NCBI GenBank assembly: GCA_017431785.1
Contig: JAFRKJ010000050.1
Location: forward strand, 1 to 62,428
Direction of reading: 5' to 3'
Origin: Bacillota bacterium
GTDB lineage: Bacteria > Bacillota > Clostridia > Peptostreptococcales > Anaerovoracaceae
Length of the DNA: 62,428 nucleotides
Each line of letters begins with the position of its first letter. Position 1 is the stretch's first letter. A model generated the notes under the pieces. The model was not told the origin of the DNA. It was given only the letters and a program-made list of their open reading frames with translations, and searched no databases. This document shows positions 1 through 62,428 of the stretch, piece by piece. The translations under genes were made by a program, and so were the position numbers.

Positions 1-2
1 AT

Positions 3-101
3 AAGGATATTCACATGACACTGGATGTCTACACTGACGTATTCAGTTCCATGAACAATGGAGCCCTGGATAAATTCGATAAATATATCAATGCAATTTA
101 G
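3..101 (+). CDS. Tyrosine-type integrase, C-terminal end (partial at window edge)
   Basis: The reading frame enters from the left edge and ends with TAG at 99-101. The last 32 residues read KDIHMTLDVYTDVF and onward, which matches the end of phage and ICE tyrosine recombinases; the Tyr of DVYTD (codon 30-32) would be the nucleophile that attacks DNA. The preceding Lys-Asp-Ile-His is the usual context of the last catalytic His/Lys box. The rest of the gene, and probably the mobile element itself, lies to the left of the window. A terminator follows at 144-178. Only the tail is visible, so subfamily cannot be told. Confidence 0.75.
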   Translation, partial: KDIHMTLDVYTDVFSSMNNGALDKFDKYINAI

Positions 102-143
102 GCTAGATGTATTTCATGTGCTAGCATAAATATACTCCTTATT

Positions 144-178
144 GAAAAACCTGTCCTCACCCCCTGGGCAGGTTTTTC
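144..178 (+). terminator. Rho-independent terminator after the integrase
   Basis: GAAAAACCTG at 144-153 pairs with CAGGTTTTTC at 169-178, ending in a T run. It lies 43 bases after the integrase stop and has A and T tracts on both sides, so it could work in both directions. Confidence 0.8.
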
Positions 179-385
179 TACATTCCGGAACAAAAAAACG
201 AGCGAAATATCCTCCGAAAACCTCTCCGTTTCCGGGCCATTTTTCCGCCTGGATTTTGGAAAAATGTAGAACAAAAAAGTTCAATAATTGGAGATGGGTT
301 GGAGATTCGGTTGGAGATGACATACCGCCAAAACGCCGGGACCCTTGGGAATACTACGCTCGGAGATTTTCGCATAATAATACCC

Positions 386-432
386 TAGCCAATGAAAATG
401 ACGTCCGATAGGACGTCATTTTTCATTGGCTA
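386..432. repeat. Long near-perfect hairpin (about 21-bp arms, GATA loop)
   Basis: The left arm 386-406 begins TAGCCAATG and ends ATGACGTCC; the right arm 411-432 begins GGACGTCAT and ends CATTGGCTA. The arms pair throughout except for one extra T on the right, around a GATA loop. It could be a bidirectional terminator, but its length and its place between an integrase and a tRNA-like fragment also fit an integration-site structure. No gene is seen between 101 and 598. Confidence 0.7.
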
Positions 433-439
433 CGGGATA

Positions 440-575
440 GGAATCGGTAAGGATTCGAACCTGAAAAGGCGTCGCCGTGAAGCGAGAACGTCCGGTGGAC
501 GTTCGAGTAGGCGGCGGGTCAAGCCGACCGAAAGGGGAGGCGCAGACCGGCGGAGGGGCTGGGGCCCCGCCGCGT
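440..575. other. GC-rich structured stretch with a tRNA T-arm-like fragment; possible attachment region
   Basis: On the minus strand, 449-462 reads as a TPsiC-loop-like sequence, GGTTCGAATCC, as found near the 3' end of tRNA genes, but no full cloverleaf can be built around it. It is followed by inverted repeats: GAACGTCC/GGACGTTC at 486-504 and a GC-rich stem at 548-572 (GGCGG-GGGGC with GCCCCGCC). The stretch is far richer in GC than its surroundings and has no convincing gene. A tRNA 3' end next to an integrase is the classic place for an att site; the link here is inference. Confidence 0.4.
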
Positions 576-597
576 AAATCCTGCTACCCTAAGATAA

Positions 598-1164
598 TTA
601 AGAAACCAGTCGCAGGACACTGTTCACCAACTGTTTTTTCAATTCTTCTGTCGGTATCGGATCAGAAGATGAAAACCACCATCGAATCACTTCTTCAATG
701 GCCCCAATGATAAATTCTGTGAGCAATATCGGATCTGCCGTCAGAGCCTGGCCTGCTGCCTGATCTCGCTGAAGGTGTGTCAGCAGTTCGTCATGTACGC
801 TGTTTCTCATCACTTCGCCGATCGACCACAGCATGGAGTCCGATGCAAGCGATCGCAGCAGTTCGCGATTGTCTTCAAGCAGATCAAAAGCGTGGTAGAG
901 TAGCTGTTCGTAATATTCGGGGCCGGACAGCCTTTGCAATTCACGATCATCCCCGCGATGGTTATCCAAGGCGTCCCGGATGACGAAATCGGCAAATTCA
1001 TACTTGTCACTAAAGTGGTTGTAGAAGGTGGCGGTCCTGACCATAGCGGCGTCGCAGAGCTCCTTGACCGTGATCTCTTCGAAGCGTTTCACCTTCAAGA
1101 GAGCAGTGAATTCCCGCGTTAACGCAGCATAGGTCTTTTGTATTCTCAGATCGGTTCCGGACAT
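598..1164 (-). CDS. TetR/AcrR-family transcriptional regulator
   Basis: The 188-residue protein has the size and shape of TetR repressors: an N-terminal helix-turn-helix at about residues 30-60 (ITVKELCDAA...TFYNHFSDKYEF) and a helical C-terminal half that would bind a ligand and form the dimer. It is divergent from the CrtC-like gene at 1304-2431, with 139 bases between start codons, so it probably represses that gene and itself. The ligand is unknown. Start chosen at ATG 1162-1164; a weak AAAGGAA lies about 14 bases upstream. Confidence 0.85.
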   Translation of the reverse strand: MSGTDLRIQKTYAALTREFTALLKVKRFEEITVKELCDAAMVRTATFYNHFSDKYEFADFVIRDALDNHRGDDRELQRLSGPEYYEQLLYHAFDLLEDNRELLRSLASDSMLWSIGEVMRNSVHDELLTHLQRDQAAGQALTADPILLTEFIIGAIEEVIRWWFSSSDPIPTEELKKQLVNSVLRLVS

Positions 1165-1283
1165 ATTTGACGAATTCCTTTCATGTGTAAATTATTTGAC
1201 TATCAGAAGGCAATCATGCCTTCTCTTTTTTTTGGAAATGAATATAGTTAGATTGTAGATAATTAATTTACTGATGTCAAATA
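1164..1283. promoter_or_regulatory. Divergent control region with three TATTTGAC sites and an inverted repeat
   Basis: The octamer TATTTGAC occurs at 1164-1171 and 1193-1200, and inverted (GTCAAATA) at 1276-1283, flanking both start regions. Between them AGAAGGCA (1205-1212) pairs with TGCCTTCT (1217-1224), followed by CTTTTTTTTT. The octamers or the palindrome could be the TetR operator; the palindrome with its T run could alternatively be an attenuator in the leader of the plus-strand gene. Confidence 0.5.
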
Positions 1284-1303
1284 AAATCGAGGAGGTACAT
1301 AAG

Positions 1304-2431
1304 ATGGAAACAGTAAGAGTTTTGGACAGACCGGAAGATTTTAAGAAATATGGGATCAAACAGGAAGGTTTGGAAGCATGGGAAGATGGAAGGCGTGACA
1401 GTTCAGAATCTGGTCACGGTGAGATCTGGTACTTTGACTGCAGCTTTGAAGACGGCACTACGCTTGTATTAGGGTTCCGTCCAAAATCTGTGGATCGTCT
1501 CATGCAGCCGGAGGATAACCCGAACGTTGCCATCAATTACACCAATAAGGAAGGAGAGACTTTCTTTGATTACAGGATGTGCAGTATTGAGGAATCAGTT
1601 TTCTCAAAAGACAAATGCGAACTGAAAATAGGAGCGCATTACCTTAAGGGCAGCAACTGGGATGAATACGACGTGAAGATCGTACCGGAAGAACCATCTG
1701 CGCTTGTTGTGGACGGTAAGCCTTCCGAAGATCATTCGGCCAGTGTGGACCTTCATTTCACGGCAGAGACCAAACCATTCAGACCAGGAACCGGGATCAT
1801 CGATGTTGGAGAAGGATTCTACTACAATTTCATCTGTATTACCAGAATGCAAGTGCACGGCCATATCCATATCAACGGAGAGGATAAGGAAGTATGCGGT
1901 GCGGCATATTACAACCATCAGTGGTTTAATATCAGTCCTGCAATCGCTTTTCACCACTGGGTCTGGGGACGCCAGAATATCGGCGAATACAGTATCCTGA
2001 TCTACGACATGGTCACAAGAAAGAGTACAGGTCTGGTGCAGATCCCGCTGTTTACAATCGATGATATGCAGGGAAACAGGATCTTCGAGAATACTTCAAG
2101 CAGCAACATGAGCTACGAGATCCTCGATACGTATATCGAAAAAGTAAGCGGTAAGGAATATCCGTGCGCCCTTAGATATACTTTTGAAGGGGATGACATG
2201 AAGATCACCTACACCATTCGTAATCCGCAGGAGATCGGCATCATGTTTGTATATGGTGATGCTCCGGAACCTGTCAGGAAGCAGTATGATGCCATGGGAA
2301 TCAAGCCATCCTATACAAGAAATCTCGCCGATACTGAGCTTACGATCGAAACAAAAGATGACTGCAAGACGATCCGCGGCAGAATGCTGTATGAATTCAA
2401 CTTTCCTGGTAAAGAATTGCGAGAGAATTAA
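1304..2431 (+). CDS. CrtC/AttH-like lipocalin-fold protein
   Basis: The 375-residue protein resembles the CrtC (hydroxyneurosporene synthase)/AttH/tocopherol-cyclase-like superfamily, in which two lipocalin-like barrels bind a hydrophobic substrate. The family-like signature is YYNHQWFN near residue 200, followed by HHWVWGRQN, rich in aromatic and His residues as in the CrtC active site. No signal peptide is seen. The start is ATG 1304, preceded by GAGGAGGT at 1289-1296; a longer in-frame start at 1274 lacks this. Its only partner is the divergent TetR gene. Substrate and reaction are unknown: family members hydrate, cyclise or isomerise polyenes, but this one sits outside any carotenoid cluster. 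Confidence 0.6.
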   Translation: METVRVLDRPEDFKKYGIKQEGLEAWEDGRRDSSESGHGEIWYFDCSFEDGTTLVLGFRPKSVDRLMQPEDNPNVAINYTNKEGETFFDYRMCSIEESVFSKDKCELKIGAHYLKGSNWDEYDVKIVPEEPSALVVDGKPSEDHSASVDLHFTAETKPFRPGTGIIDVGEGFYYNFICITRMQVHGHIHINGEDKEVCGAAYYNHQWFNISPAIAFHHWVWGRQNIGEYSILIYDMVTRKSTGLVQIPLFTIDDMQGNRIFENTSSSNMSYEILDTYIEKVSGKEYPCALRYTFEGDDMKITYTIRNPQEIGIMFVYGDAPEPVRKQYDAMGIKPSYTRNLADTELTIETKDDCKTIRGRMLYEFNFPGKELREN

Positions 2432-2550
2432 GCATGGCAGAACATCAGCAATCAGATTTTCGTGAGCAGATATCGGCTATACCTGCCCAACGAATGAAAT
2501 CGTTGCAAATACTAACTTCTTTTAATAATATTGCCTACCCTGGCAAAAAA

Positions 2551-2576
2551 AACAACACCTATTCGGGTGCTGTTTT
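2551..2576 (+). terminator. Terminator after the CrtC-like gene
   Basis: AACAACACC at 2551-2559 pairs, with one mismatch, with GGTGCTGTT ending at 2574, followed by TTCTTT. Confidence 0.65.
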
Positions 2577-2585
2577 CTTTATACA

Positions 2586-2618
2586 AAAAGCTCCGGAGAT
2601 TTCTCTCCGGAGCCTTTT
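2586..2618. terminator. Bidirectional terminator between convergent genes
   Basis: GCTCCGGAGA (2590-2599) and TCTCCGGAGC (2604-2613) form a perfect 10-bp stem with AAAA before and TTTT after. It ends the minus-strand STAS-GNAT gene and backs up the plus-strand terminator. Confidence 0.85.
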
Positions 2619-2635
2619 ATTATTTACATAAGAAT

Positions 2636-3427
2636 TTATAGATCCTTTTCCAGATCCACGCCATAGGTATCGTCTTCAACCTGCGTCATCTCGAACTCGC
2701 CGCTTGGGAATTTGTATCCCATCTTCTGATAGAATCTAAAAGCTGACATAGAAGCATTCAGCACGACTTTTTTTGTTTCCTGTGCATAGGAATCCTGTTC
2801 CAGAATTTTAAGCATCTTGGAGCCAAGTTTAAGATGACGATAAGCAGGATCGGAAAACAGCATACCCACATAGGCGCTTTTGCCATCGTCATTAAGTTTA
2901 ATATATCCGCAAGCAACCAGGGCATCAGATTGGTCTTCAAACATCAGATAGGCGTGATAATGCTCTGCAACTGTTGTGAGGTAATCAAGATCGTAACCAT
3001 CAAACCATGCATCGCATTCAAAATCCTCATAGATTAATTGTACTTTATCATCTGCTATCCCTTTTTCAATCAGTGCCTTCACGGCAGGGACATCAGAAAC
3101 AGTCATTCTCCTGCAATAGGTACCCGCAGTCTCTTCTTTGAACGATTTCAAAGAAAGGAAATCCGTAAAACCTGTAATATCGAATATTTCCACGATTATT
3201 TTAGGTACGTTAGTAAGTGTCAGACCTTTTTTTTCGGAAAATGCTCTATGTGCTTTAAGAATGACTCGCAATCCTGCAGACGAAATATACTCGAGATTGT
3301 TCAGATTGAGTTCAAGTGAGTCCGCATTATCGATCATGGAATTAATTTCCGCCTCAAACTGAGGTGCGTTTTCTGCGTCGATCCTACCGACCAGTTCCAA
3401 AGTGTTATTATTTCTGATTATTTTCAT
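2636..3427 (-). CDS. STAS domain fused to a GNAT acetyltransferase
   Basis: Residues 1 to about 100 are a STAS fold like the anti-sigma-factor antagonist SpoIIAA: a LELVGRID opening, LELNLNNLEYISSAGLRVIL with the serine that kinases phosphorylate in antagonists (SSAG), and a closing FDITGFTDFLSL. Residues about 115-263 look like a GNAT N-acetyltransferase, ending with the acetyl-CoA-site pattern AYVGMLFSDPAYRHLKLGSKML and the C-terminal SAFRFYQKMGYKF. No anti-sigma kinase or sigma factor is adjacent. The start is ATG 3425-3427 or 3431-3433; neither has a ribosome site. A TAAAAT lies seven bases before the former, so a leaderless message is possible. The frame continues upstream, but that part is not STAS-like. 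An acetyltransferase tuned by a phosphorylatable STAS domain is inference. Confidence 0.75.
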   Translation of the reverse strand: MKIIRNNNTLELVGRIDAENAPQFEAEINSMIDNADSLELNLNNLEYISSAGLRVILKAHRAFSEKKGLTLTNVPKIIVEIFDITGFTDFLSLKSFKEETAGTYCRRMTVSDVPAVKALIEKGIADDKVQLIYEDFECDAWFDGYDLDYLTTVAEHYHAYLMFEDQSDALVACGYIKLNDDGKSAYVGMLFSDPAYRHLKLGSKMLKILEQDSYAQETKKVVLNASMSAFRFYQKMGYKFPSGEFEMTQVEDDTYGVDLEKDL

Positions 3428-3608
3428 GCTCATAATTTTAAGATGCTTTGATGATAAGTTAACTCTGATGTATCTTTTCTCACTTTGCTCATGAGATATT
3501 ATACTACGTATTGTCGGTGAATGCCATGCAGAAAAAGCGTGGATGATTCGATTTTCGCTTTTGCTTTCTTGTGATAAAATGTTTCTGATAAATCTGGAAG
3601 GAGAGTGA

Positions 3609-4427
3609 TTGGAAGTGGCGACAGGAAGAATGGAGTTCCATGCGGATTCGCTGATGCAGCACACAAATTTCTCATTCGTGTTTCCAAATGATGTGGAAAT
3701 GGAGGAGGTGCGGGATCTTCAGCATTATGAAAGAGATCCCCGGAATCTGATTCTGCTCCATGGGCTGACTGGGACAGATACAGACTGGCTGTACGGCGGC
3801 ATCGCACAGCAAGTGGCAATCCAATATAATCTGAATGTGTTCATGCCGACAACAGGGAACTCGTTTTATCTGGATCGAGGATATTTAGGCGGCAACTACT
3901 GCACCTTCATCGGGAAAGAACTTCCGGAGTATCTAAGGACGACCTTCGGAATTAAAATGGAGCGTGAAAACACAATGATCGGAGGACTGTCCATGGGAGG
4001 ATACGGAGCGATCCATGTGGCGCTGACTTACCCGGATGTCTTTTCATCGTGTATCGCTCTCTCATCGGCGATTCATATGGATGACATGGCCTCGGCCATG
4101 CGTGCCGGTTCAGAAGAAGCCATTCCACTGAAGATGGCGAAGGAACTTTTTGGTGATCCGGATCAGTTAGTATCGTCGGATATGAATCCACAAGTGCAGT
4201 ATCGCAGGTTAAAAGAATCCGGACAGCAGATTCCGTTCATGTATATCGCATGTGGTACGGAAGATGATCTCTGTGGTGCGAATCGCGCATTTGGAGATTT
4301 CCTGCATGCAGAAGGTGCGGATTATTATTATGAAGAGGGTCCCGGAAGGCACGACTGGTTTTTCTGGAACGAGTATCTGGACCGAGGACTCCGATATACA
4401 CTTCCACATGTCTACGTGAAGCCATGA
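3609..4427 (+). CDS. Esterase D/S-formylglutathione-hydrolase-like alpha/beta hydrolase
   Basis: The 272-residue protein belongs to the putative esterase family (PF00756 type). The nucleophile elbow GLSMGGYGA lies near residue 125 with the catalytic Ser in G-x-S-x-G; a catalytic His is in GRHDWFFW near residue 247; LLHGLTGTDTDW near residue 50 gives the oxyanion region. It has no signal peptide. The start is TTG 3609 with AAGGAGA at 3598-3604; GTG 3615 is the next candidate. A TAAAAT preceded by TTGTG just upstream gives a likely promoter. The substrate is probably a short acyl ester, unknown in detail. Confidence 0.8.
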   Translation: MEVATGRMEFHADSLMQHTNFSFVFPNDVEMEEVRDLQHYERDPRNLILLHGLTGTDTDWLYGGIAQQVAIQYNLNVFMPTTGNSFYLDRGYLGGNYCTFIGKELPEYLRTTFGIKMERENTMIGGLSMGGYGAIHVALTYPDVFSSCIALSSAIHMDDMASAMRAGSEEAIPLKMAKELFGDPDQLVSSDMNPQVQYRRLKESGQQIPFMYIACGTEDDLCGANRAFGDFLHAEGADYYYEEGPGRHDWFFWNEYLDRGLRYTLPHVYVKP

Positions 4428-4466
4428 TATACTATACAAAAATCATCGTAATGACAGGAGAAAGAT

Positions 4467-5432
4467 ATGAAAGAAATATCAATCAATGAAATAGAACCGG
4501 TCAGAATCGGACAGGTTGAGAACAGCAAGGCAGGAACAGGCTGCACGGTGTTCGTTTGTCCGGAAGGGATGCGCGCCGGTCTGGATGTCAGAGGCGGCGG
4601 TCCTGCAGGGCGGGAGACGCAGCTGCTGAATCCGCTGATGGCGGCACAGGAAATACACGCAGTCGTTCTGGCGGGCGGCAGCGCTTTTGGGCTGGAAGCC
4701 GCCAACGGCGTAATGAATTGTCTGGAGGAACGGGACATTGGATTTGACGTCGGCGTAACAAAGGTGCCTCTGGTAGTGCAGTCCAGCCTCTTCGATTTGA
4801 CAGTGGGAGATACATTCACCCGACCGGACGTGAAAATGGGCTATGAGGCGGCAAAACAGGCTCTGGAAAACCCAAATTACCGCGACGGCAACTACGGCGC
4901 GGGATGCGGCTGCACCGTAGGAAAAATCGGCGGTATGGAGACATGCATGAAGACCGGCATCGGAAGCTATGCAGTCCAGATTGAAGATCTCAAGATTGGG
5001 GCTGTCGTTGCGGTCAATGCTCTCGGTGATATTTTTGACTGGAAGATCGGCGAGCAGATTGCAGGACTCCTGACAGAAGATCAGAACGGATTCCGCAGCA
5101 CAGAAGAAGTTCTGCGGAGCAGTATCGAAGCAGTAGAGAATCGCTTTGTGGAGAATACAACACTTGGAATCATCATCACGAATGCCGCATTTGACAAGGC
5201 AGCTCTTTGCAAGATCGCGGGCATGGCCCATGACGGATACGCCAGGTCGATCCGTCCGGTGCATACTTCAGCAGATGGCGACAGCATATACGCGGTATCC
5301 GTCGGAGAGGTTAAAGCGGACCGCGACGTGATCGGCGCGCTTGCGGCCGAAGTGATCAGCGAAGCAATCAAAAGGGCCGTCCAAAACGCCGAGAGCGCTT
5401 ATGGATTCCCATCGGCGGGAGGTTTGAAATGA
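4467..5432 (+). CDS. P1 (S58, DmpA-like) family N-terminal-nucleophile peptidase
   Basis: The 321-residue protein matches the DmpA/BapA aminopeptidase and NylC amidase family: VLAGGSAFGLEAANG near residue 70, GAGCGCTVGK near 147, and the self-cleavage site ENTTLGIIITNA near residue 230. In NylC-type members the chain breaks before the Thr, which becomes the nucleophile; here Asn-Thr-Thr is intact. Likely activity is removal of N-terminal residues or hydrolysis of small amides; the substrate is unknown. AGGAG lies 7-11 bases before ATG 4467. Its end overlaps the next start by four bases (ATGA), so the two are co-translated. Confidence 0.85.
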   Translation: MKEISINEIEPVRIGQVENSKAGTGCTVFVCPEGMRAGLDVRGGGPAGRETQLLNPLMAAQEIHAVVLAGGSAFGLEAANGVMNCLEERDIGFDVGVTKVPLVVQSSLFDLTVGDTFTRPDVKMGYEAAKQALENPNYRDGNYGAGCGCTVGKIGGMETCMKTGIGSYAVQIEDLKIGAVVAVNALGDIFDWKIGEQIAGLLTEDQNGFRSTEEVLRSSIEAVENRFVENTTLGIIITNAAFDKAALCKIAGMAHDGYARSIRPVHTSADGDSIYAVSVGEVKADRDVIGALAAEVISEAIKRAVQNAESAYGFPSAGGLK

Positions 5433-6184
5433 AGACGATCACCATATTCCGCGGCAGTCCGCGAAAGCAGGGAAACACCAACGCACTGACGGATGTTGTT
5501 GCGGAACGTCTCAGAGAACTCGAATGTGATGTGCGGGAGTTCAATCTGAGTGAAATGAATATCAGCCCTTGTATCGCATGCAGAGCGTGTCAGCAGGATT
5601 GGAGCAGCGTCACTTGTGCGCAGGATGACGATATGCAGCAGATTTTTGATGCCATAATAGACAGCGAACTCCTCATTCTGGCAACACCGGTTTACTCCTG
5701 GTACTGCACACCGCCGATGAAGTCCATGCTGGACCGTCTGGTTTACGCTATGAACATGTACTACGGTGAAGAACGGGGCCCGTCACTCTGGAAGGGCAAA
5801 CGTGTGGCGCTCATTGCGACCAGCGGTTATCCATCAGAGAAAGGACCAGACCTGCTGGAGGAAGGCGTGCGCCGTTACTGCAAACATTCCCAGTTGGAAT
5901 ATGAAGGAATGCTCTGGGGCAGGCATGAAGGATACACCATCGACTTTATGGATGAGAAAAAACAAAGACAGGCCATTGCTTTTGCAGAGAAGCTGCTCGC
6001 CGCCGACAGAATATGTCCATGTTGCGGACAGCATTATTTTACGGAGAAAAATGCCTATGAGATCTGTCCGGTCTGCGGATGGGAGGACGATCCTGTCCAG
6101 AGACGTGATCCGGATTTCGCAGGCGGTGCCAACGTACTCAGTTTGAATGAAGCCAGAAGGGAATACCATGAAGAAGAAAAATAA
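5429..6184 (+). CDS. Iron-sulfur-flavoprotein-like NADPH/FMN reductase fused to a CPCC Cys-rich domain
   Basis: Residues 1 to about 185 are a flavodoxin-fold NAD(P)H-dependent FMN reductase (opening TITIFRGSPRKQGNTNAL, the FMN phosphate loop), carrying the CIACRAC...C cluster near residue 48 that resembles the [4Fe-4S] site of iron-sulfur flavoproteins, with a slightly longer last gap. Residues about 193-251 are a CPCC domain: CPCCGQHYF, CPVCGWEDDPVQ and a trailing LNEARREY, a small Cys-rich module usually found alone. The gene starts inside the stop of the P1 peptidase gene and overlaps the following lipoprotein gene by 17 bases, so three genes form one unit. The physiological acceptor is unknown. 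Confidence 0.8.
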   Translation: MKTITIFRGSPRKQGNTNALTDVVAERLRELECDVREFNLSEMNISPCIACRACQQDWSSVTCAQDDDMQQIFDAIIDSELLILATPVYSWYCTPPMKSMLDRLVYAMNMYYGEERGPSLWKGKRVALIATSGYPSEKGPDLLEEGVRRYCKHSQLEYEGMLWGRHEGYTIDFMDEKKQRQAIAFAEKLLAADRICPCCGQHYFTEKNAYEICPVCGWEDDPVQRRDPDFAGGANVLSLNEARREYHEEEK

Positions 6185-6659
6185 TGCAAAGACAGCGCTG
6201 ACTGGACTGATCATTATTCTGGCAGTCATGCTTTCTGTGACGCTGGCGTTCACAGGCTGCGGAAAGAAAAACAGCAACGCAGCAGAGGAGGGTACGACCC
6301 AGTCACTGCCGACTGAGACCATTCAGACAGAGCAGATAGAGACTACACAGGCTGAACAGATAGAAACGACACAGACTGCGACTGTACAGGCTGATTACAA
6401 GTTCAGAAGCTACGACTTGCTGAAGAGCCACTATAAGAAACATGGGAAGTATATGGGGTTTGATTCTCCAGAAGAGTATCTTGCTGCGGCAAATGCTGTG
6501 ATAGCAAATCCTGAAGCCTTGACAAAGACCGAGAAGGAAGATGGGGACATGGTTTATTATGTGGAGGATACAAATGAGTTTGTAGTGCTTTCAACAGACG
6601 GATATATCAGAACCTACTTTAACCCGGACGGCGGCAAGGGGTACTTTGATAGGCAGTGA
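6168..6659 (+). CDS. Small lipoprotein with Thr/Gln-rich linker
   Basis: This 163-residue protein has a lipoprotein signal: a Lys-rich start, a hydrophobic core and the lipobox LAFTGCGKK, with the lipidated Cys near residue 30. A linker of repeated TEQIETTQ/AEQIETTQ units follows (about residues 50-70), then a C-terminal domain of about 90 residues (YDLLKSHYKKHGKYMGFDSPEEYLAAANAV) that recalls short secreted domains next to cell-wall proteins, but I do not recognise its function. The start is ATG 6168 with AGAAGGGA upstream; it overlaps the flavoprotein gene by 17 bases. Confidence 0.75.
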   Translation: MKKKNNAKTALTGLIIILAVMLSVTLAFTGCGKKNSNAAEEGTTQSLPTETIQTEQIETTQAEQIETTQTATVQADYKFRSYDLLKSHYKKHGKYMGFDSPEEYLAAANAVIANPEALTKTEKEDGDMVYYVEDTNEFVVLSTDGYIRTYFNPDGGKGYFDRQ

Positions 6660-6691
6660 CTGTCTGCATGACAACTGGATAAAGGCAACAC

Positions 6692-6719
6692 AAAAAGGAG
6701 CTCCAATGGCTCCTTTTGC
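6692..6719. terminator. Bidirectional terminator between lipoprotein and spoVG
   Basis: AAAAAGGAGC (6692-6701) pairs with GCTCCTTTT (6709-6717). It serves the plus-strand lipoprotein gene and the convergent spoVG. Confidence 0.8.
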
Positions 6720-6747
6720 TTTACCAACATTGAACTTTCTTATCTTG

Positions 6748-7044
6748 CTAAAACTCTGCCGGTGCATCAGCTTCTTCGGAAACCTTCTCAGCTAGCACTT
6801 TGTCGTATTCCTCAAAGATGGCGTCTCTGATTTTGTTTCTGGTTTCAGATACCAGTGGGTGAGCGATATCTCTAAAATCGCCTTCTCCCATTTTCCTGCT
6901 AGGCATCGCGATGAACAGACCATTCTGCCCTTCGATGATTTTGATGTCGTGCACAACAAACTCGTCGTCAAAGGTGATCGACACAACAGCTTTCATTTTA
7001 CCTTCATCGCTAACCTTGCGGATACGAACGTCTGTGATATTCAT
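6748..7044 (-). CDS. spoVG: Septation/regulatory protein SpoVG
   Basis: The 98-residue protein is SpoVG over its full length: [11 protein letters not shown] at the start and the basic DNA/RNA-contacting stretch [18 protein letters not shown]. SpoVG is a small nucleic-acid-binding regulator found in many Bacillota, not only spore formers. In Bacillus it precedes glmU-prs-pth-mfd in the same direction; here it is turned around and diverges from murC-prs-pth-mfd. An AAAGGCGG ribosome site lies 6-8 bases before the start. Confidence 0.95.
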
Positions 7045-7085
7045 CTTTTACCGCCTTTCATACCCCCTTATGAATTATCAAAAAG

Positions 7086-7114
7086 AGTATACACGCAAAT
7101 GATTGAAAAAACAA
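7086..7114 (-). promoter_or_regulatory. Promoter of spoVG
   Basis: On the minus strand TTGTTT (7114-7109) and TATACT (7091-7086) are separated by 17 bases, about 40 bases before the ATG. It looks like a housekeeping sigma promoter rather than the sigma-H type known for Bacillus spoVG. Confidence 0.65.
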
Positions 7115-7183
7115 GTAATTATGCAAAAAATCTGACAATTATAAATAATGAGGTTTTACTTTTTTCGCATATGGGTGTTTTTT

Positions 7184-7194
7184 TATGTTATACT
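7184..7194 (+). promoter_or_regulatory. Extended -10 promoter of the murC operon
   Basis: TATG-T-TATACT is an extended (TRTGN) -10 element, ending 26 bases before the murC start. No good -35 is seen. Confidence 0.6.
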
Positions 7195-7220
7195 TAACGT
7201 GCATAAATAGGGGGACATCG

Positions 7221-8660
7221 ATGATAAATTTATCTGAATATAGAAAAGTACATTGTATAGGCATCGGCGGTATCGGTTTATCTGCTGTTGCTGAAGTTTT
7301 TATGTCCAGAGGATTTGAAGTATCCGGATCGGACATGCGTGAAAGTGATATTACAGAACGGCTCCTGGAACAGGGCGCTAAAATATTCCTTGGACACAGA
7401 GCAAAGAACGTTGAGAATGCAGATCTCGTCGTATATACCGTTGCCGTCGGAGATGACAATCCTGAGCTCAAGAGAGCCCGGGAACTTGGTATACCTACGA
7501 TCACAAGAGCCCAGGCACTTGGCGCGCTTATGGGTCGGTACAAAAGCAGTATCGCCATTTCTGGCACCCACGGAAAGACAACGACCACATCCATGGTATC
7601 GCTGATTCTGAAGGATGCAGACAGAGAGCCAACGATTCTCGTAGGCGGAAACCTGGATGAAATCGGCGGAAACTGCTATGTGGGGGGAGACGAATTCTTC
7701 GTCACCGAAGCCTGTGAATACAGAGACAGTTTTCTGGAACTGCGGCCGAATATCGAGATCATACTCAACATTGATTCCGACCATCTGGATTACTTCAAAG
7801 ATGTAGGCCATATCGCAAGATCATTCCAGAAGTTTGCCCGTCTCGTTCCGGAAGACGGAGTCGTCATTGCATACGACGCGAACGCATATGTCAGCAGCGC
7901 GACGGAAGGCCTCCCGAATGTTGTGACATTCGGTATCTCCAGAGGCTGTGATTACTATGCGAGCAACATTGGATTCGATACGGAAGGCATGCCGTACTTC
8001 AATGTGAATCACGGAGGAGAGACCCTCTGCACCATTAAACTGCAGATTCCGGGAGAGCATAATATTCTCAATGCGTTGGCTGCCTTTGCGTGCAGCCATA
8101 TTCTCGGCGTAGAGGTCAGCGACATCGTCAGAACACTGGAGAAGTACCACGGAACTCACAGAAGATTCGACGTTTTGGGAAGAACGAGTACGGACGTCAA
8201 GATTATTGACGATTACGCGCATCATCCTACTGAGATCAAGGCCACCCTCGCAGCGGTCAAAAACATGAAGCACGAAACCCTTTGGTGCCTGTTCCAGCCG
8301 CACACGTATACGAGAACCATGGCCCTGATGGATGAGTTCGGAGAGGCTTTTGACAATGCGGATGAAATCATCCTCGCGGAAATATATGCCGCAAGAGAGA
8401 CAAATATATACAAGATCAGTTCAAAGTCACTGATGGAGAAGATACTGGAGCACGATTCATCCAAACATGTCTTCTACATTGAGGACTTTGAGGATATCGC
8501 CAGCTTCGTCTATGAGAAGGCGGGTCCGGGGGATCTGGTTCTCACCATGGGCGCGGGAGATATCAATAAAGTCGGAAAGATGATTCTCGACATGGACGCA
8601 GCAAGAATAGAAGCTATCAGGAAGACGAAAGTAAGGGAATTCAAAAAAATCGAAGACTAG
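7221..8660 (+). CDS. murC: UDP-N-acetylmuramate--L-alanine ligase
   Basis: MurC adds L-Ala to UDP-MurNAc in the cytoplasm, the first amino acid step of peptidoglycan precursor synthesis. The 479-residue protein has the N-terminal UDP-binding HCIGIGGIGLSAVAEV (residue 10 on), the ATP P-loop SGTHGKTTTTSM near 115, the Mur signature IDDYAHHPTEI near 335, and LFQPHTYTRT after it. The start is ATG 7221 with AGGGGGA just before; an in-frame ATG at 7185 sits on the promoter and is unlikely. First gene of a run with prs, pth and mfd; it occupies the place glmU often has in related clusters. Confidence 0.95.
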   Translation: MINLSEYRKVHCIGIGGIGLSAVAEVFMSRGFEVSGSDMRESDITERLLEQGAKIFLGHRAKNVENADLVVYTVAVGDDNPELKRARELGIPTITRAQALGALMGRYKSSIAISGTHGKTTTTSMVSLILKDADREPTILVGGNLDEIGGNCYVGGDEFFVTEACEYRDSFLELRPNIEIILNIDSDHLDYFKDVGHIARSFQKFARLVPEDGVVIAYDANAYVSSATEGLPNVVTFGISRGCDYYASNIGFDTEGMPYFNVNHGGETLCTIKLQIPGEHNILNALAAFACSHILGVEVSDIVRTLEKYHGTHRRFDVLGRTSTDVKIIDDYAHHPTEIKATLAAVKNMKHETLWCLFQPHTYTRTMALMDEFGEAFDNADEIILAEIYAARETNIYKISSKSLMEKILEHDSSKHVFYIEDFEDIASFVYEKAGPGDLVLTMGAGDINKVGKMILDMDAARIEAIRKTKVREFKKIED

Positions 8661-8675
8661 GAAGGAGAAGGTCAG

Positions 8676-9641
8676 ATGATGAAGAACAGCTTATTCTCAA
8701 GCTACAAGGTATTTGCGTGCAACTCGCATCCGGAGCTTGCAGAGGAAATCGCATCCATTATGGGAAAACCTCTCGGCGATCTGGAAGTCAAGCAGTTCAG
8801 TGATGGGGAAATCTGTGTGAATCTCGGAGAGACAGTCAGAGGTGTCGACTGTTTCGTGATCCAGTCGACATGCGGACCGGTCAATGACAATCTGATGGAA
8901 CTGCTGATCACGATCGACGCGATGAAGAGAGCTTCCGCCGGAAGAATCACCGCCGTTGTACCGTATTACGGATACGCCCGTCAGGATCGTAAGGCAAAGG
9001 CAAGAGATCCGATTACGGCCAAACTTGTAGCAGATATGATCGTCACAGCAGGCGCGGACAGAATCATCACAATGGATCTGCACGCAGCGCAGATTCAGGG
9101 CTTCTTCACGATTCCTGTGGATCATCTGATCGGACAGCCGCTCCTTACAGAATACTACAGAAAGCAGAATATAGATGATCTGGTCATCGTATCTCCGGAC
9201 CACGGCAGTGTGCCAAGAGCCAGAAATATGGCAGAACCTTTGAACTGCCCGATCGCCATCGTCGACAAGAGACGTCCGAAACCGAATGTCAGCGAAATCA
9301 TGAACATCATCGGCGACATCGAAGGCAAGAACTGTGTTCTGCTGGATGACATGATCGATACAGCAGGCACAATCACGAATGCGGCAAACGCCATCAAGGA
9401 AATGGGCGCGAAGAGTGTCAGAGCATGCGCAACACATCCGGTGCTTTCAGGTCCGGCCATTGAGCGTATCGAGGCGTCAGCGATCGAAGAGCTGGTAATT
9501 CTCAACACCATGCCGATTCCGGAAGAGAAGATGCTGGATAAGATCAAAGTAATCTCCGTCGGCCCTGTATTCGCAGAAGCGCTGACGAGAATCCACTGCA
9601 ACGAATCAATCAGTAAAATCTTCGCAGGGAACAGATTCTAA
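8676..9641 (+). CDS. prs: Ribose-phosphate pyrophosphokinase
   Basis: Prs makes PRPP from ribose 5-phosphate and ATP for purine, pyrimidine, His and Trp synthesis. At 321 residues it has the family length and motifs: [25 protein letters not shown] near residue 97, the metal-binding [11 protein letters not shown] near 130, and the PRPP loop [12 protein letters not shown] near 222. AGGAAGGAGAAGG precedes ATG 8676; a second ATG follows immediately. It lies 15 bases after murC and abuts pth with no gap. Confidence 0.96.
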
Positions 9642-10232
9642 ATGTATGTCATAGCCGGCCTGGGAAATCCGGGCAGACAATATGAGAAGACACGTCATAA
9701 CATGGGCTTTCTTGTGGTGGATGAATTCGCCGCGGCCCATGGTATTGACGTACGCAGGATCAAGCATAAGGCCCTCATCGGGGAAGGACGAATCGCCGGT
9801 GAGAAGGTCCTGCTGGTCAAACCGCAGACCTATATGAATCTGAGCGGGGAATCGCTGAGAGAAGTGATGGCGTACTATGATGTCCCCATAGAGAACCTGA
9901 TTGTCGTATATGATGATATGGATCTGAAGACCGGAACCCTGCGCATACGGAAGAAGGGAAGCTCGGGGAGCCACAATGGCATGAAGTCAGTGATTTATCA
10001 GCTTCAGTCCGATGCGTTTCCGCGCATCCGCATCGGCATCGGATCCACTTCCGGTGATGAGTGGAAGGATTACGTCACAGGACAGGTCACGGAGAAGGAA
10101 GCCGGTATCCTGGCAGAGACGATCAGAAATGCCGCTGCTGCGCTGGAGTGTATCCTCACAGACGGCATCGACATCGCCATGAACAGGTTCAATACCAGCA
10201 AAAAGCATGACGAAGAGCATGCAGAAAAGTAA
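9642..10232 (+). CDS. pth: Peptidyl-tRNA hydrolase
   Basis: Pth recycles peptidyl-tRNA that drops off ribosomes. The 196-residue protein has GLGNPGRQYEKTRHNMGF at the N-terminus with the catalytic His of TRHNMGF near residue 20, and KPQTYMNLSGES and YDDMDLKTG with the expected Asn and Asp. It starts directly after the prs stop and ends three bases before mfd, so the genes are translationally coupled. Confidence 0.96.
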   Translation: MYVIAGLGNPGRQYEKTRHNMGFLVVDEFAAAHGIDVRRIKHKALIGEGRIAGEKVLLVKPQTYMNLSGESLREVMAYYDVPIENLIVVYDDMDLKTGTLRIRKKGSSGSHNGMKSVIYQLQSDAFPRIRIGIGSTSGDEWKDYVTGQVTEKEAGILAETIRNAAAALECILTDGIDIAMNRFNTSKKHDEEHAEK

Positions 10233-10235
10233 GAA

Positions 10236-13200
10236 ATGAAGATGATAAATATAGCCGGTGCGTCCGATGGACGCATCGCACCGTATATAGCTGAATCAAG
10301 AAGGGAAAGTGACGGTCAGTGCCTGATCGTGGTACCTACACTGAACAGGGCGCGCAGACTGCAGAGCGACCTTTCTTTTTTTAATGGAGAAGAACCTGTC
10401 TTTATTCTGCCGCCTGATGAAGACAGTGCAATGGCTTATGAAGCAAAGAGCAACGACTCTCTGCTTGAGCGCATGCGTGTGCTCAAGGCGCTGACAAATG
10501 GCGGTAAATGCACTGTAATCGCGCCTGTCACAGGAGCCATCCGCAGGATTCCTCCGAAAGAAGTCTTCACAGAAAACACACTGGAACTTGCGCTGGGGGA
10601 GGATCTGGATATTTCCGGACTGCGCAGTAAGCTGTCTCTTCTGGGATATGAGCGGGCCACAATGGTGGAAGCACGCGGTGAATACAGTATCAGGGGCGGC
10701 ATCATCGACATTTTTACACCGGAAGGGGAAGACCCTTACCGGATAGAGCTCTTCGATACGGAAATCGATTCCATCAGATCCTTTGATATCGATTCTCAGC
10801 GTTCTATTGAGAATCTGGAGCATCTTACTGTTTTTCCGTGCTCCCAGATCACCAGAGACGAAAAGATATTTGCAAAGGCATCCGGGCGCATTCAGAGAGC
10901 TTATGACAGAGCCATCAAACGGGCAAAAGGCAAAAACAGCGCAGATGACGAGCACAGCATCAATAGAGCAGCAGAACTGGAAAAACGCAGAGATCAGCTG
11001 CTGGAGTATGCAGAGGGAATGATCAATCTCCAGTATCTGGAGAGATTTCTGGGCTACTTCTATGACGAAACAGCATACATCTGGGACTATATGGACCGTC
11101 CGCAGCTGATGGTAGACGATCCTTCAAGGATACTGGAAACCCTGGAGGCGTCCATCAAAGAGCGTAATTATGAAATCGAGAGCATCCTCGAGAGCGGCAG
11201 GGGAATCAAGGAGGATTTCGCAGCGCTCTACGATGAGGATGATTTTTTCAGAATATACAGATTGGCAGAAGAGCGGGATCTGGAGTGCACCATCTTCACG
11301 CCTTTTGTCATGACCATCAGAGGCAGTAAGGATTCCGCGGAGGGTCCGGCTCTCACGGAGTTGAAACAGGTCGAGACCAGGCAGATGCCGCAATATGACG
11401 GTCATATGGATCAGCTGCGGGCGGATCTGGAAGGATACATTGCCAGAGGATTCGATGTGCGCATCGTCTGCAGTACGGATGACAGAATGAAGAATATGCT
11501 GGAATTTGTGCAGCATGAGGACTTCAATGAGCGCATTCTGCCGGGACGGTATGAAGCAGGTCATGTGAGCGTTGAAAACGGCGTTCTCACAGCCGGCATG
11601 GAACTCACAGATCAAAAGCTTTGCTATATTTGGGAAGGTGACATATTCGGGGGAAGCCGCAAGACAAAAAGACGCTCGAAATCTGCAAGGGGCGGCAATC
11701 CAATCAAGAGTTTTGCCGATGTGCAGAAGGGGGATTACGTCGTACACGAGAGCCACGGCATCGGCAAGTTCACAGGGATTGAACAGCTGATCGTTCAGGG
11801 CATCAAACAGGATTTTCTGAAGGTTGAATATGCAGGGACCGACATGCTGTACATTCCGGTGGATCAGCTGGACAGCCTGCAGAAGTATATCGGCGGGGAA
11901 GGGATATCCCCGAAGCTCAACAAACTTTCCGGAAATGAATGGAAGGCGACGAAGGCAAGGGCACAGGCTGCGGTGTCCGATTTGGCCAATGAACTGATTC
12001 GTGTGGCCAATGTCAGACGCAATACAGGCGGCTATGCCTTTGCAGAAGATACGGTCTGGCAGAAGGAATTTGAGGATTCTTTCCCGTATACGGAAACAGA
12101 CGATCAGCTTCGGTGCATCAGTGAAATCAAAGAGGATATGGAGAGACCTTATCCAATGGACAGACTGCTTTGCGGAGACGTAGGTTTCGGCAAGACAGAG
12201 GTTGCTGCCAGAGCACTGTTCAAGTGCGTAATAGAAGGCAAACAGGCGGCGGTGCTTGTTCCTACGACACTGTTGGCGAATCAGCATTATTACACGCTGA
12301 AGGAACGTTTCGAGAAATTTCCGGTCAGGGTGGAGATGCTGTCGCGTTTCCGCAGCGCAGCTCAGCAGAAAAAAATCGTCAGGGATATCGCGCATGGAGA
12401 TATAGACCTTGTCATAGGAACTCACAGAATTCTGTCATCAGATATGAAATTCAACGATCTTGGACTACTCGTCATCGATGAAGAGCAGCGGTTCGGCGTA
12501 CGGCATAAAGAGAAAATCAAGCAGCTTCGTGAAAATGTGGATGTGCTGACTTTGTCTGCCACACCAATTCCGAGAACATTGCACATGTCGCTCTCCGGCA
12601 TGAAGGACATGAGCACCATAGAAGAGCCGCCGGAAGGGAGATATCCGGTACAGACATATGTGATGGAGGAGGATTCCTTCCTGATTCGCGAAGCCATTGA
12701 AAAAGAGCTGGCCAGAGGAGGGCAGGTCTATGTTCTGAGCAATAGAGTCAGTTCCATACGCAGGACAGCATCAGCCATCCAGGAGTTAGTGCCAAACGCC
12801 AGCATTGCCGTCGGGCACGGGCAGATGAAAGAGACAGAGCTTGAGAACATCATCATGGATTTCGCTGCAGGCGAATACGATGTACTGGTTTCCACGACCA
12901 TCATTGAATCGGGCACAGATATTCCAAATGTCAACACGATGATCATACTGGACGCGGACAGGTTCGGTCTGGCGCAGCTTTACCAGCTGCGGGGACGTGT
13001 CGGCCGGTCCGGAAGAATCGCATATACATATCTCATGTACCGGAAGGATAAAGTGCTCTCAGAAATTGCGGAGAAGCGTCTCAAAGCCATCCGTGATTTC
13101 ACGGAATTCGGTTCCGGATTCAAAATCGCCATGCGCGATCTGGAACTGCGCGGGGCGGGAAATGTCCTGGGGCGTGAGCAGTCGGGGCATATGTTGGAAA

Positions 13201-13811
13201 TCGGATATGAACTCTACTGCAAACTGCTGGGAGAAGCGCTGCATGAGGCGGAACGTGCAGGAGAAACAGGTGAGTCAGCCCATGCGGAAGATTTAGGATC
13301 AGGCAGAAGGGAAGCAGAAGCTACAGCAGTCAATCTGCCGATACAGGCGATCATTCCAAGTCGTTACATAGACGATGAAGTGTTGAAACTTCAGATGTAT
13401 AAGAAAATCGCAATGATCGAGACAGAGGAAGATGCATCGGATCTTATAGACGAGTTCATCGACAGATTCGGAGATCCGCCGCTGCGCACCCAGAATCTCA
13501 TCAGATTGTCTCTTATCCGGGCAAAGGCAAAGAAACTCGGCATTACTGAGATATCCCAGGATGGATTCAAGCTCAAGTTTTCACTGATGCCCGATGTGCG
13601 GTTCGGTCCGGATGTCATACCGAATCTTGTGGAAGAATATGGCGACCGCATCAGGTTCAACGGCGGCAACAGACCGTTCATCAGACTGACGAGCGCTGTC
13701 CGGTCAGGTGCGGCAGGCAGACCTGCCAGTGAAGACTACACGCAGGGGATTCTAAAGGAACTGGAACAGTTCTTCAAGACAGCAGAAGGGGAAAACGGGA
13801 AGGTCAGCTGA
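10236..13811 (+). CDS. mfd: Transcription-repair coupling factor
   Basis: Mfd removes RNA polymerase stalled at DNA lesions and recruits UvrA. The 1191-residue protein has the UvrB-like N-terminal module with YSIRGGIIDIFTPE near residue 150, the RNA-polymerase-interacting region around 500 (GDYVVHESHGIGKFTGIE), the translocase Walker A GDVGFGKTEVA near 647, DEEQRFGV near 748, SATPIPRTL near 773, and QLRGRVGRSGR near 915. The C-terminal TRCF domain follows. It is the last gene of the murC-prs-pth-mfd run. Confidence 0.96.
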   Translation: MKMINIAGASDGRIAPYIAESRRESDGQCLIVVPTLNRARRLQSDLSFFNGEEPVFILPPDEDSAMAYEAKSNDSLLERMRVLKALTNGGKCTVIAPVTGAIRRIPPKEVFTENTLELALGEDLDISGLRSKLSLLGYERATMVEARGEYSIRGGIIDIFTPEGEDPYRIELFDTEIDSIRSFDIDSQRSIENLEHLTVFPCSQITRDEKIFAKASGRIQRAYDRAIKRAKGKNSADDEHSINRAAELEKRRDQLLEYAEGMINLQYLERFLGYFYDETAYIWDYMDRPQLMVDDPSRILETLEASIKERNYEIESILESGRGIKEDFAALYDEDDFFRIYRLAEERDLECTIFTPFVMTIRGSKDSAEGPALTELKQVETRQMPQYDGHMDQLRADLEGYIARGFDVRIVCSTDDRMKNMLEFVQHEDFNERILPGRYEAGHVSVENGVLTAGMELTDQKLCYIWEGDIFGGSRKTKRRSKSARGGNPIKSFADVQKGDYVVHESHGIGKFTGIEQLIVQGIKQDFLKVEYAGTDMLYIPVDQLDSLQKYIGGEGISPKLNKLSGNEWKATKARAQAAVSDLANELIRVANVRRNTGGYAFAEDTVWQKEFEDSFPYTETDDQLRCISEIKEDMERPYPMDRLLCGDVGFGKTEVAARALFKCVIEGKQAAVLVPTTLLANQHYYTLKERFEKFPVRVEMLSRFRSAAQQKKIVRDIAHGDIDLVIGTHRILSSDMKFNDLGLLVIDEEQRFGVRHKEKIKQLRENVDVLTLSATPIPRTLHMSLSGMKDMSTIEEPPEGRYPVQTYVMEEDSFLIREAIEKELARGGQVYVLSNRVSSIRRTASAIQELVPNASIAVGHGQMKETELENIIMDFAAGEYDVLVSTTIIESGTDIPNVNTMIILDADRFGLAQLYQLRGRVGRSGRIAYTYLMYRKDKVLSEIAEKRLKAIRDFTEFGSGFKIAMRDLELRGAGNVLGREQSGHMLEIGYELYCKLLGEALHEAERAGETGESAHAEDLGSGRREAEATAVNLPIQAIIPSRYIDDEVLKLQMYKKIAMIETEEDASDLIDEFIDRFGDPPLRTQNLIRLSLIRAKAKKLGITEISQDGFKLKFSLMPDVRFGPDVIPNLVEEYGDRIRFNGGNRPFIRLTSAVRSGAAGRPASEDYTQGILKELEQFFKTAEGENGKVS

Positions 13812-13885
13812 GGATGCAGATCACTGGGAATACAAACAGTTGAGAATACAGATATCGAATCGTTAAATGAAGGAGGATTTTTTTC

Positions 13886-14668
13886 ATGGTTAAAGTTGTT
13901 ATTACTGCGCCGCGCGGCGCGATGGACAGTCTCATCGTCCAGGAAGCATTCAAAAATGAACACATCCAGGTGGTTGGATGCGTGGGTACACCGGGGAGAG
14001 ATTATATCGGAAAGGATGCCGGTCAGGTATGCGGAATTGGTCAGGACATCGGCGCGCTGGTGTATGACAGCCTGGAAGCGGAGACAGGGAAGGGCATGCT
14101 CATCGACCTGTGCGACGTCGTTGTTGACTATTCCAGAATCGAAGTCAGCATGGATACACTGGCCAAATGTGTCGCGCACGGCAAAGCCTATCTCTGCGGG
14201 ACGACAGGATTCTCCGACGAGCAGCTTGCTGCCTTTGCAAAGGCAGCAGAGAGCATTGCGCTGATGCAGACAGCGAACACCTCCTATGTGGTCACTGTCA
14301 TGAAAAAGCTTCTGCGTGAGGCGGCCGCCCTGCTGGAAGAGAAAGCCGGCATGGAGATCATCGAACTGCATTCCGACACAAAGCTGGATGCGCCGAGCGG
14401 CACTGCTATAGAGCTTGCAGAGGAGATGGCGGCGGGCATGAAGAACAAAGGCTATGAGGATATTACATTCCACTCCGTCCGTGCAGGCAATACGCCGAGC
14501 AGCCATCATGTCCTCTTCGGATGTCAGGGCGAGATGTTCCAGATCACCCATGATGCTTACGACTGGCGCTGCTATGCCATCGGCGCCTGCGACGCGATTC
14601 TCTACCTGGCAGCACGACAGGAAGCAGGAGAACCGGGCTCATACACCATGTTTGATGTGATAGGTTAA
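13886..14668 (+). CDS. dapB: 4-Hydroxy-tetrahydrodipicolinate reductase
   Basis: DapB makes tetrahydrodipicolinate for lysine and diaminopimelate. The 260-residue protein has a Rossmann start (VKVVITAPRGAMDSLIV), CGTTGFSDEQ near residue 110 and KLDAPSGTA near 167. The catalytic His and Lys of the usual HHxxK region are kept as ELHSDTK, but the second His is Ser, and the nucleotide loop lacks the typical GxxGxMG spacing; both are departures from the E. coli enzyme. AAGGAGGA precedes ATG 13886. No other lysine gene is nearby; a promoter inside the 75-base gap after mfd is not obvious. Confidence 0.85.
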   Translation: MVKVVITAPRGAMDSLIVQEAFKNEHIQVVGCVGTPGRDYIGKDAGQVCGIGQDIGALVYDSLEAETGKGMLIDLCDVVVDYSRIEVSMDTLAKCVAHGKAYLCGTTGFSDEQLAAFAKAAESIALMQTANTSYVVTVMKKLLREAAALLEEKAGMEIIELHSDTKLDAPSGTAIELAEEMAAGMKNKGYEDITFHSVRAGNTPSSHHVLFGCQGEMFQITHDAYDWRCYAIGACDAILYLAARQEAGEPGSYTMFDVIG

Positions 14669-14670
14669 TG

Positions 14671-14699
14671 TTGACGAACAGGGGAGGATATGAGATACT
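14671..14699 (+). promoter_or_regulatory. Promoter of the first antiporter gene
   Basis: TTGACG (14671-14676) and GATACT (14694-14699) are 17 bases apart, starting just after the dapB stop. Confidence 0.6.
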
Positions 14700-14750
14700 T
14701 ATTGCACTTGCGTATCGCTACTAGAAAAACAGTTTTGGAGGACATTTGAT

Positions 14751-16031
14751 ATGACTGCTTCGCAGATTATTGCACTGGCTATTTTCGTAGCCGTCATCGC
14801 GGTTATCGTATCCGAGAAGCTTCACAGAGCAGCCTGTGCCCTCATTGGCGCGGTACTACTGATTCTGATTGGCATACTGGAACCGCACGAGGCCTTGGGA
14901 TTTATTGATTTCAACACCATCGGCGTACTGATTGGTATGATGATGTTCGTTGCCGTTGTCAAAAATTCCGGAATATTCGAATATCTCGCTGTGAAATCAG
15001 CGAAGATCGCGAAGGGAAATCCGTGGAAGATCATGGTCTACTTCATGATCATCACCGCTGTGCTTTCCGCATTCCTGGACAACGTCACAACGGTTCTGCT
15101 CATCGGACCGATGACATTCAGTATCTGTAAGACACTGGAACTGAACCCGATTCCGTTCCTGATGACACAGATCATCGCATCTAATGTAGGCGGAACCGGT
15201 ACACTAATCGGAGACCCACCTAACATCATGATCGGCAGTGCAGCCGACATCCCATTCGTTTCATTTATTATCTATGATGGTCCAATTGTTGTCATCACAA
15301 TGATCGCAACGATTTTCGCATTCAAGTTCATCTACAAGAAGGGGCTTTCGGTTGCGCCTGAGAAGATGGAACTGATTATGAAGATGGATGAAAAAGCTGA
15401 GATCAGAGATCAGGTGCTGTTCTACAAGAGCATCGTGATGATCTGTCTGGTCGCACTGGCTTTCATACTGCATGATACATTGGAACTGAAGACAAGCGTC
15501 ATCGCACTCTCATGTGCAGCGCTCATGATTCTGATCGGTAAGCAGGACGTTGAAGAGACCGTTCACGACGTTGAGTGGCCGACGATCGTCTTCTTCGCCT
15601 TCCTGTTCATCGTAGTAGGCGGCCTTGAGAAGGTCGGACTGATTCATATGCTCGCGGTAACCCTCATGGATGCAACAGGAACACATTACGTCATCCTGAT
15701 GATCGTGCTTCTGTGGGTTTCAGCAATCTGTTCAGCAGTGCTGGACAACATTCCGTTTGTCGCAACGCTGATTCCGCTGATTCAGCAGATGGAAGAAGCA
15801 GGGCTGGATGTATGGCCGCTTTGGTGGGCCGTATCCATCGGTGCGTGCTTCGGCGGAAACGGAACGATCATCGGCGCATCAGCCAACGTCGTTCTGACTG
15901 GTATTGCAAACAGAAGAGGATATCCGATCACATTCATCGACTTCCTGAAAATCGGCGGACCGATGATGATCATGTCGATCATTCTGGCAACGATTTATCT
16001 GCTGATTCTCTTCGGGAGATACTGGGCATAA
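14751..16031 (+). CDS. NhaD/ArsB-type (ion transporter superfamily) membrane transporter, copy 1
   Basis: This 426-residue protein has about eleven hydrophobic segments and the ion-transporter-superfamily features shared by NhaD Na+/H+ antiporters and ArsB: FLDNVTTVLLIGP near residue 108, NVGGTGTLIGDPPNIM near 147, VLDNIPFVATLIP near 330 and ACFGGNGTIIGASANVV near 365. The two inverted repeats with helix breaks and Asn/Asp pairs fit cation binding. GGAGGA precedes ATG 14751. A near-identical copy follows at 16184-17464 (about 88 percent of residues the same by eye). Na+/H+ exchange is more likely than arsenite export since no ars genes are present, but the substrate is not proven. Confidence 0.8.
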   Translation: MTASQIIALAIFVAVIAVIVSEKLHRAACALIGAVLLILIGILEPHEALGFIDFNTIGVLIGMMMFVAVVKNSGIFEYLAVKSAKIAKGNPWKIMVYFMIITAVLSAFLDNVTTVLLIGPMTFSICKTLELNPIPFLMTQIIASNVGGTGTLIGDPPNIMIGSAADIPFVSFIIYDGPIVVITMIATIFAFKFIYKKGLSVAPEKMELIMKMDEKAEIRDQVLFYKSIVMICLVALAFILHDTLELKTSVIALSCAALMILIGKQDVEETVHDVEWPTIVFFAFLFIVVGGLEKVGLIHMLAVTLMDATGTHYVILMIVLLWVSAICSAVLDNIPFVATLIPLIQQMEEAGLDVWPLWWAVSIGACFGGNGTIIGASANVVLTGIANRRGYPITFIDFLKIGGPMMIMSIILATIYLLILFGRYWA

Positions 16032-16057
16032 TCACAACAGACAGCAATCTAATAAGC

Positions 16058-16092
16058 AAAAAAAGAACAAGTGGGTCACTTGTTCTTTTTTT
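16058..16092 (+). terminator. Terminator between the two antiporter copies
   Basis: A 16-bp stem (AAAAAAAGAACAAGTG at 16058-16073 with its complement at 16077-16092) around a three-base loop, ending in a T run. Confidence 0.85.
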
Positions 16093-16107
16093 AATAAGTA
16101 GTATAAT
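16080..16107 (+). promoter_or_regulatory. Promoter of the second antiporter copy, overlapping the terminator
   Basis: TTGTTC (16080-16085) lies in the right arm of the terminator and is 16 bases from TATAAT (16102-16107), so each copy has its own promoter. Confidence 0.6.
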
Positions 16108-16183
16108 AAGGCTTGTGTGTGTTGAATATTGTATACATACAACACTGCGTAGAAGAATCATTATCATACTATGGAGGATAAAA

Positions 16184-17464
16184 ATGACCGCATCACAAAT
16201 TATTGCACTTGCTATTTTCGTAGCCGTCATTGCGGTAATCGTATCCGAAAAACTACACAGAGCAGCTTGCGCTCTTATTGGAGCTATGCTGCTTGTTTTG
16301 ATTGGGATACTGGAACCTGCAGAGGCGCTCGGATTTATCGACTTCAACACCATCGGCGTACTGATCGGCATGATGATGTTTGTAGCCGTCGTTAAAAACT
16401 CCGGTATTTTCGAATACCTTGCTGTGAAGGCAGCCAGAATCGCCAAGGGAAATCCTTGGAGAATTATGGTTTATTTCATGATCATTACAGCGGTTCTTTC
16501 TGCTTTCCTGGACAATGTTACGACTGTTCTGCTCATCGGACCAATGACATTCAGCATCTGTAAGACACTGGAGCTGAACCCGGTTCCGTTCCTGATGACA
16601 CAGATCATTTCATCCAATGTGGGCGGAACAGCAACACTGATCGGAGATCCGCCAAACATCATGCTGGGAAGCGCTGCAGATATTACATTCCTGCAGTTCA
16701 TTCTCTATGACGGACCGATCGTCGTTATCGTTATGATCGCAACTATACTGGGATTCAGACTGCTGTATCACAAGGGACTGACTGTAACACCGGAAAAGAT
16801 GGAACTCATCATGAAGATGAATGAGAAGGAAGAAATCAGAGATCAGGTACTCTTCTACAAGAGCATCATCATGATCTGTCTGGTTGCACTGGCATTCATT
16901 CTGCATGACACACTGGGCCTTAAGACAAGCATCATCGCTCTTTCCTGTGCAGCACTGATGATCCTGATCGGCAAGCAGGACGTAGAAGAGACCGTTCACG
17001 ACGTTGAATGGCCGACGATCGTGTTCTTCGCGTTCCTGTTCATCGTCGTCGGCGGGCTGGAAAAGGTCGGCCTCATCCACATGATGGCGGAAGGAATGAT
17101 CAATGCGACAGGTTCCCATTATGTCATCCTGATGATCGTCATTCTCTGGGTATCCGCAATCTGTTCAGCAGTACTGGACAACATTCCGTTCGTTGCGACA
17201 CTTATTCCGCTGATCCAGACAATGGCTTCAGAGGGCATCGATGTATGGCCTCTCTGGTGGGCTGTATCCATCGGCGCATGCTTCGGCGGAAACGGAACGA
17301 TCATCGGCGCATCCGCCAACGTAGTACTGACAGGTATTTCAAACAGAAGAGGCTATCCGATTACCTTTATGGACTTCCTGAAGATCGGACTGCCGATGAT
17401 GCTTTTGTCCATCGTTCTGGCTACCATTTATCTGCTCATCCGTTTCGGAGGATACTGGAACTAG
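16184..17464 (+). CDS. NhaD/ArsB-type membrane transporter, copy 2
   Basis: This is the tandem paralogue of the gene at 14751-16031, again 426 residues and identical for the first 34. Changes cluster in the segment about residues 165-200, in the loop near residues 305-312 (LAVTLMDATGT in copy 1, MAEGMINATGS in copy 2) and at the very C-terminus. All core motifs (FLDNVTTVLL, GDPPNIM, LDNIPFVATL, GGNGTIIGASAN) are intact, so both copies should work. The start is ATG 16184 with GGAGGA; the open frame continues upstream through copy 1 in another frame, but that is a shadow. Confidence 0.8.
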   Translation: MTASQIIALAIFVAVIAVIVSEKLHRAACALIGAMLLVLIGILEPAEALGFIDFNTIGVLIGMMMFVAVVKNSGIFEYLAVKAARIAKGNPWRIMVYFMIITAVLSAFLDNVTTVLLIGPMTFSICKTLELNPVPFLMTQIISSNVGGTATLIGDPPNIMLGSAADITFLQFILYDGPIVVIVMIATILGFRLLYHKGLTVTPEKMELIMKMNEKEEIRDQVLFYKSIIMICLVALAFILHDTLGLKTSIIALSCAALMILIGKQDVEETVHDVEWPTIVFFAFLFIVVGGLEKVGLIHMMAEGMINATGSHYVILMIVILWVSAICSAVLDNIPFVATLIPLIQTMASEGIDVWPLWWAVSIGACFGGNGTIIGASANVVLTGISNRRGYPITFMDFLKIGLPMMLLSIVLATIYLLIRFGGYWN

Positions 17465-17473
17465 GGTGAGAAC

Positions 17474-17484
17474 TGTGGTATAAT
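17474..17484 (+). promoter_or_regulatory. Extended -10 promoter of pta
   Basis: TGTG-G-TATAAT, a perfect TRTGN-extended -10, about 50 bases before the pta start. Confidence 0.65.
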
Positions 17485-17536
17485 ACCTCTGCTTTGTTTA
17501 AGCTTATTCAGATTACAGAAAGGAATGTAAAGAAAA

Positions 17537-18514
17537 ATGTTTGAAAACCTTATTGAAATCCTTAAAGCCAATCCAAGGAAGATCGTATTTACAGAAGGTC
17601 CGGATGCAAGAATCCTCGAAGCTTCAGACAGACTGAAGAAGGGCGGATTCCTGACACCTGTTCTAATCGGTAATGTTGACGAAGTGAAGGCAGCTGCAGC
17701 AGAAGGCGGATTCGACATCGAAGGTCTCGAAATCATCGATCCGGCTACTTATCCTGAGATGGATGAGATGGTAGCCAAGATGGTTGAACTGAGAAAAGGC
17801 AAGATGGATGAGGAGCAGTGCAGAGCAGCCCTCGCGAAAGGAAACTACTTCGGAACAATGCTCGTTAAGATGGGATATGCAGACGCACTTCTGGGCGGAG
17901 CGACATACTCAACAGCAGATACCGTAAGACCGGCACTGCAGCTGATCAAGACAAAGCCGGGCAACAAGAGCGTATCTTCCGTGTTTATTATGGTAAGAGA
18001 GCACGAAGACGGCAGCGCTCCTGAAATCCTGGGAATGGGTGACTGCGCAATCAACATCAAGCCATCTGTAGAAGAAATCGCAGAGTGCGCTGTAGAGTCT
18101 GCGAGAACAGCTAAGATCTTCGGCGTTGATCCTAAGGTTGCAATGCTGTCCTACTCAACAAAGGGCTCCGGTGCAGGCGAAGATGTCGATAAGATGGTTG
18201 AGGCTACCAAGCTGGCACAGGAAGCAGCTCCTGAGCTGGATATCGACGGCGAGCTTCAGTTCGACGCAGCAGTTTCACCAGTCGTTGCAAAGACAAAGTG
18301 CAAGGATTCCAAGGTTGCAGGTCAGGCAAACGTATTCATCTTCCCTGATATCAACGCTGGAAACATCGGATACAAGATCGCACAGAGACTGGGCGGATTC
18401 GATGCTTATGGACCAGTACTTCAGGGTCTGAACGCACCGATCAACGACCTTTCAAGAGGATGCAATGCTGAGGAAGTTTACACAATGGCTATTATCACAG
18501 CAGCACTTGCATAA
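17537..18514 (+). CDS. pta: Phosphate acetyltransferase
   Basis: Pta converts acetyl-CoA and phosphate to acetyl phosphate, feeding ATP production from pyruvate fermentation. The 325-residue length is that of the short, single-domain enzyme. Visible motifs are KIVFTEGPDARILEA at the start, ADALLGGATYSTADTVRPAL near residue 115, VAMLSYSTKGSGAG near 204, and VFIFPDINAGNIGYKIAQRL near 268. AAAGGAA precedes the ATG by about ten bases. It has its own promoter and terminator; no acetate kinase gene is adjacent. Confidence 0.93.
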   Translation: MFENLIEILKANPRKIVFTEGPDARILEASDRLKKGGFLTPVLIGNVDEVKAAAAEGGFDIEGLEIIDPATYPEMDEMVAKMVELRKGKMDEEQCRAALAKGNYFGTMLVKMGYADALLGGATYSTADTVRPALQLIKTKPGNKSVSSVFIMVREHEDGSAPEILGMGDCAINIKPSVEEIAECAVESARTAKIFGVDPKVAMLSYSTKGSGAGEDVDKMVEATKLAQEAAPELDIDGELQFDAAVSPVVAKTKCKDSKVAGQANVFIFPDINAGNIGYKIAQRLGGFDAYGPVLQGLNAPINDLSRGCNAEEVYTMAIITAALA

Positions 18515-18536
18515 GGAAAACAAAACATTATATAAG

Positions 18537-18564
18537 AAAGCCCCGGATTAGTCCGGGGCTTTTT
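18537..18564. terminator. Bidirectional terminator between pta and the EamA gene
   Basis: AAAGCCCCGGA (18537-18547) and TCCGGGGCTTT (18552-18562) around TTAG, with T run. Confidence 0.9.
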
Positions 18565-18628
18565 GATGTATTTGATTATTGTGCGGATAATAATACTGTG
18601 TCACTTTCGCCCTGTCATTCCCGCTGTG

Positions 18629-19519
18629 TCACTCTCGTAGTTTCCGTTCCGGCAGATTGGTGATCAGAACAGCTGCAACGACGAGAGCGGAGCCGATCAG
18701 CATGATATGTGTCAGTACATCACCGACCAGAAAGTGGCCGAAGATGCACGCCAGAACAGGTTCCATGGTGTTGACCAGCGCCGCGTTGCCCGGACCGATC
18801 AGTCTGACGCCGATGGCGTAGAACAGGATGGCCATGAATACGCATACGACGGAGAGGAGAATCATCATGCCGATCTGATTCGGCTCCGTCGCGAAGAGGG
18901 GCTTACCGCTGATCAGACATCGGATGAAGTTCACAGCTGCGGCGGAAACCATGACGTAACCTGCCACAGCGAAACTGTCTACCTGTTTGATTGCCTTTGC
19001 AGAGAGTCCGAATATGTAAATGACGTATCCAATCGCCGATCCGAAGGCGAAGAGAATGCCCAGCAGATTAGCGTGCATATCCGGATCCCACACGATCAGG
19101 ACAAGACCGCCAAAGGACAGAATCACGGCCAGAATTTTCGCAAATCGCACAGGTTCCATCTTTGTGATCATCTCGATCGCCACGATCATAGCCGGAAACG
19201 TAAAGGAGATGATTGTAGCGAGGGATCCGGAAATGTAGTCGAAGGACACGTAAAGAGAAGTAGACATTCCGATGTATCCCGCACAGGTGACCATCATGGT
19301 GATAGCGCCGCGGCGTGAAAGCCGGAAGTCTACTTTTCGGATCAGAAGGTACGCCCACATGATGATGGCGGCGTACAGGAACTTGTTGAATAGCAGCGTT
19401 GCGGTTTCCACACCCATACCAAATGCGATGAACGAGAAAGAAGGTACAAGCCCATAGCATATAGAGGTGATCGTTACACATATCACGCCCACCAGTTTTG
19501 TATTCTTTGTCAAATTCAT
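18629..19519 (-). CDS. EamA/DMT-family transporter
   Basis: The 296-residue protein has about ten hydrophobic segments and two EamA halves of similar layout (TSICYGLVPSFSFIAF at the start, GNAALVNTMEPVLACIFGHFLVGD near residue 245, the typical end of the second half). Members export or import amino acids and other small metabolites. It lies 43 bases downstream of the acyl-CoA ligase gene on the same strand, so it should be under the same T-box control. Substrate is not known; the T-box suggests an aromatic compound, by inference. Confidence 0.8.
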   Translation of the reverse strand: MNLTKNTKLVGVICVTITSICYGLVPSFSFIAFGMGVETATLLFNKFLYAAIIMWAYLLIRKVDFRLSRRGAITMMVTCAGYIGMSTSLYVSFDYISGSLATIISFTFPAMIVAIEMITKMEPVRFAKILAVILSFGGLVLIVWDPDMHANLLGILFAFGSAIGYVIYIFGLSAKAIKQVDSFAVAGYVMVSAAAVNFIRCLISGKPLFATEPNQIGMMILLSVVCVFMAILFYAIGVRLIGPGNAALVNTMEPVLACIFGHFLVGDVLTHIMLIGSALVVAAVLITNLPERKLRE

Positions 19520-19562
19520 TCTAGTATTCTTCGTTCCTTATCATTCAGTCTTTTCATTATCA

Positions 19563-21206
19563 TTATTCAGTCTTTTCGATTTCTTTCGCTACGATGCCCT
19601 CTGCATTGTACATTTTGCGGAGGAGCGGTTTTTCAATTTTTCCGGTCGGGTTGCGCGGTACTTCAGCGAAGATGATCTTGCGCGGACGTTTATACCGAGG
19701 CAGAGCGACGCAGAAGTCTTCGATGGCTTCTTCGTATACATCGCGGCCTTCTTTCAGTTCGATGATTGCAGCTGCGATTTCACCAAGACGAGGATCCGGG
19801 AGTCCAATAACGGCAACATCCTTGATGTCATCATTGGTGCGCAGGAAGTCCTCAATCTGAACAGGGTAGATGTTCTCGCCGCCGGAGATGATGACATCTT
19901 TCTTTCTGTCAACCAGATAGATGAATCCGTCTTCGTCCATCTCGGCCATGTCTCCGGTGTAGAGCCAACCTTCATCATCCAGCACTTCTGCAGTAGCCTC
20001 AGGATCATTGTAATAACATTCCATGACACCAGGACCGGCTACTGCCAGTTCGCCGACAGCGCCCTGCGGCACATCATTTCTTTCGGAGTCGACGATACGG
20101 GTATGCCAGCCAAAACCGGCTTTTCCGATGGCGCCGACTTTGTGGATGTTTTCCACGCCGAGGTGAACACATCCTGGTCCGATGGACTCCGAAAGACCGT
20201 AATTTGTATCATAATCATGATGTGGAAAGATCTCTTTCCAGCGTTTAATCAGGCTTGGCGGTACAGGCTGTGCACCGATGTGCATGAGCCTCCACTGATC
20301 CAGTTCATACTGCGAGAGCTTGACTTCTCCGCTGTCGATAGCATCCAGAATGTCCTGCGCCCACGGAACCAGAAGCCATACGATAGTGCAGCGTTCCTCT
20401 GAAACAGCTTTGAGTATGAACTCAGGCTTGGTGCCTTTGAGTACGACGGCCTTACTTCCGGAGAAGAGACTGCCGAACCAGTGCATCTTAGCTCCTGTAT
20501 GATAGAACGGAGGGATGCAGAGGAATACGTCGCTCTTGGTCTGACCGTGATGATTCTGCTCACATCTTGCGGAATGTGTGAGTGATCTGTGTTTGTGAAG
20601 AATCGCTTTCGGGAATCCCGTCGTTCCTGAAGAGAAATAAATGGCGCCGTAATCGTTGTCCGTCAGATGAATATCAGGCTTTTTGTCAGAGCAGTACTCA
20701 ATGTATTCGTCATAGCTGTCTGCGAAGGAAGGGCAGTCATCTCCGACGTACAGAAGAGTGCGTACATGAGGAATGGAATCACAGATGCTCTCCATTCTTC
20801 CTACAAATTCGGATCCGAAGACCAGACCGGAACAGTCAGCTTTTTTCAGACAGTATTTGATTTCATCTGCTGTGTATCTGAAGTTAAGAGGAACAGCCAG
20901 GGCACCTGTCTTCAGCACACCGAAGTAGACAGGAAGCCACTCCAGACAGTTCATCATCAGAATGGCGATCTTATCGCCTTTTTTGACACCTCTGGTCAGG
21001 AGCAGGTTGGCAGTCTTGTTGGCTCTTTCGTCGAACTGCTTCCAGGTCATCTCTCTGCGGCCGGCCTCATGGGGATTGGATTCGATGAGCTCATAATCTT
21101 TCCAGGTGCGTCTGTCACGCTCCAGATTCTCCGGGTTCAACTCCACAAGACTAATGTCAAAGGGGAATTCTCTGGCGTTTCTTTCAAGCAAATCAGTAAT
21201 CGGCAT
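19563..21206 (-). CDS. AMP-forming acyl-CoA ligase (ANL superfamily)
   Basis: The 547-residue protein activates a carboxylic acid with ATP and joins it to CoA. Motifs are the P-loop YFSSGTTGFPKA near residue 190, NYGLSESIGPG near 330, YTGDMAEMDEDGFIYLVDRKKD near 418, and the catalytic Lys in RNPTGKIEKPLLRK near 520. The substrate pocket cannot be read with confidence; it is closer to medium/aryl ligases than to acetyl-CoA synthetase by length and motif context. It is the first gene after a T-box leader with a Tyr specifier, which is unusual for this family. A role in scavenging an aromatic acid under tyrosine shortage is inference. Confidence 0.85.
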   Translation of the reverse strand: MPITDLLERNAREFPFDISLVELNPENLERDRRTWKDYELIESNPHEAGRREMTWKQFDERANKTANLLLTRGVKKGDKIAILMMNCLEWLPVYFGVLKTGALAVPLNFRYTADEIKYCLKKADCSGLVFGSEFVGRMESICDSIPHVRTLLYVGDDCPSFADSYDEYIEYCSDKKPDIHLTDNDYGAIYFSSGTTGFPKAILHKHRSLTHSARCEQNHHGQTKSDVFLCIPPFYHTGAKMHWFGSLFSGSKAVVLKGTKPEFILKAVSEERCTIVWLLVPWAQDILDAIDSGEVKLSQYELDQWRLMHIGAQPVPPSLIKRWKEIFPHHDYDTNYGLSESIGPGCVHLGVENIHKVGAIGKAGFGWHTRIVDSERNDVPQGAVGELAVAGPGVMECYYNDPEATAEVLDDEGWLYTGDMAEMDEDGFIYLVDRKKDVIISGGENIYPVQIEDFLRTNDDIKDVAVIGLPDPRLGEIAAAIIELKEGRDVYEEAIEDFCVALPRYKRPRKIIFAEVPRNPTGKIEKPLLRKMYNAEGIVAKEIEKTE

Positions 21207-21231
21207 TTTGTTTCTTTCCTTTCTTCCTAAT

Positions 21232-21584
21232 ATAAAAGCCCTCTTTCCCTAAAGGGATAGAGGGCGAATCATCGCGGTACCACCTCTATTTCGCATACTG
21301 CTTCACAGCAGCAGCCTCACCAGGTACGGCAACTTCCGTCTTAGAGGAACACCTTCTGTTTCCTTTTAGCGGAGCCTTTGCTTATACCCTCGCGCTGTCA
21401 CGGGCGCTCCCGTCGTACCTTTGAAGCACGCAGCTCGCGGAATGTATTCGGTCTGATCTCACCTTTGCCTCGCACCACCCGGCATTTCTCTGGACGGATC
21501 CCTTCAGACTTACTTCTTCCCGGTCATAGCCTTTGCATATATTCGGTTGCCTTTGCAACAGTGGCTGTTGTTACTTTAACCACA
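21232..21584 (-). ncRNA. T-box riboswitch leader, tyrosine (UAC) specifier
   Basis: On the minus strand the T-box AGGTGGTACCGCG lies at 21285-21273, followed by the terminator GCCCTCT...AGAGGGC (21265-21238) and a T run. Stem I is visible further upstream: the S-turn sequence GAAGUA, a stem GUCUGA/UCAGAC, and the distal loop GGGUGGUGCGA between GCC and GGC. In the specifier loop CGAA-UAC-A, the lower stem CGGGA/UUCCG fixes the codon as UAC (21446-21444), by alignment with known T-box leaders from memory. The UGGU bulge fits a tRNA with A as discriminator, as tRNA-Tyr has. Uncharged tRNA would favour readthrough into the acyl-CoA ligase and EamA genes. Confidence 0.88.
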
Positions 21585-21590
21585 GAAAGT

Positions 21591-21618
21591 ATTATACCAC
21601 TGATTTCAGAAAGGTCAA
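21591..21618 (-). promoter_or_regulatory. Promoter of the T-box operon
   Basis: On the minus strand TTGACC (21618-21613) and TATAAT (21596-21591) are 16 bases apart, with GTGG just before the -10. Confidence 0.8.
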
Positions 21619-21716
21619 ATGGTTTTCGGATATGGTTCCATGGATTTTATTGCGTTAAAGCATGAATGGTGGTAGGATAATGGCAAAGGCAGGAGATGCC
21701 GAAATGTATCAACTAC

Positions 21717-21776
21717 AATCAATGCAACAATGAATGAAGCGATGGATGCAGCAATAAATGCACCAATGAATGCAAG
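21717..21776. repeat. Low-complexity AATGCA/AATGAATGCA run before the start of the next gene
   Basis: About 60 bases made of loose repeats of AATGCA and ATGAATG, ending at the ribosome site of the gene at 21788. A 21-codon frame starts at its second ATG, but it lacks a ribosome site. Confidence 0.5.
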
Positions 21777-21787
21777 GAGGGAAGAGA

Positions 21788-22333
21788 ATGCTTAAATATG
21801 CTTTTCTGATCAATGTTCCGGGACAGAATCCGGACACTTACTGTGGAGTTTATGAGAACAGCGAGAGCTATAACGTAATTGCCGGAACGGGCGATATGGA
21901 GATGGCGAAGGAATACGTCGGCAAGCTTGCGGCTGATGGGTTCACACTGCTGAACCTGTGCGGCGATTTCGATGATGAGATCACAGCACAGCTCTGCGAG
22001 ATTGCAGGTCCGGATGTCAAAATCAAACACGCGGACTATCTGCCGGAGCAGCTGGCTAAGGTAGAGGCGCTGCCGGAGTTCACGAAATACGGCGTTGTCG
22101 TCGTAATGAGAGGCGTGGAAGAACCTACAGAAGTAGTGATTGACAAACCGGAGCTTTATACAAAGGCAATCTTCGTCAAGGATCAGGAGCAGGCAAATGC
22201 AGCAGCCAAGCAGCTGGCTGACGAAGGCATGCACGACATTGAGCTGTGCAGCTGGTTCGACAAGGCGAAGACCGAACTGGTCATCGAAGCAGTCGGAGGA
22301 GCCGCACCGGTCGGAACCTGCGGAGATCTGTAA
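21788..22333 (+). CDS. Hypothetical protein with two similar halves (possibly DUF6506-like)
   Basis: The 181-residue protein appears to be two copies of one fold of about 85 residues: the first begins LKYAFLINVPGQNP with DMEMAKEYVGKLAADGFTLLNLCG, the second FTKYGVVVVMRGVEE with EQANAAAKQLADEGMHDIELCS. The second half ends with a short Gly/Ala-rich tail. From memory this resembles DUF6506, whose function is unknown. No signal or membrane segment is seen. The start is ATG 21788, with AAGGAGGG just upstream; an earlier in-frame ATG lies inside the AATGCA-rich run. Confidence 0.65.
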   Translation: MLKYAFLINVPGQNPDTYCGVYENSESYNVIAGTGDMEMAKEYVGKLAADGFTLLNLCGDFDDEITAQLCEIAGPDVKIKHADYLPEQLAKVEALPEFTKYGVVVVMRGVEEPTEVVIDKPELYTKAIFVKDQEQANAAAKQLADEGMHDIELCSWFDKAKTELVIEAVGGAAPVGTCGDL

Positions 22334-22387
22334 GACAGACAGGCAAAAGCGGGGCGGAAAAGGCAATGCAGCAAAGCAGCGCAGCAA

Positions 22388-23476
22388 TTAGGATTCTCTG
22401 ACCGTGAAGGTCATATCCGGCAGGCTGTCATCGACAGCGAAGCGGATAGAGAGATCCGGATAGCGGGCCGCGAAGTATTTGCGGTTGCAGGCGCCGTTGC
22501 CGATCATATTAGAAAAGGAAACGCCGTTGCCGGAAACCGTGATACGGCGTTTTTCTTTGCCGCTGCCGGGGTTCCCGTCAGCACTAGCAACTGCAGATTC
22601 CGCACCCACGGCAGGAAGCTGCAGTATCTGTGCCTCGATATCCTCCCGGGCGATTTCGCCTTCCACGAGCTGGCGGAAGGCAGGGTGGTAGGTGTGACCC
22701 CAGGTCTGGTCTGATTCTTCGCCGGATCCGCTGATCAAGTCGGTGGATTTCAGCCCTACACGTATGATGTTGATATGGGCGTCTGTCAGGATCCGGTACA
22801 TTTCCTTGGTGATCGCAACGGCTTCCTCTGTAGTGAGAGGATGGTAGAGGCCGGTTTTGTACATGTCGAACAATGCCGTGTCCCGCAGTACTATCGTAGG
22901 GTACAGACGGGCGATGGAAGGTCTCATTCTGACAGTTTCCCGTGAGGAATAGAGACATTTCTCCAGAGAATCGCCGGGCAGACCGATCATGAGCTGGATG
23001 CCCAGCTCAAAGTCGTATTCATGGATCAGTGAGCAGGCTTCATAGACATCAGCGGCAGTATGACCGCGGCCGGCAGCGGCTAATACGCTGTCATCGAAGC
23101 TCTGTACGCCCAGTTCGATGGTATCAGCGCTGTAATGGCGCAGGTTATCCAGTATCTTCTGATCAATATAATCAGGCCTTGTAGACATGTGAATCTTGTC
23201 TATGAGGCCTTTGCTTTTATACTCTGCCGCAACTTCAAGAAAGGCAGACTGCTCTTCTATCGGAAGACCTGTGAAACTGCCTCCGAAGAAGGCTACCTCA
23301 ATAGTTTCCAGTCCTCGGCCGGACAGGGTGGGAAGGTAGGTGTCTATGATATTGCGCACATCGGACGGGCGCACATCGGGCTGGCGGGCGGTGATCGCCT
23401 TCTGATTGCAGAAGACGCAGTCGTTGGGACAGCCGCGGTGGGGTATGAATACAGGAATGATAGCGTGTTTTTTCAT
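22388..23476 (-). CDS. Radical SAM protein (Elp3/HemN-like)
   Basis: The 362-residue protein has the [4Fe-4S]/SAM motif CPNDCVFC at residues 16-23 (C-x3-C-x2-C), VAFFGGSFTG near 62, and TIELGVQSFDDSVL near 120, all typical of the Elp3-like branch often annotated 'elongator complex protein 3/radical SAM'. It lacks the acetyltransferase half of true Elp3 but has a C-terminal segment of about 100 residues. The substrate is unknown, possibly tRNA. It lies 59 bases downstream of the gene at 23536-24345 on the same strand. Confidence 0.8.
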   Translation of the reverse strand: MKKHAIIPVFIPHRGCPNDCVFCNQKAITARQPDVRPSDVRNIIDTYLPTLSGRGLETIEVAFFGGSFTGLPIEEQSAFLEVAAEYKSKGLIDKIHMSTRPDYIDQKILDNLRHYSADTIELGVQSFDDSVLAAAGRGHTAADVYEACSLIHEYDFELGIQLMIGLPGDSLEKCLYSSRETVRMRPSIARLYPTIVLRDTALFDMYKTGLYHPLTTEEAVAITKEMYRILTDAHINIIRVGLKSTDLISGSGEESDQTWGHTYHPAFRQLVEGEIAREDIEAQILQLPAVGAESAVASADGNPGSGKEKRRITVSGNGVSFSNMIGNGACNRKYFAARYPDLSIRFAVDDSLPDMTFTVRES

Positions 23477-23535
23477 GATCGACTCCGTAAGGGGTTATCT
23501 GCATGCGGAATGGATTACACAGCAGTTAGAATGGA

Positions 23536-24345
23536 TCACTCGACGGACAGGATGCTGCCGATATCCTCCAGGGCGTAATCCTCAAACCAGACAGGCAGTA
23601 TATTGCGGCTTTTGATGAATTCCGTAATAGCAGCAAAGTCAGGATGGACACTGAGATCACCGTTGAAGACAATTGTCCTCTGGTCAGTCATCTCATCGTT
23701 GTTCACATAGATATGTCCGGCAGTACCGCCGATAAATCCCGTCTTAAAGCCTTTGAGCTTGATGCTGCCATTACTGATTTTGAGCACTTTGGCGCCATTG
23801 GCTTCCAGAGGTTTGGCGATAGCGTCATCAGAGACAATAAAAGAGTTATCGTCAACTGGCAGACACATACATCTGGTATACCCCTGGCGGACGCCGAGAA
23901 TCTTGATATCCCTGTGGTCACCTTCCTCGGGCAGTCTGTGCAGACTCTTGTGCCACATAATCATCGCATCTTTCAGTTCCGGATCTGTCTTTTCGACCAG
24001 GTGCACCACGTAATTTCTGGTGCAGACAGCATTGTAGATAATGTCCTGAGGATAAGCGACGGCCAGTTTCTCCACGTCACCGAAGAAGATACCCGCTTCA
24101 CTCCAGAGCCCAAGCTGGCACATGTAGATATCCGGGTGTGTGGCAATGCGGGGATCCACATGGACAGGGCGTGTTGGGTGAAGCTTGCCGTCTTCTGCCC
24201 GTGCAAGCCCCAGAGCGGCATTGATATCCGAGGTGTGTTCGTTGATGATTCCGTATTCCGTTACCGTATTCAATTCATATCCTTGCTGGGCGAGAAACCG
24301 AACCAGGGAACTGCCGGCGAGGCGTGATACATATACTTTCTTCAT
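23536..24345 (-). CDS. Conserved hypothetical protein, GME-fold-like (DUF6873 type)
   Basis: This 269-residue protein shows repeated beta-strand segments with HxD-like turns (HPDIYMCQLGLW, TRCMCLPVDDNSFIVSDDAIAKPLEANGAKV, FIGGTAGHIYVNNDE). From memory it fits DUF6873, described as having the fold of guanidino-group-modifying enzymes; no enzyme activity is known to me. The late GGTAGHIYVN segment would be the most conserved. The ATG at 24343-24345 has no ribosome site, and TATAAT lies exactly six bases before it, so the message appears leaderless. Confidence 0.6.
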   Translation of the reverse strand: MKKVYVSRLAGSSLVRFLAQQGYELNTVTEYGIINEHTSDINAALGLARAEDGKLHPTRPVHVDPRIATHPDIYMCQLGLWSEAGIFFGDVEKLAVAYPQDIIYNAVCTRNYVVHLVEKTDPELKDAMIMWHKSLHRLPEEGDHRDIKILGVRQGYTRCMCLPVDDNSFIVSDDAIAKPLEANGAKVLKISNGSIKLKGFKTGFIGGTAGHIYVNNDEMTDQRTIVFNGDLSVHPDFAAITEFIKSRNILPVWFEDYALEDIGSILSVE

Positions 24346-24351
24346 GGTTTT

Positions 24352-24357
24352 ATTATA
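24352..24357 (-). promoter_or_regulatory. -10 element of a leaderless gene (minus strand)
   Basis: TATAAT on the minus strand, six bases (AAAACC) before the ATG of the gene ending at 24345. Confidence 0.6.
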
Positions 24358-24383
24358 AAAGGAAGAGGTTGCCTTTGCAAATC

Positions 24384-24394
24384 TGTGCTATACT
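24384..24394 (+). promoter_or_regulatory. Extended -10 element of ung, leaderless layout
   Basis: TGTG-C-TATACT, with exactly six bases (GTACCC) before the ung ATG at 24401 and no ribosome site. Confidence 0.6.
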
Positions 24395-24400
24395 GTACCC

Positions 24401-25072
24401 ATGGTTGAAATAGGTAACAGCTGGGACGATGTTCTCAGAGGAGAATTCGAAAAAGAGTACTATCAGGAGCTCAGAGCCTTTCTGAAAGAGGAATATGCGG
24501 CGCACAGGGTTTATCCGCCGATGGACAGCATATTCCGGGCGCTGAAGGAAACACCCTACGATAAGGTCAAAGCCGTGATCATCGGACAGGATCCCTACCA
24601 TGAACCGGGTCAGGCGCAGGGCCTTTGTTTTTCTGTACCAAAAGGCATCAAACAGCCGCCTTCTCTTGTAAATATCTTTAAGGAGATGCGGGCGGATCTG
24701 GGCATCACGCCGCCGTCTCACGGCAATCTCGAAAGCTGGGCAAGAGAGGGGGTCCTTCTTCTCAATGCTGTTCTTACCGTGCGCGAGCATGAAGCCAACT
24801 CTCACAAAGGCAAAGGGTGGGAGCAGTTCACGGACAAGGTGATCAGCCTGCTCAACGAGAGGGAAGATCCTGTCGTATTCATTCTGTGGGGCGCCAATGC
24901 AAAGGCAAAAGCAGCCCTCGTGACCAACGACAGGCACTGTATCATCACCGGGGCTCATCCGAGTCCGCTTTCTGCCCACAACGGATTCTGGGGCGGAAGA
25001 TACTTCTCCAAAACCAATGAATTTCTGGAAGAGAAAGGTTATGAACCAATCAATTGGAGGATAGCTGAGTAA
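24401..25072 (+). CDS. ung: Uracil-DNA glycosylase
   Basis: Ung removes uracil from DNA in base excision repair. The 223-residue protein has the water-activating GQDPYHEPGQAQGLCFS near residue 62, LLLNAVLTVREHEANSHKG near 122 and HPSPLSAHNGFWGGRYFS near 187. All family 1 key residues appear present. No ribosome site precedes ATG 24401; the -10 lies six bases upstream. Its stop overlaps the start of the next gene by one base (TAATG), so a lysine-exporter-like gene is co-translated. Confidence 0.95.
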   Translation: MVEIGNSWDDVLRGEFEKEYYQELRAFLKEEYAAHRVYPPMDSIFRALKETPYDKVKAVIIGQDPYHEPGQAQGLCFSVPKGIKQPPSLVNIFKEMRADLGITPPSHGNLESWAREGVLLLNAVLTVREHEANSHKGKGWEQFTDKVISLLNEREDPVVFILWGANAKAKAALVTNDRHCIITGAHPSPLSAHNGFWGGRYFSKTNEFLEEKGYEPINWRIAE

Positions 25073-26067
25073 TGAAACTTCTCCTGCTCTACTGGAGCTT
25101 TCTCATAATCGGTTATATCCTGGCCTGGAGCGCAGCGAAAAAAGGCAAGTCTTTCTCATGGGTCGCAAAGGCGATGATGGGAACTGTGTACGGCCTTTGT
25201 TTTATCATGGGGCTTCGCATGGGTGCCAATGAGCAAGTTATTTCAAATCTGGGATCCATCGGTGTCATGGCCCTTGTGATTACATTATGCTGTATCCTTG
25301 GAAGTATGGGGGCGATTTTTCTGACCCGCAGGATGCTGCACATGGACCGGTACGGTGAGCTGATCGACGATGCAAAAACAGCCGGCGCGGACAAGAAGCA
25401 GCCTGCAGAGGAACATTCCGGGCAGGACAGCATGGATCTGAAAAACACCTTTATCATTCTGGGAATCGTCGCCGGCGGTATGCTGATTGGTGCACTTCTG
25501 ATTCTCAAAAGACTGCCGCAGATCCTGGGACAGTTCGATGTGGTGTCCAATTACACGTTGATTGTGCTCCTGTGTATCCTCATGTTCTTCGTCGGACTGG
25601 ATTTGGGCGGCTCGGGAACGGTCCTGGACAGCATCAGAAAAGCAGGTTTCAGAGTGCTGGCAATTCCGGTCGCAACCATGGTGGGAACCATGATCGCCGG
25701 TGTGGCAGCATGCCTTGTGATGGGATTCTCACTGCGGGAGGGTTCCGCCATCTGCATCGGCTACGGCTGGTACACCTATGCACCCATCGTCATCGCGAAT
25801 GCAGGACAGCAGTACATGATCGCCAGTGCAGTTTCCTTTATGCACAACGTCATAAGGGAAGTGACAGGAATCATCTTCATTCCAATGGCGGCGAAGAAAA
25901 TCGGATATCTGGAATCAACAGGACTTCCAGGCATCGCAGCGATGGACGTGTGTCTGCCGATCGTGGAGCGGTCCTGCGGTCCAAATACTGTTGTGTATGC
26001 CTTTGCAACAGGTCTTATCATGTGCGTCGTCACGTCTGTCGGCGTTCCTCTTATTATGGGTCTGTAA
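25072..26067 (+). CDS. LysO-like (DUF340) lysine exporter family protein
   Basis: The 331-residue protein has about nine to ten membrane segments in two blocks, split by a polar loop near residues 95-120 (DAKTAGADKKQPAEEHSGQ). The second block has the LysO hallmarks FFVGLDLGGSG near 170, GYGWYTYAPIVIANAG near 230 and ERSCGPNTVVYAFATG near 300. E. coli LysO exports L-lysine and the antimetabolite thialysine. It is fused here into one unit with ung by a one-base overlap, which looks incidental. Substrate not proven. Confidence 0.8.
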   Translation: MKLLLLYWSFLIIGYILAWSAAKKGKSFSWVAKAMMGTVYGLCFIMGLRMGANEQVISNLGSIGVMALVITLCCILGSMGAIFLTRRMLHMDRYGELIDDAKTAGADKKQPAEEHSGQDSMDLKNTFIILGIVAGGMLIGALLILKRLPQILGQFDVVSNYTLIVLLCILMFFVGLDLGGSGTVLDSIRKAGFRVLAIPVATMVGTMIAGVAACLVMGFSLREGSAICIGYGWYTYAPIVIANAGQQYMIASAVSFMHNVIREVTGIIFIPMAAKKIGYLESTGLPGIAAMDVCLPIVERSCGPNTVVYAFATGLIMCVVTSVGVPLIMGL

Positions 26068-26098
26068 GCCCGTCAAACAGTGAAAAGAGAAAAAAAGG

Positions 26099-26173
26099 TT
26101 GACAGATTAGTCCAAACTAACTAAAATTGCTACAGAGGTTAGTTCATTCTAACTTTTGTTAGTGAAATCTAAC
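26099..26173 (+). promoter_or_regulatory. feo promoter with three TTAG-N6-CTAA palindromes
   Basis: TTGACA (26099-26104), 17 bases, then TAAAAT (26122-26127). Operator-like palindromes with TTAG and CTAA arms and a six-base centre lie at 26107-26120 (inside the spacer), 26138-26153 (GTTAG-N6-CTAAC) and 26158-26173 (GTTAG-N6-CTAAC). The arms resemble half-sites of DtxR/IdeR iron repressors, TTAGG..CCTAA. Repression by iron is inference. Confidence 0.75.
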
Positions 26174-26210
26174 CGTGTTCAAGGAAGTAAAGGCAAGGGA
26201 GGTGATCATA

Positions 26211-26438
26211 GTGACTTTGATAGACGCTGAAGCAGGGAAGACTTATGTAATAAGCGGTATTGATACCGGTGACGATGAAATGAGGTCCTTTTTGTTCCGG
26301 CTCGGATGTTATGAAGGTGAACCAATTACCTTAATATCGAAGAAGAGAAAGGGCTGTGTCGTTGTGATCAAGGACGGAAGATACAGTTTGGACAATCAGC
26401 TTGCGGAAGCAGTTTCACTCAAATGTGGTGACCAATAG
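26211..26438 (+). CDS. feoA: Ferrous iron transport protein A
   Basis: FeoA is a small SH3-like cytoplasmic partner of FeoB. The 75-residue product has the layout of the family: a hydrophobic core around IDTGDDEMRSFLFRLGCYEGEPITLI, the conserved Leu-Gly turn, and IKDGRYSLDNQLAEAV near the end. The start is GTG 26211, preceded by AAGGGAGGTGAT; the in-frame frame upstream lacks this. It lies 69 bases before feoB in the operon. Confidence 0.88.
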   Translation: MTLIDAEAGKTYVISGIDTGDDEMRSFLFRLGCYEGEPITLISKKRKGCVVVIKDGRYSLDNQLAEAVSLKCGDQ

Positions 26439-26507
26439 AGATTCGTTCATAAAGAGATTTGTTCATAATATCAAGTAATACTAGTTATATATTCAAGGAG
26501 GTAATCT

Positions 26508-28523
26508 ATGAGAATTGCTTTTGCCGGCAACCCAAACAGCGGCAAGACGACCATGTACAACATGCTGACGGGTGAAAATGAAAAAGTCGGCAACTGGGGC
26601 GGTGTCACCGTAGGCAAGAAAGAAGCCCCATTTGCGGAAACATACGCGAAAGGCAAGGATGTTACGGCGGTCGATCTGCCGGGTGCTTACTCCATGTCTC
26701 CGTTCACACCTGAGGAGAGTATCACAAGTGAGTTCGTCCGTGACGAACATCCTGACGCAATCATCAATATCGTTGACGCGACGAATCTAAGCAGAAGCCT
26801 GTTCTTCACGACCCAGCTTCTGGAGCTTGGTATTCCTGTCGTCGTGGCACTCAACAAGAGCGACATCAACGAAAAGGAAGGAACGACCATCGACATCGCA
26901 GCATTGGAAGAAAAGCTGGGATGTCCTGTCATCAAGACAGTATCTACAGAAAAGACAAACAATGGGCTTGCAGAAGTTGTTGAGAGAGCTCTGGCGATGG
27001 AAGGCAAAGGCCAGAAGGCGCCTTACCTCCAGGCAGATATCAATCTCCACGACAAGGCGGCTGTTGACGCAGAAGACAGAAAGCGTTTCGCCTTTGTCAA
27101 TGGCATCGTAAAAGCAGTTGAAACACGTAAAATCGCATCCAGTGAAACGACAAAAGCGGATAAACTGGACAGCGTGCTGACAAATCCTATCGCAGGCATC
27201 ATCATCTTCGCAGGTGTAATGTGGTGCGTATTCGCAATTTCACAGACTTATCTGGGCACATGGATCGCGGACTGGCTGGTCGGATGGATCGAGACATTCC
27301 AGGAATTCGTCGGCGGCGCAATGGAAAACAGTCCGGCACTCCTTTCAACTATCATAGGCGACGGTATCATCGGCGGTGTAGGTGCTGTTGTAGGTTTCCT
27401 GCCTCTGATCATGGTTATGTTCTTCCTGATTGCACTACTGGAAGACTGCGGGTATATGGCCCGTGTTACGACGCTGCTTGACCCGATTTTCAAACGTGTC
27501 GGTCTCTCAGGAAAGTCCATCATTTCCATCATCATCGGAACAGGCTGCGGTATCCCGGGCATCATGGCTTCCAGAACGATCAGAGATGAGCGTGAGAGAA
27601 GAGCGACAGCAATGCTGACCACATTCATCCCATGCGGTGCTAAGATCCCGGTTATCGCGCTGTTTGCAGGAGCGTTCTTCGCAGGAGCAGGCTGGGTAAC
27701 ATTCATATGCTACTTCTCAGGTCTCCTTCTGATCTTCCTGTGCGCTCTGCTTGTCAAGGCTGTTACAGGAGCGAAGTTCAGAAAATCCTTCTTCATCATG
27801 GAAATGCCTAAGTGGAAGGCACCGAGCCTGAAGAGAGCATTCTGGTCCATGATGGAACGTGCTAAGGCATATATCATCAAGGCAGCTACCATCATTCTGG
27901 TCTGCAATCTGGTCGTAACGCTGATGCAGACATTCAACTGGAGATTCCAGGTCGTACCGGAAGGTATGGAAGATACATCCATCCTGGCATCCATCGCAAC
28001 ACCGTTCGCATTCCTTCTGATTCCGCTTGGCTTTGGTGTATGGCAGCTGGCTGCAGCAGCAGTTACCGGATTCATCGCTAAGGAAAACGTCGTTGGTACA
28101 TTAGCAGTCGTTTACGGACTGACAAGATTCATCGATACAGAAGAACTGGCCATGACCGGCGGTGCAAGCGATATCGCTATCACAATGGGACTTACCGGTG
28201 TCAGCGCCATTGCTTACCTGTTCTTCAACCTGTTCACACCTCCATGTTTCGCAGCAATCGGTGCAATGAATTCTGAGATGCAGAGCAAGGGCTGGCTGTG
28301 GAGCGCCATCGGACTGCAGATGTGTGTAGGCTATACCGTAGCATTCCTGGTCAATCAGGTTGGAACGCTCGTCACTGCAGGACATTTCGCAGCGGGATTC
28401 GTACCGGGCGCAATCGCGATTCTGGTCATGATTTTCGTAGTCGTCATGATCGCAAGGAAGATCAGAGCGCACTTCGATGAGAAGTACCAGCTCCATGCAG
28501 CTGCAGCAGCAAATGCTGCATAA
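26508..28523 (+). CDS. feoB: Ferrous iron transporter FeoB
   Basis: FeoB is the membrane Fe2+ transporter with an N-terminal G-protein domain. The 671-residue protein begins with the G1 loop GNPNSGKTTMYN at residue 8, then DLPGAYSMSPFTPEE (G3) and NKSD (G4), followed by about ten membrane segments from residue 230. The two Gate-like motifs are visible: GCGIPGIMASRTIRDE near 350 and IPCGAKIPVIALFAGAFF near 373. The C-terminal hydrophobic tail ends LHAAAAANAA. A ribosome site AAGGAGG precedes ATG 26508. Adequate iron would shut the operon through the upstream palindromes. Confidence 0.95.
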   Translation: MRIAFAGNPNSGKTTMYNMLTGENEKVGNWGGVTVGKKEAPFAETYAKGKDVTAVDLPGAYSMSPFTPEESITSEFVRDEHPDAIINIVDATNLSRSLFFTTQLLELGIPVVVALNKSDINEKEGTTIDIAALEEKLGCPVIKTVSTEKTNNGLAEVVERALAMEGKGQKAPYLQADINLHDKAAVDAEDRKRFAFVNGIVKAVETRKIASSETTKADKLDSVLTNPIAGIIIFAGVMWCVFAISQTYLGTWIADWLVGWIETFQEFVGGAMENSPALLSTIIGDGIIGGVGAVVGFLPLIMVMFFLIALLEDCGYMARVTTLLDPIFKRVGLSGKSIISIIIGTGCGIPGIMASRTIRDERERRATAMLTTFIPCGAKIPVIALFAGAFFAGAGWVTFICYFSGLLLIFLCALLVKAVTGAKFRKSFFIMEMPKWKAPSLKRAFWSMMERAKAYIIKAATIILVCNLVVTLMQTFNWRFQVVPEGMEDTSILASIATPFAFLLIPLGFGVWQLAAAAVTGFIAKENVVGTLAVVYGLTRFIDTEELAMTGGASDIAITMGLTGVSAIAYLFFNLFTPPCFAAIGAMNSEMQSKGWLWSAIGLQMCVGYTVAFLVNQVGTLVTAGHFAAGFVPGAIAILVMIFVVVMIARKIRAHFDEKYQLHAAAAANAA

Positions 28524-28578
28524 GCTTTTGCAGATAGACGCATTGTGATACAATTACTTGCAGAAAGGAGGCAGCTGA

Positions 28579-28737
28579 ATGAATATTGCAACATTGATCG
28601 CAGTGCTTGCACTGGCAGTCGTCCTCTTTCTGGTCATCAGATATCTGGTCAGAGAAAAGAAAAAGGGGAATAAATGTATTGGGTGCCCATACGCAGGGGA
28701 ATGTCATAAGTATTCCGACTGCGGCAAAGGGCAGTGA
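28579..28737 (+). CDS. FeoB-associated Cys-rich membrane protein
   Basis: This 52-residue protein is one membrane helix (residues 5-23) followed by a basic linker REKKKGNK and a Cys-rich tail CIGCPYAGECHKYSDC, the pattern of the FeoB-associated Cys-rich family, often found just after feoB. GAAAGGAGG precedes ATG 28579, 56 bases after the feoB stop. The Cys residues may bind Fe2+ at the membrane, by inference. Confidence 0.85.
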   Translation: MNIATLIAVLALAVVLFLVIRYLVREKKKGNKCIGCPYAGECHKYSDCGKGQ

Positions 28738-28773
28738 TCATGATATAAATCGTTCATGCAACATAGCAGAAAT

Positions 28774-28812
28774 ACTGCAGCGTCCGAAAAATCGGATGCT
28801 GCAGTTTCTTTT
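28774..28812 (+). terminator. Terminator after the feo operon
   Basis: A 14-bp stem (ACTGCAGCGTCCGA at 28774-28787 with TCGGATGCTGCAGT at 28792-28805, one mismatch), then TTCTTTT. Confidence 0.85.
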
Positions 28813-28906
28813 GTGCGGAAAAAGTAGTATACTGTTCCATGTGCTGTCACGAGGCGGCAGTATGCCGCCAGAACGCGGCAACAAAAAACAGCAAGGAGAG
28901 ACATAG

Positions 28907-30823
28907 ATGTCAGAACAACAGAAAATCATCAATATTGCAGTAATCGCCCATGTCGACGCAGGAAAATCCACTCTGGTGGACGCCTTCCTCAATCAGAGCG
29001 GCGTCTTCCGTGAGAACCAGCAGGTGGTGGACTGCGTCATGGACAGCGATGATATAGAACGGGAAAGAGGAATCACGATATACTCTAAGAACTGCTCTGT
29101 CATGTACGGAGATACGAAGATCAACATCGTAGACACACCGGGACATGCCGATTTCAGTTCAGAAGTAGAGCGCATCATGAGAACGGTGGATACGGTCATT
29201 CTGCTGGTGGATTCCAGTGAGGGACCAATGCCGCAGACCAGATTCGTGCTGAAGAAATCCCTCGAGCAGGGCATCAACCCGATTCTGCTGATCAATAAGA
29301 TCGATAAGAAGGACGCCCGTATTGACGAAGTCGTTGATGAGGTCTATGAATTGTTCATGGATCTGGAAGCCAGCGATGAACAGCTGGATTTCCCGATTCT
29401 CTACGGAATCGCCCGCCAGGGAATCGTCGTGAGAGACCCTGCGGAAGTGGAGGGACTTTCCGTGGAACTGACAGGAGGATATACAGATAACGAAGGTAAA
29501 CCGATGAAGCTGAAGAAATCAGCAAAAGGCATGAACGGACTGGATATCAAGCCTTTGTTCGAGACGATCATAGAACACTGCAGTCCATATCCTTCTGAAC
29601 TTGCCGACGAGCCTCTGCAGCTGCAGATTTCTGCTCTTGCATACGATGACTACATTGGAAGGCTGGGAATCGGGCGTGTGACAAAAGGTGTGGTCCGCGA
29701 GGCATCCGTCGTCTCTGTCTGCAAAGAAGGCGGCGCCGTAGAACAGCGTAAGATCAATCAGGTATTCGTCTACAGAGGACTGAAGAGAGTACCTGTTGAG
29801 GAAGCAGTAGCCGGGGATATCGTCGTTGTTTCCGGTATATCCGATATTTCCATCGGAGAGACCATCTGTGAAGAGGGCAAGGAAGATCCGATGCCGATGA
29901 TATCTATCGAGGAGCCGACCCTGTCCATGTATTTCATGGTCAACAAATCACCATTTGCCGGTAAGGCAGGAAAGTATGTGACATCCCGCCACATCCGTGA
30001 GCGTCTGAACAAAGAACTTGAAGTCAATGTCGGACTCAAAGTCGAAGAAACTGATTCCACTGACAGTTTTAAGGTAAGTGGAAGAGGTGAACTCCATCTG
30101 TCGATTCTCATCGAGAATATGCGCAGGGAAGGCTACGAGCTTGCCGTTTCAAAGCCGGAGGTCATTATGAGAAAGGCAGAAGACGGCAGAACACTGGAAC
30201 CAATTGAAGAGGTCGTGCTGAGTGTACCGGACATCTACACCGGTTCCGTCATCAGCAAACTGAATCTGCGCAAAGGCCTTATGCAGCAGATGAACAGCGA
30301 GAACGGCTATACCAGAATGGAATATCTGGTGCCGACGAGAGGTCTTCTCGGATACAGAAGCGAATTCATCAATGATACACATGGGGAAGGAACCATGGTC
30401 AGACGATTCGACCGCTTCGATGAGTTTACAGGTGAGATTCCGCAGAGAACCAATGGCGTTGCCATCGCCCAGGAAGCAGGCGTTACCACACCTTATGCCA
30501 TCTTCAATATCCAGGAGAGGGTGCAGATGTTCGTGGAACCGCAGGTCAAAGTCTATGAAGGAATGATCGTCGGCATGAATGCGCGCAGTGACGATATGGT
30601 GGTCAATCCATGTAAGGAGAAAAAGCAGACCAACATGCGTGCGGCTGGAAGTGATGAGAACGTGAAACTGACGCCGCCGAGAGTGTTTACATTAGAAGAA
30701 GCGCTGGAGTTTATCGACGATGATGAGCTTGTGGAAATCGTTCCCGGAGACATCCGTCTGCGCAAAAAGATTCTGAGCGAACTCGATCGTCGCAGACAGG
30801 CACGAAAAGAACGGTATGAATAA
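28907..30823 (+). CDS. typA: Ribosome-binding GTPase TypA/BipA
   Basis: TypA is an EF-G-like GTPase that helps ribosome assembly and stress growth. The 638-residue protein is somewhat longer than most family members. It has VIAHVDAGKSTL near residue 12 (a slightly different P-loop Ala for His), RERGITI near 51, VDTPGHADFSSEVER near 70 and NKIDKKDAR near 127. The C-terminal BipA signature PTRGLLGYRSEF appears near 470, with the typical KEKKQTNMRAAGSDE near 566. The ribosome site is AAGGAGAG before ATG 28907. Confidence 0.95.
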   Translation: MSEQQKIINIAVIAHVDAGKSTLVDAFLNQSGVFRENQQVVDCVMDSDDIERERGITIYSKNCSVMYGDTKINIVDTPGHADFSSEVERIMRTVDTVILLVDSSEGPMPQTRFVLKKSLEQGINPILLINKIDKKDARIDEVVDEVYELFMDLEASDEQLDFPILYGIARQGIVVRDPAEVEGLSVELTGGYTDNEGKPMKLKKSAKGMNGLDIKPLFETIIEHCSPYPSELADEPLQLQISALAYDDYIGRLGIGRVTKGVVREASVVSVCKEGGAVEQRKINQVFVYRGLKRVPVEEAVAGDIVVVSGISDISIGETICEEGKEDPMPMISIEEPTLSMYFMVNKSPFAGKAGKYVTSRHIRERLNKELEVNVGLKVEETDSTDSFKVSGRGELHLSILIENMRREGYELAVSKPEVIMRKAEDGRTLEPIEEVVLSVPDIYTGSVISKLNLRKGLMQQMNSENGYTRMEYLVPTRGLLGYRSEFINDTHGEGTMVRRFDRFDEFTGEIPQRTNGVAIAQEAGVTTPYAIFNIQERVQMFVEPQVKVYEGMIVGMNARSDDMVVNPCKEKKQTNMRAAGSDENVKLTPPRVFTLEEALEFIDDDELVEIVPGDIRLRKKILSELDRRRQARKERYE

Positions 30824-30862
30824 GCAGCACAAGCAACTTTAGTGTAGTAAATCATATTAATT

Positions 30863-30908
30863 TGTGGTAAAATAACTATGTATATTTTTTGATATGCATA
30901 GTTATTTT
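30863..30908 (+). promoter_or_regulatory. typA terminator hairpin overlapping the pyc promoter
   Basis: TGTG-G-TAAAAT (30863-30873) is a TRTGN-extended -10. AAAATAACTATG (30869-30880) pairs with CATAGTTATTTT (30897-30908), followed by T, and can end typA transcription. The left arm holds the promoter, so RNA started here would lack it. Confidence 0.55.
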
Positions 30909-30927
30909 TGAAAGAGGTATTAACATC

Positions 30928-33900
30928 ATGGCAGAACAGAAAAAATTCAAGAGAGTACTGGTCGCAAACCGAGGTGAAATCGCAATCAGAATATTCAGAG
31001 CCTGTAAGGAACTGGATATCAGAAGCATCGCGATTTACTCCGAAGAAGATAAGAACACTCTGTTCCGAACAAAATCAGACCGGTCATATCAGATAGGCAA
31101 AGGCAAGGCGCCGGTAGACGCCTATCTGGCAATAGATGAAATCATTGAACTGGCAAAGACAAAGGGCATCGACGCAATCCATCCGGGATATGGTTTTCTT
31201 GCTGAGAACTCAGATTTTGCAAGAGCTTGCGAGGCTAACGGAATTGTATTTATAGGGCCGAGCGGAGACATGATGGATCAGCTGGGCGACAAGGTACAGT
31301 CCAAGATCGTTGCCAAGTCCGTCGGCGTGCCGACAATTCCGGGAATCGCGGAAAAGATTCCAGATGTTGAGACTGCACTGAAGTTTGCGGATGAGTGCGG
31401 TTATCCGGTCATGCTCAAAGCAGCAGCAGGCGGCGGCGGACGCGGGATGAGAATCGTAAGAAGCAAAGAAGAACTTCCGCCCCAGTTTGAGAGCGCCAGA
31501 TCCGAGTCGGTCAAAGCCTTCGGGTCAGACGAAATATTCATTGAGAAGTATATCGAAAGACCGAAGCATATAGAAGTGCAAGTACTCGGTGATAACTACG
31601 GCAATGTCGTTCATCTCGGCGAGCGTGACTGCTCTATTCAGAGACGTCATCAGAAAGTAATTGAGTTCACACCTGCTCTCAGCATCTCCGACGAACTCAG
31701 AAAGAAGCTCTGCGAAGATGCGATCAAGATCGCAAAAGCAGTCAACTACAAGAGTGCCGGTACTGTTGAGTTCTTGATCGACAGAGACGGAAATCACTAC
31801 TTCATAGAGATGAACCCAAGAATCCAGGTCGAGCACACAGTTACGGAGATGACAACCGGAATCGATATCGTGCAGGCTCAGATCCTGATTGCCGAGGGTT
31901 ACAGATTATCGTCAAAAGAACTGAACATCAGGCAGAACAGAATCAAACCTTCAGGATACGCCATCCAGTGCCGTGTTACGACAGAAGATCCGGAGAACGG
32001 ATTCGCGCCTGATACGGGACAGATCACAAGATACATCAGCCCGGGCGGCTATGGAATCCGACTGGACGCAGGAAACGCCCAGGCGGGCGCTGTCATTTCA
32101 CCGTACTACGACAGTCTGCTGGTCAAGGTCACAGCATGGTCGAGAAACTGGGACGATGCTGCCAATAAGGCCAGAAGAGCCCTTAGAGAGCTGAAAGTCC
32201 AGGGTGTCAAAACGAACAGAAACTTCCTTATGAACGTGCTCAATCATCCGACATTCCGTGCCGGCGAGTGCGATACGGGATTCATCGCAGATAATCCGCA
32301 GCTTCTCCACAGCAGACAGCGTGCGGAATCAGAGACGAAGGTGCTCCGGTTCCTGGGTGAAAAGTATGTCAACGGAAACAGAGGCCTCAAACCGAACTTC
32401 GATAAGCCGGTCATTCCGGATATCAGCATGAAGGAAGTGGCACGGCTCAAAGGCACCAAGCAGCTCCTGGATGAAAAGGGCCCTGAAGGCGTCGTGGAAT
32501 GGGTCAAGAATCAGAACAAACTGCTGCTCACGGATACCTCGATGCGTGACGCCCAGCAGTCCCTCATGGCGACCCGTGTTCGTACGGTCGATATGGAGAG
32601 AATCGCTCCTGCTGTCGCGAAATACGGCAAGGACCTGTTCTCCATCGAGATGTGGGGCGGCGCAACCTTTGATACAGCCTACAGATTCCTTAAGGAATCC
32701 CCTTGGGAGAGACTGACAACACTCCGTGAGCTCATTCCGAACATCATGTTCCAGATGCTTATCAGAGGTGCCAATGCAGTAGGATACAAAAACTACCCGG
32801 ACAATGTCATCAGACGATTTGTCAAAGAGAGCGCACGTTCCGGAATCGATGTATTCAGAATATTCGACTCACTGAACTGGATCCAGGGAATGGAAGTCGC
32901 CCTTGATGAAACGCTGAACCAGGGCAAAGTTGCCGAGGCGTGCATCTGCTACACCGGTGACATTCTGGATAAATCAAGGACGAAATACAATCTTGAATAC
33001 TATGTCAAGATGGCGAAAGAACTGGAGAAACGAGGCACTCATATTCTCGGAATCAAGGATATGTCAGGCTTGCTGAAGCCTATGGCAGCCAAAGTTTTGA
33101 TTGAAGCACTGAAGAATGAGATTGAGATTCCGATTCATCTCCATACTCACGACACGTCAGGAAACGGTGTAGCCAGCTTGATGATGGCTGCCAACGCCGG
33201 ATGCGACATCGTGGATGCGGCATTCAACAGCATGTCAGGACTGACTTCACAGCCGGCCTTAAACTCTATTGCGGCAGCTCTTGAGGGTGCCCAGAGAGAT
33301 ACCGGCATCGATTTGGACGGTATTCAGGAGATTTCCGATTACTGGGCAGCCGTCAGACCTGTATATAAGCAGTTCGAATCCGATATGGTGACCGGATCTG
33401 CTGAAATCTACAAATACGAGATGCCGGGAGGACAGTATTCGAATCTGAAATCACAGGTAGAGTCCTTCGGCCTTGGTCATAAGTTCAAGGAAGTGAAGGA
33501 GATGTACAGAACAGTCAACCAGATGCTTGGTGATATCGTCAAGGTTACACCGTCCTCCAAGGCTGTAGGAGATATGGCTATCTTCATGGTGCAGAATGAT
33601 CTGACGCCGGAAAACATATACGAAAAGGCAGCCAATATGGACTTCCCTGACTCCATCGTTTCCTTCTTTGAGGGTATGATGGGACAGCCAGAGGGAGGAT
33701 TCCCGGAAAAACTCCAGAAGCTGGTTCTTCATGGCAGAGAACCGATCACATGCAGACCGGGAGAGCTGCTGCCAGATGAAGACTTTGATGCGATCAAGAA
33801 GTATCTCGATGAGACCTACGATATGGACGCAGATGAACAGCAGTGCCTGGCATATGCTCTCTATTCGAAGGTTTATGATGACTTCAGGGTCAGCATGAGA

Positions 33901-34377
33901 GACGAAGGATACTTCAGATTCATGGGATCTGACATCTTCTTCCACGGACTTTCTGAGGATGAAACATGTGAGGTCAAGGTACGTGAAGGCAGAGAGCTTG
34001 TCATCAGGCTTGTTAGTGCCGGTGAGCCGGACACTGAAGGCTACAGACAGATCGTGTTTGAAGTCAACGGCAACAGAAGTGCTGTCAAGATCAAAGACAA
34101 AGCTGCAGCAAGTTATGCATCCGCAGCATCGCAGGTTGTCTTTGCTGACTCAGAAGATCCTATGGAAATCGGCGCCAACATTCCGGGAAACATCGTCAAG
34201 GTGCTCGTGAAAGAAGGAGAGAAGGTCGAAGAAAAGCAACCGATCGCCGTTATCGAAGCCATGAAAATGGAGACAAATATCCTGGCCACCGCAAGCGGCA
34301 TTGTAGATAAAATCGTCGTCAGAGAAGGTCAGCAGGTTGAAGCAGGCGAACTGATCGCCAGACTGAAGGAAGAATAA
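30928..34377 (+). CDS. pyc: Pyruvate carboxylase (single-chain)
   Basis: Pyc carboxylates pyruvate to oxaloacetate with biotin and ATP. The 1149-residue protein has all domains in order: biotin carboxylase (RVLVANRGEIAIR at 10; GGGGRGMRIV near 168), the carboxyltransferase with TDTSMRDAQQSLMATRVRT near 540 and SMSGLTSQPALNS near 770, the PYC/OADA region, and a C-terminal biotinyl domain with EAMKMETN, whose Lys near 1113 carries biotin. The start is ATG 30928 with AAAGAGGT upstream; an in-frame ATG at 30889 lies in the terminator hairpin. An 81-residue membrane protein follows. Confidence 0.95.
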   Translation: MAEQKKFKRVLVANRGEIAIRIFRACKELDIRSIAIYSEEDKNTLFRTKSDRSYQIGKGKAPVDAYLAIDEIIELAKTKGIDAIHPGYGFLAENSDFARACEANGIVFIGPSGDMMDQLGDKVQSKIVAKSVGVPTIPGIAEKIPDVETALKFADECGYPVMLKAAAGGGGRGMRIVRSKEELPPQFESARSESVKAFGSDEIFIEKYIERPKHIEVQVLGDNYGNVVHLGERDCSIQRRHQKVIEFTPALSISDELRKKLCEDAIKIAKAVNYKSAGTVEFLIDRDGNHYFIEMNPRIQVEHTVTEMTTGIDIVQAQILIAEGYRLSSKELNIRQNRIKPSGYAIQCRVTTEDPENGFAPDTGQITRYISPGGYGIRLDAGNAQAGAVISPYYDSLLVKVTAWSRNWDDAANKARRALRELKVQGVKTNRNFLMNVLNHPTFRAGECDTGFIADNPQLLHSRQRAESETKVLRFLGEKYVNGNRGLKPNFDKPVIPDISMKEVARLKGTKQLLDEKGPEGVVEWVKNQNKLLLTDTSMRDAQQSLMATRVRTVDMERIAPAVAKYGKDLFSIEMWGGATFDTAYRFLKESPWERLTTLRELIPNIMFQMLIRGANAVGYKNYPDNVIRRFVKESARSGIDVFRIFDSLNWIQGMEVALDETLNQGKVAEACICYTGDILDKSRTKYNLEYYVKMAKELEKRGTHILGIKDMSGLLKPMAAKVLIEALKNEIEIPIHLHTHDTSGNGVASLMMAANAGCDIVDAAFNSMSGLTSQPALNSIAAALEGAQRDTGIDLDGIQEISDYWAAVRPVYKQFESDMVTGSAEIYKYEMPGGQYSNLKSQVESFGLGHKFKEVKEMYRTVNQMLGDIVKVTPSSKAVGDMAIFMVQNDLTPENIYEKAANMDFPDSIVSFFEGMMGQPEGGFPEKLQKLVLHGREPITCRPGELLPDEDFDAIKKYLDETYDMDADEQQCLAYALYSKVYDDFRVSMRDEGYFRFMGSDIFFHGLSEDETCEVKVREGRELVIRLVSAGEPDTEGYRQIVFEVNGNRSAVKIKDKAAASYASAASQVVFADSEDPMEIGANIPGNIVKVLVKEGEKVEEKQPIAVIEAMKMETNILATASGIVDKIVVREGQQVEAGELIARLKEE

Positions 34378-34388
34378 GGAGGTGCCGG

Positions 34389-34634
34389 ATGGGCGGAGGA
34401 GTCATAAGCAAGATAATATATTTCTGGGCTTTTATCATCGGAGTCATCATCTTTGGTAAGATCTTCGGCTTCATGAATGACACGAAGACCTCAGTCATCA
34501 TTCTGATTGCTGCCGCGCTCGTGTACATCGTATGGACCGTCGGCCGCACCATGGCAGTTAGACGGCGCGAGGAGCAACAGTGGCAGGCCCAGCAGGCTCA
34601 GCTTGCGAAAAAGAAGGGAAACAAGCGTCGCTAG
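34389..34634 (+). CDS. Small two-helix membrane protein
   Basis: The 81-residue protein has two membrane helices (about residues 5-28 and 33-50) and a basic, Gln-rich tail with RRREEQQWQAQQAQLAKKKG that looks coiled coil. AAGGAGGTGCC before ATG 34389 is a strong ribosome site, and it lies 11 bases after pyc. I do not recognise it; it lacks the shape of the gamma subunit of Na+-pumping decarboxylases, which has one helix. Confidence 0.65.
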   Translation: MGGGVISKIIYFWAFIIGVIIFGKIFGFMNDTKTSVIILIAAALVYIVWTVGRTMAVRRREEQQWQAQQAQLAKKKGNKRR

Positions 34635-34644
34635 AAACTTTTTC

Positions 34645-34859
34645 AGAGACGCGGTTATCGGGCGTCAGCCCGACTAGGTCCTCGTCGCAGACAACTGCAT
34701 AAACTCGTTCATAGGAAACAGAACGTCAGGCAAACTCGCAGCTAAGGCTGCTCAGACATGCCTGACGTTTTTCTGTTTCATTGATTCACTTCGTTTGCAG
34801 TTGTTTCTGCTCCTGCGGAAATGTCGGGCTGATGCCCGATAACCGCATCTGAAAGAGCC
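34645..34859. ncRNA. Long nested palindrome containing an RNA-like element (copy 1)
   Basis: Arms of a long palindrome nest over about 210 bases: an outer pair near 34646-34675 and 34829-34857 (GCGGTTATCGGGC... with its complement), a middle pair around AACTGCAT (34693) and GCAGTT (34797), and an inner pair CGTCAGGCA/TGCCTGACG (34724-34732, 34759-34767) ending with a T run. The inner loop holds CAGC-TAAG-GCTG. The stretch 34672-34772 shares sequence with 52988-53090. No gene is seen here. Confidence 0.6.
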
Positions 34860-34882
34860 TGCGGCATTCTCTCATGCAAATA

Positions 34883-34918
34883 GAAAAGAGCCGTTGCATT
34901 CTTATTTGCAACGACTCT
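34883..34918 (-). terminator. Terminator of the L,D-transpeptidase gene
   Basis: On the minus strand AGAGTCGTTGCA (34918-34907) pairs with TGCAACGGCTCT (34898-34887), one mismatch, followed by TTTTC. Confidence 0.8.
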
Positions 34919-34941
34919 GTGTAGTTCGTTTTATGGTCGTC

Positions 34942-36354
34942 TTAGTAGTGGATGATGACGATTGTTCCTACACTTACCATCTTATACAGTTCGCCGGCCT
35001 TGGCAGGAGGCAGATTGACACATCCGTGGCTGCCGCTGTAAATGTAGATGTCACCACCGAAATTGGATCTCCAGCTGGCATCGTGCAGACCATAGCTGCC
35101 GCCGAGGAACGGCATCCAGTAGCTGACGAAGCTCTCGTAGTAAGTCTTACTCTTTTTCTTGCCGCCGCCTCTTAGAATAACGTTGCGGGACATTCCGCCG
35201 TTGATACTGTAGACACCGGTCGGTGTGCTGTGACCTGCAACCTTACATCCGGATACACAGTCGCATTCAAACCGTTTTTTCCCGTTTTCAAAATAGACGA
35301 CATGCTGCTTGGTCAGATCCACATCGATATATGTGTTTCCGACTTCGAGTGTCTTGGAGTATTCACCTTGTCCCTTTTGTGAGAAGACCGGTTCACGGTC
35401 AACGTCTTCATGGGAGTTGATGTCTTCCGCCAGCTGCTCGGCTTCTGCTTCTTCATCAACGATCCAGCCATAGTTGCCACCGCTGACCTTGAAGGTCTTT
35501 CCGGTCAAGGACGTGAATTCAAGCTCAGAGCCGATGACGTCATATTCGGCCTTTAATGCCTTTGCGAAATTCGCGACCTTTTCAGGATCAGCTTCGCCGG
35601 AGAAGTCGTCTTTCATCAGATTATTCAGCTCAACCGGGCTCAGAGTGAAGCTCTCTTTTCCGAGCTGGTAGTGAATCTTCTGATTCAGATATTTCTGGCA
35701 GAAGGCCTGCTCTTTGAGCAACTCCGGATCATCGCTTTTGACCTTCGGCGTCGAATAATACGCGTTTTCATCGAATTCGAATCTTGTGTTTCCTATAGAA
35801 ATGGCGTGGAGAATATCGTCAAGATACGCCTCCTCGTCAGTTTTGTTTCCGTATACTTCAGGAATGATAGGGAAGGATGGATCCTCCATATCGATGTATG
35901 CATCCTGCGTTTCCGTAATGGTTCCGTGCTGGAGAAAAGCAGAATTTTTGACTCTGTCTGCGAAGTCATCGCCGCACTCAGATACATTCATCGCGATGCG
36001 GGCACTGATAGGCAGACGGAAATAATGTCCGAGTGCAGCAGCAAGGAGATGATCCTTCTTGACGTCTTTCAGCTGATCTTCAATGTCATAGGTGCAGCCG
36101 AAGTCAGTATAATCTGCGAGAGTTTCACCAAGCTTTCCAACGACCTGCAGATGACCGGCGTTCTGTGCCTCTGTCAGTGCAGCTTCCGCTTCCTCATAGG
36201 TAAGACCGGAACAGTCCACCCCGTTGATGGTCATTCTGTCAGGCATGCTGTCTGCCTGGTATTCATCAGAAAATGCGTATACAATTGTTGCTACGCCTGC
36301 TGCTGCAGCCAGAAAAACTACAATAGCGGCTAAAATCATCAGTGTCTTTTTCAT
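34942..36354 (-). CDS. L,D-transpeptidase with YkuD catalytic domain
   Basis: This 470-residue cell-wall enzyme has an N-terminal signal anchor (residues 4-28), a long extracellular part with a beta/alpha peptidoglycan-binding-like region (TINGVDCSGLTYEEAEAALTEA near 43), and a C-terminal YkuD domain with GGSYGLHDASW near residue 420 and the catalytic SHGCVNLPP near 443 (Cys about 445). It would form 3-3 cross-links. The start is ATG 36352-36354; TATACT lies seven bases before it and no ribosome site is seen, so a leaderless start is likely. Divergent from dnaE. Confidence 0.9.
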   Translation of the reverse strand: MKKTLMILAAIVVFLAAAAGVATIVYAFSDEYQADSMPDRMTINGVDCSGLTYEEAEAALTEAQNAGHLQVVGKLGETLADYTDFGCTYDIEDQLKDVKKDHLLAAALGHYFRLPISARIAMNVSECGDDFADRVKNSAFLQHGTITETQDAYIDMEDPSFPIIPEVYGNKTDEEAYLDDILHAISIGNTRFEFDENAYYSTPKVKSDDPELLKEQAFCQKYLNQKIHYQLGKESFTLSPVELNNLMKDDFSGEADPEKVANFAKALKAEYDVIGSELEFTSLTGKTFKVSGGNYGWIVDEEAEAEQLAEDINSHEDVDREPVFSQKGQGEYSKTLEVGNTYIDVDLTKQHVVYFENGKKRFECDCVSGCKVAGHSTPTGVYSINGGMSRNVILRGGGKKKSKTYYESFVSYWMPFLGGSYGLHDASWRSNFGGDIYIYSGSHGCVNLPPAKAGELYKMVSVGTIVIIHY

Positions 36355-36361
36355 AATGTAT

Positions 36362-36367
36362 AGTATA
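36362..36367 (-). promoter_or_regulatory. -10 element of the L,D-transpeptidase gene, leaderless layout
   Basis: TATACT on the minus strand, seven bases before the ATG; no ribosome site. Confidence 0.5.
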
Positions 36368-36396
36368 TTTTATTTGCGCGAAAAAATAAAGCGAAA

Positions 36397-36407
36397 TGTG
36401 GTATAAT
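36397..36407 (+). promoter_or_regulatory. Extended -10 element of dnaE, leaderless layout
   Basis: TGTG-G-TATAAT with exactly six bases (CTCACC) before the dnaE ATG at 36414. Confidence 0.65.
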
Positions 36408-36413
36408 CTCACC

Positions 36414-39400
36414 ATGGCTTTTACACATTTACACGTACACACTGAATACAGCCTTCTCGACGGTGCTGCGCGCATCAAAGATGTCGTCGCACGGGCGAAG
36501 GAGCTGGGTATGGACTCCCTGGCAATCACGGACCACGGGGTCATGTTTGGCGTAATCGATTTCTACAGAGCCTGCAAAGCGGAAGGCATCAAACCGATTA
36601 TCGGATGCGAAGTCTATACGGCTGCGCGGACAAGATTCGACAAGGATGCAGAGAAAGACAAAGTTATGAGCCATCTGATTCTCCTTGCCGAAAACAACAC
36701 CGGTTACAAAAATCTGATGAAAATCGTTTCCGAGGGCTTTAGAAACGGTTTTTACTACAAGCCGAGAGTGGATAAGGAAGTACTCCGGCAGTACAGTGAA
36801 GGCATCATCGCCACATCGGCGTGCCTGGCAGGAGCCGTGCAGAGAAATCTCCTCAATGGAGATTATGAGAGCGCCAAGCGCGAAGTCCTGGAGATGCTGG
36901 ACATCTTCGGGGAAGGGAACTACTTTCTGGAGCTGCAGGACCAGGGCCTTGAGGAGGAAGCAAGAATACTGCCCGACATGAAGAGGCTCCATGAGGAGAC
37001 GGGCATTCCTTTCATTGCCACAAATGACGTGCATTATGTGCGGCAGGAGGATGCAGAGGCGCAGGACGTTCTCATGTGCATCCAGACTGCAACAACTATC
37101 GACGAAGAAAACAGGATGCGTTTTGCAAACGATCAGTTCTATCTCAAATCAGAAGAGGAGATGAGACGGATCTTCTCGAACACCCCGGAAGCTATAGATA
37201 ACACAGCGAAAATCGCGGAGCGCTGCAACGTGGAATTCACCTTCGGCGAGCTTCATCTGCCGGAATTCCATGCGCCGGACGGCAAAACCAACAAAGAATA
37301 TCTGAGGGAGCTCTGTCAGAAGGGACTGATGGAGAGATACCCTCAGTCGCATATCATACACCAGGAGCGTCTTGACTACGAACTTGAGACCATAGAGAAC
37401 ATGGGGTACGTGGAGTACTTCCTCATCGTCTGGGATTTCATCAACTACGCCAAGAGCCAGGGCATCATGGTCGGACCGGGCAGAGGCTCTGCCGCCGGGT
37501 CCATCGTTGCCTACACACTGCGGATCACCGACATCGATCCGGTGAAGTATGGGCTGATTTTCGAACGTTTCCTCAATCCGGAGCGCGTCAGCATGCCTGA
37601 TATCGACATCGACTTCTGCTATGAGAGACGCGGCGAAGTCATCGATTACGTTACGGAGAAATACGGTAAGGACAACGTATCCCAGATCATCACTTTCGGT
37701 ACCATGAAAGCTAAGCAGGCCGTCAGGGATGTCGGCCGTGTGCTCAATGTCAGCTACCAGGATACAGATGCCATTGCAAAGGCAATCCCGTTTGCCCTGA
37801 AGATGACTATCGACAAAGCCCTTCAGACGAGTCCTGACTTTAAGAAGATGTACGATGAGGATGAGACGACCCATAGGGTCGTGGATATGGCAAGAGCCAT
37901 TGAAGGCATGCCTCGTCACGCCTCGACCCATGCGGCGGGCGTGGTAATCTCGAGACTGCCCCTTGATGAATACGTGCCGCTCTATCTTTCGGATAAGGGG
38001 CTGTCCACCCAGTTCAACATGACGACCATCGAGGAACTGGGACTTCTGAAGATGGACTTTCTGGGGTTGAGAAACCTGACGATCATCAGAGATGCTCTGG
38101 AGATGATCAAGGAAAATCACGGCGTCGATATCGATTTCGCATCCATGGAATATGACGATCCTGCCGTATATGATACAATAGCCAAGGGTAATACACAGGG
38201 AATCTTCCAGTTGGAAAGCGGAGGCATGACATCCTTTATGAAGAACCTCAAACCGGACTGCTTCGAAGATATCGTTGCGGGAATCGCCCTTTACCGTCCG
38301 GGTCCGATGGCATCCATTCCAACATACATAGATAACAAGAAAAACCCGGGGCACGTTCAGTATATCCATGAGTCCCTGAGGCCGATCCTCGGTGTCACAT
38401 ACGGATGCATGGTTTATCAGGAACAGGTTATGCAGATCGTGCGTGATCTTGGTGGATACTCATATGGACGTTCAGATCTGGTGCGCCGAGCCATGTCCAA
38501 GAAGAAAATGGACGTCATGCTGGAAGAAAAGGAGTATTTCATCAACGGAAAGACAGATGAAAATGGAAATGTTGAGATTTCCGGCTGCGTGAGAAACGGC
38601 GTACCACGACATGCGGCAGAAGAAATCTTCAATCAGATGATTTCCTTCGCTGAGTATGCTTTTAATAAATCCCATGCAGCAGCCTACGCAGTGCTCGCCT
38701 ATGAGACGAGTTATCTGAAGACCCACTATCCTGTGGAATTCATGGCAGCGCTCATGACTTCCGTAATGGGTGATACAAAGGCCATGTCCATGTACATCAG
38801 AAACTGCAGGGAGATGGGTATCGACGTTCTTCCGCCGGATGTCAATGAAAGCGGCAAGAAGTTTACCGTAGTCTATGACCCGGAGGATACAGAGAAGAAA
38901 CATGGGAAGATACGATTTGGTCTTCTGGGCGTCAAAAATATGGGTGAAGGCCCAATTGATGCCATCATCGAGGCGAGAGAGCAGAAAGGGAAACCTTCCG
39001 ACATCTTCCGGTTCATTGAGAACCTTGACATACACCGCATCAACAAGAAGGCAGTAGAGAGTCTGATCAAATCCGGCGCCATGGATTGCCTGAACAAAAA
39101 CAGGGCGGCCCATTTCGGAATCTATGAATCTCTCATGGATGCGGCCCAGAGCTCTGCGAAGCACAACATTGCAGGACAGCTTTCTTTGTTCCAGACAAAT
39201 GCGGAAGCTCTGGATGAGTCTGTGAACCATAGGCTCCCTGATGTGAAGAACTTCCCGCCGGAAGAGCTTCTGGCTCAGGAAAAAGAAGTGCTGGGTGTAT
39301 ACCTGACGGCACATCCGCTGGATGAATACGCAGATATCATCAGCCGTACGGTCAGTGTCACATCAGCGGATCTGGCGGAGGTGCTGGCCAACGAGGAGGA

Positions 39401-39995
39401 AGGATACTCCGGAAGAATTGAAGACGGTATGAAAGCCGTTATGGCCGGTATCATTACGGGTAAGAAAAACCTGATCACAAAGAACGGAAAGATGATGTCC
39501 TTTGTTGATCTGGAGGATATGTACGGAGCCGTTGAGGTTGTCGTCTTCCCGAATGTCTATGAACTCTGCAGTTCACTCATCGATGAGGATAAGATCATCA
39601 AGGTCAGCGGAAGAATCAACTTCAAGGAAGGCGAAGTTCCGAAACTGCTGGCAGACAGCATAGCAGATATACGGCAGCCGGAACCGCCTGCACAGCCTGA
39701 GGTCGAAGAACGACCGCCGGCACTGGTTCGGCAGACTGCGCCAGAGGAACCGGAAGGACTGGTGAAAATCAGATTGCCAGAAGGAGACGGCATCCATAAT
39801 ATAGACGGACAGAACAAGAGAAACCTGGAAGCGATCAGCGAGATCATGAAGCAGCATCCGGGAAACTATCAGGCGATTATCTACTATCCGCAGGGCGGAA
39901 GCAGAAGAACGAGTCCGGACCTTTGGGTAACGCCTGATGATGATTTTGCAAGAGAAATCGAAACTATAGTAGGAAAGGGGAATTATAAATCGTGA
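36414..39995 (+). CDS. dnaE: DNA polymerase III subunit alpha, DnaE type
   Basis: DnaE is a C-family replicative polymerase. The 1193-residue protein has a PHP domain (FTHLHVHTEYSLLDGA at the start), the polymerase core with SMPDIDIDFCYERRGEV near residue 393 and GPGRGSAAGSIVAYTLRI near 360, MPRHASTHAAGVVIS near 500, KLKPDCFEDIVAGIALYRPGP-like near 620, and a C-terminal OB fold (AVMAGIITGKKNLITKNG). Full PolC is not seen in this window; Bacillota often have both. The start is ATG 36414 with no ribosome site. Its TGA overlaps the GTG start of pfkA. Confidence 0.95.
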   Translation: MAFTHLHVHTEYSLLDGAARIKDVVARAKELGMDSLAITDHGVMFGVIDFYRACKAEGIKPIIGCEVYTAARTRFDKDAEKDKVMSHLILLAENNTGYKNLMKIVSEGFRNGFYYKPRVDKEVLRQYSEGIIATSACLAGAVQRNLLNGDYESAKREVLEMLDIFGEGNYFLELQDQGLEEEARILPDMKRLHEETGIPFIATNDVHYVRQEDAEAQDVLMCIQTATTIDEENRMRFANDQFYLKSEEEMRRIFSNTPEAIDNTAKIAERCNVEFTFGELHLPEFHAPDGKTNKEYLRELCQKGLMERYPQSHIIHQERLDYELETIENMGYVEYFLIVWDFINYAKSQGIMVGPGRGSAAGSIVAYTLRITDIDPVKYGLIFERFLNPERVSMPDIDIDFCYERRGEVIDYVTEKYGKDNVSQIITFGTMKAKQAVRDVGRVLNVSYQDTDAIAKAIPFALKMTIDKALQTSPDFKKMYDEDETTHRVVDMARAIEGMPRHASTHAAGVVISRLPLDEYVPLYLSDKGLSTQFNMTTIEELGLLKMDFLGLRNLTIIRDALEMIKENHGVDIDFASMEYDDPAVYDTIAKGNTQGIFQLESGGMTSFMKNLKPDCFEDIVAGIALYRPGPMASIPTYIDNKKNPGHVQYIHESLRPILGVTYGCMVYQEQVMQIVRDLGGYSYGRSDLVRRAMSKKKMDVMLEEKEYFINGKTDENGNVEISGCVRNGVPRHAAEEIFNQMISFAEYAFNKSHAAAYAVLAYETSYLKTHYPVEFMAALMTSVMGDTKAMSMYIRNCREMGIDVLPPDVNESGKKFTVVYDPEDTEKKHGKIRFGLLGVKNMGEGPIDAIIEAREQKGKPSDIFRFIENLDIHRINKKAVESLIKSGAMDCLNKNRAAHFGIYESLMDAAQSSAKHNIAGQLSLFQTNAEALDESVNHRLPDVKNFPPEELLAQEKEVLGVYLTAHPLDEYADIISRTVSVTSADLAEVLANEEEGYSGRIEDGMKAVMAGIITGKKNLITKNGKMMSFVDLEDMYGAVEVVVFPNVYELCSSLIDEDKIIKVSGRINFKEGEVPKLLADSIADIRQPEPPAQPEVEERPPALVRQTAPEEPEGLVKIRLPEGDGIHNIDGQNKRNLEAISEIMKQHPGNYQAIIYYPQGGSRRTSPDLWVTPDDDFAREIETIVGKGNYKS

Positions 39996-40960
39996 AAAAA
40001 ATCGGAATACTGACAAGCGGCGGAGATGCGCCGGGAATGAACGCAGCAATAAGAGCTGCAGTAAGATGCGGAATTGACAGAGGAATGGAAGTCTACGGCA
40101 TTCAGAGAGGATATGAAGGCCTTCTGGATGGGGATATCAAGCTTATGGAGTGGCATTCTGTCGGAGATATTCTGCAGAGAGGCGGAACCATTCTCAGGAC
40201 AGCGCGCAGTGAACGGTTCATGGAGGACAAATGGGTCGAACACGCTGCCAAAATGCTCAACACATTCGGGATAGAAGGATTGATCGTCGTCGGTGGAGAC
40301 GGCTCCTTCAGAGGCGGCATTGAACTGTCCAAAAAAGGCGTTCCGGTCATGGGCGTTCCGGGAACCATAGACAATGATCTGGCATATACAGATTACACGA
40401 TCGGGTTTGATACTGCAGTGAACACGATCCTCGGTCTGATTACGAACATCAGGGATACATCATCTTCTCATCAGAGGACAACCATCATAGAAGTGATGGG
40501 AAGACGGTGCGGTGATCTGGCGCTCTATTCAGGTCTGGGCGGCGGTGCCGATGTCATCCTCGTTCCTGAGGTCGAAAGTGACATCAACGAAGTATGTGTC
40601 AGGGTGCTGCAGGGACAGTCATCGGGGAAGGCTCACAGTCTGATTGTCAAGGCAGAAGGTTTCAAAGTGGACACTGCGGAGCTTGCAAAGATTCTGGAGG
40701 AAATGACCGGCAGAGAGGCACGTGCCGTCGTTCCGGGATATATTCAGAGAGGCGGCGGCCCTTCACAGGCAGACAGAACCCTGGCAACGCTGACGGCTGC
40801 AAAGGCAGTCGAACTTCTGTATGATGATTCTGACAGCAAAGCGATTGGTGTTTCCAATGGAAAGATCATAGCAATGGATCTTGAGGAATCCTTGAATGTG
40901 AAAGCGGAATTCAAAAGAGACCTTTATGACATCGCCAATTTGCTGGGCAAAGGCAAATAA
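39992..40960 (+). CDS. pfkA: ATP-dependent 6-phosphofructokinase
   Basis: Phosphorylates fructose 6-phosphate in glycolysis. The 322-residue length is that of the bacterial ATP enzyme: GILTSGGDAPGMNAAIRAAV at the start, VVGGDGSFRGG near 95, PGTIDNDLAYTDYTIGFDTA near 122, and EVMGRRCGDLA near 168. The start is GTG 39992 with AAAGGGG upstream; it overlaps the dnaE stop (GTGA). Confidence 0.95.
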   Translation: MKKIGILTSGGDAPGMNAAIRAAVRCGIDRGMEVYGIQRGYEGLLDGDIKLMEWHSVGDILQRGGTILRTARSERFMEDKWVEHAAKMLNTFGIEGLIVVGGDGSFRGGIELSKKGVPVMGVPGTIDNDLAYTDYTIGFDTAVNTILGLITNIRDTSSSHQRTTIIEVMGRRCGDLALYSGLGGGADVILVPEVESDINEVCVRVLQGQSSGKAHSLIVKAEGFKVDTAELAKILEEMTGREARAVVPGYIQRGGGPSQADRTLATLTAAKAVELLYDDSDSKAIGVSNGKIIAMDLEESLNVKAEFKRDLYDIANLLGKGK

Positions 40961-40961
40961 T

Positions 40962-40972
40962 TATGATAAAAT
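40962..40972 (+). promoter_or_regulatory. Extended -10 promoter
   Basis: TATG-A-TAAAAT directly after the pfkA stop, driving the small gene at 41015 and the DUF308 gene. Confidence 0.55.
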
Positions 40973-41014
40973 ATCCGTTACTAAATATCCCTTACTGAGT
41001 AAGAGGAAACGATT

Positions 41015-41158
41015 ATGATACAGAAACTGAACCGTTTATTGAGAACATTCTTCATTATCTGCGGAGCATTGTTCCTGCTTCTGGATCTTCTGCCGAAAAA
41101 GATCGTACAGAGCAACAAGGAAGGCTTTGACAACGAAGAGTTTGACGATATTTGGTAA
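41015..41158 (+). CDS. Small single-helix membrane protein
   Basis: MIQKLNRLLRTFFIICG begins a 47-residue product with one membrane helix (residues 10-27) and an acidic C-terminus (EGFDNEEFDDIW). AAGAGGAAAC lies before ATG 41015 and the extended -10 is upstream. It is 23 bases before the DUF308 gene. Not recognised; may be a small partner of that membrane protein. Confidence 0.55.
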   Translation: MIQKLNRLLRTFFIICGALFLLLDLLPKKIVQSNKEGFDNEEFDDIW

Positions 41159-41181
41159 TCACAGAATAGAGGAGTTATTGA

Positions 41182-41913
41182 ATGAGAGTAATTACGTTAG
41201 CCGGCGGCTTTCTTATGGTTGCCACCGGTGCTTTCTGCTTTATAAATCCGGGACAGACTTTTATGACAATGGCATTTGTCATCGGCAGTGTCATGGTTAT
41301 CAATGGGGTGATCCATGCTTTGGGATTTCTCCTTGCGAGAGGAAGTTTCGGCATAGGAGACAACAACGGGTGGATCCTGATTGATGCGATATTGACGTTG
41401 CTTTTGGGTATTTTGATACTCTGCAATCAGTTGACAGTTGATATGGCGATTCCAATGATATTCGGTATGTGGGTCCTCGTTTCGGGCTTGCTCCGTTTCG
41501 AGGCTGCGACCAGAATCAACAGACAGAAGAAACCGGGCAATTTCAAGGCGGCTTTTATTACAGGTCTCGTTACCATTCTGGTCGGTCTGGTTGGGTTCAT
41601 CAACCCGTTTGTCACATATGTTTCGGTCATTATACTGCTGGGCAGTTTCCTTGTCGTACAGGGAATCAACTCTATTGAACTGGGCATCAACATGCCGCAT
41701 CAGGCCAAAGAAGATGCCAAGGTTTTTGTTCCTTCCCGTACGCCGGTCAAAATTGAGGACGAGGATGAGACGGAAGAGGCGGTTGCTGAAAGAATTCAGG
41801 CACAGAAAGAATTCGAGCAGAAAAAAGAATTCACGATGGCCTTGGGTGAAGGCAATTTTGGTCTCACAAAGGAAGAAGTGGAGAAAGCAGTACAGGAGCT
41901 TAAGAAAGAATGA
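41182..41913 (+). CDS. DUF308/HdeD-like membrane protein with C-terminal coiled coil
   Basis: The 243-residue protein has six hydrophobic segments in the first 170 residues, in the HdeD/DUF308 style (ITLAGGFLMVATGAFCFINPG, ILTLLLGILILCNQ, GLVTILVGLVGFINPFVTY: two repeats of an 'INP' turn). Residues about 180-243 are polar and likely coiled coil (EAVAERIQAQKEFEQKKEFT). HdeD-type proteins are linked to acid tolerance in enterics, but function in this lineage is unknown. AGAGGAG precedes ATG 41182. Confidence 0.75.
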   Translation: MRVITLAGGFLMVATGAFCFINPGQTFMTMAFVIGSVMVINGVIHALGFLLARGSFGIGDNNGWILIDAILTLLLGILILCNQLTVDMAIPMIFGMWVLVSGLLRFEAATRINRQKKPGNFKAAFITGLVTILVGLVGFINPFVTYVSVIILLGSFLVVQGINSIELGINMPHQAKEDAKVFVPSRTPVKIEDEDETEEAVAERIQAQKEFEQKKEFTMALGEGNFGLTKEEVEKAVQELKKE

Positions 41914-41931
41914 TCAGGAGCTTGAATCAGC

Positions 41932-43110
41932 ATGATGAAGTATGATCTTGTAATTGCAGGAGGCGGCGCGGCAGGACTGGCTGCAGCTGCTTCTTTTATT
42001 GAAGAACAGAAAAAAAACGGAAAGGGAGAGACTGCCAGCGTCTGCATTTTGGAAAAAAATGATTATCCGGGACGCAAAATCAACGCGACTGGCGGTGGCA
42101 GATGCAATCTCACCAACAAGGCGTGTCCCGGCAAAGAGGAAACATTGGCGTTCTTCCGGAGCATCGGAATCGAGACGTGGGAGGACAGCGAGGGGAGATA
42201 CTATCCTTATACTAACAAGGCATCAGATGTGTCAAAAGCGTTGATCGATGCAGTCAGCAGATCTGCTGAGATAAAGTGCGGCTTTACCGTCAAGGTCATC
42301 TCCAGAATACAGCCTGATGATGGAAGCGAAGGATGTTTCATGATCACTGGGATGCAGGAATCTGCCATGGAAATGGTTTTCGCGGATAAAGTCCTTATGG
42401 CGATGGGCGGCAAGGCGGGTCCGCAGTTCGGAACGACAGGGGATGGCTATACCATCGCCAGGACATTGGGGCATACTGTAACCCGTGTTTTCCCGATTCT
42501 TACAGGAATAGAGTGCCGGGCAGAGGGTGTTGATTTCGCATCCCTGAAAGGGGTAAGGGCGAAGGGTACTGTGATCCTCACTAAAGACGGAGCACCAATC
42601 GTACGCGACACAGGGGAAATCCAGTTCACAGAGGACGGTATTTCCGGTATCTGTGTATTCAATCTTACACCTCACATCAAAGCAGATAAGCGCGAGAGGT
42701 TTGAAGACGCGCTCAAACGGTTCAAGATCGTGGTTGATTTAGCGCCGGATTTCACAGAGAAGCAGCTTGCTTCCCGGGAAAGTGCCTTTGGAATACTGAC
42801 GGAGAAGTTGGCTGCGGTATTTGATAGGGAAGAAGCTGACAATGCTGCAGGGATTGATGGTATTGCCCGCATCAAACACTTGGAACTTGACATCACCGGC
42901 ATCAAAGGATGGCGTGACGCCCAGGCTACTTTCGGCGGCGTCGCATTGGATGAAATAAACATGGACACCATGGAATCCCGGTTGGTTCCTGGACTCTACT
43001 TCGCAGGGGAGATCATCGACGCCCAGGGACCATGCGGCGGATTTAACTTACAGAATGCATGGGAAACCGGCATCAAAGCAGCGAGAGGAATCATAGACGG
43101 TGAGATATAG
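41932..43110 (+). CDS. HI0933/BaiN-like FAD-dependent oxidoreductase
   Basis: The 392-residue flavoprotein starts with the dinucleotide fold DLVIAGGGAAGLAAAAS and has GRKINATGGGRCNLTNKACPG near residue 48, the HI0933 family signature, and GEIIDAQGPCGGFNLQNAWETG near residue 365. The family includes BaiN, proposed in bile acid 7-dehydroxylation, and proteins of unknown role; no bai genes are here. CAGGAG lies before the ATG pair at 41932/41935. It overlaps the next flavoprotein by 11 bases. Confidence 0.85.
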   Translation: MMKYDLVIAGGGAAGLAAAASFIEEQKKNGKGETASVCILEKNDYPGRKINATGGGRCNLTNKACPGKEETLAFFRSIGIETWEDSEGRYYPYTNKASDVSKALIDAVSRSAEIKCGFTVKVISRIQPDDGSEGCFMITGMQESAMEMVFADKVLMAMGGKAGPQFGTTGDGYTIARTLGHTVTRVFPILTGIECRAEGVDFASLKGVRAKGTVILTKDGAPIVRDTGEIQFTEDGISGICVFNLTPHIKADKRERFEDALKRFKIVVDLAPDFTEKQLASRESAFGILTEKLAAVFDREEADNAAGIDGIARIKHLELDITGIKGWRDAQATFGGVALDEINMDTMESRLVPGLYFAGEIIDAQGPCGGFNLQNAWETGIKAARGIIDGEI

Positions 43111-44770
43111 ACTCAGCCAACTGAAAATCAATCCGAGGAGCACGGTCGGACAGGATCTGGAAAAACTGCTCGAAGCAGCCGTGCACAAGGAAATTGGGCG
43201 GAGCACGCGCAGGAAGGAAAGGCGTGATATCAAGATCAGTAATCTCGAAATCATCCGGGAATCTATTGACGCACGCAAGAAACCTGATGTAAGGCTTGTC
43301 TATACTGTTGATTTTGATTGCGATGAGCATCTGCCTTTTGATAAGGCTAAGCGCGAGCAATATGCAATTCCTGCCCTTGGGGAAAGATGGAGCACAGGTG
43401 GACAGCAGGAAATCTCGAAACGGCCTGTGGTAGTCGGATTTGGTCCGTGCGGCATATTCGCCGCACTCATATTGGCAGAGGCAGGACGGAAGCCAATCGT
43501 CATTGAACGAGGCAAATGCGTGGAGGAGCGTATTGCTGATGTGGAAAAGTTCTGGAAGCAGTGTGCCGCGCCCGATCCGGAATCGAACGTCCAGTTTGGC
43601 GAAGGCGGTGCGGGTACTTTTTCGGACGGAAAACTAACCACAGGCATCAAGGACATCCGCATCAGAAAGGTGCTGGAGGAACTGGTGGAAGCGGGAGCTG
43701 ATCCGAAGATCCTGTATCAGCACAGACCTCATATCGGGACAGATAAACTGAGAGAAATCGTTCCTGTTATCAGGAAGAAGATAGAACGTCTTGGCGGGGA
43801 AGTCAGATTCCGCACAAAGCTTGAAGATTTGGAATATGATAAAGGGCAGCTCAGGCGGATCAAGGTGGTTAGCCATGCAGAGCCATCCTGCAGTGCAGGT
43901 TGTGCGGATGCTCAGGCCGATTACATTGAGACCGGATGCGTCATACTGGCTATCGGCCACAGCGCCAGGGATACATTCAGGATGCTGCATGAACGCGGCT
44001 TACGAATGGTACAGAAGCCGTTCTCCATCGGCGTCAGAATCGAGCATCCTCAGAAGATGATTGATGAAAACCAGTATGGTGATCCGGAACTTGCGGTGAT
44101 ACTGGGACCGGCCGATTACAAACTGAGCTACCGCTGCAAAGGGAGCAAAGACTGTGCGGATGCTGCAGGACGTGGTGTATATACCTTCTGCATGTGTCCG
44201 GGAGGCCAGGTCATCAACGCATCAACAGAAGCAGAAACCTCAGTGACGAATGGTATGAGCGTCAGCAATAGAGACAGCGGAATTGCAAACAGCGGTCTGT
44301 TGGTAGACGTTAGAACAGAGGATTTTGCTGATGATCATCCTTTGTCCGGCATAGAGTTCCAGAGAAAGTATGAGAAGCTGGCATGGGAAAACAGAACGGA
44401 AGGAGGTATGGCGCGGTCGACATACGGTCAGTTCCGGTGCGATGCCGGCAATGGTTTATCCGGTGTGTCTGATGAGGATCCGGTCAGAAAGAGCCTTCCT
44501 GCCTTTGCATCAGAGGCCATTATGGAGGCGATGCCGGTATTTGGACAGAAGATAAATGGTTTCGACGGAGATGATACCATACTTACCGCTGTTGAGACGA
44601 GAAGTTCCTCACCTGTACGTGTTCTGAGAGATGAGACGATGCAGGCCATTGGCTTCGAAGGTGTTATCCCAGCAGGAGAGGGTCCGGGATACGCGGGAGG
44701 AATCATGTCCGCAGCAGTAGATGGCATCAAAGCAGCGGAGAAGATTATTACAGGTCTTCCACAGAGATAA
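43100..44770 (+). CDS. COG2509-type FAD-dependent dehydrogenase
   Basis: The 556-residue protein begins with about 95 residues of a separate small alpha/beta domain (RYRLSQLKINPRSTVGQDLE), then an FAD fold with VVVGFGPCGIFAALILAEAG near 110 and EGGAGTFSDGKLTTGIKD near 163, then C-terminal GEGPGYAGGIMSAAVDGIKAAE. It matches uncharacterised COG2509 dehydrogenases. With the gene before it, it forms a flavoprotein pair; partners and substrates are unknown. Confidence 0.85.
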   Translation: MRYRLSQLKINPRSTVGQDLEKLLEAAVHKEIGRSTRRKERRDIKISNLEIIRESIDARKKPDVRLVYTVDFDCDEHLPFDKAKREQYAIPALGERWSTGGQQEISKRPVVVGFGPCGIFAALILAEAGRKPIVIERGKCVEERIADVEKFWKQCAAPDPESNVQFGEGGAGTFSDGKLTTGIKDIRIRKVLEELVEAGADPKILYQHRPHIGTDKLREIVPVIRKKIERLGGEVRFRTKLEDLEYDKGQLRRIKVVSHAEPSCSAGCADAQADYIETGCVILAIGHSARDTFRMLHERGLRMVQKPFSIGVRIEHPQKMIDENQYGDPELAVILGPADYKLSYRCKGSKDCADAAGRGVYTFCMCPGGQVINASTEAETSVTNGMSVSNRDSGIANSGLLVDVRTEDFADDHPLSGIEFQRKYEKLAWENRTEGGMARSTYGQFRCDAGNGLSGVSDEDPVRKSLPAFASEAIMEAMPVFGQKINGFDGDDTILTAVETRSSSPVRVLRDETMQAIGFEGVIPAGEGPGYAGGIMSAAVDGIKAAEKIITGLPQR

Positions 44771-44811
44771 TTAATTGTCTGATAAGTGTGGAAAACAGCA
44801 GTGAAGATTCG

Positions 44812-44817
44812 TATAAT
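44812..44817 (+). promoter_or_regulatory. -10 element of phoH, leaderless layout
   Basis: TATAAT with six bases (AATGAT) before ATG 44824; no ribosome site. Confidence 0.55.
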
Positions 44818-44823
44818 AATGAT

Positions 44824-45888
44824 ATGGAAAAAAAAATAGATTTCAATATGGACAGAGCAGCAATCGAAACCATCCCGTTAGATGACAGTGTAGACAGACG
44901 GGAACTTTTTGGCGGGATGGATCAGAATCTTCTAAATATAGAAGATCTGCTCGGCGTAACAATTATTCAGCGCAGCGACGGTCTGCTCATCAAAGACGGA
45001 CAGGGCGCAGTAGATGGCGCACCGGCAGGTCATGAAGCCGCCGAAAGAGTGCACAGGGCAGCTGCGATACTGAAGGAAATGGTTGAAACAGTAAGAAAAG
45101 GAGAAGTATTGGATCAGCAGAAAGCAGGGTATATCACAGATCTGGCGGAGAGCGGCATCTCCTACAGCAGACAGGCAGAGAGTAGCCATCTGGATAAGGA
45201 GATCATCTGTTTCACACATGATGGCAAGCCGCTCAGACCGAAGACCATCGGACAGAAGGAATACGTTAAAACCATCAGAAACAAAGATATTGTATTTGGC
45301 ATCGGACCGGCAGGAACAGGGAAAACCTATATTGCCGTAGCGATGGCAGTACAGGCGTTCAAGAATAAAGATGTGCAGAAAATCATACTGGCCAGGCCTG
45401 CCGTAGAAGCGGGGGAGAGACTGGGATTCTTGCCTGGTGATCTTCAGGAAAAAGTCGATCCGTACCTCAGGCCTCTTTATGATGCGCTTTATGACGTGCT
45501 GGGTAGGGAAAGTGCGCTCAGGCTGAAAGAAAAAGAAATCATCGAAGTTGTTCCGCTGGCCTATATGAGGGGAAGAACACTGGACAATTCCTTTATCATC
45601 CTGGATGAGGCCCAGAACACTACACCGGAACAGATGAAGATGTTTCTGACCAGAATGGGATTCGGGTCAAAGGTGGTCGTGACCGGAGATATCACCCAGA
45701 TCGACCTTCCGAGAGGAAAGAAATCAGGACTTATCGAAGCGCGTAAGGTTCTGAGGGACGTTGAAGATATCGGATTCTGTTATCTGAAGGAAGTGGATGT
45801 CGTAAGACATCAGCTCGTCAAGAAAGTCATCAGCGCATATGATAAGTATTACAGAGCTCATCCGCCTGCCGAAGAAGAGGAGAAGTAA
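44824..45888 (+). CDS. phoH: PhoH-like ATPase
   Basis: The product is 354 residues: an N-terminal KH-like part, then a PhoH ATPase with Walker A FGIGPAGTGKTYIAVAMA near residue 160, ARPAVEAGERLGFLPGDL near 195, ILDEAQNTTPEQMKMFLTRMG near 260. PhoH proteins are RNA-linked ATPases and travel with ybeY. It is encoded next to ybeY (1-base overlap). The start is ATG 44824; a GTG at 44788 in frame is an alternative but would be upstream of the -10 element. Confidence 0.93.
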   Translation: MEKKIDFNMDRAAIETIPLDDSVDRRELFGGMDQNLLNIEDLLGVTIIQRSDGLLIKDGQGAVDGAPAGHEAAERVHRAAAILKEMVETVRKGEVLDQQKAGYITDLAESGISYSRQAESSHLDKEIICFTHDGKPLRPKTIGQKEYVKTIRNKDIVFGIGPAGTGKTYIAVAMAVQAFKNKDVQKIILARPAVEAGERLGFLPGDLQEKVDPYLRPLYDALYDVLGRESALRLKEKEIIEVVPLAYMRGRTLDNSFIILDEAQNTTPEQMKMFLTRMGFGSKVVVTGDITQIDLPRGKKSGLIEARKVLRDVEDIGFCYLKEVDVVRHQLVKKVISAYDKYYRAHPPAEEEEK

Positions 45889-46385
45889 TGGAAATCATAG
45901 TGAACAACGAAGATGCAGTAAATGAGCAGATGATGGATAAACTGAGAGAGGCAGCTTCCGCATGTATTGGAATGGATGTGGAAATAAGCCTTTCTTTTGT
46001 TTCTCTTGATGAGATTCATGAGCTCAACCGTGATTACAGAGGTGTGGACAGACCGACAGATGTCTTATCTTTTCCAATGTTTGAGAGCATGGAAGAGTTG
46101 GAAGAGGCATGCGAAAACATGGATGAAGAGGGACAGAATGTACCGCTCGGCGATGTTGTAATCTGCATGGACAAAGTAATTGAGCAGGCGGAGCAGTTCG
46201 GACACTCCCGCGAAAGGGAAACGGTCTATCTGTTTACCCACAGCATTCTTCATCTGCTTGGATATGATCACGAAACGGAAGAAGAAAAAAAAGAAATGAG
46301 GCAGAGGGAAGAAGAGATTATGGAAGAACTGGGCCTTGGAAGAGAAGAGATACAGAGCAGCAGAGAGGAGACAGAGATACAGTGA
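45888..46385 (+). CDS. ybeY: Endoribonuclease YbeY
   Basis: YbeY is a zinc-dependent endoribonuclease for 16S rRNA maturation and ribosome quality control. The 165-residue protein has VSLDEIHELNRDYRGVDRPTDVLSF near residue 37-60 and the metal-binding HSILHLLGYDHE near 115. The C-terminal tail of about 30 residues is rich in Glu (EEEIMEELGLGREEIQ). GAGGAGAAG precedes the ATG; its TGA overlaps the GTG start of era. Confidence 0.95.
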   Translation: MEIIVNNEDAVNEQMMDKLREAASACIGMDVEISLSFVSLDEIHELNRDYRGVDRPTDVLSFPMFESMEELEEACENMDEEGQNVPLGDVVICMDKVIEQAEQFGHSRERETVYLFTHSILHLLGYDHETEEEKKEMRQREEEIMEELGLGREEIQSSREETEIQ

Positions 46386-47281
46386 AATCAGGATTCGTTG
46401 GAATAATCGGAAGACCAAATGTAGGCAAATCTACTCTGCTCAACGCAATATTGGGCGAAAAGATAGCCATTACCACTGAAAAACCGCAGACGACGAGAAA
46501 CATCATCCGCGGCATCTACACCCATTATGGGGAAGAAGATGGCGAAGATGATGTACAGATCGTCTTTATCGATACGCCGGGCATTCACAAGCCGCGCAAC
46601 AAACTGGGTGAATACATGACAGAGTCAGCCATTGCAACTTTTGGAGAAGTTGATGCGATTATCTTCATTGTTGATGACGCTCTGAGCAAAGGCCCCGGAG
46701 ACAAGTACATCCTCCAGCTCCTGAAGGAGACAGATACGCCAAAGATATTAGTCATCAACAAGATCGACAGAATCGGGCCGGATGCTTTTGCAGAAATCTA
46801 CAGAGAATATGAAGAAACGGGTGCTTTTGATACGATTCTCGGTACAGCTGCCATAGACGGAACGAATGTTGATGATGTGATCAAGGCAGCAGCCGGTTAT
46901 ATGGAAGAAGGCCCAATGTTCTTCCCGGATGACATCGTCACAGAGAACCCTGCCAGATTCATCGTCAGTGAAATTATCAGAGAGAAGATTCTGCTGTACT
47001 TGCAGGATGAAGTGCCGCACGGTGTGGCAGTTGAAATCGAACAGTATGAAGAAGAGGATGATCTGACGAGAATCGGTGCTGTGATCTACTGCGAGAGAAA
47101 ATCCCATAAAGGAATGATCATCGGCAAAGGCGGCAGAAAGCTCAAAGGCATCGGCAAGAGCGCCCGCCAGGAAATCGAAGCACTGCTCGGAACCAAGGTG
47201 TTCCTGGAAACATGGGTCAAAGTCAGAGAAAACTGGAGAGACAGCGATATTGCGCTGACGAATTTCGGATACAGAGATTGA
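46382..47281 (+). CDS. era: GTPase Era
   Basis: Era binds 16S rRNA and helps 30S assembly. The 299-residue protein has GRPNVGKSTLLNAILG near residue 9, TTRNIIRG, IDTPGIHKPRNKLG near 63 and NKIDR near 125, then a KH RNA-binding C-terminal domain (SHKGMIIGKGGRKLKGIG). Start GTG 46382 overlaps the ybeY stop by four bases. It runs straight into recO. Confidence 0.95.
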   Translation: MKSGFVGIIGRPNVGKSTLLNAILGEKIAITTEKPQTTRNIIRGIYTHYGEEDGEDDVQIVFIDTPGIHKPRNKLGEYMTESAIATFGEVDAIIFIVDDALSKGPGDKYILQLLKETDTPKILVINKIDRIGPDAFAEIYREYEETGAFDTILGTAAIDGTNVDDVIKAAAGYMEEGPMFFPDDIVTENPARFIVSEIIREKILLYLQDEVPHGVAVEIEQYEEEDDLTRIGAVIYCERKSHKGMIIGKGGRKLKGIGKSARQEIEALLGTKVFLETWVKVRENWRDSDIALTNFGYRD

Positions 47282-47302
47282 TTGAGGAACCTGCAGAGCA
47301 AG

Positions 47303-48061
47303 ATGAAAGCAGATACAGAGGGCATCGTCCTCAGAGAGACAAAAACTTCATACAACAGGCGCATGATACACTTGTTCACCCGGGAATACGGCAAGATCAG
47401 TGCAGGAACCAGTCTGGGAGAACGTGGCAAAAGCAAGAGCTCCCTGGCGCTGCAGCATTTCACCTTTGGACGGTATGCGCTGCATAGGGGGAGAGACAGC
47501 TACAATATCGATGCAGCAGAAGTCATCAAGAGCTTTTATGGCATCGGAGAGAACGTGGATAAGTACTTCAACGGAGCTTATGTGCTGGAGTTCACCTCCA
47601 AGGTGCTCCATCCGGAAGTGCCCGCGCCTGCAGTGTTTGATATGCTCATTGATTTTTTTGAGATGCTGGAACGGCGGGAAAAGGGTTTCGGAACACTGGT
47701 TCTGGCTTACCAGACAAGGCTGTTCAGGTTTATGGGGATCGCTCCTGTGCTTGACAAATGCGCCGTCTGCGGAAGACCCGCAGGAAGCTGGTTCAGCATT
47801 GAGGACGGCGGTCTGATCTGTGATGAATGCCACGGCAGAATCCTCGCGGAAGAGGGGGAGAATTCAGCCCGCAGCGCATTGATTTACCCTGTGAGTTTTG
47901 ATATAATCAATGCACTAAATTATTTTAATAATCATTCATTGAAACAGCTTGAGAATATTGCGCTAAGTGAGGATACAGGCAGAGCGCTGCAGAGGATTGT
48001 ACGAGAGTATGCAGCGTATCATCTGGATGCCTCGAACATAAAGAGTGAAACCATGATTTAA
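47303..48061 (+). CDS. recO: DNA repair protein RecO
   Basis: RecO loads RecA through SSB and RecR. The 252-residue protein has an OB fold at the start (TEGIVLRETKTSYNRRMIHLFTREYG), a helical middle and a zinc-type CAVC...CDEC cluster near residues 155-180. ATG 47303 gives the family-typical start; a TTG at 47282, directly after era, would add seven residues. Neither has a strong ribosome site, so coupling to era is likely. Ends 18 bases before the DUF4342 gene. Confidence 0.88.
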   Translation: MKADTEGIVLRETKTSYNRRMIHLFTREYGKISAGTSLGERGKSKSSLALQHFTFGRYALHRGRDSYNIDAAEVIKSFYGIGENVDKYFNGAYVLEFTSKVLHPEVPAPAVFDMLIDFFEMLERREKGFGTLVLAYQTRLFRFMGIAPVLDKCAVCGRPAGSWFSIEDGGLICDECHGRILAEEGENSARSALIYPVSFDIINALNYFNNHSLKQLENIALSEDTGRALQRIVREYAAYHLDASNIKSETMI

Positions 48062-48079
48062 AAAGGGAGGATTACAACA

Positions 48080-48874
48080 ATGGAAATCACACTTGAAAAG
48101 ATTGAATTAGTAAAAGACAGAACAGGCGTTACTTATGCCGAAGCGAAAAAAGCACTGGAAGATGCTGATGGCAGTGTAGTAGATGCTATCATCGCAATTG
48201 AAGAAACTGTTAATTCAGGTGACAAGAAAAGAGCCTTCGGAGAAAAGGGAGAAGCACTCTTTGCTAGTCTCAAGAGCCTCATCAAGAAGGGTAATGTTGC
48301 AAGAATCCAGGTCAAAAAAGACGGCGACGGCATCCTCAACGTTCCTGTAAACGCAGGTATCTTAGGCATCTGCATCGCACCACTTGCATCTGTAGTAGCA
48401 ATCGTTGCTGCTTTTGGATTCAAATGCACGATTGAAGTAGTGAAGACTGACGGAACAATCATCGATGTAAGCGATGCTGTTTCCGATAAGGTTTCACAGG
48501 CCGCAGAGTTTGGCAGCGATACATTCGAATCACTCAAGGGAAAAGGCAAGGATTTCTATGACAAGGCAAAAGACAGCGATCTTTATGACAAGGCAAAGGA
48601 CGCTGCCGGCGGTCTGAAGGACAAGGCTGAGGACATCTATGATAAGGCGAAAGAAACTGATATCTATGACAAGGCCAAAGACGCAGCGGAAGGTCTGAAG
48701 GACAAGGCTGAAGATCTGAAGGATAGAGCGGAAGACTTCAGAGATGAGTTCAAAGAAAGAGTTGCCAAAGAAGCAGAAGAAGCTGAAGAAGCAGTAGAAG
48801 AGGCTGCAGAAGAGGCTGTAGAAGTTGAAGCAGAGTTTGAAGCAGAAGTAGAAGAAAAGGGCGAAGAAGAATAA
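48080..48874 (+). CDS. DUF4342 protein with LEA-like KAKD repeats
   Basis: The 264-residue protein has three parts: an N-terminal three-helix UBA/EF-Ts-like domain ([29 protein letters not shown], residues 3-35), a DUF4342-type middle with a hydrophobic stretch ([27 protein letters not shown], about 90-115), and a charged tail with repeats YDKAKD/LKDKAED from about 158 to 215, ending in a long acidic run. The repeats resemble LEA or apolipoprotein amphipathic helices. Such tails may bind membrane or protect proteins; function is unknown. GGGAGG precedes ATG 48080. Its end overlaps glyS by one base. Confidence 0.75.
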
Positions 48875-50277
48875 TGACAACAGAAGTTACAATGGAGAAG
48901 ATCACGGCCCTTGCGAAGAACAGAGGGTTTATCTTTCCGGGTTCTGAAATTTACGGCGGACTGGCGAATACATGGGACTACGGTCCACTGGGCGTTGAAC
49001 TGAAGAACAACATCAAAGACGCATGGCGTCAGAAATTCGTTCGTGAATCAGAATACAATGTGGGGCTTGATGCAGCGATTCTGATGAATCCTGAAACCTG
49101 GGTTGCTTCAGGGCACGTAGGCGGATTTGCTGATCCGCTGATTGACTGCAAGGCCTGCAAGGCGCGCTTCCGTGCGGACAAGCTGATAGAAGACCATCTC
49201 CATGCACAGGGACAGATGGATGTGCAGGTGGATGGCTGGTCAAATGAAAAACTGGAACAGTTCATCGCTGAAAATGGCGTCAAGTGCCCGGAATGCGGCA
49301 AATCTGATTTTACAGGGATTCGCCAGTTTAACCTGATGTTCAAGACATTCCAGGGAGTTACCGAAGATTCAAAGGCAGAGATTTATCTCAGACCTGAAAC
49401 TGCGCAGGGTATATTTGTAAACTTCAAGAATGTTCAGAGATCAGCGAGAAAAAAGATTCCGTTTGGAATCGCTCAGGTAGGAAAATCTTTCAGAAATGAG
49501 ATTACACCAGGTAACTTCATCTTCAGAACGAGAGAGTTCGAACAGATGGAACTGGAGTTTTTCTGCAAGCCAGGAACGGAACTTGACTGGTTTGCATACT
49601 GGAAGGATTACTGTGCTGATTTCCTGAGAAATCTTGGGATCAAGGAAGAACATATGAGACTGAGGGATCATGATCCTGAGGAATTGTCTCACTACAGTAA
49701 CGCCACAACAGATATAGAATTCCTGTTCCCATTCGGATGGGGCGAGCTTTGGGGCGTCGCTTCGAGAACTGATTTCGATCTGATGGCGCATCAGAACCAT
49801 TCAGGGCAGGATATGCTGTATCTTGATCCAGAGACCAATGAGAAGTACGTGCCTTACTGTATTGAACCTTCTGTAGGCGTTGAGAGAATGCTTCTGGCAT
49901 TCCTGGTTGATGCTTATGATGAAGAAATCCTGACAGATGATAAAGGCAAGGAAGATGTGCGTAAAGTATTGCGGCTTCACCCTGCTCTGGCACCGTTCAA
50001 AGCGGCAGTACTGCCACTCAGTAAAAAGCTTGGAGACGTTGCGGAGCCTGTTTACCATGAACTGAAGAAATACTTCATGGTTGATTACGATACCGCAGGT
50101 TCTATCGGCAAGAGATACAGAAGGGAAGACGAAATCGGTACTCCATTCTGCATTTGTGTTGACTTTGATACAGCCGAAGATGGATGTGTTACAATCAGAG
50201 ATCGTGACACAATGGAACAGGTAAGAATTCCTGTCGGCGAGGTCAGGACATATATCGAGGAGAGACTCGAGTTTTAA
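48874..50277 (+). CDS. glyS: Glycyl-tRNA synthetase (single-chain type)
   Basis: The class II enzyme charges tRNA-Gly. The 467-residue chain has [23 protein letters not shown] near residue 17, a zinc-like CKAC...CPEC pair near 90-150, GFRNEI-like [13 protein letters not shown] near 203, EQMELEFF near 225, and [14 protein letters not shown] near 330, with a C-terminal anticodon-binding domain. No T-box is seen before it; it is translated from an overlap with the DUF4342 gene. Confidence 0.95.
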
Positions 50278-50326
50278 TATACTGTCAATTAATAGTTTTA
50301 GTTAAAAATGAGGAGAGTAAAGAAAA

Positions 50327-52948
50327 ATGGGAAAGTTTGTTTATTCATTCAATGAAGGCTCCAAGGACATGAGAGACCTTCTGGGTGGTAAGGGTGCCAA
50401 TCTGGCAGAGATGACTAAAATCGGACTTCCGGTACCGTTTGGCTTCACTGTAACAACAGAGGCATGCACAAGGTATTATCAGGAAGGACAGACAATCGGT
50501 CAGGATATCGTAGATGACATCTACGTTAAGCTGGCTGATCTGGAAGCTGTAACAGAGAAGAAGTTCGGCGATGCGTCAAATCCACTTCTCGTTTCAGTAC
50601 GTTCCGGAGCTAAGATCTCAATGCCGGGCATGATGGATACCATTCTGAATCTGGGACTTAATGACGAGACAGTTGAAGGACTTTCAGCGCTTACTGGAAA
50701 TCCTCGTTTCGCATATGACTCCTACAGAAGATTCATCCAGATGTTTGGCGACGTTGTAATGGGCATCAGCAAGAGCAAATTTGATGAAATCTTTGACGGA
50801 CAGAAGGACAAGAAGGGCGTCATGTTTGATGTTGATCTGGACACTGATGACCTGAAAGAGATCATCGTCGGCTACAAGGCAATGTACAAGGAAGAAATCG
50901 GCAACGACTTCCCGCAGGAACCAAAAGAACAGCTGATGGAAGCAATCAAGGCAGTATTCAGATCATGGAATACAGAAAGAGCGATTCTCTACAGACAGCT
51001 GAACGAGATTCCTGATGACATCGGAACTGCTGTAAACGTTCAGTCCATGGTATTCGGTAACATGGGTGATACATCAGGTACAGGCGTAGCGTTCACAAGA
51101 TCTCCTGTAAATGGCGAGAAGGCGATCTTCGGTGAGTTCCTCGTTAACGCACAGGGCGAAGACGTAGTAGCCGGAATCAGAACACCGCAGCCAATCGCTG
51201 AGATGGCAGAGGCATTCCCTGAAGTATACGGAGACTTCGTAAGAATTGCCGACGTACTGGAAAATCACTACAAAGATATGCAGGACATGGAGTTTACCGT
51301 AGAGAGAGGCAAGCTCTTCATGCTGCAGACAAGAAATGGTAAGAGAACTGCTCCTTCCGCTGTCAAGATCGCAGTAGATATGGTTGGCGAAGGCCTGATC
51401 ACAAAGGAAGAAGCAATCATGAGAATCGAGCCTGGTCAGATCGATCAGCTGCTTCACCCGATGTTCGATGCCAATGAACTGGAAGCTGCAGAGAAACTGA
51501 CAAAGGGCCTTCCTGCTTCACCGGGCGCTGCTTGCGGACAGATTTACTTCAATGCAGCTGATGCTGAAGCAGCTGTTGCTGAAGGTAAGAAGGTTATCCT
51601 GGTAAGACTGGAAACTTCTCCGGAAGACCTGGCAGGTATGGTAGCTGCTGAAGGTATCCTGACGGCAAGAGGCGGTATGACATCACACGCTGCAGTAGTT
51701 GCCAGAGGCATGGGCAAGTGCTGCGTATCAGGATGTTCAGAAATCAAGGTCGATGAAGGTTCTAAGTTCCTGGGAATCGGCGAATATGAGTTCAAGGAAG
51801 GCGACTTCATCTCACTGAACGGAACGACAGGTGACGTTCTGAAGGGCGAAGTCAAGACAGTTCCACCTGAACTGTCAGGCGATTTCGGAACAATCATGAA
51901 CTGGGCTGATGACATCAGAACACTCAAGGTAAGAACAAATGCTGACAATCCTAGAGATGCGAAGCAGGCTGTAGAGTTCGGCGCACAGGGCATCGGCCTC
52001 TGCAGAACTGAGCACATGTTCTTCGAAGAAGAGAGAATCCCTGCAATCAGAAGGATGATCATGGCTGATACGGAAGAAGAGAGAAGAGAAGCACTGAGCT
52101 TCCTGCTCCCTTATCAGAAGGGCGACTTCAAGGGCATCTATGAGGCAATGGAAGAGAGACCTGTTACGATCAGACTCCTCGACCCACCTCTCCATGAGTT
52201 CATTCCGCATACTGATGAAGAACTGCATGAACTAGCTGATCTTATCGGCAAGCCATATGAGAAGCTGGCTAAGAAGGCGGAAGAACTCCACGAGTTCAAC
52301 CCAATGCTGGGACACAGAGGATGCAGACTTGCAGTAACATATCCTGAAATCGCTGAGATGCAGGCTGAAGCAATCATTACAGCTGCTATCGAAGTAAGAA
52401 AAGAGAAGGGTTACGACATCGTCCCTGAAATCATGGTTCCGCTCGTAGGAAGCAAGACTGAACTGACCAATGTTAAGAAGACCGTTGTTGATACGATCAC
52501 AAGAGTCTTCGAGAGAGAAGGCGTAGAATTCCCTTATCTGGTAGGTACAATGATCGAGATTCCGAGAGCTGCTCTGACAGCTGACGAAATTGCAGAAGAA
52601 GCAGAATTCTTCTCATTCGGAACAAACGACCTGACACAGATGGGATTCGGATTCTCCAGAGACGATACAGGCAACATCATCAAGGAATACAAGGAAAAGG
52701 GTATCTTCGAAGACGATCCGTTCCAGAGCCTCGATCAGACAGGCATCGGCAAACTGGTCAAGATGGCTGTAGAGCTTGGTAAGAAGACCAGACCTGACAT
52801 CCACCTTGGTATCTGCGGCGAGCACGGCGGCGATCCTAAGTCCATCGACTTCTGCCACAGAGTTGGCCTGCAGTACGTATCATGCTCACCGTTCAGAGTT
52901 CCTATCGCAAGACTGTCAGCAGCACAGGCAGCGATTCGCAACAAGTAA
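50327..52948 (+). CDS. ppdK: Pyruvate, phosphate dikinase
   Basis: PPDK interconverts pyruvate, ATP and Pi with PEP, AMP and PPi. The 873-residue protein has the ATP-grasp part (GGKGANLAEMTKIGLPVPFGF near 20), the swivelling His domain GGMTSHAAVVARGMGKCC with the phospho-His at about 455, and a TIM barrel with MLGHRGCRLAVTYPEI near 660 and IEIPRAALTADEIAEEAEFFSFGTNDL near 745; the catalytic Cys lies in GICGEHGGDP near 830. GAGGAGAG precedes the ATG. In many relatives a PPDK regulatory kinase sits next to it; none is here. Confidence 0.96.
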   Translation: MGKFVYSFNEGSKDMRDLLGGKGANLAEMTKIGLPVPFGFTVTTEACTRYYQEGQTIGQDIVDDIYVKLADLEAVTEKKFGDASNPLLVSVRSGAKISMPGMMDTILNLGLNDETVEGLSALTGNPRFAYDSYRRFIQMFGDVVMGISKSKFDEIFDGQKDKKGVMFDVDLDTDDLKEIIVGYKAMYKEEIGNDFPQEPKEQLMEAIKAVFRSWNTERAILYRQLNEIPDDIGTAVNVQSMVFGNMGDTSGTGVAFTRSPVNGEKAIFGEFLVNAQGEDVVAGIRTPQPIAEMAEAFPEVYGDFVRIADVLENHYKDMQDMEFTVERGKLFMLQTRNGKRTAPSAVKIAVDMVGEGLITKEEAIMRIEPGQIDQLLHPMFDANELEAAEKLTKGLPASPGAACGQIYFNAADAEAAVAEGKKVILVRLETSPEDLAGMVAAEGILTARGGMTSHAAVVARGMGKCCVSGCSEIKVDEGSKFLGIGEYEFKEGDFISLNGTTGDVLKGEVKTVPPELSGDFGTIMNWADDIRTLKVRTNADNPRDAKQAVEFGAQGIGLCRTEHMFFEEERIPAIRRMIMADTEEERREALSFLLPYQKGDFKGIYEAMEERPVTIRLLDPPLHEFIPHTDEELHELADLIGKPYEKLAKKAEELHEFNPMLGHRGCRLAVTYPEIAEMQAEAIITAAIEVRKEKGYDIVPEIMVPLVGSKTELTNVKKTVVDTITRVFEREGVEFPYLVGTMIEIPRAALTADEIAEEAEFFSFGTNDLTQMGFGFSRDDTGNIIKEYKEKGIFEDDPFQSLDQTGIGKLVKMAVELGKKTRPDIHLGICGEHGGDPKSIDFCHRVGLQYVSCSPFRVPIARLSAAQAAIRNK

Positions 52949-52987
52949 TTGAAACAGTGAAATGCGGGGCTTACAGCACTGTCTGGT

Positions 52988-53090
52988 ACTTAGGCCTCGT
53001 GAACGTATAACTGTATAAACTTACTCACAAAAAAATAAAACCCCGGGGAGAACTTACGGCTAAGGCCGCACGGACACCCTCGGGGTTTTA
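52988..53090 (+). ncRNA. RNA-like terminator element, copy 2
   Basis: It contains AACTGTATAAACTTACTCA and a hairpin whose outer arm AAAACCCCG/CGGGGTTTT (53037-53045, 53081-53089) encloses CGGC-TAAG-GCCG. It aligns with 34672-34772: shared AGG-CCTCGT, AACTG-ATAAACT and an inner loop GCTAAGGC. It follows ppdK by 39 bases and can end its transcription, as well as that of the convergent export gene. Confidence 0.65.
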
Positions 53091-53103
53091 CATTACTGGG
53101 TGG

Positions 53104-53580
53104 TTACGTTACTGCGACGACTCCATAGGTGACCAGGAAGACGACGATTCCGGCTGCAACGACGCCTGCAAAGATCACAGGAACGGCATTTCTCAGTCGC
53201 AGATTGAAGAAGGCGGCTACCAGTGAACCGGTCCATGCGCCGGTTCCTGGCAGTGGAACGGCGACGAGCAGGAACAATCCGAACATTTCATATTTAACGA
53301 TTTTCTCACCGCCCTTGGCCGCTTTCTCTTCCAGTTTTGTTGCGATTCTGTCGAATTTCTCGAAACGGTGCATCCAGTTTAGAATTCGACGGATAAAAAT
53401 AATGATGAATGGTACCGGAACCATGTTGCCGATAATACTGACAACCAGAGAAGTCACAGGGGACAGTCCCATGCCTACACCAATAGGCAGCGCGCCCCTG
53501 AGTTCTATGACCGGAACCATTGAAATCAGAAATGTAGCAAGAAGTTTTCCTGTATATGTTGTCGTGAACCAAGTAATCAT
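53104..53580 (-). CDS. Small multi-drug export family protein
   Basis: The 158-residue protein has four hydrophobic segments and the PF06695-type motifs MVPVIELRGALPIG near residue 20, VPVPFIIIFIRRILNWM near 50, VAVPLPGTGAWTGSLVAAFF near 105. These proteins are small integral membrane proteins of uncertain substrate. The start ATG 53580 has TATAAT exactly six bases upstream in a TRTGN context and no ribosome site; an upstream ATG at 53604 lies inside the promoter. Convergent with ppdK. Confidence 0.8.
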   Translation of the reverse strand: MITWFTTTYTGKLLATFLISMVPVIELRGALPIGVGMGLSPVTSLVVSIIGNMVPVPFIIIFIRRILNWMHRFEKFDRIATKLEEKAAKGGEKIVKYEMFGLFLLVAVPLPGTGAWTGSLVAAFFNLRLRNAVPVIFAGVVAAGIVVFLVTYGVVAVT

Positions 53581-53586
53581 AGGCAG

Positions 53587-53597
53587 ATTATAACATA
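53587..53597 (-). promoter_or_regulatory. Extended -10 element of a leaderless gene (minus strand)
   Basis: On the minus strand TATG-T-TATAAT then CTGCCT then ATG (53580). Confidence 0.65.
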
Positions 53598-53699
53598 AAT
53601 ACAAGAAAAAACATAACTGTCAGATTGTTTCGGTGTATAATTATGTCAGCAAATGAAAGCGGCATTTATCGTTATTCTGAAAGTAAGAGAGGTGATTAA

Positions 53700-55955
53700 A
53701 TGAGAAACAGGAAATGGAGCAAACTGCTTGTAGCTCTGCTCTGCCTGGCAATGTGCGTTTGGACACTGTCAGCATGCGGAGACTCCGGTAGCGGAGATAC
53801 GGAAGAACCTGCAGCAGAACAGGAAGAAACTGTAGACGGCTACACAGCAACAGAAGTAACATCCGAACTGTCAATGGCAGATGACGTCAAAGCCTACTAC
53901 GATGCAGTAGACATGGATTATGCTTATGATTTCGGCTATGAACTGGCATATGACTGGGACAATCTGGCTGAGGCAAATGGATGGAGATCCGCAGGATCAG
54001 ATGCTGAACACGCAACTGCAGACCGTCTTGTGAAAGAATGGCAGGACATCGGACTGCAGAATGTTGATAAACTCGGCTCAAAGTGTGACAAGTTCCAGTT
54101 CAATAGTTCATCATTGAAAATCGCAGATTCAGATGTTGATTTCCACGGAAATGATATCGAAGCTGTTGAGGCAGGAACCAATGGACCGGCATCATATCAG
54201 GTCAACGGTACAGATGGTGATCTGACTGCTGAAATCGTAAACTGCGGCACTGGTTTTGAAGCAGATTACGAAGGCAAAGACATGGAGGGCAAGATTGCAC
54301 TCGTTCAGGTCGATCAGTCCAACGAAGCATGGATCGATGTTTATATGGAACAGGCCCATAAGGCAGGAGCTGCGGCTCTCGTAACATGGGCAAAGAGCGG
54401 ATATGGCGAAGCAGGCACATTCACAACGAACGTACAGGACGTATGCTCAAGCGACCTTCTGCCAACTGCAGCAATCAGCGCAGATCAGGCTAAGAAAGTA
54501 AAGAAAGCCATCAAGGAAGGCCACACAGAGTGTACACTGAACATCGATGCTGAAATGGTAGATAACGGCGGTACGACATACAATGTAGTCGGCATGATCC
54601 CGGGCAAGAGCCATGATCAGAAGATCGTTATCTCAGCTCACTATGACAAGTACTGGTACGGTTTCCAGGATGACTGCTGCGCAATCTCACTGGTAGCAGC
54701 TATCGCAAAGGCAATGGTTGATTCAGGATATGAACCGGAAAACGACATCTACTTCATCGCGCACGGCGCAGAAGAATGGGGTGTAACAGACTCACAGTTT
54801 GACTGGACAACAGGCGCATGGGGTGTCTGCGAAGAGCATTCAGACATTCCTGACAACTGCCTCGCTATGATCAACTGCGAACTGCCTGCATTTACTCCGG
54901 CAGAAGGACAGATGTCAATCGTATGTGTTCCGGAATTCAGAAGCCTTGTTAAGACAATGTTCGAATCAGGCCTTGTAACAACAACAGGCAAAGCTGTATT
55001 CAACACAAAGCCGGCAGACGCAACGACAATGGAAGATGGTATCACTTACAGAGTGCACGGTGTTCCATATCTGATTAATGGATTTGAAGACCAGACATTT
55101 ATCTCTCATAACTACCACACCATTGCAGATAATGCCGAGACATATGATGCCGATGTATTCCAGACGAACATCGACTGGTATGGCGCATATGCAATGTACA
55201 TCGATACAGAGCCTGCTCTGGAGCTGAACCCTGCAATTCTTGCGAACTATCTCAAGAAGGGCTTCAACGAAGAATATGCGAAGGAAGCCGGTGTAGATAC
55301 TGAAAAGTATTTGGCAGCCGTTGCAGACCTCAAGGCAAAAGGCAAGGCAGCATATGATGCAGCCGTTGCATGCAATGCGGCATATGAAGAAGCGATCATA
55401 AATGGAGACGAAGAAGCGGCAGCAGAACTGAGAACACAGGGCGCAGAACTGAACAAGAAGGTTCTGGAAGCATTCCAGGTTACGCAGGACAAGTTCTTCT
55501 ATGACAGCGACTTCACTGCAGACTATGGTCAGGTGCAGACATTCAACAACCTTTCATATATCGACGGAGTTCTGAATGGAATCGAGAACGGCGCAGATAT
55601 CTGGGGTGAGAATGGCGACGGAATTGCTGATTACGCTTACCAGCTCAACTGCATACACGATTACAACTACTGCAACTTCAGCGCTGATATTGCAGAGAGA
55701 GGAATCGATATGTACACAGATGAGTACTATGCTGACGAAGATCAGGGACAGTGGGGCTATGGCCACCAGAACCCTGTCGTACATGTCGGTGATGTATCAG
55801 CACAGATTCAGAGAGCAGAGACCCTCGATGATGTTGATGTCGATGCAGCAAAAGAAGCATACGGCGCAGCAAGAGAGGAACTCATCAAGTATCTCGGAAC
55901 AGCAATGGCAGCTGAGGTTACGTACATGACTGATGTTTCAGACTGTCTCCAGTAA
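53700..55955 (+). CDS. M28-family metallopeptidase lipoprotein with PA-like domain
   Basis: The 751-residue protein has a lipoprotein signal (LSACGDSGSG, lipidated Cys at 26), a PA-like insert (EIVNCGTGFEADYEGKDMEGKIALVQVDQSN) near residue 180-205 and an M28 catalytic domain: VISAHYDKYWYGFQDDCCAISL near 310-330 with His and Asp ligands, AHGAEEWG near 356 with the Glu pair, and HNYHTIAD near 470. The C-terminal 250 residues are acidic, Ala-rich helices (AVADLKAKGKAAYDAAVACN) and of unknown role. It should degrade peptides outside the cell. GAGAGGTG precedes the ATG. Confidence 0.88.
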   Translation: MRNRKWSKLLVALLCLAMCVWTLSACGDSGSGDTEEPAAEQEETVDGYTATEVTSELSMADDVKAYYDAVDMDYAYDFGYELAYDWDNLAEANGWRSAGSDAEHATADRLVKEWQDIGLQNVDKLGSKCDKFQFNSSSLKIADSDVDFHGNDIEAVEAGTNGPASYQVNGTDGDLTAEIVNCGTGFEADYEGKDMEGKIALVQVDQSNEAWIDVYMEQAHKAGAAALVTWAKSGYGEAGTFTTNVQDVCSSDLLPTAAISADQAKKVKKAIKEGHTECTLNIDAEMVDNGGTTYNVVGMIPGKSHDQKIVISAHYDKYWYGFQDDCCAISLVAAIAKAMVDSGYEPENDIYFIAHGAEEWGVTDSQFDWTTGAWGVCEEHSDIPDNCLAMINCELPAFTPAEGQMSIVCVPEFRSLVKTMFESGLVTTTGKAVFNTKPADATTMEDGITYRVHGVPYLINGFEDQTFISHNYHTIADNAETYDADVFQTNIDWYGAYAMYIDTEPALELNPAILANYLKKGFNEEYAKEAGVDTEKYLAAVADLKAKGKAAYDAAVACNAAYEEAIINGDEEAAAELRTQGAELNKKVLEAFQVTQDKFFYDSDFTADYGQVQTFNNLSYIDGVLNGIENGADIWGENGDGIADYAYQLNCIHDYNYCNFSADIAERGIDMYTDEYYADEDQGQWGYGHQNPVVHVGDVSAQIQRAETLDDVDVDAAKEAYGAAREELIKYLGTAMAAEVTYMTDVSDCLQ

Positions 55956-56014
55956 CAATTAACGGCAGTAACATGCAGTGAAATCAATTACTTGGATTTG
56001 TATCACAAAACCCG

Positions 56015-56047
56015 GACCGGATCGCAATGATTGCGGTCCGGTCTTTT
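56015..56047 (+). terminator. Terminator after the M28 gene
   Basis: GACCGGATCGCAA (56015-56027) pairs with TTGCGGTCCGGTC (56031-56043), one mismatch, then TTTT. Confidence 0.85.
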
Positions 56048-56065
56048 GTTATGAGATGGTATTTC

Positions 56066-56076
56066 TGTGGTATAAT
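56066..56076 (+). promoter_or_regulatory. Extended -10 promoter of mtnA
   Basis: TGTG-G-TATAAT, 25 bases before the ATG at 56102. Confidence 0.65.
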
Positions 56077-56101
56077 GGTGCTGCAAATCAGGAGGAAAAC
56101 C

Positions 56102-57244
56102 ATGGATCATGTAAGACTTAGCGAAGCAGGCGACGGCGTGATCATACTGGATCAGAGCCTGCTTCCTGCAGAAGAAAAATATATTGAATTGGAAACACTG
56201 GAGGAGATGACGGAAGCAATCAAAAAGCTTCAGGTACGGGGTGCTCCCGCCATCGGCATTTTCGCAGGCTATGCGCTGGCGGCACTGTCAAAACAGCAGT
56301 GCAGGCCGCAGGCGATCAGAAGCTGTTGCGGCGCAAGCGGAACCTCTGATGAAGGTTTTTTGCAGATCATGCAGGCGCAGGGTGATGTTCTGAAAGCGGC
56401 GAGACCGACTGCCGTCAATCTGGCTTGGGCTGTAGATCGTGTGATACACGCCGTGCGCGTTGAGATGTTCCGTGCACGCCGGGAGGATCCAACCAGACTG
56501 AACGTCAATGCTGGTGCACGCAGACTGGCCAAAGCTGCCGAAAAAGAGGCACGGGCAATACATGAGGAAGACAAAAACATGTGTCTTGCCATTGCGAAGT
56601 TCGGCCTTGAGGAAGTGCAGAAGGTGTGCAGAGAAAAAGGGCAGGAAGGACCGATTGGAATCCTGACCCATTGCAATGCAGGTCCGCTGGCAACGTCTGA
56701 ATATGGAACCGCACTGGGTCCAATCATACTGGGGAAAGAGCAAGGCGTGGAGTTCAGGGTTTTTGCAGATGAAACAAGACCGTTGCTGCAGGGAGCAAGA
56801 CTCACAACCTATGAGTTGCAGAAGGCAGGCGTCGATGTGACGCTCATCTGCGACAACATGGCATCATCAGTGATGAAGAAAGGTCTCATACATGCTGTCT
56901 TCGTAGGATGTGACAGGGTTGCCGCAAACGGAGATACGGCGAACAAAATCGGAACTTCAGGACTTGCCATTCTGGCGAAACACTACGGCATACCATTTTA
57001 CGTGCTCGGACCATCATCTTCTGTAGATTTGAATTGTCCAACAGGGGAGGACATTCCGATAGAAGAACGGGATCCGGAAGAAATCAGAAGCAAATACTAT
57101 GAGAAACCAATGGCTCCGGAAGGGGTCAAGTGTTTCAATCCGTCTTTTGATGTCACAAATGCTGACCTCATTGCGGGAATCATCACGGAAAGGGGAGTCT
57201 GCAGATATCCGTACACGGAGAGCCTGTCAGCATTGAGAGATTGA
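56102..57244 (+). CDS. mtnA: S-methyl-5-thioribose-1-phosphate isomerase
   Basis: MtnA isomerises methylthioribose 1-phosphate to the ribulose form in methionine salvage. The 380-residue protein carries [20 protein letters not shown] near residue 45, [17 protein letters not shown] near 187, [18 protein letters not shown] near 223, and [19 protein letters not shown] near 265, with the catalytic Cys and Asp in place. It is slightly longer than the usual 345-370. No other salvage genes are nearby, so it may instead serve a 5'-deoxyribose/ribose phosphate shunt; that is inference. AGGAGG precedes ATG 56102. Confidence 0.9.
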
Positions 57245-57333
57245 TATCCTTGACACATAGAAGTTAATAAGTTACAATATTAACAGTTATTTCCATATTT
57301 AATGGCGTTATAGCTATGTGAAAGGGGTTTGAG

Positions 57334-58362
57334 ATGGAGTATCTGAATATTGCTGTTGTATCGTCTGACGAGGATTACAACAGAACGCTTTGCATGTCTC
57401 TGCTTCATTCCTGCCTGCAGATTGAAGTCACTGCCTATACGAGCAGGCAGTTTGTCCTCGCCTGGTCGGAACATCAGGGCAGCGGTGCTTTTTATGACTG
57501 TTACGATCTGATCCTCTGGGCAGGTGATGAGATCTGTGACTCATATGGTGACAACATCATCTATCTGACCGACCGTTCCTCTCTTGTCAATATCGATTAT
57601 GAAGCGCGTAGATTCGCGCTGTATAAGTATGAGTCCACCACTGATCTGGTTGCTCTGATTTTTGATATCTATTCCTATCTGACTGGCCGGAGCTTGTCTC
57701 TTGTGAAGAGAGATAACGTCAGTGTCGTTGCTTTTGCATCTTGTGCCGGCGGCGTGGGATGCACGACGCTTGCGAGAGCTGTCTGTCAGGATTTTGCCCG
57801 TTTCAGAGACTGTAAGGTACTGTATCTTAGTCTGGAAGAGGTTGAGTCAACAGGCGATTTTCTGTCCTTTCCTCAGGAAATCAAAACAGAAGGAGAGTAT
57901 CTCTATAGACTTCTAGGGAAAAAGGAAACACCTTTTTTGGAATCCTATCTCGTGAAAGACTGTTTCGGCGTCAGTTCTTTTGCGCCTGCTGCAGGGAAGA
58001 ATCCATTCAGGGACTTGACTTATGCAGACATGCAGACGGTATTGGCAGCCCTCATGGACAGCGGGATGTTCGATGTGATTGTTGCGGATGTTTCAACCTG
58101 TCTTGACGAGGCGGCGATCGCGCTGTTGGAGCCAGCCGTGCATATCTGCCTGATTGTAAAGACAACACAGCCCAGCTGTCGTGAGAAGAACTACAGGAAG
58201 CAGCTGGAAATCTCGTGCGGGGAGGAAGCCGGCAAAGGGCTGATACGCATAGACAGGAGATTCAACAGCAGCCAGGAACTCAGCCCAATAGCATCAATTG
58301 AGGGAGAATTCGGAAGATTTGTAAGTAAGCTCACAGAAAGACTTCTGGATGTGGTAAAATAA
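57334..58362 (+). CDS. CpaE/TadZ-like MinD-superfamily ATPase, orphan
   Basis: The 342-residue protein has an N-terminal receiver-like part of about 130 residues (IAVVSSDEDYNRTLCMSLLHSC, WAGDEICDSYGDNIIYLTD), then a P-loop domain with SCAGGVGCTTLARAV near residue 137, a deviant Walker A with Cys in place of the usual Lys-Thr context, and FDVIVADVSTCLDEAA near 245. This layout is that of CpaE/TadZ proteins that place pilus machinery. No tad or pilus genes are in the window. GTGAAAGGGG precedes the ATG. It lies 28 bases before the antiporter gene. Confidence 0.7.
   Translation: MEYLNIAVVSSDEDYNRTLCMSLLHSCLQIEVTAYTSRQFVLAWSEHQGSGAFYDCYDLILWAGDEICDSYGDNIIYLTDRSSLVNIDYEARRFALYKYESTTDLVALIFDIYSYLTGRSLSLVKRDNVSVVAFASCAGGVGCTTLARAVCQDFARFRDCKVLYLSLEEVESTGDFLSFPQEIKTEGEYLYRLLGKKETPFLESYLVKDCFGVSSFAPAAGKNPFRDLTYADMQTVLAALMDSGMFDVIVADVSTCLDEAAIALLEPAVHICLIVKTTQPSCREKNYRKQLEISCGEEAGKGLIRIDRRFNSSQELSPIASIEGEFGRFVSKLTERLLDVVK
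58350..58360 (+). promoter_or_regulatory. Extended -10 promoter of the antiporter gene
   Basis: TGTG-G-TAAAAT inside the last codons of the CpaE-like gene, 30 bases before the TTG start at 58391. Confidence 0.5.
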
Positions 58363-58390
58363 AAACACAGAAGTCTGGAAGGAGGGCGCT

Positions 58391-60694
58391 TTGCATCTTG
58401 ACGCACTGGTAGCCGATCTGGCGCTGATAATGGTTGCCAGCGGCATTGTTACGGTAATCTTCCGTAAATTGAAACAGCCCGCAGTTCTCGGATATATTCT
58501 CGCGGGATTTCTGATCAGTCCAAACTTCGAATATCTGCCAACCGTTGTTGACCATGCTGATATTTCCACATTGGCGGATATCGGGGTCATATTTCTCATG
58601 TTCGGATTAGGACTTGAATTCAGCTTTAAGAAACTCGCCCAGGTCGGCGGCAGCGCATTTACTGTCGCGGCTACCGTTATGGCGATGATGATACTGGTCG
58701 GTGCAGGGATCGGATCACTTCTTGGATGGGGGAAGATGGACTGCATCTTCCTCGGCGGAATGATTTCCATGTCCTCCACCATGATCATCCTCAAGTCCTA
58801 CGAAGAGTACAATCTGATGAGAGAACAGTTTGCGCAGATGGTTCTTGGCGCCCTTGTATTTGAAGATGTAGCCGGCATTTTCATGCTGGCGGTTCTCTCC
58901 ACGATATCGGTAGGACAGAATGCTTCCGGACCGGCGCTCGCTCAGCAGATTCTCATCATGGTCATATACCTGGTGGTATGGATCCTGATCGGCGTATATC
59001 TGATACCTTCCATTCTGAAGAGAATCTCAGGTCTGCTCAACGATGAACTGATACTGATCGTTTCAGCTGCCCTCTGTCTTCTCATGGTCGTAATCGCCAA
59101 TCTGATAGGTTTTTCATCGGCTTTGGGCGCATTCCTGGCAGGTTCCATTCTGGCAGGAACCATCCAGTCCGAAAGAATCAGATACCTCGTAAAACCTGTC
59201 AAAGACCTCTTCGGGGCGATTTTCTTCGTATCAGTCGGAATGATGATCGTTCCGTCCATGCTGATTGAATATATCGTGCCGATCATCATCATTACCATTG
59301 TCGTCATCATAGGACAAATGACGTTTTCGGTCATCGGGATACTTCTCTCTGGGCAGTCTCTGCGCACAGCCATAAGAGGCGGATTCAGCATGATGCAGAT
59401 TGGAGAGTTCTCTTTTATTGTGGCAACGCTTGGGATGAGCTTCGGAGTCATCAGCGAGTTCCTTTATCCGGTCATCGTTTGTGTTTCCGTGATTACAGCC
59501 TTTGCAACGCCTTTCTTCATCAAGGGTTCAGAACCGTTCTACAAGTATCTTGACAGGAAGCTTCCGAACAAAATCAAGGCCGCCTTGCGGAGAAACACAT
59601 CAGAAAGTCAGACCAGAAATGCTCACGACAAAGATTGGAACCAGTACATCAAAAACATCTCCATCAGAACAGGTGCCTGTTCCTCCATATTGTTCTTGTT
59701 TTACTGGGCAGGAATCCGTTATCTGATGCCGGAAATCAGAGGCGCCATAGGTTCAGCCTTTGCAGGGAATGCCATTTCAGCAGCAATCATCATTACGCTG
59801 ATGCTTCCTGTTATCAACGTTATGTTCGATTCCAATACAGTGTTGTTTTACAAGTTATGGGTAAAACACAGATCCAATCACCTGCCGCTGATTACAATGC
59901 GGGCGTTGAGAACACTCATTGCCGCTTGTTTCATCGCCCTCGTACTGCGGAAGATTTTCCATATTCCGTTTATCATACTGGTTCTCATCGCTGTTATTCC
60001 GATGATTTTCATTATACGGTCAGCATGGTTGAATGGCGTAACGATTGCCATGGAGAAACGGTTTATCGCGAACTTCTCCCAAAGGACTTTGGACAAAGCG
60101 AAAAAAGACAGAACAAGGCACAAGAATTACAGATGGCTGGACGAGTCCCTTTATGTCGTTGAATTTGAAATCATCGACCCAGAATTCAAGAAAACTATCG
60201 TTGAGTTCACCAAGAGAAGGAACTTCGTCGTAACGATTATCAGAATCATACGCAAAGACAATTACGTCAATATGCCGTCGGCAGATGAGGTCATCCAGTA
60301 CGGCGATGTGCTGCAGATGCTCGGCACATGGGATGAGGTGGATGCCTGCACCATACTGCTGGAGAAGGATGAAGCGATTGAATATACAGATTCAGAAGAC
60401 AAGACCCTGAAGGACTTCATGTACGGACAGAGATTCGAAGGTGTACCGGAAGAAGGAGAATTGGTTTGTGTACCGATCAAACTGGAGGGTGATTCGAAGT
60501 TCATACGCAAATCCATCAAAAACTGCGGACTCAGGCAGGCCTTCGGTGCTACGATCATCGGCATCGAGAGGGGAGCGCTTCCAATCGTCAGCCCGGATAT
60601 CAACACAGTCCTTGCCAAAGACGATATTGTGTGGCTTATCGGCGGGCAATACATGGTAGAAAGATTGATACGAAGTGGCTTGATGGATGCATAA
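58391..60694 (+). CDS. CPA2-type cation:proton antiporter with RCK C-terminal domain
   Basis: The 767-residue protein starts with a KefB-like exchanger of about twelve membrane segments (residues 1-390: LGYILAGFLISPN, GLGLEFSFKKL, GALVFEDVAG, SALGAFLAGSILAG, MMQIGEFSFIVATLG). A second membrane block of about four segments (residues 410-560) is inserted, then a cytosolic region with a TrkA-C/RCK_C part at about 680-767 (IKLEGDSKFIRKSIKN, DDIVWLIGG). It likely exchanges K+ or Na+ for H+. The start is TTG 58391 with GGAAGGAGGG. The extra membrane block is unlike E. coli KefB/C. Confidence 0.85.
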   Translation: MHLDALVADLALIMVASGIVTVIFRKLKQPAVLGYILAGFLISPNFEYLPTVVDHADISTLADIGVIFLMFGLGLEFSFKKLAQVGGSAFTVAATVMAMMILVGAGIGSLLGWGKMDCIFLGGMISMSSTMIILKSYEEYNLMREQFAQMVLGALVFEDVAGIFMLAVLSTISVGQNASGPALAQQILIMVIYLVVWILIGVYLIPSILKRISGLLNDELILIVSAALCLLMVVIANLIGFSSALGAFLAGSILAGTIQSERIRYLVKPVKDLFGAIFFVSVGMMIVPSMLIEYIVPIIIITIVVIIGQMTFSVIGILLSGQSLRTAIRGGFSMMQIGEFSFIVATLGMSFGVISEFLYPVIVCVSVITAFATPFFIKGSEPFYKYLDRKLPNKIKAALRRNTSESQTRNAHDKDWNQYIKNISIRTGACSSILFLFYWAGIRYLMPEIRGAIGSAFAGNAISAAIIITLMLPVINVMFDSNTVLFYKLWVKHRSNHLPLITMRALRTLIAACFIALVLRKIFHIPFIILVLIAVIPMIFIIRSAWLNGVTIAMEKRFIANFSQRTLDKAKKDRTRHKNYRWLDESLYVVEFEIIDPEFKKTIVEFTKRRNFVVTIIRIIRKDNYVNMPSADEVIQYGDVLQMLGTWDEVDACTILLEKDEAIEYTDSEDKTLKDFMYGQRFEGVPEEGELVCVPIKLEGDSKFIRKSIKNCGLRQAFGATIIGIERGALPIVSPDINTVLAKDDIVWLIGGQYMVERLIRSGLMDA

Positions 60695-60727
60695 GAAAGT
60701 GTTGTTATAATTTTCACAAAGTTTGCA

Positions 60728-60769
60728 GAGACGATTAGTTAAAGCTAACTCATTAATCGTCTCTTTTTT
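60728..60769 (+). terminator. Terminator after the antiporter gene
   Basis: GAGACGATTA (60728-60737) pairs with TAATCGTCTC (60754-60763), then TTTTTT. Confidence 0.85.
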
Positions 60770-60787
60770 GTTGAAGAAGGGGGGATT

Positions 60788-60844
60788 ATGGACAGAAAAA
60801 AGAACATGAAAAATAGGCAGAAACGGCTTGACTCCAACGTTTAA
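60788..60844 (+). CDS. Possible 18-residue basic peptide
   Basis: MDRKKNMKNRQKRLDSNV is read from ATG 60788, preceded by AAGGGGGG. It is short and basic, located in the 290-base gap before the polyferredoxin gene. It may be a leader peptide or chance; nothing else supports it. Confidence 0.25.
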   Translation: MDRKKNMKNRQKRLDSNV

Positions 60845-60881
60845 CGTGTTACAATTAACTAGCGTGTGATTTGTTCAAAGA

Positions 60882-60948
60882 CGTTAAAAATTTAACGAAT
60901 AACAATCAACGCTTAATAATTTGTTCTTAAATGTATACAGAATACATT
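60882..60948 (+). promoter_or_regulatory. Candidate Rex-like box and promoter of the polyferredoxin gene
   Basis: GTTAA-N4-TTAAC (60883-60896, inside CGTTAAA/TTTAACG) matches the core of the Rex redox-repressor site. A promoter TTGTTC (60921-60926), 16 bases, TACATT (60943-60948) is overlapped by the inverted repeat AATGTAT/ATACATT (60930-60948). Confidence 0.45.
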
Positions 60949-60985
60949 GCAGAGTGTTTAATTAAGTTTGTGGAGGAAAAGAATT

Positions 60986-62428
<1,443 letters not shown>

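Follow-up and report, generated by a model that had tools for sequence, protein, structure and literature searches.

The ung gene and the DUF6873 gene that diverges from it each have a −10 hexamer exactly six bases before the ATG, and these and similar genes are very probably transcribed from sigma-A promoters in which +1 is the A of AUG, so that their mRNAs would be leaderless. This reading draws on four well supported observations, namely the spacing, its excess across the genome, its conservation in near relatives and the absence of ribosome sites. The window (the whole stretch of DNA that was analysed, 62,428 nucleotides) has the following features at 24343..24403 and in the flanking genes; L001–L004 are the loci of the four nearest ung relatives, and the gap is the number of bases between hexamer and start codon.

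23536-24345, minus strand: DUF6873 gene (PF21778 match, E=1.2e-42), divergent from ung
24343..24345, minus strand: ATG of the DUF6873 gene, the same start in L001–L004; predicted first base of the mRNA, 24345
24352..24357, minus strand: −10 TATAAT of the DUF6873 gene, spacer AAAACC, gap 6 to the ATG; gap kept in L001–L004
24375..24380, minus strand: candidate −35 TTGCAA of the DUF6873 gene, 17 bp from TATAAT, found by eye; TTTGCAA in L001–L004
24384..24388, plus strand: extended −10 TGTGC of ung, found by eye; TGn ahead of the −10 in L001–L004
24389..24394, plus strand: −10 TATACT of ung, spacer GTACCC, gap 6 to the ATG; gap kept in L001–L004 and L029
24401..24403, plus strand: ATG of ung, predicted first base of the mRNA, 24401; in many relatives a Shine-Dalgarno sequence leads the orthologous ATG
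24401-25072, plus strand: ung (PF03167, UDG domain)

The two ATGs are 55 bp apart. An earlier note had described TATAAT-AAAACC-ATG on the minus strand and TATACT-GTACCC-ATG before ung, neither with a ribosome site, and both were found as claimed; GGAG, GAGG and AGGA are absent from the usual position ahead of the DUF6873 gene and, judged by eye, ahead of ung. The −10 hexamer ordinarily spans −12 to −7. In both genes its first T is at −12 from the A of the ATG, which gives the ordinary distance between −10 and +1, and RNA polymerase would therefore most likely start at that A. TGn precedes the −10 of ung, for which no good −35 was seen by eye, and is absent at the DUF6873 gene, which carries the −35-like TTGCAA at 17 bp. 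The sequence TTTGCAA at 24374-24380 lies between both promoters and is also found in L001–L004; since TTGCAA, the possible minus-strand −35, is palindromic, it may also be a regulator site.

We infer the transcription start, the leaderless message and the ribosome mechanism as follows. The 55-bp gap would consist of two back-to-back sigma-A promoters, an extended −10 promoter (TGTGC TATACT) for ung and TTGCAA-N17-TATAAT for the DUF6873 gene. RNA polymerase would initiate at the A of each ATG to give a 5′-ppp-AUG message with no leader, and ribosomes would need no Shine-Dalgarno pairing to begin translation at the 5′ AUG itself. The arrangement with exact TATAAT is present at about 26 gene starts genome-wide, including those of the DUF6873, dnaE and phoH genes and the gene at 53580.

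Four further sites in the window, reported in the earlier note with N6 spacing at dnaE, phoH and 53580 and N7 at 36354, were all located at those spacings. G148–G151 are the genomes of L001–L004.

36352..36367, minus strand: TATACT-N7-ATG of a YkuD/PG_binding_4 gene that diverges from dnaE, 59 bp ATG-to-ATG
36402..36416, plus strand: TATAAT-CTCACC-ATG of dnaE, TATAAT at 36402-36407, N6, ATG at 36414; gap 6 shared by G148 and G151, not by G149
44812..44826, plus strand: TATAAT-AATGAT-ATG of phoH, TATAAT at 44812-44817, ATG at 44824; gap 6 in G148–G151
53578..53592, minus strand: TATAAT-CTGCCT-ATG of a Sm_multidrug_ex gene, TATAAT at 53592-53587, N6; from the window sequence only

The dnaE open reading frame listed by the program begins at an earlier in-frame ATG (36396) that is located within the promoter, and the ATG at 36414 agrees with the conserved N terminus MAFTHLHVH. 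Hexamers of this kind could be chance A+T-rich sequence, with transcription coming from well upstream and a leader that has no ribosome site, and the window by itself is compatible with such an origin: the one-mismatch pattern has 16 matches as compared with 12.3 expected, and 20 of 100 shuffles reach 16, so that the pattern is not significantly above chance. Because the window statistics are not significant, genome-wide and gene-start tests were used.

The genome (2,724,508 bases in 96 contigs, 81% complete) contains 55 exact TATAAT-N6-ATG sites, as compared with 135 for spacings N8-12 together, or 27 per spacing (p=1.7e-5). The spacings N3 to N12 sum to 307, and for spacings 3, 4, 5 and 7 the mean is about 29. 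The earlier note had proposed that N6 be compared with adjacent spacings genome-wide, and these counts bear out the excess. Gene starts were sampled from 456,428 bases comprising the window and 20 other stretches, a non-random selection in which a simple codon-score caller identified 318 genes. Ahead of candidate ATGs in this sample, exact TATAAT occurs nine times at gap 6, twice at gap 7 and no more than three times at each remaining gap in the range 0–30. With a relaxed hexamer, in which one mismatch was permitted in the middle three bases of TATAAT, there are 14 starts at gap 6 and a mean of 3.2 at other gaps, and TGn precedes the hexamer in seven of the 14. An excess that is specific to one gap argues against chance A+T-rich sequence.

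The same counts bear on the exact position of the start. If transcription began 1–5 nt to either side of the A, the stub left on the message could not accommodate a ribosome site, and initiation would be mechanistically almost identical to that on a leaderless message. Sites with gap 7 at the YkuD gene (36354) and in two of its relatives, gap 8 at dnaE of G158 and gap 7 at ung of L077 would fit such starts, but gap 6 dominates (14 relaxed starts as compared with five at gap 7, one at gap 8 and two at gap 5), and a pyrimidine precedes the A in 26 of 26 retained genome sites (see below). We regard a start displaced from the A as unlikely for the class, and initiation at the A itself is preferred.

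Start codons at gap 6 in the sample are almost exclusively ATG (nine ATG, no GTG and no TTG with exact TATAAT; 14 ATG, two GTG and no TTG with the relaxed hexamer). The earlier note had credited most other genes here with clear GGAGG sites; by a loose test, GGAG, GAGG or AGGA is present before some candidate start in 221 of the 318 called genes. After background subtraction, about 11 of the 318, some 3%, would be of the leaderless type, and the exact-TATAAT set is estimated at about 1% of genes for a genome of this size. Judged from these sequence counts, the leaderless class would be a minor one here, at an estimated 1–3% or so of genes.

The 55 sites were passed through a gene filter (at least 100 amino acids, a coding score and no upstream coding extension), by which 30 open apparent genes and 25 fail; the failures speak for chance A+T-rich sequence. 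Four of the 30 were excluded after the fact, leaving 26. In three of them, encoding LGT (L091:4418), a HAD hydrolase (L117) and tRNA_edit (L132), AGGAG or AGGAGG stands before an in-frame ATG 7–18 codons downstream, and this later Shine-Dalgarno-led start is probably the real one. The fourth, an integrase site with a 199-codon open extension upstream, is probably internal. A Shine-Dalgarno sequence of at least five letters before a later in-frame start was found in four of the 30 candidate genes and in five of 267 internal control windows; the fourth such gene is dnaE, in which the downstream start is at codon 32, within the conserved domain. Because downstream starts are probably real in three candidates, the motif alone is no proof and miscalls starts. 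If this were general, the promoters would be true, the proteins would start downstream at Shine-Dalgarno-led codons, and the leaders would be ordinary short ones. For the other 27 candidates the evidence is against it, since dnaE offers only codon 32, three genes have just a four-letter match before GTG or TTG (one upstream), and the first ATG of ung is the Shine-Dalgarno-led start in relatives. As an account of the class, protein starts at downstream codons are very unlikely.

GGAG, GAGG or AGGA was seen at two of the 55 sites, one of them in the retained 26, a scarcity that is partly forced by geometry because the −10 fills the position of the ribosome site. A pyrimidine precedes the A of the ATG in all 26 retained sites and in 16 of the 29 others (p=4.7e-5, with the post hoc exclusions); before exclusion, the numbers are 29 of 30 and 13 of 25 (p=1.1e-4). 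Transcription starts usually have such a pair, with a pyrimidine at −1 and a purine at +1 (PMC4782308). TGn stands before the −10 in 13 of 30 gene sites as compared with four of 25 other sites (p=0.028). Folding energies of the first 40 nt were no different from those of Shine-Dalgarno-led genes (p=0.19), and weak 5′ structure was accordingly rejected as a mark of leaderless genes.

Products with Pfam matches include DnaE, an AddB-like protein, a Y-family polymerase, PhoH, HypF and HypA, together with an S4/pseudouridine synthase, a poly(A)-polymerase-head protein, an MFS transporter, HutD, and LuxR-type and AraC-type regulators. The genes for HypF (L096:1819) and HypA (L112), which function in hydrogenase maturation, are both on contig C15, about 16 kb apart, and both have TATAAT-N6-ATG. 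The UDG-superfamily genes met in the genome are ung and a second one of 166 amino acids (L149:1525-2022), and both have the leaderless arrangement. At about position 14486 of L091, on the minus strand, a TACAAT-N6-ATG start opens a GTPase-like protein of 905 amino acids with the N terminus MSKERRITIGILAHVDAGKTTLSEA, which recalls elongation-factor or ribosomal-protection proteins.

Conservation was compared gene by gene in near relatives. The ung relatives L001–L004, which are 96 to 78% identical, come from two uncultured Clostridiales RUG MAGs, a goat MAG and a horse MAG; all four have TATACT at gap 6 before ung, and the spacer letters vary. The DUF6873 gene likewise has gap 6 in all four loci with a match, L001–L004 (five loci were given, and L029 had no match). 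For phoH, gap 6 is present in the four near genomes, G148, G149, G150 and G151, and in G150 the start codon has shifted inwards by four codons, together with the −10; in the remaining nine of 13 genomes at least one candidate start has a Shine-Dalgarno sequence ahead of it. Starts of dnaE were judged by eye in 12 of the 13 genomes, G150 being left out because it has only a 36% paralogue. Gap 6 occurs in two of three near relatives (G148 and G151) and gap 8 in G158, and no gap motif was found by eye in G149 or in the other eight of these 12 genomes. The YkuD/PG_binding_4 gene, with six loci of which four had a match, has gap 7 in G148 and G151 and is Shine-Dalgarno-led in G149 and G127. A third back-to-back pair, in L091, was compared in four loci of the 13: gap 6 is present on both sides in G148 and on one side in G149. 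The plus-strand gene has it in just one of four relatives, and its divergent partner in two of two with a match (four loci given).

The preservation of hexamer and gap despite changes in the spacer, and the shift of the phoH start codon together with its −10 in G150, are difficult to reconcile with chance A+T-rich sequence, and an upstream origin of transcription would find little room in the three pairs with 45, 55 and 59 bp between ATGs. We consider that alternative extremely improbable. The leaderless reading proposed in the earlier note is supported by the N6 excess together with a spacing that is kept in near relatives while the surrounding letters diverge.

The class is patchy across the family, with an excess in near relatives, no clear one in G068 and G127 and, for the plain motif, none overall. 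Counts at N6 and per spacing at N8-12 are 46 and 23.4 in G148, 31 and 15.8 in G150, and 31 and 16 in G151, with a weaker excess in G149 (21 and 15.8). The ratio is thus about 2 in the genome studied here, G148, G150 and G151, and 1.3 in G149 and G152; it is 0.6 to 1.2 in six more distant genomes, and four further genomes were covered for spacings with N6 uncounted and do not enter the ratios. There is no clear N6 excess in G068 (29 as compared with 23 per spacing) and G127 (36 as compared with 40), which carry the same genus label. A family-wide excess of plain TATAAT-N6-ATG was rejected, since 148 genomes have 4244 sites as compared with 4175 per N8-12 spacing (median ratio, 0.98); p<0.001 was obtained in 13 of the 148, including the genome studied here. 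For the motif TG + TATAMT, the 148 genomes do have an N6 excess, with 1069 sites at N6 and 681 at N9, which is swollen by repeats, for example in G008; per genome, N6 is larger in 87, smaller in 43 and equal in 18, and the genome studied here has 22 at N6 and seven at N9. In G008 the sequence TGGTATAATCCGCGCATG recurs at seven sites without change and at about five more in nearly the same form (for example C21:750153, C21:1265526 and C19:250118), which suggests either a repeated element made up of promoter and start or a gene family whose 5′ end was copied.

A wider survey of ung took the best 80 of 589 relatives, from which we removed 11 in which the first aligned residue is not a start codon. 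Among the remaining 69 loci, 42 have a ribosome site, 10 have a −10 at gap 5–7, eight of these at exactly gap 6, and 17 have neither; a −10 at gap 4–9 together with a Shine-Dalgarno sequence was found in none of the 69. Over gaps 0–60 in the same set, TATAAT or TATACT occurs eight times at gap 6, once at gap 7 and no more than twice at any other gap. Near relatives share ancestry, and the eight gap-6 loci are therefore not eight independent events. On a tree of 70 rows, predicted leaderless ung is found in the clade of the window, in L029, in two Christensenella-labelled rows with L077 (gap 7), and in Colivicinus; L053 (TATTAT, gap 5) was not counted as leaderless. At least four changes are needed, three of them forced by well supported branches.

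We propose tentatively, as something short of probable, that leaderless expression in Clostridia is a labile gene-by-gene switch, that ung has switched several times, and that compact divergent pairs exploit the switch. One start codon would alternate between a leader with a ribosome site and a −10 exactly six bases before the AUG, and pairs with 45–59 bp between ATGs would exploit this, since such a distance accommodates two leaderless promoters but not two leaders. Three pairs predicted to be leaderless on both sides were identified, with ATG-to-ATG distances of 45 bp (L091), 55 bp (ung/DUF6873) and 59 bp (dnaE/YkuD). The upstream neighbour is divergent in 16 of the 30 candidate genes and on the same strand in 14; five of these 14 start only 12–54 bp past the preceding gene, whose transcription might extend into them from a promoter lying upstream. 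In the sample used for comparison, 21 divergent pairs account for 42 of the 318 genes. Five of the six closest divergent pairs and two of the 15 others have the leaderless arrangement (p=0.0055), an association that we treat as a lead because the 130-bp cut was set post hoc, one case among the two of 15 is uncertain, and in a short spacer promoters cannot lie far from starts.

In mycobacteria and Deinococcus the leaderless share is far larger and GUG is also used, whereas the genome studied here has a few percent and almost only AUG. A −10 placed a few bases before the start codon is a likeness to the leaderless transcriptomes of Deinococcus. Those of mycobacteria (PMC3898074 and PMC4633059) share it as well, and a leaderless share of 20% or more is given for Deinococcus in the survey of Zheng et al. 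(2011, PMC3160421). That survey describes TA-led genes, which lack a Shine-Dalgarno sequence and have TAnnnT or TATAAT about 12 bp ahead of the start codon, and reports that in low-GC Firmicutes, for example Lactococcus, a TG precedes the −10. It gives a low share for Firmicutes (56 of 209 genomes, mean 4.2%) and assigns these cases to Lactobacillales and Mycoplasma, and its main text has no word beginning with "clostridi". The genes studied here resemble TA-led genes in the −10 about 12 bp before the start, the lack of a Shine-Dalgarno sequence and the low share, and differ from those of the survey in that the host belongs to an uncultured rumen/gut clostridial clade and conservation is seen at the level of orthologues.

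Leaderless messages have also been mapped in clostridia. In C. phytofermentans they make up 4% of intergenic sense starts by measured 5′ ends, and the genes concerned as a rule possess a typical ribosome site and a further start upstream (PMC5171806). About 2–3% of transcripts are leaderless in solventogenic clostridia (PMC9045289), 15 leaderless genes are reported in C. difficile (PMC7438776), and 212 leaderless transcripts are claimed from RNA-seq of C. acetobutylicum (PMC4533764). Translation of leaderless transcripts is reported to be spared by kasugamycin (PMC5230787). The share is minor in these species and here, theirs coming from measured 5′ ends and ours from DNA sequence; unlike the genes of C. 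phytofermentans, the genes described here have no ribosome site, and the spacing between −10 and ATG is kept in near relatives. The earlier note had held that a standing class of leaderless messages in a clostridial genome would be notable. Such a class is supported, but it is a minor one and less notable than claimed, because leaderless messages at a low level were already mapped in the clostridia cited above. A leaderless class with this architecture is thus already known, and the genes described here would be a new member of it in an uncultured clade; among the matches listed from the literature on leaderless genes, none treats this locus by title or abstract.

The authors of the C. phytofermentans study considered it of interest whether leaderless transcription is equally uncommon in close relatives (PMC5171806). 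The present results provide, for an uncultured clade of gut clostridia, a set of predicted leaderless genes that can be recognized from sequence, with several kept in near relatives. The set includes genes of DNA replication and repair, namely dnaE, ung, the AddB-like gene, the Y-family polymerase gene and the second UDG-superfamily gene. Orthologues that are predicted to be leaderless in some genomes and are Shine-Dalgarno-led in others would allow a direct test of how leaders are gained and lost.
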